Positions 1 through 24,450 of a stretch of 24,450 bases of DNA are shown piece after piece (position 1 is the stretch's first letter; every line of letters begins with the position of its first letter). The DNA is taken from positions 1 through 24,450 of IMG/VR virus record IMGVR_UViG_3300009786_000076. One strand, given 5' to 3'. Origin of the DNA: a virus. The notes under the pieces are model-generated. The model saw nothing but the letters and a program-made list of their open reading frames with translations, was not told where the DNA came from and made no database searches. Position numbers and translations under genes: made by a program.

Positions 1-140
1 ATGTACAGTAAAACGCGAGCTTGCCTATCTTACCACATTTTTCGTCGTAAGTCCTTTGATAGCAACGACTTACAGCGTCGGCGGCGGCCCCGGCGTCGTA
101 AGTCCTTTCGTACCAACGACTTAGGGCGTTTTTTTTGGTA
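1..140. repeat. Cassette-boundary repeat, copy A
   Basis: A complex repeat lies just beyond the stop codon of the last leftward gene. It holds two tandem units of about 34 bp (44-77 and 96-129) of form GTCGTAAGTCC, a short spacer, then AACGACTTA and GCG, separated by a GC-rich core (70-92). The second unit is itself an inverted repeat (CGTCGTAAGTC with GACTTAGGGCG) followed by T8 on the plus strand, so it could act as a terminator for rightward transcription. The outer sequence TGTACA plus CCTATCTTACC recurs at 1317-1350. Function is inferred only: boundary, regulatory or replication element. Confidence 0.7.
27..35 (-). promoter_or_regulatory. Candidate leftward extended -10 promoter, copy A
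   Basis: The minus strand reads TGGTAAGAT, a match to the extended -10 pattern TGnTATAAT with one mismatch in the hexamer. No good -35 is visible, as expected for an extended -10 promoter. The same nonamer occurs at 1342-1350 and a variant at 2919-2927, each beside the AACGACTTA repeats. This copy would drive genes lying left of the window. Confidence 0.4.
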
Positions 141-142
141 AA

Positions 143-325
143 CTAGGCAATCTGTATTAAGATGTTTTCAGCACCCTCGACCGCCTGTTCACCACAGTCT
201 TCACATGTATACCCCTGAGCGTCAGGCTCAACGCCGTCATGTTCAGCCCCACATGCTGTACAAAACCCCAAGTAATCATAAGATTCACATGCGGCCATAA
301 TTTCATCAATATCAAAAGTAATCAT
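143..325 (-). CDS. Small zinc-ribbon protein
   Basis: A 60-aa protein beginning MITFDIDEIMAACESYD. Two CxxC knuckles, CTAC and CEDC, are 18 residues apart (first Cys to first Cys) and should bind one zinc ion, giving a zinc ribbon. Small proteins of this kind are common in the early regions of phages, but I know no proven function. The start at 325 is chosen because its ATG overlaps the TGA of the upstream gene (ATGA) and AAAGGG lies just upstream. A longer frame reaching 361 would overlap that gene for no reason. It is the last gene of the leftward cassette, and its TAG stop directly abuts repeat copy A. Role unknown; nucleic-acid binding or protein contact is a guess from the fold. Confidence 0.75.
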   Translation of the reverse strand: MITFDIDEIMAACESYDYLGFCTACGAEHDGVEPDAQGYTCEDCGEQAVEGAENILIQIA

Positions 326-519
326 ATTTTCCCTTTTATTTTCCAACCGACGTTTAGGCATTCTTCAATAAAGTCACAGATGGTCACTTGTTTTTCTTGA
401 GATTCAAATTCCGCATAGTTATCACGCCATACAGAACCGTCACGCATAACAAAATAATCACCAGTGGTAATTGGTTCATCTGTTCGTAAGTCAAAGAATT
501 CGATTTTAGAACTACCCAT
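322..519 (-). CDS. Hypothetical small phage protein (65 aa)
   Basis: A 65-aa protein starting MGSSKIEFFDL and ending in KIKGKI. AGAAGGAG lies a few bases before the ATG on the minus strand, a strong ribosome binding site. It overlaps the next leftward gene by ATGA, so the two are probably translated together. The central part (GDYFVMRDGSVWRDN) looks like a short beta-rich domain. There are no membrane segments, signal peptide or cysteine clusters. I do not recognise the family. Position between other tiny minus-strand genes suggests an early, host-takeover type gene. Confidence 0.65.
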   Translation of the reverse strand: MGSSKIEFFDLRTDEPITTGDYFVMRDGSVWRDNYAEFESQEKQVTICDFIEECLNVGWKIKGKI

Positions 520-574
520 GCTTTCTCCTTCTAATTTAAAAAAACAGTGAACAAGTTAAAACTAGGGGAAACCC

Positions 575-847
575 CTAGTCCCATTGTGAGTGATAGGCAT
601 CGGCTTCGGCTTCTGCCCAACCGTCATCGTAACAGGCATCGTCTTCACGGGTGTCCATGAAATCTTCAATCGACGTTTCGACCGAATCCCAACCTTGCGG
701 GGGGAAATCGCCGCCAGCCGCTTCGTGGTCTTCAATCACGTCTTCGATTTCTTGCTCCCGGTCGAGTTTGTCGTGAAATTCGTTCAACTCTTGAACAGCG
801 TCTGCGGTGATGATTTGAGATTCAATCGCGGTTTGGTTATTTTTCAT
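575..847 (-). CDS. Very acidic small protein (90 aa)
   Basis: A 90-aa protein starting MKNNQTAIESQ and ending AYHSQWD. Asp and Glu make up roughly a third of the residues and Lys/Arg are few, giving a strongly negative protein. The start at 847 has AAAAGG about 10 bases upstream; a longer reading with a TTG at 889 is less likely. A consensus sigma70 promoter lies about 50 bp upstream (897-924), so it can be expressed on its own. Strongly acidic small phage proteins sometimes mimic DNA to block host restriction or other DNA-binding proteins, but nothing beyond charge and location supports that here. Family not recognised. Confidence 0.65.
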   Translation of the reverse strand: MKNNQTAIESQIITADAVQELNEFHDKLDREQEIEDVIEDHEAAGGDFPPQGWDSVETSIEDFMDTREDDACYDDGWAEAEADAYHSQWD

Positions 848-896
848 GTCTGAAAGCCTTTTCAAAAAACAAGGAACAGTTAGATTCAACTATTGC

Positions 897-924
897 ATTA
901 TAAAGCATCGTCAGAACGTGTCAA
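897..924 (-). promoter_or_regulatory. Consensus sigma70 promoter, leftward
   Basis: The minus strand reads TTGACA (924-919), 16 bases, TATAAT (902-897). Both hexamers are perfect matches to the sigma70 consensus, with 16 bp spacing. It points at the acidic protein gene starting at 847 and would be served by host RNA polymerase early in infection. Confidence 0.85.
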
Positions 925-943
925 GGGAATTTAGGTTATTTTC

Positions 944-1150
944 CTAAAAATCCCCACAAAGAAAATCATGTACATTTGCGTACACCAATTCGCCTCTCAA
1001 TGCGTAATCTTCGTTCAGGTTTTCCAGTTCCACATCGGTCATTTGACGACCGTTCACGCAAGCCGATTCCACGTAAGCATCGCAGAAGTCAGGAGCGTCA
1101 GAAGTGTCAACGTCAGCCAATTCAACGTCGCTGTAAATGTTTTTTGTCAT
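944..1150 (-). CDS. Acidic small phage protein (68 aa)
   Basis: A 68-aa acidic protein starting MTKNIYSDVELADVDTSD. The start at 1150 has AAGGA nine bases upstream and fits better than the longer reading from 1174. The segment around SDVELADVDTSDAPDFCDAY resembles small proteins I recall from other phages, without an assigned function. Two cysteines in the N-terminal half are not in a metal-binding arrangement. A sigma70-type promoter lies immediately upstream (1192-1220). It is the first gene of the leftward cassette bounded by repeat copy B. Role unknown. Confidence 0.65.
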   Translation of the reverse strand: MTKNIYSDVELADVDTSDAPDFCDAYVESACVNGRQMTDVELENLNEDYALRGELVYANVHDFLCGDF

Positions 1151-1191
1151 CTCATTTTTCCTTTTCAAAATCAAGTAAACTGTATATTTAA

Positions 1192-1220
1192 AGTATCGTC
1201 GATATACGGATAAAAGTCAA
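1192..1220 (-). promoter_or_regulatory. Sigma70-type promoter, leftward
   Basis: The minus strand reads TTGACT (1220-1215), a 17-base spacer, then GATACT (1197-1192). The -35 box is one base off consensus and the -10 two bases off, with ideal spacing. It lies 42 bases upstream of the ATG at 1150. Confidence 0.65.
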
Positions 1221-1265
1221 CACAATTCGGTAAAAAATTATAAAATAATCAGGAATTTAAATTAC

Positions 1266-1319
1266 GTGCATATCTCGCCGTTTGTACATATCTCGTCATT
1301 TGTACATGTTAGCCGATGT
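1266..1319. repeat. Three imperfect 18-bp tandem units with TGTACA sites
   Basis: Units at 1266-1283, 1284-1301 and 1302-1319. The first two (GTGCATATCTCGCCGTTT and GTACATATCTCGTCATTT) match at 15 of 18 positions; the third is diverged. The palindrome TGTACA occurs at 1283, 1301 and 1317. The array sits in the 302-bp gap 1151-1452, between the extended -10 promoter at 1342-1350 and the promoter at 1192-1220, where operators would be expected. It is not a CRISPR array: there are no spacers. Confidence 0.6.
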
Positions 1320-1455
1320 ACAGCGAATTGCTACTTTACCTATCTTACCAGATTTTTCGTCGTAAGTCCTTACTATCAAACGACTTACGTTCACGGGGCC
1401 GCCGCCGACGCTGTAACCCCTTTGGTATCAACGACTTACGGCGTTTTTTCTGTTA
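1315..1455. repeat. Cassette-boundary repeat, copy B
   Basis: Degenerate direct copy of 1-140. It matches in TGTACA and CCTATCTTACC (1317-1350), in TTTTTCGTCGTAAGTCC (1353-1369), and in the right part AACGACTTACGGCG followed by T6 (1430-1447). The GC-rich core is in the opposite orientation: 1394-1416 is the exact reverse complement of 70-92. The first unit is a perfect inverted repeat, CGTAAGTC with GACTTACG. As in copy A, it directly follows the stop codon of a leftward gene (1453). Confidence 0.75.
1342..1350 (-). promoter_or_regulatory. Candidate leftward extended -10 promoter, copy B
   Basis: The minus strand reads TGGTAAGAT, identical to 35-27. It is embedded in repeat copy B and points toward the cassette 1150-143. 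No -35 match is seen. The 18-bp tandem units lie between it and the second promoter, so this cassette may have two promoters with operator-like sites in between. Confidence 0.45.
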
Positions 1456-1662
1456 AGTTAGGGGGTTTCCAAATCCGCACAACAAACCCCACATTTGTTC
1501 ACATGTCTGAGTTTCCACATTAATCCCACCATCCATATTAACACAGTACCACTGTTCACTACTGTTACCAAGTTTATCATGCTGTAAACTAAATTTCCAG
1601 CTATTTATTCGACATTTTGCCAGTACCTGATTCTCGTATCTGTTTTCGATTCTCTCAGTCAT
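1453..1662 (-). CDS. Hypothetical small protein (69 aa)
   Basis: A 69-aa frame starting MTERIENRYENQ and ending GFGNPLT. The purine-rich stretch AAAGAGAAG precedes the ATG closely, a weak ribosome binding site. It contains four cysteines (about residues 17, 40, 54 and 62), not in a recognisable zinc motif, and several tryptophans. It is the last gene of the second leftward cassette, and its TAA stop lies in the edge of repeat copy B, paralleling the gene at 143. Family not recognised. Coding status rests on the position, the ribosome binding site and the absence of a competing frame. Confidence 0.5.
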   Translation of the reverse strand: MTERIENRYENQVLAKCRINSWKFSLQHDKLGNSSEQWYCVNMDGGINVETQTCEQMWGLLCGFGNPLT

Positions 1663-1704
1663 TTTCTTCTCTTTCGGTGTGCGGCCTCACTCGGCCTGAT
1701 TAGG

Positions 1705-1875
1705 TTATACGTTCCCGCTTGCGGCTTGTACTTTAGTTAAAAGGGATAATGTCTGTTCAGGTGTGCCCTCATATAGCAGATTACCCTTTAGTGTACAGAC
1801 GGTGACTGATACCGGACTCCAGTAGTACGCGGTTGTGCCTTGTAATTTTGCCAGTCTTTTTATTTCTGTAATCAT
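1705..1875 (-). CDS. Very small phage protein (56 aa)
   Basis: A 56-aa frame starting MITEIKRLAKLQGTT and ending QAASGNV. GGAAGGG lies close upstream of the ATG, a strong ribosome binding site. The stop of the upstream gene (1878-1880) is two bases before the ATG, so the pair is very likely co-translated. The middle part (VSVTVCTLKGNLLYEGTPEQ) looks like a compact beta-strand domain. No motif is recognised. The spacing to its neighbour and the ribosome binding site make it a convincing gene in spite of its length. Confidence 0.6.
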   Translation of the reverse strand: MITEIKRLAKLQGTTAYYWSPVSVTVCTLKGNLLYEGTPEQTLSLLTKVQAASGNV

Positions 1876-1877
1876 GA

Positions 1878-2129
1878 TTACCCTTCCAGATTAACGCGGT
1901 TATAGTGTTCAACTGTGCGGTGGTACACACTCGCTAGGTCTGTACCACTAATGACTACGGTATCGCAATCAATCATGTACTGCCCTATACCAGTGTATAG
2001 TGAAGGTTCCCATCCCATTGTGAAGCACATTGATATGAGCGTTGCCATCATCTGCCCTTCACCGATGTGGACATTATTGGTTTTCTTACGTTCGCATCGT
2101 AGCATGGTCATGTTGGTTGATAGTGACAT
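1878..2129 (-). CDS. Hypothetical small protein (83 aa)
   Basis: An 83-aa protein starting MSLSTNMTMLRCERKK. AGGAT lies seven bases before the ATG at 2129; internal methionines at about 7 and 9 are possible but less well supported. The C-terminal two thirds (GTDLASVYHRTVEHYNRV) suggest a small alpha/beta domain. No known motif, membrane segment or signal peptide is visible. Its stop is two bases from the next start, showing tight coupling within the leftward cassette. Family not recognised. Confidence 0.55.
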   Translation of the reverse strand: MSLSTNMTMLRCERKKTNNVHIGEGQMMATLISMCFTMGWEPSLYTGIGQYMIDCDTVVISGTDLASVYHRTVEHYNRVNLEG

Positions 2130-2246
2130 TGTGTATCCTAGTGTTAGAGTTGTATTGGCTGGGACCGTTTATGTTGTAGGGTTCAACGGTTTCCTGAAAT
2201 CCATTCCCTACCAGCATTTATCCCGCTGGTCATAGGATTGTCCTGA

Positions 2247-2444
2247 CTATGTATTTCGCATCCATTCATCATCGGCCTTCTTATGGTCGAAGGTGCGGTG
2301 TTGACCGTCACTCATTCGCATAGTGAAGTATGGGCGACCGGTTTTCTTGTTTGTGTCAACCTTGACAACCTCGCCATTTCGCAGTTGCGAATTGTAGGGG
2401 AAAGACATTGACTGGCCGACGATAGGTTTCAGGATAGTAATCAT
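2247..2444 (-). CDS. Small beta-rich phage protein (65 aa)
   Basis: A 65-aa protein starting MITILKPIVGQSMSF. AAAGGAA lies eight bases upstream of the ATG. The core, around VVKVDTNKKTGRPYF and DGQHRTFDHKKA, looks like a small SH3-like barrel and resembles short proteins I recall from several phage early regions, without known function. It is basic in the centre, which would suit nucleic-acid contact, but that is a guess. A TG dinucleotide repeat lies in its leader between it and the upstream gene at 2489-2641. Confidence 0.6.
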   Translation of the reverse strand: MITILKPIVGQSMSFPYNSQLRNGEVVKVDTNKKTGRPYFTMRMSDGQHRTFDHKKADDEWMRNT

Positions 2445-2469
2445 TGTGTGTTCCTTTCGAGAACGGGTG

Positions 2470-2490
2470 TTGTGTGTGTGTGTGTGTGTT
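2470..2490. repeat. TG dinucleotide repeat in the leader of a leftward gene
   Basis: About nine to ten uninterrupted TG units lie immediately after the stop of the gene at 2489-2641 and about 26 bases before the start at 2444. A pure dinucleotide repeat of this length is unusual in a compact phage genome. It could change length by slippage and alter the distance between the upstream stop and the downstream ribosome binding site. Confidence 0.8.
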
Positions 2491-2641
2491 ACGCTGTGTG
2501 GACGGGTTGATAGATTGACGCGACTTGTTCGGCACGCTTGCGATTCGCAGCATACTTGATTGTGTTATCCGCGAAGATGATTGAGTAAATCAGGCGACCG
2601 TCATGATTGACAAGTGAGATAATTGGTTGAATGTTTTTCAT
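2489..2641 (-). CDS. Very small phage protein (50 aa)
   Basis: A 50-aa frame starting MKNIQPIISLVNHDG and ending YQPVHTA. AAGGAAA lies about nine bases upstream of the ATG. The composition is that of a normal soluble protein: hydrophobic strand, a DGR turn, another strand (LIYSIIFADN), then a basic helix (YAANRKRAEQV). It is the first gene of the outermost leftward cassette and follows the T7-promoter-like sequence at 2667-2697. Function unknown. I am fairly confident it is coding because of the ribosome binding site and its fit in the cassette. Confidence 0.55.
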   Translation of the reverse strand: MKNIQPIISLVNHDGRLIYSIIFADNTIKYAANRKRAEQVASIYQPVHTA

Positions 2642-2666
2642 TGTCGCGTTTCCTTTTTTGTTATTG

Positions 2667-2697
2667 TTGTGGTCTCTCTACCCTATAGTGATTGAGC
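2667..2697 (-). promoter_or_regulatory. T7-promoter-like sequence, leftward
   Basis: The minus strand contains CACTATAGGG (2690-2681), the -7 to +3 part of the T7-type promoter. Four bases further down comes GAGACCACAAC (2677-2667), which equals the early transcribed bases of the T7 phi10 promoter. Upstream positions -17 to -8 match only in part. The same place can also be read as a weak sigma70 promoter with TATAGG as -10. It sits 40 bases before the ATG of the first leftward gene, the right place for a promoter of either type. Confidence 0.45.
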
Positions 2698-2717
2698 TTT
2701 CTTGTTCACTAGAATCC

Positions 2718-2885
2718 CTAAGTCGTTGATATCATTAGAGTTAAAGTTTCTGGTGTATCATTATGCTACGGTTTTGATTAGTCCAAAACGTGAAAACTAG
2801 GGATGATTACCTACGCTCAAAAATAAAGATTTATTCCCATATTGGTCGTAAGTCGTTGGTATGTATGAGGTTAAAACTTTCCGCT
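2718..2885 (+). repeat. Paired half-units of the AACGACTTA repeat family
   Basis: Two related segments, 2718-2755 and 2847-2885, share TAAGTCGTTG, then TAT, and a downstream GTTAAA. TAAGTCGTT is the reverse complement of AACGACTTA in copies A and B, so these are single half-units in the reverse orientation. They lack the GC-rich core. Spacing between their starts is about 129 bp. Confidence 0.6.
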
Positions 2886-2918
2886 TTCTTTTGGAATTCT
2901 CTCTCGAATTGCTTACCT

Positions 2919-2927
2919 ATCTTAACC
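2919..2927 (-). promoter_or_regulatory. Candidate leftward -10 element, third copy
   Basis: The minus strand reads GGTTAAGAT, a variant of TGGTAAGAT at 35-27 and 1350-1342, followed by AGGTAAG and AGCAATTCG as in copy B. TGTACA (2928-2933) abuts it, on the opposite side from copies A and B. It would drive the outermost leftward cassette. Weak evidence on its own; the recurrence at cassette heads is the argument. Confidence 0.35.
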
Positions 2928-3334
2928 TGTACAGCGGAGGTCATTGTCCTATTTGAAAAGCAGTACATATGGTGTGTACATTTGATAGGATACACAATGG
3001 TCCTTTTTGACTGGTCAAAACTTTATAATGGTTAATTCTTGGCATGAAACATGCTACAGCGCTGGCAGGGTGGGTTTTTTCGTTCTGTGAATAAACCCCG
3101 TATCTTGCCTAGATTACGGCGGGTGGTCCACTCACGACATCGACATCCCAACACAAAACGTCTAACCAAAACCAGCACCATAAGGTAACATAAAACAATA
3201 CAAGTAACAAAACCTCATAAAGTATAAGGATGCGGCAAAAATAAACAATAAGTACATCCTAAACCCCCCATATCAATGAAGCAAAAGCCCCCATTATGTA
3301 CAAAATGGTACTAATAAGTGTGTAAAAGTAGGAG

Positions 3335-3349
3335 AAAATAGTGTATTAT
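3335..3349 (+). promoter_or_regulatory. Phage late-promoter-like motif, site 1
   Basis: Reads AAAATAGTGTATTAT, a member of the family TAAAAWAGTGTATWAT found also at 11609, 13893, 17994 and 22964. There is no sigma70 -35 box at the proper distance. It lies 70 bases before the first rightward gene and would transcribe the operon that contains the sigma-like factor. Confidence 0.6.
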
Positions 3350-3419
3350 GTTAGTGTAGGGCTTACATAAATAAATTTATGACCCCTCCCCTAACTTTAG
3401 AAACATAAGGAAACATATT

Positions 3420-3605
3420 ATGACAGAACAAGATAAAGCACAGCCCGTAAGTTCCGTATTAAAAGCGGTAGCGAGTAAAGACCTAGATGAAAAGGTCAAA
3501 GCAGAACTAGAAATAGAAGACCCCGAAGATAAGGAAGCTATCGCTTCCCTCTTACATAAGAAAGCTATGTCGGAGCCAGCTCCGTCTGAGGTGGACCATG
3601 ACTAA
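3420..3605 (+). CDS. Small acidic/charged hypothetical protein (61 aa)
   Basis: A 61-aa protein starting MTEQDKAQPVSSVLKA. AAGGAAA lies eight bases upstream. It is rich in Glu, Asp and Lys, with predicted helix from about residue 10 to 50 and a proline-containing tail. No motif is recognised. It is the first gene of the rightward operon, preceded by late-promoter-like site 1, and overlaps the next gene by eight bases. Role unknown. Confidence 0.6.
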   Translation: MTEQDKAQPVSSVLKAVASKDLDEKVKAELEIEDPEDKEAIASLLHKKAMSEPAPSEVDHD

Positions 3606-3828
3606 GAAGAATAAAATAATCCCCCATTGGTCCTCTTCTAATCTATGTGAGCATTCATATAATCGAGAACCCCTATCAGATACGATAGAGAAATATGGGT
3701 TCCACAAGATACTATACAGAGTTAAGCCCAGACCCATTCACTATAGCATACAGTTATTGGGGTTACGTCCAAAAGACCTGCCCATATCAAATCCTAGAAG
3801 GTGGAAAATATATGAAAATTCCCCCTAA
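3598..3828 (+). CDS. Hypothetical small basic protein (76 aa)
   Basis: A 76-aa protein starting MTKKNKIIPHWSSSN and ending KIYENSP, rich in Lys/Arg and aromatic residues. GAGGTGG lies just before the ATG. It overlaps the preceding gene by eight bases and the following sigma-like gene by 17 bases, typical of tight coupling. The other frame across 3695-3811 is also open, so the coding frame is not beyond doubt; the ribosome binding site and the overlap with the gene before it favour this one. Family not recognised. Confidence 0.45.
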   Translation: MTKKNKIIPHWSSSNLCEHSYNREPLSDTIEKYGFHKILYRVKPRPIHYSIQLLGLRPKDLPISNPRRWKIYENSP

Positions 3829-4372
3829 CCACACCGAGGAACAAGTCCTCGCCCTTCTAGATAATATCGCCAATCGCTTTAAGATGAAATACCGATTCGA
3901 TATCCACGATGAAGATGACATATATCAAGAAGCCTATGTGCTTGCGTGGCAAGCTCTTGATAAGTACAATGGAAACCACCCCCTAGAAAACTTCCTAACA
4001 ACTCATGTCTCAAATCGCCTCAAGAATTTCAAACGCAACAACCTGTACTATAAGCAAGAGCCAGGAATAGATTCATCCAAACAGGAACGTGCCGAGTGGA
4101 ATGAGCGCTACCTATCCCAAAAACGCATCTTTGAGGCCATAACTATAGATAGAATCCGCGACGAACATGAATCCAACATGCGACGCCCATCTGACTCAGA
4201 GAATGTGCTGTACTATAAACAGGTCGCCCAATGTATTGATAAATTTCTTCCTTCTGAACTCCGCATAGAATATTTGAAGATGAAAGAGGGAATAAATATA
4301 CCAAAGCCCAGGAGAGAATATGTAATGGGCGTACTTAAACAGATATTAGAGGACAATGGCTATGGGCCTTAA
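3812..4372 (+). CDS. Sigma-factor-like protein, candidate late sigma factor
   Basis: A 186-aa protein whose first third resembles region 2 of sigma70-family factors. EDDIYQEAYVLAW (residues 34-46), then a tyrosine-containing turn (KYNG, 51-54), and FLTTHVSNRLKNFKR (61-75) match the core-binding and -10-recognition helices. The C-terminal part (about 137-180) is helical and could be a shortened region 4. The start at 3812 has AAGGTGG eight bases upstream; a longer frame from 3695 would overlap the previous gene fully. The size is close to that of T4 gp55, the late sigma factor. I infer that it directs the host RNA polymerase to phage late promoters; the repeated TAAAAWAGTGTATWAT motif is the obvious candidate site. 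Region 2 assignment is by eye. It overlaps the next gene by a few bases. Confidence 0.7.
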   Translation: MKIPPNHTEEQVLALLDNIANRFKMKYRFDIHDEDDIYQEAYVLAWQALDKYNGNHPLENFLTTHVSNRLKNFKRNNLYYKQEPGIDSSKQERAEWNERYLSQKRIFEAITIDRIRDEHESNMRRPSDSENVLYYKQVAQCIDKFLPSELRIEYLKMKEGINIPKPRREYVMGVLKQILEDNGYGP

Positions 4373-5216
4373 AACCGGCAGACTAAAGAATGACGAAAAG
4401 AAATATATTATTGACAATGTGAAACATATGGACTATGTAACAATTGCAAAGGCGCTTAATAGGCGACCCGTATCTATCCAGAACTATATTGAAGAAGACC
4501 TGGACATGGTAACAAATCTGTCAGAAAACGATATGACAGGTGGCATACATGTGCCAGACATAACAGATAGGGAATTTTGGCCCATATTAAAGAAACAGTT
4601 TGATAAAGATGAACTAAAAGTCTTTAAGCACCACTGGGTTCAAATCTTCACCCAGTTTAAGGGCGACGTAGTTGCCACGGAAGAACTTCAGATAATAGAT
4701 ACCATTAAGTATGAGATACTGATGGACCGCAATCTGACAGACCAGTATGGGGCAGAGAAGATGATGAAACAGTTAGAAGTGGATATCGCCCTAGAAAGTG
4801 CCAAACCCAGAGACCAGGATTCGCCCGATGGGTGCGACAAGAATCTCCTGTTCCAAATGAATCAGCAGATATCGGTTTTAGCCGCATCTAAGAGTCAGAC
4901 ATCTAAACAGTTCATAGACCTACAGGATAAGAAGAATCGGCTGTTGAATAGTATGAAAGCTACGAGAGCCGACCGATATAATGATATAGACAAGAGTAAG
5001 GAATCGTTCACCTCTTGGATGAAAGAACTCCTAACTAACCCTTCTAAAAGATATGCGTTGGGTATAGAGATGGAGAAACGGCGACTTGCTATGGAAAAGG
5101 AAAAGGGTAGGCTGACCCAATATCATCAGTATGAAGATGGCATTGTGGACCAGCCCTTTTTAAATCACGAAACTGTAAAAGAAGACAATGGAAGGAATAA
5201 GCAAAATGAATCTTGA
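4362..5216 (+). CDS. Helix-turn-helix protein, candidate terminase small subunit
   Basis: A 284-aa protein. Residues about 6-45 form a helix-turn-helix (DEKKYIIDNVKHMDYVTIAK, then RRPVSIQNYI), followed by a long, charged, mostly helical region with probable coiled coil (about 145-245, from MNQQISVLAASKSQT on). Phage terminase small subunits typically have this plan: an N-terminal DNA-binding HTH, a helical oligomerisation core and a tail that contacts the large subunit. Its place before the large terminase fits, although five accessory genes and an ERCC4 nuclease gene intervene. The start at 4362 has GAGG nine bases upstream; an ATG at 4356 is only three bases from it. An alternative is another HTH regulator. 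Confidence 0.6.
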   Translation: MGLKTGRLKNDEKKYIIDNVKHMDYVTIAKALNRRPVSIQNYIEEDLDMVTNLSENDMTGGIHVPDITDREFWPILKKQFDKDELKVFKHHWVQIFTQFKGDVVATEELQIIDTIKYEILMDRNLTDQYGAEKMMKQLEVDIALESAKPRDQDSPDGCDKNLLFQMNQQISVLAASKSQTSKQFIDLQDKKNRLLNSMKATRADRYNDIDKSKESFTSWMKELLTNPSKRYALGIEMEKRRLAMEKEKGRLTQYHQYEDGIVDQPFLNHETVKEDNGRNKQNES

Positions 5217-5637
5217 TGAAATGGTAGACTCATGTGTGGAAGAGAGTACGGTATTAGAAGAGCAATATAATAGGGCTTGGAACAATAATGTCGTAGTGTA
5301 TGACCAAGATGCTACAGCGGGAGTATTCACTAAGCGATTGGTGTCCCTAATGAAAACGGTTATGCGTAGGAATGGGTGTAACTATGGGGAACCGGGAATG
5401 GATAATCCTAGACTTAATGCTATATATATGGGAGAAGACTCTAATATAGAGGGGTGGGGAAACCTGACCGGTAGCTTTAGTATATCGGGAATACCGGTTG
5501 TAAGAACCGCAGAATTAAATCGTGATAGTTACATATGGAGAAAATATAACACAGCATCTAATTTTCCCAAAGGTAAGGGCGAGTTGTGTGTGGGTATTGA
5601 CCAAGATGGTGATAGCGTTTTATTGGGGATGTTTTAA
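5206..5637 (+). CDS. Capsid-protein-like fragment (major capsid paralogue, part 1)
   Basis: A 143-aa protein with a segment very close to the major capsid protein encoded at 15954. Around residues 28-58, VYDQDATAG, FTKRLVSLMK and MRRNG align with VYDADASAG, FTKRLVSLMK and MRRNG, about 23 identities in 30 positions by hand alignment. Its C-terminus, GELCVGIDQDGDSVL, aligns with TELVVGLDMGANDSF. The N-terminal half of the capsid protein is missing. The start at 5206 is preceded by GGAAGGAA and overlaps the upstream stop. Third-codon positions differ widely from the capsid gene, so the copy is not recent. The frame stops just where the capsid continues, and the next ORF resumes with a capsid-like motif. 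Possible minor capsid component or a decayed duplicate kept in frame. Confidence 0.65.
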   Translation: MNLDEMVDSCVEESTVLEEQYNRAWNNNVVVYDQDATAGVFTKRLVSLMKTVMRRNGCNYGEPGMDNPRLNAIYMGEDSNIEGWGNLTGSFSISGIPVVRTAELNRDSYIWRKYNTASNFPKGKGELCVGIDQDGDSVLLGMF

Positions 5638-5638
5638 T

Positions 5639-6091
5639 ATGACACTTAAACAACTTATACACTGTATGGTATTGGGATTAGTTTCCAAATTGATAGAAGA
5701 TGGGAGATTCGATAGGAGTCAGCTTGTAGGGGATTTTAAAGTATTCGAAGACCCTTCTCTGCTTAAACGGAAACATTTGGGTTATTACTGTTTTGTAGAA
5801 GCAAAGACAAATCTGCCGAACGAACCAGATTCAGATTCTTATGGAATCACTAGTGGAATGGATTGTTCTTTTGACGATTTAGAAGGTGGGAAAGAAATGT
5901 CGGAATATATAGACAAATCCTTAAACACCCGTCCAAAGGATTATATATTCTACGATAAAGGTGGTAGTATGTATCCTAATGAGGTATTGGATATGCGCGA
6001 TTATGCTAAAGAACTGTTTGACAAATGTGTGGACACTAAGGATATCACTGTGGTAACAAAGGAACTATTAGGACAATACTATGAAGAATAA
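5639..6091 (+). CDS. Hypothetical protein with a capsid-like motif (paralogue, part 2)
   Basis: A 150-aa protein starting MTLKQLIHCMVLGLVSK one base after the previous stop. Residues about 32-55, reading FKVFEDPSLLKRKHLGYYCF, resemble the C-terminal part of the capsid protein (VQVTEDPTLHRQQRAGVYAT), which is the region that would come next in the preceding ORF's alignment. The first 30 residues and the acidic C-terminal 90 residues have no counterpart. Longer reading from 5522 would lie wholly inside the upstream gene. It may be the second half of a split capsid-like gene with extra sequence added. Match is short and visual, so this is less certain than part 1. Confidence 0.5.
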   Translation: MTLKQLIHCMVLGLVSKLIEDGRFDRSQLVGDFKVFEDPSLLKRKHLGYYCFVEAKTNLPNEPDSDSYGITSGMDCSFDDLEGGKEMSEYIDKSLNTRPKDYIFYDKGGSMYPNEVLDMRDYAKELFDKCVDTKDITVVTKELLGQYYEE

Positions 6092-7193
6092 GACAGTAAT
6101 GATAACGGGCGTAGCGGGACAGGATGGAAGCTACTTAACCGAACATTTACTCCAAAAAGGGTATAATATAATAGGAGTAACAAGAAGAAGTGGTACGCCT
6201 GACCATTCGCGTCTCCAAGCTGTCTTACCTAATCCACGCCTTGTGTTGGAGACAGGTGACGTAGCTGACATGAGTTCCATGATGTACCTCATACAGAAAC
6301 ATAAGCCAGACTATATATATAACCTAGCTGCCCAGTCCCACGTGGGAACCTCGTTTAATCAGCCCAGTATAGACATGGATGTTACAGGCAAGGGATGTCT
6401 TAATATACTAGAGTGTATAAGAATACTTTCCCTTCACACAAAATTTTATCAGGCAAGCTCAAGCGAGATGTTTGGTAAGTCATATGATGTATATCCAGAA
6501 ACTAATTCTCTTAAACAGATAAAAGAACAGTCTGGAGATTATTATCAGGATGAGGATACGTCTTTCTTACCCCAGTCGCCTTACGGTATTGCTAAACTTT
6601 GCGCTCATAACTATGTTCGCTTGTATCGTGAGTCTTACGGCATTCATGCTTGTTCTGGCATTCTCTTTAATCATGAGAGTGAGAGGCGAGGTGAAGAATT
6701 CGTCACGCGAAAGATAACCAAGTGGATAGGTGAATTTGATAAATGGTGTGATGAAAGTAGTGAAGCATGTGAATATCATGGAGATTTTAGTCCCTATGAA
6801 TTCGATGAAGATAACATAATATGTTATTATATTGGTTTGTTACCTAAGCTTCGACTTGGAAATCTTGATGCAGAGAGAGACTGGGGCCATGCAGAAGACT
6901 ATGTGCAAGCTATGGCTCTGATGTTGGAACATGATGTGGCAGATGACTATGTTGTGGCTACGGGAAAGACGTATAGCATACGAAAGTTCCTTGATGAAGC
7001 GTTTAAGTGCATAGGAATAGATGACTGGAAGCCTTATGTGGTTATAGACCCTAAATTCTATCGTCCTGCTGAAGTAGATTATCTTTGCGGTGATGCTAGT
7101 AAAATTAAAGACAAACTTGGGTGGGAACCCAAAATCAATTTCAGTGAGCTAGTCTCACGAATGGTGGAGAATGACAAATGTTTGAAGACATAG
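6081..7193 (+). CDS. gmd: GDP-mannose 4,6-dehydratase
   Basis: A 370-aa protein that converts GDP-D-mannose to GDP-4-keto-6-deoxy-D-mannose, the precursor of GDP-fucose, GDP-rhamnose and perosamine. The NADP-binding TGVAGQDG motif is at 9-16. Catalytic residues of the short-chain dehydrogenase type are visible: SSSEMFG (126-132) and YGIAK (168-172, Tyr and Lys). Family signatures FNHESERRGEEFVTRKI (196-212), LGNLDAERDWGHAEDYV (259-275) and YRPAEVD (327-333) are intact. Two insertions relative to the usual enzyme are seen, near 141-160 and 218-256. The start has AGGA upstream and overlaps the previous gene. No partner enzyme of the sugar pathway is present, so the phage probably feeds a host pathway, perhaps changing surface polysaccharide. 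Cytosolic. Confidence 0.93.
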   Translation: MKNKTVMITGVAGQDGSYLTEHLLQKGYNIIGVTRRSGTPDHSRLQAVLPNPRLVLETGDVADMSSMMYLIQKHKPDYIYNLAAQSHVGTSFNQPSIDMDVTGKGCLNILECIRILSLHTKFYQASSSEMFGKSYDVYPETNSLKQIKEQSGDYYQDEDTSFLPQSPYGIAKLCAHNYVRLYRESYGIHACSGILFNHESERRGEEFVTRKITKWIGEFDKWCDESSEACEYHGDFSPYEFDEDNIICYYIGLLPKLRLGNLDAERDWGHAEDYVQAMALMLEHDVADDYVVATGKTYSIRKFLDEAFKCIGIDDWKPYVVIDPKFYRPAEVDYLCGDASKIKDKLGWEPKINFSELVSRMVENDKCLKT

Positions 7194-7504
7194 AAGATGG
7201 CGTTTTTGATAACGTAATGAATAGTGGCATACTGGATGGTATGGAATCGGGCTATAAACCTAGCACTAAAAAGGTAGACAAACTAGTATTGAAAGACGAA
7301 GCAAATTATCACGCTGGTGTTAATATGTTAACGTCTTTTTATTATGGAGAAGATATCACAGAACCTGATAGTGCCGGATGGGACTGTTGGGGAACTGGTG
7401 CGGGTGTTTGTGAAAATGACCGTAAGAAAATGGATAAGTGGGGATGGGTTCAGTCTTATGGGCGTGAAGGTTATGTAGACGTATGGGGATATAGTCATTT
7501 CTAG
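7178..7504 (+). CDS. Hypothetical protein (108 aa)
   Basis: A 108-aa protein starting MFEDIEDGVFDNVMNSG. GGAG lies eight bases upstream of the ATG, and the gene overlaps the end of gmd by 16 bases. The C-terminal half is rich in Gly and Trp (WDCWGTGAGVCEND and KWGWVQSYGREGYVDVWGY). No known domain is recognised. It ends inside the start of the HNH nuclease frame, which begins in a different frame. Part of the accessory insertion between the terminase genes. Confidence 0.55.
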   Translation: MFEDIEDGVFDNVMNSGILDGMESGYKPSTKKVDKLVLKDEANYHAGVNMLTSFYYGEDITEPDSAGWDCWGTGAGVCENDRKKMDKWGWVQSYGREGYVDVWGYSHF

Positions 7505-7763
7505 AGATAACGCAGCTTATGCTGCGTGGCGTAAGGCAGTTATAAAGCGAGACAAGGGGCATTGTCAGATGCCTGATTGTAGCTATAAGATTAAGAAGTT
7601 TATGCAGATTCATCATATTGTAACGTATGCGTCAGCTCCTACTCTTATGTATGAAGTACAAAATGGGATTTGTCTCTGTAAGCGATGCCACTATAAGATA
7701 CGTAACCAAGAGAGCTTTTATGCTGGTATGTTTATGGATATAGTAAGAGAGAACAGTAAATAA
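7497..7763 (+). CDS. HNH endonuclease (start codon uncertain)
   Basis: A frame of about 88 aa with an HNH nuclease domain: AAWRKAVIKRD (9-19), CQMPDC (23-28), IHHI (38-41), NGICLCKRCH (56-65). His39/40, Asn56 and His65 are the HNH residues, and Cys pairs 23/28 and 61/64 should bind structural zinc. No ATG, GTG or TTG lies in frame between the upstream stop (7476-7478) and this domain. The first in-frame ATG, 7569, would remove the conserved helix and the first Cys. GGGGAT (7485-7490) lies six bases before an ATT at 7497, the likeliest rare start. A +1 shift from the gene before it is an alternative. HNH genes of this type move as homing nucleases or serve in packaging next to terminase genes. 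Confidence 0.7.
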   Translation: MSRDNAAYAAWRKAVIKRDKGHCQMPDCSYKIKKFMQIHHIVTYASAPTLMYEVQNGICLCKRCHYKIRNQESFYAGMFMDIVRENSK

Positions 7764-7779
7764 TTATAAAGGGTATAAT

Positions 7780-8301
7780 ATGTATACTATAGTAATAGAT
7801 ACGCGAGAACAGCTCTCCTGGGATTTTAGTTCCCACGAAGAGTGCCGGGGTAGTTTGGTAGAAACACTACAAGAAGGCGACTATACTACTAAAGAAATAC
7901 TGGATTTGGAGCGTGATACGGGGGCTAAAATTCTTCGCATAGAAAGAAAGGCAAGCTCTCAGGAAATTTCCCTAAACTTGGGAAAGCATAAGGCTCGCTT
8001 TTTAAGAGAGATGGAAAGACTGTCTTACTATGAACATAAATTTTTGATACTAGAGTTCTCGTTAGAGACACTTCTAATGTTTCCACAAGGTTCGGGTATT
8101 CCAAGAAAATTTTGGTATCGAAGAAACAAAAGTGGAAAGCGCGTCAAAAACGTAAAGATGAGTGGGAACTACATGTTAAAGATTCTGAGAGGGATTGAGT
8201 CAGAATATGGGGTACACCTAATATTCGCTGGAGATAAGCATACTGCTGCTTTCAAAGCAGAAAAGATAATAAAGGAAGTGCATGAGCAATATTTCACTTA
8301 A
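7780..8301 (+). CDS. ERCC4-type nuclease
   Basis: A 173-aa protein with an ERCC4 (XPF/MUS81-like) nuclease domain: IDTREQ (6-11), EGDYTTKE (32-39), IERKASSQE (54-62), then NLGKHKARFLREMERL. Asp34 and Glu55-Arg56-Lys57 correspond to the family's metal-binding GD and ERK residues. The Asp often found four residues after the ERK is not present; Glu62 is close by. Members of this family cut branched or flap DNA. Its location directly before the large terminase, overlapping it by 20 bases, suggests a role in debranching replicated DNA ahead of packaging, or recombination. AAAGGG lies seven bases before the ATG. Confidence 0.8.
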   Translation: MYTIVIDTREQLSWDFSSHEECRGSLVETLQEGDYTTKEILDLERDTGAKILRIERKASSQEISLNLGKHKARFLREMERLSYYEHKFLILEFSLETLLMFPQGSGIPRKFWYRRNKSGKRVKNVKMSGNYMLKILRGIESEYGVHLIFAGDKHTAAFKAEKIIKEVHEQYFT

Positions 8302-11300
8302 AAGAAAAGACAAAGATAATGAGGACATTCAACGCCTATTGGCTGATGCGTGGCTGAATATAACTGTAGATGAATCCACAATGTATAATCCCCTAATGGA
8401 TATACCTCCTGAGTACATGGATGAGCCACATAAGTATATATCGTGGCTAATGACTAGACCTGAGTATTTCTCATTTATATGCAAAGAGATATTCAATATC
8501 GACTTATTGCCTTTTCAAGCATTGATGTTAAGAGAGTTATGGGAAAGGCGTTTTCCGATGCTTATAGCAACTAGAGGGGCAGGTAAATCTTTTATATTAG
8601 GTTTATATAGTTTATTGAGAATCTTGTTAATGCCTAAAAGAAAGCTTATTGTTGCGGGTGCTGGTTTTCGTCAATCTAAAGTTATCTTTGATTACATGGA
8701 GACTATCTATAATAATGCTCCTTTATTAAGAGATATTGTAGGAATCAATAAATCAAATGGGGTACGTCGAGCTACAGATATGTGGACATTTTCTATAGGA
8801 GAATCTGTATGTCGCTGTATTCCTGTTGGCGATGGTTCGAAGATTAGAGGTCAACGCGCCAACGACCTTTTAGTTGATGAATTTGCCTCTTTACCTGTAG
8901 ATATTTTTGAAAATGTTATGGCAGGTTTTGCTGCTGTTAGTTCTACTCCTGTTTCTAACGTTAAAGATATAGCAGCCCAAAAAATGGCCAAAAAAATGGG
9001 ATATAACTTAGAAGATAAATCTGACCCTCTTAAAAAAGATAACCAAATTATTATATCTGGTACTGCTTATTATGATTTTAACCATTTTTCTGATTATTGG
9101 AAAGATTGGCATGAAATAATTTGTACTCAAGGGAACGAAAGAAAATTAAAAGAATTTTTTAAAAGAAAATCTAACTCAGAAGGTAAGGATGATACGGATG
9201 TTCCTGCGGATTTTAATTATGAAGATTATTCTATAATTAGAATGCCTTTTGAGAAGCTTCCAAAAGGATTTATGGATGCTGCACAGGTGGCCCGTTCTAA
9301 GGCTACTATTCATGCGGGTATCTATATGATGGAATTTTCAGCATGTGGAATATTTGAAACTCCTATTATTACAGATAAAGGTATCAAGCCTTTAGGAGAA
9401 GTTAATATTGGAGATAAAGTCCTAACACACAAAGGTAGATTTCGTCCAGTGTTAGAGACTACTCAAAAACCTTACAATGATAAATTATTAAGAGTTAATA
9501 CAAATGGTTATTTTCATGATTTATTATTTACCCCAAATCATCCTTTTTGGGTAAAAGAAGATATTTTTACAGAACTATATAATGTAGAAAATGAATTATT
9601 TTTATCTAATATTAAAGAACTATCAGGATTAAATAAATTAGACTGTATTAATATTTGTACTAATTATGTAGAAAAAGATGACTATATCTACGCCAAGTCT
9701 TCTAAAAACAAACTTTCTAGTATAGATGTGAATAATATATTAAAACTAATTAGTCAAGGACAATCTCAGGTAAGTATAGCTAAACAATACAATGTATCAC
9801 AATCTACTATATCTATGGTTAAATTAGATAAAAGATGTAATGGAAAACCTAAAAATGCTATACCAAGTAGTATCCCTTTAAATTATGATATGGGTATTTG
9901 TGTTGGTTATTATGCATCAGAGGGAAGCACAGGTTCCAATGGACATGCTTGTAATTTTGCTTTAGATGGACATGTTAATATCGGTTTAGAAGAATATGTA
10001 GAGGAACTATCTTCTTCTTTGTATAACGTATTTAATATATATCCTAAATATTATGATAAACAAGATAATTGTATATCAGTAAACATAAACGCTAGACTAG
10101 TATGTGAACTATTTAAGTATATTTGTCCTGGTAATTGTTATAGTAAATTAATTAGAAATGACATATTGTTTTCTAATGAAGAGTTTCTTAAAGGGTTTAT
10201 TATAGGAATGTTTAATGGTGATGGGCATATTAGAGACAGGCTTGCCACTTTACAACTCACTAATTTAGATTTGGTTAATCAGGTCAAAATGGCATTAAGT
10301 TATTTTGGGATTAATGCATCATTTTTAAAACCTAAAAGAGAAAAAACAGGAGTTATTAAAGGAAAAGAGGTCAATCTAAGTCAGGCTTATAAAATTAATA
10401 TATCTGGTAATGAGTTTAGAAAATTTATGAATACTTTTTACGGCTTTAATTTAAGCATGTCAGAGAGAAAACAATTAGTACAATCTGACGAAGATAAAAG
10501 TTCGTATAACATATTAGAAAAAGAATTAATTCCTTTTAATGGTTTTTTATATAATTTAGAAGTAGAAGAAGATAATTCTTATTCAACACCTAATAGTACT
10601 GTGCATAACTGTTTTTCAACTGACTCTAATGGTTTCTTTAAGCGCTCTCTTATAGAGTCTTGTGTGGGGAATCATAAAAATAGTATATGCCTACCTAGTG
10701 AAGACAATATATACTTTCAAGCGGGACTATATGGCAATCCTACTAAACGGTATGTATATGGTATAGACCCTGCCTCACAAGTTGATAATTTCTCTATAGT
10801 AGTATTAGAGCTATGTGAAGACCATAGAAGAATAGTATATGGTTGGACCACTAATGTAGAACAACATAAGATAGAGATTCAGGCTGGAGTAACCAATGAG
10901 ATGGATTACTACTCTTACTGTGCTAAGAAGATTAGGCAGCTTATGAATAGGTTCCCCTGTGAGCGTATCGGTCTCGATGCTCAGGGTGGTGGTATAGCCA
11001 TCATGGAAGCCCTGCATGACCCAGATAAGATAAAAGAGGGTGAAGTCCCTATATGGCCTATTATAGATGAAGACAAAGAGAAAGACACTGACTTTAAAGC
11101 TGGGGCACATATAGTAGACCTTATTCAGTTTGCTTCTGCCGACTGGACATCTGAGGCTAATCACGGACTACGTAAAGACTTAGAAGATAAGGCTATCCTG
11201 TTTCCTCACTTTGACCCTTCTGTTTTGGCTACTGCCACAGGACTGGATAAGTTGCATAGTAAGATATATGATACTTTAGAAGACTGTATCATGGAGATAG

Positions 11301-11611
11301 AAGAACTCAAAGATGAGCTATCTACCATAGTTATTACGCAAACCACTTCTGGTAGAGATAGGTGGGATACTCCTGAGATTAAGATGCCTGGAGGTAAAAA
11401 GGGAAGAATGAGAAAGGACCGTTACTCTGCTGTCATCATGGCTAACATGGTAGGTAGACAGATAATGCGTGCTCCTGCTCCTTTAGACTACTCTAGTGTG
11501 GGTGGTTTTTCTCAGGCTATGACAAATATTCAAGATGGGGCTGTATACATAGGTAATGAAAAATTTGCCCAGGAATCTAAAGATGTGATGGATTTCTATG
11601 GTATGGCATAA
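8282..11611 (+). CDS. terL: Terminase large subunit, interrupted by an intein
   Basis: A 1109-aa precursor; about 687 aa after removal of the intein. The ATPase domain shows Walker A ATRGAGKS (96-103) and Walker B NDLLVDEF (194-201). Coupling motif SGTAYYDF follows. The C-terminal RNase-H-like nuclease has YGIDPAS, RIGLDAQGGG and the late RKDRYSA, whose Asp residues are the likely metal ligands. The enzyme cuts concatemeric DNA and pumps it into the prohead through the portal. The intein (residues 355-776) splits the EFSA-CFSTDSNGFF junction; this segment matches the usual terminase sequence once spliced. AAGGA lies just before the start. Codon use in the part before the intein (about 8530-9343) leans to ATT/ATC for Ile, while the part after uses ATA mostly. 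The stop TAA forms the start of late-promoter-like site 2. Confidence 0.95.
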   Translation: MSNISLKRKDKDNEDIQRLLADAWLNITVDESTMYNPLMDIPPEYMDEPHKYISWLMTRPEYFSFICKEIFNIDLLPFQALMLRELWERRFPMLIATRGAGKSFILGLYSLLRILLMPKRKLIVAGAGFRQSKVIFDYMETIYNNAPLLRDIVGINKSNGVRRATDMWTFSIGESVCRCIPVGDGSKIRGQRANDLLVDEFASLPVDIFENVMAGFAAVSSTPVSNVKDIAAQKMAKKMGYNLEDKSDPLKKDNQIIISGTAYYDFNHFSDYWKDWHEIICTQGNERKLKEFFKRKSNSEGKDDTDVPADFNYEDYSIIRMPFEKLPKGFMDAAQVARSKATIHAGIYMMEFSACGIFETPIITDKGIKPLGEVNIGDKVLTHKGRFRPVLETTQKPYNDKLLRVNTNGYFHDLLFTPNHPFWVKEDIFTELYNVENELFLSNIKELSGLNKLDCINICTNYVEKDDYIYAKSSKNKLSSIDVNNILKLISQGQSQVSIAKQYNVSQSTISMVKLDKRCNGKPKNAIPSSIPLNYDMGICVGYYASEGSTGSNGHACNFALDGHVNIGLEEYVEELSSSLYNVFNIYPKYYDKQDNCISVNINARLVCELFKYICPGNCYSKLIRNDILFSNEEFLKGFIIGMFNGDGHIRDRLATLQLTNLDLVNQVKMALSYFGINASFLKPKREKTGVIKGKEVNLSQAYKINISGNEFRKFMNTFYGFNLSMSERKQLVQSDEDKSSYNILEKELIPFNGFLYNLEVEEDNSYSTPNSTVHNCFSTDSNGFFKRSLIESCVGNHKNSICLPSEDNIYFQAGLYGNPTKRYVYGIDPASQVDNFSIVVLELCEDHRRIVYGWTTNVEQHKIEIQAGVTNEMDYYSYCAKKIRQLMNRFPCERIGLDAQGGGIAIMEALHDPDKIKEGEVPIWPIIDEDKEKDTDFKAGAHIVDLIQFASADWTSEANHGLRKDLEDKAILFPHFDPSVLATATGLDKLHSKIYDTLEDCIMEIEELKDELSTIVITQTTSGRDRWDTPEIKMPGGKKGRMRKDRYSAVIMANMVGRQIMRAPAPLDYSSVGGFSQAMTNIQDGAVYIGNEKFAQESKDVMDFYGMA
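9344..10609 (+). mobile_element. LAGLIDADG intein in the large terminase
   Basis: A 422-aa protein-splicing element starting with Cys355 and ending in the His-Asn pair (775-776), followed by Cys777 of the C-extein. Block A is CGIFETPIITDKG; block B includes TPNHPF (417-422, Thr and His conserved). Block F/G is YNLEVEEDNSYS to STVHN. The homing endonuclease part has two LAGLIDADG-type helices, ICVGYYASEG (539-548) and FIIGMFNGDG (639-648). A helix-turn-helix (SIAKQYNVSQSTIS) sits between block B and the first helix. All splicing residues are intact, so it should be active. The sequence is more AT-rich than most of the window. Confidence 0.93.
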
Positions 11612-11624
11612 AATAGTGTATAAT
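11609..11624 (+). promoter_or_regulatory. Phage late-promoter-like motif, site 2
   Basis: Reads TAAAATAGTGTATAAT. Its first three bases are the stop codon of terL. It lies 45 bases before the portal gene. No sigma70 -35 is found at the right distance. Confidence 0.65.
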
Positions 11625-11636
11625 CTTAATAGAATT

Positions 11637-11670
11637 AACAATGCTATTACATAGGAAAACAATGCTATTA
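11637..11670 (+). repeat. Repeated 13-mer in the portal leader
   Basis: AACAATGCTATTA occurs twice (11637-11649 and 11658-11670), 21 bases apart, and the second ends on the A of the portal ATG. AGGA (11653-11656) is placed better for the ATG inside the second copy (11662) than for the portal ATG (13 bases away). Confidence 0.7.
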
Positions 11671-13847
11671 TGTCAAATGAGCCAAATTACGTTACCTGGA
11701 GCAATACTGCTGGGTTAAATAAAGCCCTACAACAAACTGCTGGAGCAGTAGATGAATATGCGGCAATCTCTAATTCACAGGCCAGTTCATACAATGATAG
11801 AACTTTTGTCTTAGATGGAACTAATACTTCTGTACGTTCGGAATATAATCGGGGAGACTATGATTATTACCATAGAAACGAACAGGTTCCCACAGGAGAT
11901 AAAGCTGCTATAGATATGTGCATGAATGTATATGAACGTATCGGTATTGTATATAACGTAATCAACATGATGTCGGACTTTACAGTGCAGGGCATTCGTA
12001 TCACACATCCAAACCCTAAGATTGAGAACTTTCATAAGAATTGGGCTAAAAGCATAGGATTTCAAGAAACATCTGAACGTATATCTAACATGTTATATAG
12101 AGCAGCTAACTGTCCTGTTAGGAAAAAGTATGGGAAAATAAGTATACCTATTGAAAAAGAATGGCGTAAGAACTTTGCCAAAGAAGGCATTAAGGTAAAG
12201 AAACCTAAAGTAGATAAGCGTGTAATCCCCATGTCTTATAATATTCTTAATCCTATGACAATAGAAGTTGTTGGTGGTGATTTAGCTGTATTTACGGGGA
12301 AACCTATATATGGCCTAAAGCTTACTAATAATCTAAAAAACATGATTAAGCGTATGAGCCAGATATCTTTACAAAAAGGCCATGAGCATATTAAAGATAT
12401 GATTCAGGTATTACCGGAAGAACTTAAAAAGTCTGTGGTAGAGGGTAAAAGTATGTATGTATTTCCTCTTGATGAATTTTCTATGCTTCATTATAAAAAA
12501 GATGACTGGAAACCCTGGAGTAAGCCTATGGTTTATTCTGTTCTTGATAATCTTCTATACTTAGAGAAGATGCACTTGGCTGATATCTCTGCATTAGATG
12601 GGGCTATATCTCAGATTAGATTGTGGCGTTTGGGTGATTTGGATAATAAGATTATACCTACACCAACAGCTATATCTAAGCTTCGTAACATATTGTCTAA
12701 TGTTGGTACGGGCGTATTAGACCTAGTTTGGGGTCCAGAACTAAGCTTTACAGAATCAAACACTAATGTGCATCAATTCTTAGGTGCAGACAAATACCAG
12801 CAAATTATGACAGAAATCTATGCTGGTCTAGGCGTTCCCTCTTCTTTAACTGGCAGTAGTGCCGGTGCAGGACAGGGGTTCACTAACAACTCTATTAGCA
12901 TGAAGACCCTAGTTGAAAGACTAGAATATGGTCGAGACATACTTACGTGCTTCTGGGAAAAAGAGCTTAAAGAAATACAACTAGCTATGGGATGGAGATT
13001 CCCTGCTAAGATTAGCTTTGACTATAAGGTTCTATCAGATGAATCATCAGAACGTAAGCTGCTATTAGATATGTGGGATAGAAATATCATCTCTACAGAG
13101 ACTATCCAAGAACTAGCTAAAAGAGACCCTGAGCTTGAAACTATCAGAATCAATAGAGAAAGACGTAAGATAAAATCTGATAACTTACCACAAAAAGCTG
13201 GCCCATACCATAATCCTCAGACAGAACATGATTTAAGGAAGATTATTCTTCAAAATGGTGGAGCCACTCCTTCTGAAGTAGGTCTTGAGTTAGAAGAGAA
13301 TAAAGAAGGTGAAGTTCCTAATATAGAAAAACAGGCTGAACTACAAAAAGAAGCCCAGATTCAAATAGATAAGTTTAAACCTAAATCCCCAGGTGGTGAT
13401 GGGAGACCTAAAAATGCGACTGACAAAACAAAGAGAAAAGAGAAAAAGGTCAAACCTCGTACTATGGGCAAAGATTTTCTTAATCTATTTATGTGGGCTG
13501 GGGAAGCACAAAAGTCTCTTTCTGAAATGCTGTCTCAAGGCGTTTTGCAGAAATATGAGAAGAAAACCCTAAGACAACTAACTAAGTCTCAGGCTGAACA
13601 GTTCGAGTTTTTAAAGTTTCGTATATTGTCTAACTTAGACCCTTATACAGAAGTTAAGACTCAAACAGTGTATAATATTCTAGGCGATACTAATCTATCT
13701 ATATCAGATGATATAATGTCTATCTATAGTATGCTGCTTAAACAGTTCAAAACGGTCAATAAAAGAAATCCTTCTTTAGAGGAGTTGCGGCAGATACAGT
13801 CTTCCGCGTATTCTGTAGATAAAGAAACTGATATTCCTTTTGAATAA
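11670..13847 (+). CDS. Portal protein
   Basis: A 725-aa protein, the dodecameric ring at the capsid vertex through which DNA enters and leaves. Evidence: its position right after terL, its length, and an N-terminal region (NVYERIGIVYNVINMMSDF, about residues 86-104, then QGIRI) typical of long phage portals. The segment GVPSSLTGSSAGAGQGF (about 390-406) and the following helices match the portal stem/clip region pattern. The C-terminal third (from about 560) is charged, with a KPKSPGGDGRPKN linker and helices. No membrane segments. The ribosome binding site is poor and an out-of-frame ATG lies eight bases upstream. Late-promoter-like site 2 precedes it. Assignment by order and general look, not by search. 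Confidence 0.85.
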   Translation: MSNEPNYVTWSNTAGLNKALQQTAGAVDEYAAISNSQASSYNDRTFVLDGTNTSVRSEYNRGDYDYYHRNEQVPTGDKAAIDMCMNVYERIGIVYNVINMMSDFTVQGIRITHPNPKIENFHKNWAKSIGFQETSERISNMLYRAANCPVRKKYGKISIPIEKEWRKNFAKEGIKVKKPKVDKRVIPMSYNILNPMTIEVVGGDLAVFTGKPIYGLKLTNNLKNMIKRMSQISLQKGHEHIKDMIQVLPEELKKSVVEGKSMYVFPLDEFSMLHYKKDDWKPWSKPMVYSVLDNLLYLEKMHLADISALDGAISQIRLWRLGDLDNKIIPTPTAISKLRNILSNVGTGVLDLVWGPELSFTESNTNVHQFLGADKYQQIMTEIYAGLGVPSSLTGSSAGAGQGFTNNSISMKTLVERLEYGRDILTCFWEKELKEIQLAMGWRFPAKISFDYKVLSDESSERKLLLDMWDRNIISTETIQELAKRDPELETIRINRERRKIKSDNLPQKAGPYHNPQTEHDLRKIILQNGGATPSEVGLELEENKEGEVPNIEKQAELQKEAQIQIDKFKPKSPGGDGRPKNATDKTKRKEKKVKPRTMGKDFLNLFMWAGEAQKSLSEMLSQGVLQKYEKKTLRQLTKSQAEQFEFLKFRILSNLDPYTEVKTQTVYNILGDTNLSISDDIMSIYSMLLKQFKTVNKRNPSLEELRQIQSSAYSVDKETDIPFE

Positions 13848-13892
13848 TATAACAGTTAATCAAAAATAAGACGTTTTTTTGGTTTTTATAAA

Positions 13893-13908
13893 AATATAGT
13901 GTATTAAT
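13893..13908 (+). promoter_or_regulatory. Phage late-promoter-like motif, site 3
   Basis: Reads AATATAGTGTATTAAT, the most divergent member of the family. It ends only about 16 bases before the protease-scaffold ATG (13925), so the leader RNA would be very short. Confidence 0.5.
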
Positions 13909-13924
13909 CTAGTGAAGAGAACAT

Positions 13925-15439
13925 ATGAGCATCCCAATATTCGAAGATGAGCTTAAAGATGGGTTAGCTGAAGAGATAAGAAGTAGTGCTAGTATAGCAT
14001 ACTGTACTCAAGCTAAACCTTTAAGCAAAGATTTAACTTACGATTTAAGTAAAGTAGAGCATCCAGAATTTGCCATAGCATCCAAAGACCAGTGGGATTT
14101 ATTTTGTCTAAATTCGGTACTGGTTTCTGTTGGGTGGAATCGAAACGATGACGTTTTTGATGTTGGTGAAACTTGGGCTGCACGTAATAGTCCTATAAAT
14201 AAACCATTCAATTTCATGCATAATGAAAAAGATATTATAGGACACATGACTGCAAGCGTTGTTACTGATTTTCAAGGAAATCTGGTAACTGAAGCAGATA
14301 CTGTTCCTGATAAGTATGAGATTGTGGTGGCTTCTGTCCTTTATAAAAAGTGGGCAGACGCAGAATTACAAGAACGTATGGACGGTATCATAGAGGGAAT
14401 ATCACAAGATGAGTGGTTTGTCTCTATGGAATGTCTATTTAGAAATTTTGATTACGCAATTATATCTCCAGACGGAGAACACCAAGTAGTACCTCGAAAT
14501 GAGACTTCTGCTTTCTTAACGAAACATTTAAGAATATATGGTGGTACTGGGGAATTTGAAGGAAACAGGCTTGGCAGATTACTGCGGGGCTTTACTTTTA
14601 GTGGGAAAGGTCTTGTAGATAACCCCGCTAATCCTAGAAGTATCATTTTTAACAATGTAGATTCTTTTGCTGCTAAAAGTAGCGTTTCTATAGACTCTAT
14701 ACAGAATGAAAAAACACTGGAGAAACAAAACATGACTACAGAAAATACTACTGTTGAAACACAGTTGCGAGCAGACTTAGCTAAATCAGAAGCTAAGATT
14801 GATAAACTTGCCGACAAACTTGAAGGACAAGTAGAAGCTGCACGTAAGTCTGAACAAGACAAACTAGAAAAGCAAATCGCTTCTCTTAAAGTTGATGTCG
14901 AATTTGGACAAACTGAAGTGTCTGAAGCTAATAAAACGGTTTCGGAACGAGAAGAAGCTATTGCTAAGTTGGAAAAGGAACTGAAAGACGTTTCTAAAGA
15001 ACTTACAGAAGCTAAAGACAAAATGGATGCTGCTGAAGCTGATGCTAAAGCTACTGACCGAGTTTCACAACTTGTTAGTGCTGGTGTTGACAAAGAACAA
15101 GCAGACGAAATTGTTAGTGAGTGGTCTGGTGCCTCTGACGAACAGTTTGAAAACATTCTTGCCCTTCACACTAAACTTGTCGCTAAGTTTCCTGAAGACC
15201 TGAAAAAAGGTAAAAAGGACGACAAAGATGACAAAGATAAGAAAGACAAGAAAGACAAAGACGCTAAAGCAGATAGCGAAGTTGATGAAAACGAAGATTC
15301 TGCCGAAGCTGATTTAGATGATGTAGATACAGACGAAGAAGCTGCTTTGGCTGCTGCTGAATCTGGTAAACAAGAAGAATTACGGTCGGCAACTGCAAGT
15401 TGGATTGCTGAACAATTAACTAATACAGATAAGGAGTAA
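13925..15439 (+). CDS. Prohead protease and scaffold fusion
   Basis: A 504-aa protein in two parts. Residues about 1-245 look like a head maturation protease: PFNFMHNEKDIIGHM with His99, a following strand region, and WFVSMECLF with Ser167, the pattern of the HK97-type serine protease. Residues about 270-504 are scaffold-like, with long coiled coil (RADLAKSEAKIDKLADKLEG), many Lys/Glu, and an alternating Lys/Asp tract (about 425-445) followed by an acidic stretch. A well placed GGAG precedes Met270, so a separate scaffold could be made from inside the gene, as in lambda C/Nu3. The protein would fill the prohead, guide capsid assembly and then be digested. Lies between portal and capsid genes as expected. 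Confidence 0.8.
   Translation: MSIPIFEDELKDGLAEEIRSSASIAYCTQAKPLSKDLTYDLSKVEHPEFAIASKDQWDLFCLNSVLVSVGWNRNDDVFDVGETWAARNSPINKPFNFMHNEKDIIGHMTASVVTDFQGNLVTEADTVPDKYEIVVASVLYKKWADAELQERMDGIIEGISQDEWFVSMECLFRNFDYAIISPDGEHQVVPRNETSAFLTKHLRIYGGTGEFEGNRLGRLLRGFTFSGKGLVDNPANPRSIIFNNVDSFAAKSSVSIDSIQNEKTLEKQNMTTENTTVETQLRADLAKSEAKIDKLADKLEGQVEAARKSEQDKLEKQIASLKVDVEFGQTEVSEANKTVSEREEAIAKLEKELKDVSKELTEAKDKMDAAEADAKATDRVSQLVSAGVDKEQADEIVSEWSGASDEQFENILALHTKLVAKFPEDLKKGKKDDKDDKDKKDKKDKDAKADSEVDENEDSAEADLDDVDTDEEAALAAAESGKQEELRSATASWIAEQLTNTDKE
14719..14734 (+). promoter_or_regulatory. Internal ribosome binding site for a scaffold-only product
   Basis: GGAG (14719-14722) lies nine bases before the in-frame ATG at 14732 (Met270), exactly at the junction between the protease-like and the coiled-coil parts. 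Use of this start would give a 235-aa scaffold protein (14732-15439). Confidence 0.55.
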
Positions 15440-15445
15440 TCTAAT

Positions 15446-15931
15446 ATGGCTCTTAAATCACATAGAATCCATAACGATTCTACGATTGAACACTTCATGA
15501 GTGCTACTGCCGAACGTGGGGGTATTGTTTCTTTGAGCAGCACTACTTCTTCTGGTACAGCTATGGACCAAGCAGCTAATACTGTTGCTTATGTAGCTGA
15601 ACCATCAGGCGTTGAACCTCGCGGAATCTTAATGTGTACTGTTGTTGATGAAGACTTGACAAGAGTTCATCGTAACTGGCATAAAGAAGAAGTGCAAGTT
15701 GGCGGAAAAGTAACTGTGTGGACCCAAGGTACTGTTACGACAGACCGAATTTACCCTGGACAAACACCTGCTGCTGGAGATGCAGCTTATGTTGGACACA
15801 GTGGTTTCATTGCTAATAGCGATGTTGCTAGTGATTCCGGTCCTGACGCAAGTGCCGACAGAAAAGTTGGGCGTTTTATTACAGGCAAAGACGAAGATGG
15901 TTACGCAAAAGTTCAAATCAATCTTCCATAA
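15446..15931 (+). CDS. Small capsid-associated protein, possible decoration protein
   Basis: A 161-aa protein starting MALKSHRIHNDST. AAGGAG lies nine bases before the ATG. It sits between the scaffold and the major capsid genes, the classic place for a head decoration or stabilising protein (as gpD in lambda). The composition fits a beta-rich small virion protein: many Gly, Ser, Thr and Val, with VEPRGILMCTVVDED and GKVTVWTQGTV strands, few cysteines, no membrane segment. The N-terminal 45 residues look flexible. No specific family is recognised, so the role is by position. Confidence 0.6.
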   Translation: MALKSHRIHNDSTIEHFMSATAERGGIVSLSSTTSSGTAMDQAANTVAYVAEPSGVEPRGILMCTVVDEDLTRVHRNWHKEEVQVGGKVTVWTQGTVTTDRIYPGQTPAAGDAAYVGHSGFIANSDVASDSGPDASADRKVGRFITGKDEDGYAKVQINLP

Positions 15932-15953
15932 TAATAACTGAAGGAGAAAATAA

Positions 15954-16961
15954 ATGAGTAGACGTAAACAAACGAGACCAGATGACGCTTTAATCGACTT
16001 GATTAAACGTTCTGGTTCTAGCGATACCTCTATCGCTTTTCAAGCTCAGTACGAACTTGCACGTGCCTTAGAAACCCCTCTCCGACAGGGTGTTTTGGTT
16101 GGTGACATTGTTCGAAATGTGTTTGAAGCGATGGTTTTAGAACCGGGGGCATCTGTTGAATGGCCTTTGGATTTACTAGCTCCAGGTGAAGAAGATGAGT
16201 TCATAGCTTATACCAATCCTGGTAACGGTCGTATTCCTGAGCAACAAGTTGAAGGTGACTATGTTACCATTCCGACTTACGGGATTGCTATGAGTATTGA
16301 CTGGTTGCTTCGATATGCACGTGACGCACGATGGGATATTATCTCCCGTGCTATGCAAGTGTTAGAAGCTGGTTTTGTAAAGAAAATCAATGATGATGGT
16401 TGGCATACAGTACTTAGTGCTGGTGCAGACAGAAACATCTTGGTTTATGATGCAGATGCTAGTGCTGGACAATTCACCAAGCGATTGGTTAGTTTAATGA
16501 AGGTTCTTATGCGACGTAACGGTGGTGGTAATACTGCTTCCTTGAGTCGTGGTCGATTGACCGATATCTTCTTGAGTCCTGAAGCCTTGGAAGACATCCG
16601 TAACTGGGGTCTTGACCAAGTTGATGAAATCACACGAAGAGAAATCTTTGTTGCTTCTGATGACTCTATTAGCCGAGTGTTCGGTGTAAATCTTCATGAC
16701 CTTGATGAATTTGGCGAAGGCCAAGAATATCAAGCCTTCTTCACTGACCAGTTGGGAGCTTCTTTGGAAGCATCTGATACTGAGTTGGTAGTTGGTCTGG
16801 ATATGGGAGCTAATGACTCGTTCATTATGCCTATCCGACAAGAAGTTCAGGTAACTGAAGACCCAACACTTCACAGACAGCAACGTGCTGGTGTTTATGC
16901 GACTGCCGAACTTGGTTTCGGGGTTTTAGACAATAGGCGATGTTTGCTCGGCTCGTTTTAG
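15954..16961 (+). CDS. Major capsid protein, HK97 fold
   Basis: A 335-aa protein with GAAGGAG upstream. The size, place after scaffold and small capsid protein, and the strong, GC-richer, regular codon choice support the major capsid protein. The central part (VEWPLDLLAPGEEDEFIAYT and GDYVTIPTYGIAMSIDW) is what I expect of an E-loop/spine region in HK97-fold capsids. The latter half (VYDADASAG, FTKRLVSLMK, MRRNG) is also found in the capsid-like ORF at 5206. No separate delta domain precedes it because the scaffold is encoded apart. A strong terminator follows the stop. A homing endonuclease gene is inserted directly downstream. Confidence 0.85.
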   Translation: MSRRKQTRPDDALIDLIKRSGSSDTSIAFQAQYELARALETPLRQGVLVGDIVRNVFEAMVLEPGASVEWPLDLLAPGEEDEFIAYTNPGNGRIPEQQVEGDYVTIPTYGIAMSIDWLLRYARDARWDIISRAMQVLEAGFVKKINDDGWHTVLSAGADRNILVYDADASAGQFTKRLVSLMKVLMRRNGGGNTASLSRGRLTDIFLSPEALEDIRNWGLDQVDEITRREIFVASDDSISRVFGVNLHDLDEFGEGQEYQAFFTDQLGASLEASDTELVVGLDMGANDSFIMPIRQEVQVTEDPTLHRQQRAGVYATAELGFGVLDNRRCLLGSF

Positions 16962-16962
16962 T

Positions 16963-17006
16963 AGTATAATTATACTAGGTCGCTTCTTTAAGCGGCCTAG
17001 TTTTTT
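16963..17006 (+). terminator. Rho-independent terminator after the capsid gene
   Basis: CTAGGTCGCTT (16975-16985) pairs with AAGCGGCCTAG (16990-17000) over 11 bp with one G-U pair and a CTTT loop, followed by T6 (17001-17006). A 16-bp perfect palindrome centred on AATT (16962-16977) precedes and overlaps the stem base. Together they should stop most capsid transcripts. Confidence 0.9.
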
Positions 17007-17042
17007 AGAGTTTATACCATCCAGTATAAGGAGACGTTTAAG

Positions 17043-17996
17043 ATGGGAAATTATGGAATTGTTAGTAATAATGAAAACAAGGTATATGAATGGCTACAAG
17101 AAGGATATTCTGCATATAAGATAGCTAAAATGCTGGGCTGTGCTAAAAGTAGCGTGTTGAAATATATGAGTAAGAAAGGATGGACAAGTCAGCATAAATG
17201 TAAAGTCAACTATAACAGTCTATTAAAAGACAAAAAAGACTTAGTAGTACAACTACATAAACGGAATATGTCACAGTCAGAGATATCTAAGATTGTAGGG
17301 CATTCTGCTCCTCAAATATCTACAATGCTAAAAAAGGAAGGGTTATATAGGAATTATAAATACCAAGTGGACGAGTCCTTTTTCTCAGAGATAGATACGC
17401 AAGAAAAAGCCTACGTATTAGGCTGGATGTATTCTGATGGTAACGTAACGCCAGAAGGTAAATTCCGCATCCAAATCCAAAAAGATGATGAAGAGATACT
17501 CTATAAGATACGGGCTATCTTACAATACGATGGGCCTATGTATGATATCGATATACCAAAGAACGATTGGAGCAAAAAACCCCAAACCTGCCTATGCGTC
17601 AATCGCAAATCTATGACAGAAGACCTTGTGCGACATGGTTGTTCTCCCAATAAGTCCCTAGTGATAGAGTATCCCACATGGATAGACCCCACATTAGAAT
17701 CCCACTTCTTACGTGGTATCCTAGACGGTGATGGGTCAATTAACATCAAAAAGGGTAAATACCTAAATACCTCTATCACCACAACAGACCTATTCAACAA
17801 AGAGTTACAGTCTCGCCTATCTAAAATGGGAATAGATTCCCAACTATATTACCGATATGAACATACTAACACGTGCTCCCTTATGGTTACTAAAACCTCA
17901 CATGCTAATAAGTTTCTAGAATATCTATATCAAGATTCAAGCATATGTCTTGCAAGAAAACATCAAAAATATCAAGAATTCCTCAATACAAAGTAA
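17043..17996 (+). CDS. Free-standing LAGLIDADG homing endonuclease with two HTH domains
   Basis: A 317-aa protein. Two helix-turn-helix units are at the N-terminus: YKIAKMLGCAKSSVLKYM (about 25-42) and SEISKIVGHSAPQISTML (about 79-96). Two LAGLIDADG helices follow: AYVLGWMYSDG (123-133) and FLRGILDGDG (222-231), each with the acidic residue that coordinates the metal, so one chain can make a double-strand cut. AAGGAGA lies before the ATG. It sits between the capsid terminator and the next late promoter, a neutral insertion spot. Such genes spread by cutting phages that lack them, usually close to their own location. Its stop codon overlaps late-promoter-like site 4. It shares its HTH-plus-LAGLIDADG plan with the terL intein. 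Confidence 0.92.
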   Translation: MGNYGIVSNNENKVYEWLQEGYSAYKIAKMLGCAKSSVLKYMSKKGWTSQHKCKVNYNSLLKDKKDLVVQLHKRNMSQSEISKIVGHSAPQISTMLKKEGLYRNYKYQVDESFFSEIDTQEKAYVLGWMYSDGNVTPEGKFRIQIQKDDEEILYKIRAILQYDGPMYDIDIPKNDWSKKPQTCLCVNRKSMTEDLVRHGCSPNKSLVIEYPTWIDPTLESHFLRGILDGDGSINIKKGKYLNTSITTTDLFNKELQSRLSKMGIDSQLYYRYEHTNTCSLMVTKTSHANKFLEYLYQDSSICLARKHQKYQEFLNTK

Positions 17997-18008
17997 AAAG
18001 TGTATAAT
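17994..18008 (+). promoter_or_regulatory. Phage late-promoter-like motif, site 4
   Basis: Reads TAAAAAGTGTATAAT, identical over 15 bases to site 5 at 22964. It begins on the stop codon of the homing endonuclease. The next gene starts at 18026, so the leader would be only about ten bases and includes AGGAG. Confidence 0.65.
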
Positions 18009-18025
18009 ACTATAGGAGAACTAAT

Positions 18026-18766
18026 ATGACAGAAATAGTATTAAAGGTAGACCCTGGTGCCGGTTATGTGGACGGGGATATAATAGAAGCATTTACCGAT
18101 AGGCAAATATTACACGTACACTCGGAACATTTGGGTGACACACGTAAGTTTTCTTTTAACGGTCATGGGCTAAACAATATAACTGACCTATCTAAGAAGA
18201 TAAAAGATGTGTACTTTGAGTATCGCTTCGAACGTGTAAATAAAACACAAGTCAAACGTATAAATCTAACTACTTTAGAAGAAGAAATCTTTGGTGAACC
18301 AGACATATATGTAGAACAATACATAAAATATCATACCAATAGTTTAGGTTTACGTCACCAGATATTCGGAACAAGAGATAATGAGATTTGGTATGGTGGT
18401 GGTCAGGATTTCTCAGATACCAATGTAAATGCCGTATGGAATCATATCGAGACTGACACAGTAAACGTCCGTACTGATGAAGAATTCACCATATATCCAA
18501 TAGGCGTTCAAGATTCCAAGTCTCACCTTCTAATACCTACTACTACATTTACGGACGCTGATGCAGCAGATTTGATACTACCTAAGACCAGCGGTAATGG
18601 AGACTTATTAAATAAACGTAAACACCATCTTACTTGGCAGACTATGGATGAGTTTATAGGCAATAAAACAGATATACAAAATAAAAATATATCAGTAGAT
18701 TATAGAAAGAACTCTACTAAGTTATTACCAATACTAGACTATACTTTACATAAGAAAACTAAATAA
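18026..18766 (+). CDS. Hypothetical virion-region protein (246 aa)
   Basis: A 246-aa protein starting MTEIVLKVDPGAGYVDGD. AGGAG lies close upstream. It is an ordinary soluble sequence with mixed strands and helices and no cysteine. The segment around SHLLIPTTTFTDADAADLI is a possible loop-rich region. No family is recognised. It is the first gene behind late-promoter-like site 4 and overlaps the beta-helix gene by one base (TAATG), so both are made together. Probably a capsid or neck accessory protein from its place between capsid and connector genes. Confidence 0.55.
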   Translation: MTEIVLKVDPGAGYVDGDIIEAFTDRQILHVHSEHLGDTRKFSFNGHGLNNITDLSKKIKDVYFEYRFERVNKTQVKRINLTTLEEEIFGEPDIYVEQYIKYHTNSLGLRHQIFGTRDNEIWYGGGQDFSDTNVNAVWNHIETDTVNVRTDEEFTIYPIGVQDSKSHLLIPTTTFTDADAADLILPKTSGNGDLLNKRKHHLTWQTMDEFIGNKTDIQNKNISVDYRKNSTKLLPILDYTLHKKTK

Positions 18767-19818
18767 TGGCAACAGTTACTAAATCAATAGGTACATCAAG
18801 TAGAGATTATTCTACTATAGCCCTATGGGAAGCAGACCTCGATAACGGGGCTGTATATTCTGCTAGTGACGATGCTGTAGGAGAATGTTATAACGATAGT
18901 GATTTTGCTGGGGCTACTATTAACGGTGGAAATATTATAGGATTAAGTTCTACGTTATTACAGCCTGCTTCTGGTGAAGAACACAACGGCACCGCCGGTA
19001 CTGGGGTAAGAGTTACTGGAAATATAGATTTTAGACCTAATGTGGCAGGAACGATTAGATTATTAGAGTTAGATGGAAATGTTGGTATAATAAACTTACT
19101 TAATGCGTTATTAGGTATTGTTGAGAGAAATTTAATACATAACAAAACCGGGTCTGGAGCCGGGATAGAGATAAGAGCAGGAAATAAATATATTCATAAT
19201 AATATAATTTATGGATTTGTAAATAGCGGAACTGGGTCATCTAGTGCTTATGGTATACATATTAATGCCATACCAACCTCGGCTGTAGTTATACGCAATA
19301 ATACCATACATAATATCACTAGAAACACCTCTGCAACTGCTAGTTCATATGGTATATTTTTGGTTGATGACGCTGATGTTATTATTCAAAATAATTTAAT
19401 AACACAAATAGATGGTACATCTGGTGGTAGTCACGATTCTTATTCAGATTCTTCTCCCTCATTAGCGACAGTAGACCATAACGCCGCAGGTGATACAACA
19501 GCCAGCGGAACTGGCTCAATAAATAGTATTACTCCTTCTAATCAATATGTGTCAGTAGTAGAAGGTAGTGAAGACCTACATATTAAAACCGGGTCAGACG
19601 CTATAGGTGCGGGGGCTGATTCAGGAACTACCAATGGAGTAAATATAGATATAGACGGCTCGGATAGAGATACTTTAGGAATTGTGTGGGATATCGGTGC
19701 TCACGAATTTCTTATTGGTGCCACAGAAGAATCTCTTGGTGCAGCTATAACTTTTCCGATTTTAGTCGGCAACACAAACAACACATTATATAGACAGTGG
19801 TACACACCACCCGTTTAG
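18766..19818 (+). CDS. Parallel beta-helix protein, possible head fibre
   Basis: A 350-aa protein. The N-terminal GTSSRDYSTIALWEADLD and VGECYNDSDF followed by repeated short strands with Asn ladders (NLIHNKTGS, IHNNIIYGF, IRNNTIHNITRN, IQNNLITQID, about residues 125-220) form a right-handed parallel beta-helix like pectate-lyase-fold proteins. The C-terminal IDIDGSDRDTLGIVWDIGAHEF is a closing element I associate with such secreted or surface proteins. Phage beta-helices often bind or cut polysaccharide. Its place in the head-connector block rather than with tail fibres suggests a fibre or decoration on the capsid. No catalytic residues are identified. It begins on the stop of the previous gene. 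Confidence 0.7.
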   Translation: MATVTKSIGTSSRDYSTIALWEADLDNGAVYSASDDAVGECYNDSDFAGATINGGNIIGLSSTLLQPASGEEHNGTAGTGVRVTGNIDFRPNVAGTIRLLELDGNVGIINLLNALLGIVERNLIHNKTGSGAGIEIRAGNKYIHNNIIYGFVNSGTGSSSAYGIHINAIPTSAVVIRNNTIHNITRNTSATASSYGIFLVDDADVIIQNNLITQIDGTSGGSHDSYSDSSPSLATVDHNAAGDTTASGTGSINSITPSNQYVSVVEGSEDLHIKTGSDAIGAGADSGTTNGVNIDIDGSDRDTLGIVWDIGAHEFLIGATEESLGAAITFPILVGNTNNTLYRQWYTPPV

Positions 19819-19827
19819 GAGAAATAG

Positions 19828-20133
19828 ATGCCAAACTTAAATACATATCATTCCCTGTATTCAGGGAGAAAAGAACATGTAGATAGCACTAGAGTACAAA
19901 TTAGTACAGTTAGTCAAGAACTACGCATGGGATTAACAGTGATTGCCGATAGTGGTAATGCTGGTTTAATCTACGTGGGAAACAGTGGAGTTCTTGCTGG
20001 TACAGCAGACGATAGTTGCGGTTTCCCTTTAAAAGCTGATGCAGCCATAACAATACCGATTGATGATGTATCTAAGGTATATGCCGTTGCTTCAGCCAGT
20101 GAATCTGGAACCTTATATTGGACGGCATTATAA
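19828..20133 (+). CDS. Small beta-rich structural protein (101 aa)
   Basis: A 101-aa protein starting MPNLNTYHSLYSGRKEH. TAGGAGA lies before the ATG. The sequence is strand-rich (GLTVIADSGNAGLIYVGNSG; ITIPIDDVSKVYAVASAS; GTLYWTAL), a pattern of small phage beta-sandwich proteins that sit on capsid or fibre. No cysteine motif. It is linked to the following connector gene by TAATG. Possibly a partner of the beta-helix protein or a capsid spike; function inferred from context only. Confidence 0.55.
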   Translation: MPNLNTYHSLYSGRKEHVDSTRVQISTVSQELRMGLTVIADSGNAGLIYVGNSGVLAGTADDSCGFPLKADAAITIPIDDVSKVYAVASASESGTLYWTAL

Positions 20134-20630
20134 TGGCATGGTCTGACGACATGATACCTATGGTACGTCATTTAGTGAATGATATCACCTCACCCCAAAC
20201 ATATACTGATAATAGCTTGACAGATATGATTGTTGTATCTGCACAACTTATTCAGACAGAGATGGCGTTTGACAAAACATATGTTATTGACATACCTAAT
20301 TCCGGCATAACTCCAGACCCCACAGCGACAACTAGGGATGATGGTTTTATTAACCTGACAGCTTTAAAATCCTCCTGTGTTTTACTTCAGGCAGAAGCTA
20401 AGACGAATGCCGGTAATTCTTTTAAAGTTAAAGATGGTAGTCGTAGCAGTTTCTCTGAAATTGACATGACCCAGCTATACAAGGCTTCACAAGAGAGAGC
20501 TAATAAAGCATGTGAAGATTATGAACAGGCCAAGATACAGTATCAAGCCGGTAACAGTAGAGCTGGCGAAGCTATAATAGGCCCACACACAACACAAAAT
20601 GCCGTAATAAAATATGGTAATATAATCTAG
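20133..20630 (+). CDS. Head-tail connector (adaptor) protein
   Basis: A 165-aa protein starting MAWSDDMIPMVRHLVND. The short helix-rich N-terminus with SPQTYTDNSLTDMIVVSAQL is the general pattern of phage adaptor proteins (gp6/gp15-like) that attach to the portal after packaging. The middle contains DDGFINLTALKSSCVLL, then a helical segment with YKASQERANKACEDYEQAK. The start at 20133 overlaps the previous stop (TAATG); a TTG at 20118 is less likely. Located before other neck genes as expected. Assignment by pattern and position. Confidence 0.65.
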   Translation: MAWSDDMIPMVRHLVNDITSPQTYTDNSLTDMIVVSAQLIQTEMAFDKTYVIDIPNSGITPDPTATTRDDGFINLTALKSSCVLLQAEAKTNAGNSFKVKDGSRSSFSEIDMTQLYKASQERANKACEDYEQAKIQYQAGNSRAGEAIIGPHTTQNAVIKYGNII

Positions 20631-20638
20631 GAGATAAT

Positions 20639-20827
20639 ATGACAACTGACGTAATGCAAAAATGTATCACAGCCAATACTATAGAAAACGGTTCTGCCGT
20701 TATGGGTGTAGATAAAAATGGCAATAACCACACCATTGCCCCAAAGATAAACAAAGCTCCAGATGTTGACGCTATGGACACAAAATTTACCGACAAATTT
20801 GATGATTATATGTACTATTCTAACTAA
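20639..20827 (+). CDS. Small hypothetical protein (62 aa)
   Basis: A 62-aa protein starting MTTDVMQKCITANTIEN and ending DDYMYYSN. TAGGAG lies directly upstream. It is hydrophilic and slightly acidic in its latter half. No motif is recognised. Tightly packed between connector and neck genes, which argues that it is real. Confidence 0.5.
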   Translation: MTTDVMQKCITANTIENGSAVMGVDKNGNNHTIAPKINKAPDVDAMDTKFTDKFDDYMYYSN

Positions 20828-20835
20828 GGTATATA

Positions 20836-21333
20836 ATGGTTGATATTCCTGCAAGTGTATGGTCTAAGTATAAAGACATATGTGATGATTTTATCTCTTC
20901 TAACTTTGGGGTAAATTGTAAGCTTATATATCCAGCAAAACGGTCTTCATGTGCAAACTGTGTTCCTGGTCTAGTGGGCGGTTCGTCTTCTAATAAGTTT
21001 AAGCATGGTGGTCCTATGCCTTTTAATTTCGGTAATTGCCCTATGTGTGGTGGTGACGGATTTAAAGAAATAGAAAACACAGAGACTATTAAACTAAGAG
21101 TTTATCATTCTTCTCAACCCTATACTAAGGTAGCTAACATAAGTGTTCCTGATAATAAAATAGAAATTATAGGATTTATGTCTGACCTACCTAAAGTCAT
21201 GAGGTCTAATGAGATTGAGGTTGTTGATGACCAATCAGCATATCGCCACTGGAAATTCACCAAAGATGGTGAGCCTTTTCCTCATGGTTTTGAGAAGGAT
21301 AGATACTTTATAATGGATATGAAACGTGTCTAA
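20836..21333 (+). CDS. Neck/head-closure candidate with a zinc knuckle (165 aa)
   Basis: A 165-aa protein starting MVDIPASVWSKYKD. Two CxxC pairs, CANC (39-42) and CPMC (68-71, followed by GGDG as in DnaJ-type zinc centres), should form a zinc-stabilised loop. The rest (IKLRVYHSSQPYTKV; VPDNKIEIIGFMSDLPKVM; DRYFIMDMKRV) is a beta-barrel-like sequence, as in head-closure (neck) proteins that follow the adaptor. AAGG precedes the ATG. Its last bases overlap the GTG start of the next gene. Role assigned from order and fold pattern. Confidence 0.6.
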   Translation: MVDIPASVWSKYKDICDDFISSNFGVNCKLIYPAKRSSCANCVPGLVGGSSSNKFKHGGPMPFNFGNCPMCGGDGFKEIENTETIKLRVYHSSQPYTKVANISVPDNKIEIIGFMSDLPKVMRSNEIEVVDDQSAYRHWKFTKDGEPFPHGFEKDRYFIMDMKRV

Positions 21334-22006
21334 AATACAAGCCCCCTACATCATACAAATAACCGATACAGCAAAAACCGTAGAAAAGCGCCTACTTGTA
21401 GCAATTGCTTCTGAGTTAAATAAGGTGCTCCCTTCTATAGTGGCTCCGGTTAAGTCAGACTTTCAACAAAACATTCAGAGGGTTTTTACTAATTCTCCTG
21501 AATATAAGGCTTTGGTTGGAGGCCCATTGAATGAACACTTCGGTTTTCCTCGCGGTAGTGAATTCTCTAAGCTAGATGCTATTATAGACACGCTTGCTAG
21601 AGAGGTAGAAGTCGAGTTTAACAGTATTACTGTTTCGGGTAGCTCTCTTAAAGGAGGTATAACTATTAAAGCCTTTCTTTCTTCCTTTGAAAATATACTG
21701 GATTTAAGTGAGGCTAACGTAAGAATAAAAGATGGTAGCTTGCCTTGGTTAGAATGGCTATTAATTAGGGGTGATGAGATAATTGTCGCTGATTACAATA
21801 TTACGTTTGATGACTTTAAGGGGCAACTAAGTCGTAGTGGTGGGGCTATCATGGTTCCAGATGATAATGAGGGGTGGCGTGTTCCTGCTGAATATTCTGG
21901 TACAGCAAGAGATAACTGGGTAACTAGGTCTGTTCACAACTCTTTAAAATTTATAGAACAGTTGACAACATCATCTGTTAAGCGACATTTAACAAAGGTA
22001 TTTTAA
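21326..22006 (+). CDS. Neck or tail-completion-like protein (226 aa)
   Basis: A 226-aa protein beginning with GTG (21326), which overlaps the previous gene by eight bases. GGAT lies a few bases upstream. It is alpha/beta with a long N-terminal helical region (EKRLLVAIASELNKVLPSIV) and a C-terminal SSVKRHLTKVF. The general pattern of a helical start plus a central domain that includes SLPWLEWLLIRGDEIIV and a late GTARDNWVTRSV segment recalls HK97 gp10-type neck proteins, which act between head closure and tail terminator. This is a tentative call based on position and a few features. Confidence 0.55.
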   Translation: MSKIQAPYIIQITDTAKTVEKRLLVAIASELNKVLPSIVAPVKSDFQQNIQRVFTNSPEYKALVGGPLNEHFGFPRGSEFSKLDAIIDTLAREVEVEFNSITVSGSSLKGGITIKAFLSSFENILDLSEANVRIKDGSLPWLEWLLIRGDEIIVADYNITFDDFKGQLSRSGGAIMVPDDNEGWRVPAEYSGTARDNWVTRSVHNSLKFIEQLTTSSVKRHLTKVF

Positions 22007-22962
22007 TGGCAACATTTACAACAATGAAAGGGTTTACTGACATCGGTGATGTGGGTATTACTCAAACCATTAAAACTAATTTGATTACTTATCTAGACTG
22101 GGGAACTTTAGATAAGGGTGCATATTTTAATGTTAACTATCCAACGTCCGGTTCTTATGGTGGAAATCAGCATACATTAAATCCTGTTACAAATCATCCT
22201 TATTATGATGATGGACAGGTATGGCAAGGTTTTCGCAGTAACTGGGTATGGGAAAGTGGCACTAGTAAAAGCCCCGACCCTATTCAAGTGTCTGGAGTAT
22301 TTATTGATGATGTGTTTCAAGCAGTTAATGCCGGACATCATATTAATTACCCAGATGGTCATATAGTGTTTGATACTGCTATAGCTACCACATCTACAGT
22401 ACATGCAGAATATAGTCATAAGTGGCTATCTTTTTATGATTCAGATGATATCCCTTGGTTTAGGGAAACACAGAACAGGTCTTTCAGAAATGACGATAGG
22501 CATTTTGATTTACAAGGTTCGGGAGATTGGTCTACAATGGCCCAGACTCGCGTTCAGTTGCCCGCTATAGCTATTGAAGTGATTGATGGTAGTTATGCTC
22601 CATATCAGATAGGTGGGGGCCACAGAGCCTATAGGGACGTTCTACTACATGTTATAACAGAAGATGGTAGAACTTGTGACAATTTAACAGATTACCTTTC
22701 TTATCAGATAGAAAAGACCATATTCTTATTCGATGTAGACCAAATGGGTGAATCTGGAGTATTTCCTCTAGATTATAGGGGAATGAAAACCTCTGGTGCC
22801 CTAACTTACCCTAGTTTAGTAGAGCTAAATGAAAATGGTGGGTATAGATATAATAAAATGAGAATGTTTGATACCAGAATACAGAAAACTAATAAAATCA
22901 ATCAAAACCTATACGTAAAACCGGTTCGAATCAGGACTGAAGTGTTTTTAGCAAACGTATAG
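22006..22962 (+). CDS. Tail completion/terminator candidate (318 aa)
   Basis: A 318-aa protein starting on the stop of the gene before (TAATG). It is rich in aromatic residues and Gly, with many strands: WGTLDKGAYFNVNYPTSG, SGVFIDDVFQAVNAGHHINY, then YRDVLLHVITEDGRTCDNL and the C-terminal RIRTEVFLANV. Position between the neck gene and the tail tube gene is that of the protein that caps the tail. Longer than typical tail terminators, so an additional domain (N-terminal half) is likely. Not recognised with certainty. The stop codon lies just before late-promoter-like site 5. Confidence 0.5.
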   Translation: MATFTTMKGFTDIGDVGITQTIKTNLITYLDWGTLDKGAYFNVNYPTSGSYGGNQHTLNPVTNHPYYDDGQVWQGFRSNWVWESGTSKSPDPIQVSGVFIDDVFQAVNAGHHINYPDGHIVFDTAIATTSTVHAEYSHKWLSFYDSDDIPWFRETQNRSFRNDDRHFDLQGSGDWSTMAQTRVQLPAIAIEVIDGSYAPYQIGGGHRAYRDVLLHVITEDGRTCDNLTDYLSYQIEKTIFLFDVDQMGESGVFPLDYRGMKTSGALTYPSLVELNENGGYRYNKMRMFDTRIQKTNKINQNLYVKPVRIRTEVFLANV

Positions 22963-22963
22963 A

Positions 22964-22978
22964 TAAAAAGTGTATAAT
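22964..22978 (+). promoter_or_regulatory. Phage late-promoter-like motif, site 5
   Basis: Reads TAAAAAGTGTATAAT, identical to site 4. It starts one base after the stop codon of the previous gene and lies 42 bases before the tail tube gene. Followed by ATATAG, as ACTATAG follows site 4. Confidence 0.65.
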
Positions 22979-23020
22979 CATATAGAATAATAACAAAATC
23001 CACAGTGAGGATAAATAGAC

Positions 23021-24115
23021 ATGAGTAATAGAACATTTTGGGCTGTACAGGCTGTTGGTATAAATCCACTAGGCAGCGCTGCAAACCCTCCAGTAGTACA
23101 TGGCTTACAAAGTGCTGGTATTACGACTACATTTAATTTAGAGCAGGTGTTTGAAATTGGGCAGATTGCCGTATATGAAAACATCGAAGATATCCCTGAC
23201 GTAGAACTAACGCTTGAAAAAGTGGTTGATGGCTATCCATTGATATACCATCTAGGTACACGTGGTTATACTACAGGAAGTCTTACGGGACGTTCAAATC
23301 AGCGATGTACTGCATATTTAAATATTTATGGAGATACACAAGATTCCGCTTCTGGAGTTGCTACTAACTCAGTAGAACTATCCGGTTTGTATGTTTCTTC
23401 TTCTGCCTTCAATATTCCTGTTGATGGAAATATGACAGAATCTGCTACGTTTGTTGGTAATAATAAAGTATGGAGTACTTCTAGCTTTACGATGACCGGT
23501 GAACTGTTTAATAATGCAGACTCTCCTTTGGCAGAAACCTCAAGTTGGGGTGGTGTTCAGCGTAGAGAAAATGTTGTATGGCCTGGAGTATTAGGAGCTT
23601 ATGCAGCTACCAATGACGTAAACGGGCAGGTAGATTCACAATATAGTTTGTCTGATTTTAACGCTAGTAATCCTGCCGGTACTATTCTTCCAGATGAAAT
23701 TCCTGGTATTTCGACTTCTGGTACTAATGACCGTTCTGGTTCACCTCTTGCTTTTGGTGCTCATATTCAAAGTGTTAGTGTAAGTACTGACCTTGGACGC
23801 GACGCTTTGCTAGAACTTGGTCGTAAGGCTCCTTACTTTAGATTTGTGAATTTCCCAATCGAAGTAACATGTGATATTGAAATTACTGCTACTAATGGTG
23901 ACGGTATTGATGCTCTTGAAGAATCAGAAAACTTGACTAACCAAACTATTAAGATTGGTCTTCGAGAAGGTACTTTCATTGATTTGGGTACTAAGAACAA
24001 ACTAAGTAATGTAACTTATGGTGGTGCTGATGCTGGTGGAGGTAACGCGACAGTTACTTATTCTTACAGTACATTCAATGACTATACTGTAAGTCATCCT
24101 CAAGACCCTACCTAA
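23021..24115 (+). CDS. Tail tube protein
   Basis: A 364-aa protein with GAGGAT before the ATG. The sequence, with NLEQVFEIGQIAVYENIEDI, PDVELTLEKVVDGYPLIYHL and SGLYVSSSAFNIPVDGNMTE, fits the tail tube proteins I recall from marine-type phages with strands that stack into hexameric rings. The middle (VWSTSSFTMTGELFNNAD and the Gly/Ser-rich part up to about 250) may be an added surface domain. The C-terminus, DLGTKNKLSNVTYGG to TVSHPQDPT, closes the barrel. It has its own late-promoter-like site and a terminator, as expected for a gene needed in large amounts. Codon choice is close to that of the major capsid gene. Confidence 0.8.
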   Translation: MSNRTFWAVQAVGINPLGSAANPPVVHGLQSAGITTTFNLEQVFEIGQIAVYENIEDIPDVELTLEKVVDGYPLIYHLGTRGYTTGSLTGRSNQRCTAYLNIYGDTQDSASGVATNSVELSGLYVSSSAFNIPVDGNMTESATFVGNNKVWSTSSFTMTGELFNNADSPLAETSSWGGVQRRENVVWPGVLGAYAATNDVNGQVDSQYSLSDFNASNPAGTILPDEIPGISTSGTNDRSGSPLAFGAHIQSVSVSTDLGRDALLELGRKAPYFRFVNFPIEVTCDIEITATNGDGIDALEESENLTNQTIKIGLREGTFIDLGTKNKLSNVTYGGADAGGGNATVTYSYSTFNDYTVSHPQDPT

Positions 24116-24130
24116 TAATTAAGATTTTTT

Positions 24131-24152
24131 GGGGGTAGATTCGTCTGCCCCC
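24131..24152 (+). terminator. UUCG hairpin after the tail tube gene
   Basis: GGGGGTAGA (24131-24139) pairs fully (one G-U) with TCTGCCCCC (24144-24152) around a TTCG loop, a very stable hairpin. The T-tract downstream is weak (TT, then CCGG), so it may act as a partial terminator or an mRNA 3' end barrier. T6 lies upstream of the stem, at 24125-24130. Confidence 0.75.
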
Positions 24153-24156
24153 TTCC

Positions 24157-24242
24157 GGTTAATGCAAGCGATAGACGTTGGACAGACGGCAAGTGGAATC
24201 ATTAACCTTTTGGATGGACAAAACTAAATAAGGTTCAAAAGG
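24157..24242 (+). promoter_or_regulatory. Structured leader with competing inverted repeats
   Basis: GGTTAATG (24157-24164) pairs perfectly with CATTAACC (24200-24207), followed by TTTT. The next arm, CCTTTTG (24206-24212), pairs with CAAAAGG (24236-24242), which includes part of the ribosome binding site AAGGA of the gene at 24251. The two stems overlap by two bases and so compete at their boundary. Possible attenuation or ribosome-site masking; inference only. Confidence 0.45.
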
Positions 24243-24250
24243 ATAAAAAT

Positions 24251-24301
24251 ATGTACAAAGATAGCTCCCGGTTATACTATTCTCTAGTCTCAAAAATATA
24301 A
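24251..24301 (+). CDS. Short leader peptide (16 aa), in frame with the next gene
   Basis: ATG at 24251 with AAGGA eight bases upstream opens a 16-aa frame, MYKDSSRLYYSLVSKI, which ends at TAA. The frame after the stop is the same as that of the next gene (ATG 24305), with one codon between. The ribosome binding site here is strong, while the downstream ATG has none, so translation would reach the next gene by restart or by reading through the stop. The opening YKDSSRLYY resembles the N-termini of some phage tail proteins. Confidence 0.45.
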   Translation: MYKDSSRLYYSLVSKI

Positions 24302-24304
24302 GAC

Positions 24305-24450
24305 ATGGAATACTATGAACGGGATTTTTTTATATCTAGAATATGTTCTGGAAGCGTAAGACTCAAGTTTGGGGATTTGGTACTTAAAATCAAGCCACCA
24401 ACGGCTGAAATCGCATATGAATCACAAGAGGTCTATAAGGAAACGTATGA
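24305..24450 (+). CDS. Tail-region protein, 5' part only (cut by window end)
   Basis: An open frame from ATG at 24305 to the window end (48 codons visible), starting MEYYERDFFISRICSGSVRL and continuing through FGDLVLKIKPPTAEIAYESQ. It runs past the end, so length and product are unknown. In many phages the gene after the tail tube is a tail assembly chaperone, and the PPTAEIAYESQEVY helix fits such proteins, but the evidence is thin. It lacks its own ribosome binding site and probably depends on the leader peptide upstream. Confidence 0.5.
   Translation, partial: MEYYERDFFISRICSGSVRLKFGDLVLKIKPPTAEIAYESQEVYKETY

Follow-up and report, generated by a model that had tools for sequence, protein, structure and literature searches.

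The 23-bp GC-rich stretch that lies inverted between two otherwise directly repeated elements at the start of the window (the whole 24,450-nt stretch of viral DNA analysed here, IMG/VR record IMGVR_UViG_3300009786_000076) belongs to a dispersed family of units of uncultured tailed phages, a family larger than the preliminary description had recognised. These units are probably boundary or control signals, not a genetic switch, and their GC-rich middle can occur in either orientation. We favour an orientation-neutral boundary element that is bound by a dimeric protein and undergoes core turnover across short inverted arms, a reading to which we assign a probability of about 0.5.

The 23-mer TTACAGCGTCGGCGGCGGCCCCG at positions 70-92 (plus strand) is the exact reverse complement of positions 1394-1416 (the inverted copy, minus strand), and the match stops at both ends. 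The outer flanks match in the direct orientation, with 37 of 46 positions identical on the left (1-46 and 1316-1361) and 19 of 24 on the right (125-148 and 1440-1463). Both the inverted core and the same-direction alignment of the flanks are thus as originally reported. Each copy is a 78-bp unit made of a dyad, a 24-nt GC-rich core, and a second dyad, and the dyad has the 27-bp consensus GTAAGTCSTT-N7-AASGACTTAC (10-7-10). Unit A comprises a left dyad with no mismatches (GTAAGTCCTT-TGATAGC-AACGACTTAC, 47-73), the core placed between the dyads (AGCGTCGGCGGCGGCCCCGGCGTC, 74-97), and a right dyad with one mismatch (GTAAGTCCTT-TCGTACC-AACGACTTAG, 98-124). The corresponding parts of unit B are the left dyad (GTAAGTCCTT-ACTATCA-AACGACTTAC, 1362-1388), the core (GTTCACGGGGCCGCCGCCGACGCT, 1389-1412), and a right dyad with two mismatches (GTAACCCCTT-TGGTATC-AACGACTTAC, 1413-1439). 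In the left dyad, the 7-nt spacers of the two copies (TGATAGC and ACTATCA) are also close to being reverse complements of each other, agreeing at 6 of 7 positions. The inverted GTAAGTC/GACTTAC arms described earlier around the core are present, but they are parts of full 27-bp dyads, two per copy, and the inner right arm of copy B reads GTAACCC rather than GTAAGTC, so that the arms directly beside core B share only TTAC/GTAA. Two degenerate dyads, at 2718-2744 (six mismatches) and 2848-2874 (five mismatches), are possible decayed half-units.

Core A has a match score of 16 against the inverted core B and of 3 against the direct core B, and none of 2000 shuffles reached 16. A pattern scan found four 27-bp dyads in the window, compared with 0.01 expected in shuffles, and on these two results chance was rejected as the source of the pattern. 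Local palindromy of the core, raised earlier as a competing explanation of the inverted match, does not account for it, since the self-palindromy scores are only 6 (core A) and 1 (core B).

The exact dyad is present in at least 120 IMG/VR stretches. Among the matches listed, there are 308 distinct units in 84 loci from several unrelated phage lineages, with cores of the type seen in unit A. The IMG/VR loci, which total 1.09 Mb and most of which were chosen because they bear the dyad, hold 836 dyads when up to five mismatches are allowed, whereas shuffled sequence yields 11. Relatives of the window phage fetched without use of the dyad (L192, L133, L138, and L155) yielded five units, with an atypical core composition in L133. 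The dyads are paired at a start-to-start distance of mostly 50-53 or 42 bp, the units measure approximately 77-80 bp, and the cores have a median GC content of 85%, versus an average of 42% for the loci. In whole records, the units are grouped in one part of the genome, the small-gene region; examples are a record of 113 kb with its units at 85-94 kb and one of 43 kb with its units at 28-37 kb. The carriers include relatives of the window phage that share the terminase and a sigma-like factor, and others that have different shared gene sets, for example with a PhoH-like protein or a clamp loader. In the GenBank phage set we found no match to positions 1-1700 of the window and no record covering at least 80% of a unit, and searches with two DNA patterns or with the protein encoded at 4356-5216 found no close relatives carrying the window's own units. 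Nothing relevant to the motif or to such elements was found in the literature.

The dyad was also detected in 39 stretches of bacterial genomes, most of them with a lone and mostly perfect dyad. Lone exact dyads near tRNA genes, with neither core nor partner, occur in Treponema, Planctomycetes, and other genomes (L219, L223, L224, L229, L231, L237, L238, L242, and L246). A few small contigs (L215, L217/L228, L243, and L249) look like phage binned with bacteria. In a Verrucomicrobiae chromosome (OX638380.1; L214, L232, L239, L241, L244, and L248), the dyad and conserved sequence on its two sides form a longer dispersed repeat that is present at least six times.

Genes were called by codon usage, and the gene, promoter, and terminator calls used here are simple predictions, not transcript data. 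On these calls, 242 of 249 units do not overlap a gene, and units are found at 28 of 46 convergent but 16 of 65 divergent junctions (Fisher P=1.7e-4). At co-directional junctions, predicted canonical terminators are mostly found ahead of the unit (41 before, 12 after). Sigma-70-like promoters are in excess after the unit (168 versus 66 expected; 20 versus 20 in the antisense direction), most often with the -35 element 30-70 bp past it, and the units themselves are far upstream of gene starts (median 137 nt). With terminators before and promoters after the unit, the predicted order is therefore gene, terminator, unit, promoter, gene. The units are located between transcription units, and the name boundary element given to the two copies at the outset is a fair one. 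In the window, both units follow the 3′ ends of leftward genes: unit A lies beyond a 72-aa ORF (143-361, minus strand) with its stop at 143, 18 nt from the unit, and unit B lies beyond a 69-aa ORF (1453-1662, minus strand) with its stop at 1453, 13 nt from the unit. Continuing from unit B in the sense direction, the next gene is a small one at 944-1150 (minus strand), and a predicted sigma-70-like promoter (TTGACT-17-GATACT, 1192-1220, minus strand) stands between the two. This is the nearest good predicted promoter, and its -35 element is about 140 bp beyond unit B, farther than in most other phages and outside the usual 30-70 bp, which counts against the reading we favour.

A sigma-54-like motif, TGGCACG-N4-TTGC, is found beside units in a number of loci (L031, L043, L054, L064, L065, L067, L077, L080, L092, L253, and L255), typically 12-18 bp from the unit edge, and 36 of its 76 occurrences are within 120 bp of a unit. 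It mostly reads into the unit, on the strand opposite to the genes (21 of 30 at co-directional junctions), and is absent near the units of the window. The motif is perhaps a second operator rather than a promoter.

Units keep corresponding places in related phages while their cores diverge, and apparent empty sites, in a small sample, proved to be diverged units once aligned. Where flank identity is below 85% (12 orthologous pairs), identity averages 77% in the flanks, 0.87 in the arms, and 0.72 in the cores, with a baseline of 0.61 for unrelated cores. In one pair of related phages (L057/L060), orthologous cores are no closer than unrelated ones (0.57-0.65) and cores within each phage are at 0.89 and 0.81. 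The cores thus evolve in concert within a phage, which is clear in this one pair. The core is conserved only as a GC-rich stretch.

Inversion of the core is recurrent. Of the paralogous core pairs that are alike in one orientation only, 39 of 152 are inverted. When unit pairs with directly matching outer flanks are considered, 72 have direct and 117 have unrelated cores, and an inverted core is seen in 10 distinct pairs. These inverted cores between direct flanks come from four phage groups, the window included; the other cases are L064 (9204 versus 11911), units of L254, and the L032/L063/L122 group. In a further comparison within L064 (3686 versus 9204), the left flank and both dyads are direct and the core is inverted. 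Here the base at half-site position 2 (C/T), next to the core, switches side with it, but positions 7-8 keep theirs, so that the exchange is located within the inner arms. The inversion is most simply explained by exchange across the inverted inner arms, and either a local flip or copying from another unit in opposite alignment would give this pattern. Recombination across the arms, as proposed in the preliminary description, thus has parallels in other phages, although cores are mostly direct or unrelated and seldom inverted.

Within the half-site, AA at positions 3-4 and T at position 10 are nearly invariant. Identity between arms 1 and 2 and between arms 3 and 4 equals that of within-locus shuffles, with no compensatory change, and identity between arms 2 and 3 and between arms 1 and 4 is slightly below that of the shuffles. 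Because the half-sites are conserved without covariation, we read them as protein half-sites rather than as a hairpin, and they fit recognition by a putative dimeric DNA-binding protein; no obvious regulator was recognised among the scanned gene families shared by unit-bearing loci. A conserved core hairpin was rejected, as the cores fold scarcely better than their own shuffles (mean z -0.27). The cores have no G/C strand skew relative to the genes (81 versus 87).

An RNA element, either a double-hairpin transcription terminator or an mRNA 3′-end stabiliser, would have foldable dyads and cores, as these units do, and would suit their location after operon ends and their enrichment at convergent junctions. 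Yet the arms do not covary, position 8/20 is paired in only 45% of dyads, the cores fold hardly above shuffles, and DNA folding gives mostly unremarkable z values, -0.9 to -2.5, for units A and B. There is also no enrichment of a U-tract on the sense side (T-runs of at least five follow 21 of 178 units and precede 24), canonical terminators are found upstream of the unit, and no Rfam RNA family was found in the window, all of which makes an RNA element improbable. No tRNA was found in the window. The units could instead be operators or upstream activation sites of early promoters, with no boundary function, and this would accord with the enrichment of promoters just past the unit and with two dyads placed roughly on one helical face (spacing 42 or 50-53 bp). 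However, 18 of the 28 units at convergent ends have no detected outward promoter, and units are commoner at convergent than at divergent junctions; we consider a purely operator role unlikely. For the boundary reading that we favour, convergent placement fits a boundary or 3′-end role, but the strong tendency to stand upstream of promoters would suit an activator or repressor site just as well.

Three further explanations were weighed. A dedicated site-specific inversion switch, in which the dyads are recombinase sites and flipping of the core alters expression, is suggested by the 10-7-10 dyad geometry, which resembles tyrosine recombinase core sites, and by the occurrence of cores and some spacers in both orientations. 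However, none of 20 records (the window and 19 unit-bearing records of 15-163 kb, all possible fragments) has a match to the tyrosine recombinase PF00589, the serine recombinase PF00239, or the Y1 transposase PF01797, with working controls, and a dedicated switch is therefore unsupported. The core has neither promoter nor gene, and the two dyad spacers differ within a unit; strand exchange normally requires matching overlaps. Core replacement (117) is also commoner than inversion (10). No recombinase gene was detected in the window, as had been stated, and the idea that the elements act as switches finds no backing, since cores are replaced and homogenised, not toggled between two states. We regard a switch as extremely doubtful. 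Insertion of a mobile palindromic repeat in either direction (REP/BIME-like, MITE-like, or like mitochondrial GC clusters and double-hairpin elements) would produce units that are dispersed, GC-rich, intergenic, numerous in a genome, and alike within it. Against such insertion, orthologous units are kept in place with no clean empty sites in the small sample, no Y1 transposase was detected in the 20 records, and in the window and L064 the core alone is inverted between direct flanks (and, in L064 3686/9204, between direct dyads as well), which is not expected from insertion of a whole unit. A mobile repeat is thus quite unlikely. Lastly, the repeats might recombine and swap modules, as gene-shuffling linkers like the PeSLs of T4-type phages. 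The small-gene region, the neighbourhood of promoters and terminators, and the many unit pairs with only one flank in common are in keeping with this, but homology breakpoints fall at units for 201 of 3271 ends (6.1% versus 5.4% at random), and homology ends at 42% of unit edges versus 36% of unit-free intergenic gaps. Units are thus no focus of breakpoints, and a role for them in module shuffling is unsupported and appears highly improbable.

None of the systems that we compared (PeSL, ESAS, and plastid flip-flop) fits all of the tested features. REP/BIME elements of enterobacteria are short intergenic palindromes, GC-rich and repeated at the ends of operons, often as pairs. The phage units are likewise GC-rich, intergenic, paired, and at operon ends, but their arms do not covary and no RAYT-type (Y1) transposase was detected. 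The attC sites of integrons have two inverted simple sites around a variable centre. The units share this arrangement and are likewise repeated between small genes, but arms 1-4 and 2-3 pair no better than chance and no integrase domain was found. In dispersed phage operator or stoperator systems, the sites have a cognate phage DNA-binding protein. The sequence-conserved, non-covarying half-sites of the units would suit recognition by a protein, and no candidate protein was recognised in the shared families scanned.

The PeSLs of T4-type phages (Arbiol 2010 and Comeau 2014, as cited in PMC4503421) are dispersed intergenic composites of a promoter and a stem-loop. The units resemble PeSLs in being dispersed intergenic composites in a plastic part of the genome, beside promoters and terminators, and alike within one phage. 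In contrast to the single promoter and stem-loop of a PeSL, they consist of two 27-bp dyads and an interchangeable GC-rich core, and they show no breakpoint enrichment. Each unit has its promoter on the far side and its terminator on the near side, but is not in itself a covarying stem-loop. In Cluster K mycobacteriophages, an ESAS is an inverted repeat of 17 bp that immediately precedes a start-associated repeat of 13 bp, the SAS (PMC3203893). As with ESAS, there are many copies of a conserved site pair with a variable spacer, intergenic in a non-structural region, but each unit has two complete dyads and is well upstream of gene starts, and no comparable start repeat was noticed. Plastid loop flip-flop involves 5-9 bp loops of strong hairpins at single loci (Kim & Lee 2005, as described in PMC6342102). 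It is similar in that related copies recurrently carry a short segment in one or the other orientation between inverted repeats, with no obvious recombinase, whereas the units have GC-rich cores of 13-24 bp and are dispersed.

Returning to the orientation-neutral boundary element, we infer a binding protein, a boundary function, and an exact recombination route from the observed anatomy, recurrence, and position of the units, the lack of arm covariation, the core inversion, and the greater similarity of paralogous than orthologous cores in one pair. The two 27-bp dyads, separated by about five helical turns and enclosing a GC-rich spacer, would bind a dimeric protein of phage or host. Units would mark the borders of transcription units in the small-gene region, either between a terminator and the next promoter or at convergent ends. 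Bound dimers, together with a GC clamp that is hard to melt, could form a two-sided boundary that stops read-through, or could set the promoter just downstream. Selection would keep the GC-richness of the core and not its sequence or direction, and a core kept only for GC-richness could therefore be inverted or replaced without cost. Recombination over the inner arms (TTAC...GTAA) would invert or replace it, by a local flip or by copying of a core from another unit paired in the opposite direction.

The units may represent an undescribed class of phage boundary element, in which paired dyads recognised by one conserved factor, perhaps of the host, serve unrelated lineages and enclose a GC-rich core that evolves in concert within each genome and flips freely when very short inverted arms recombine; this is a tentative view that we hold at somewhat short of even odds. 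If it is right, many uncultured phages from different lineages have a cis-acting code in common, in the part of their genomes that is least understood, and thus also a recognising protein, possibly one of a common host group. It would also offer a handle on how small-gene operons stay apart. The units look like a natural example, in phage DNA, of cores that evolve in concert and invert across arms of only 4-7 bp, and an inversion between direct flanks need not signal a phase switch.

Other features of the window were observed. Motifs of the AAAAAGTGTATAAT type (families D2 and D4) occur at 3335, 6153, 11610, 13662, 13893, 17994, and 22964, several of them a short distance 5′ of structural genes. 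They resemble late promoters of phages, and the sigma-like factor encoded at 3695-4372 perhaps recognises them. The large terminase gene (8282-11611) is split by an intein, with Hint and LAGLIDADG matches at about residues 358-716. A 317-aa ORF (17043-17996), between the head gene and the tail genes, has a helix-turn-helix-like start and homing-endonuclease-like features. Finally, the short ORF at 5206-5637 and the major head protein gene (15954-16961) share the protein motif VYD.DA.AG.FTKRLVSLMK...MRRNG, and the short ORF is possibly a partial duplicate of the major head protein.
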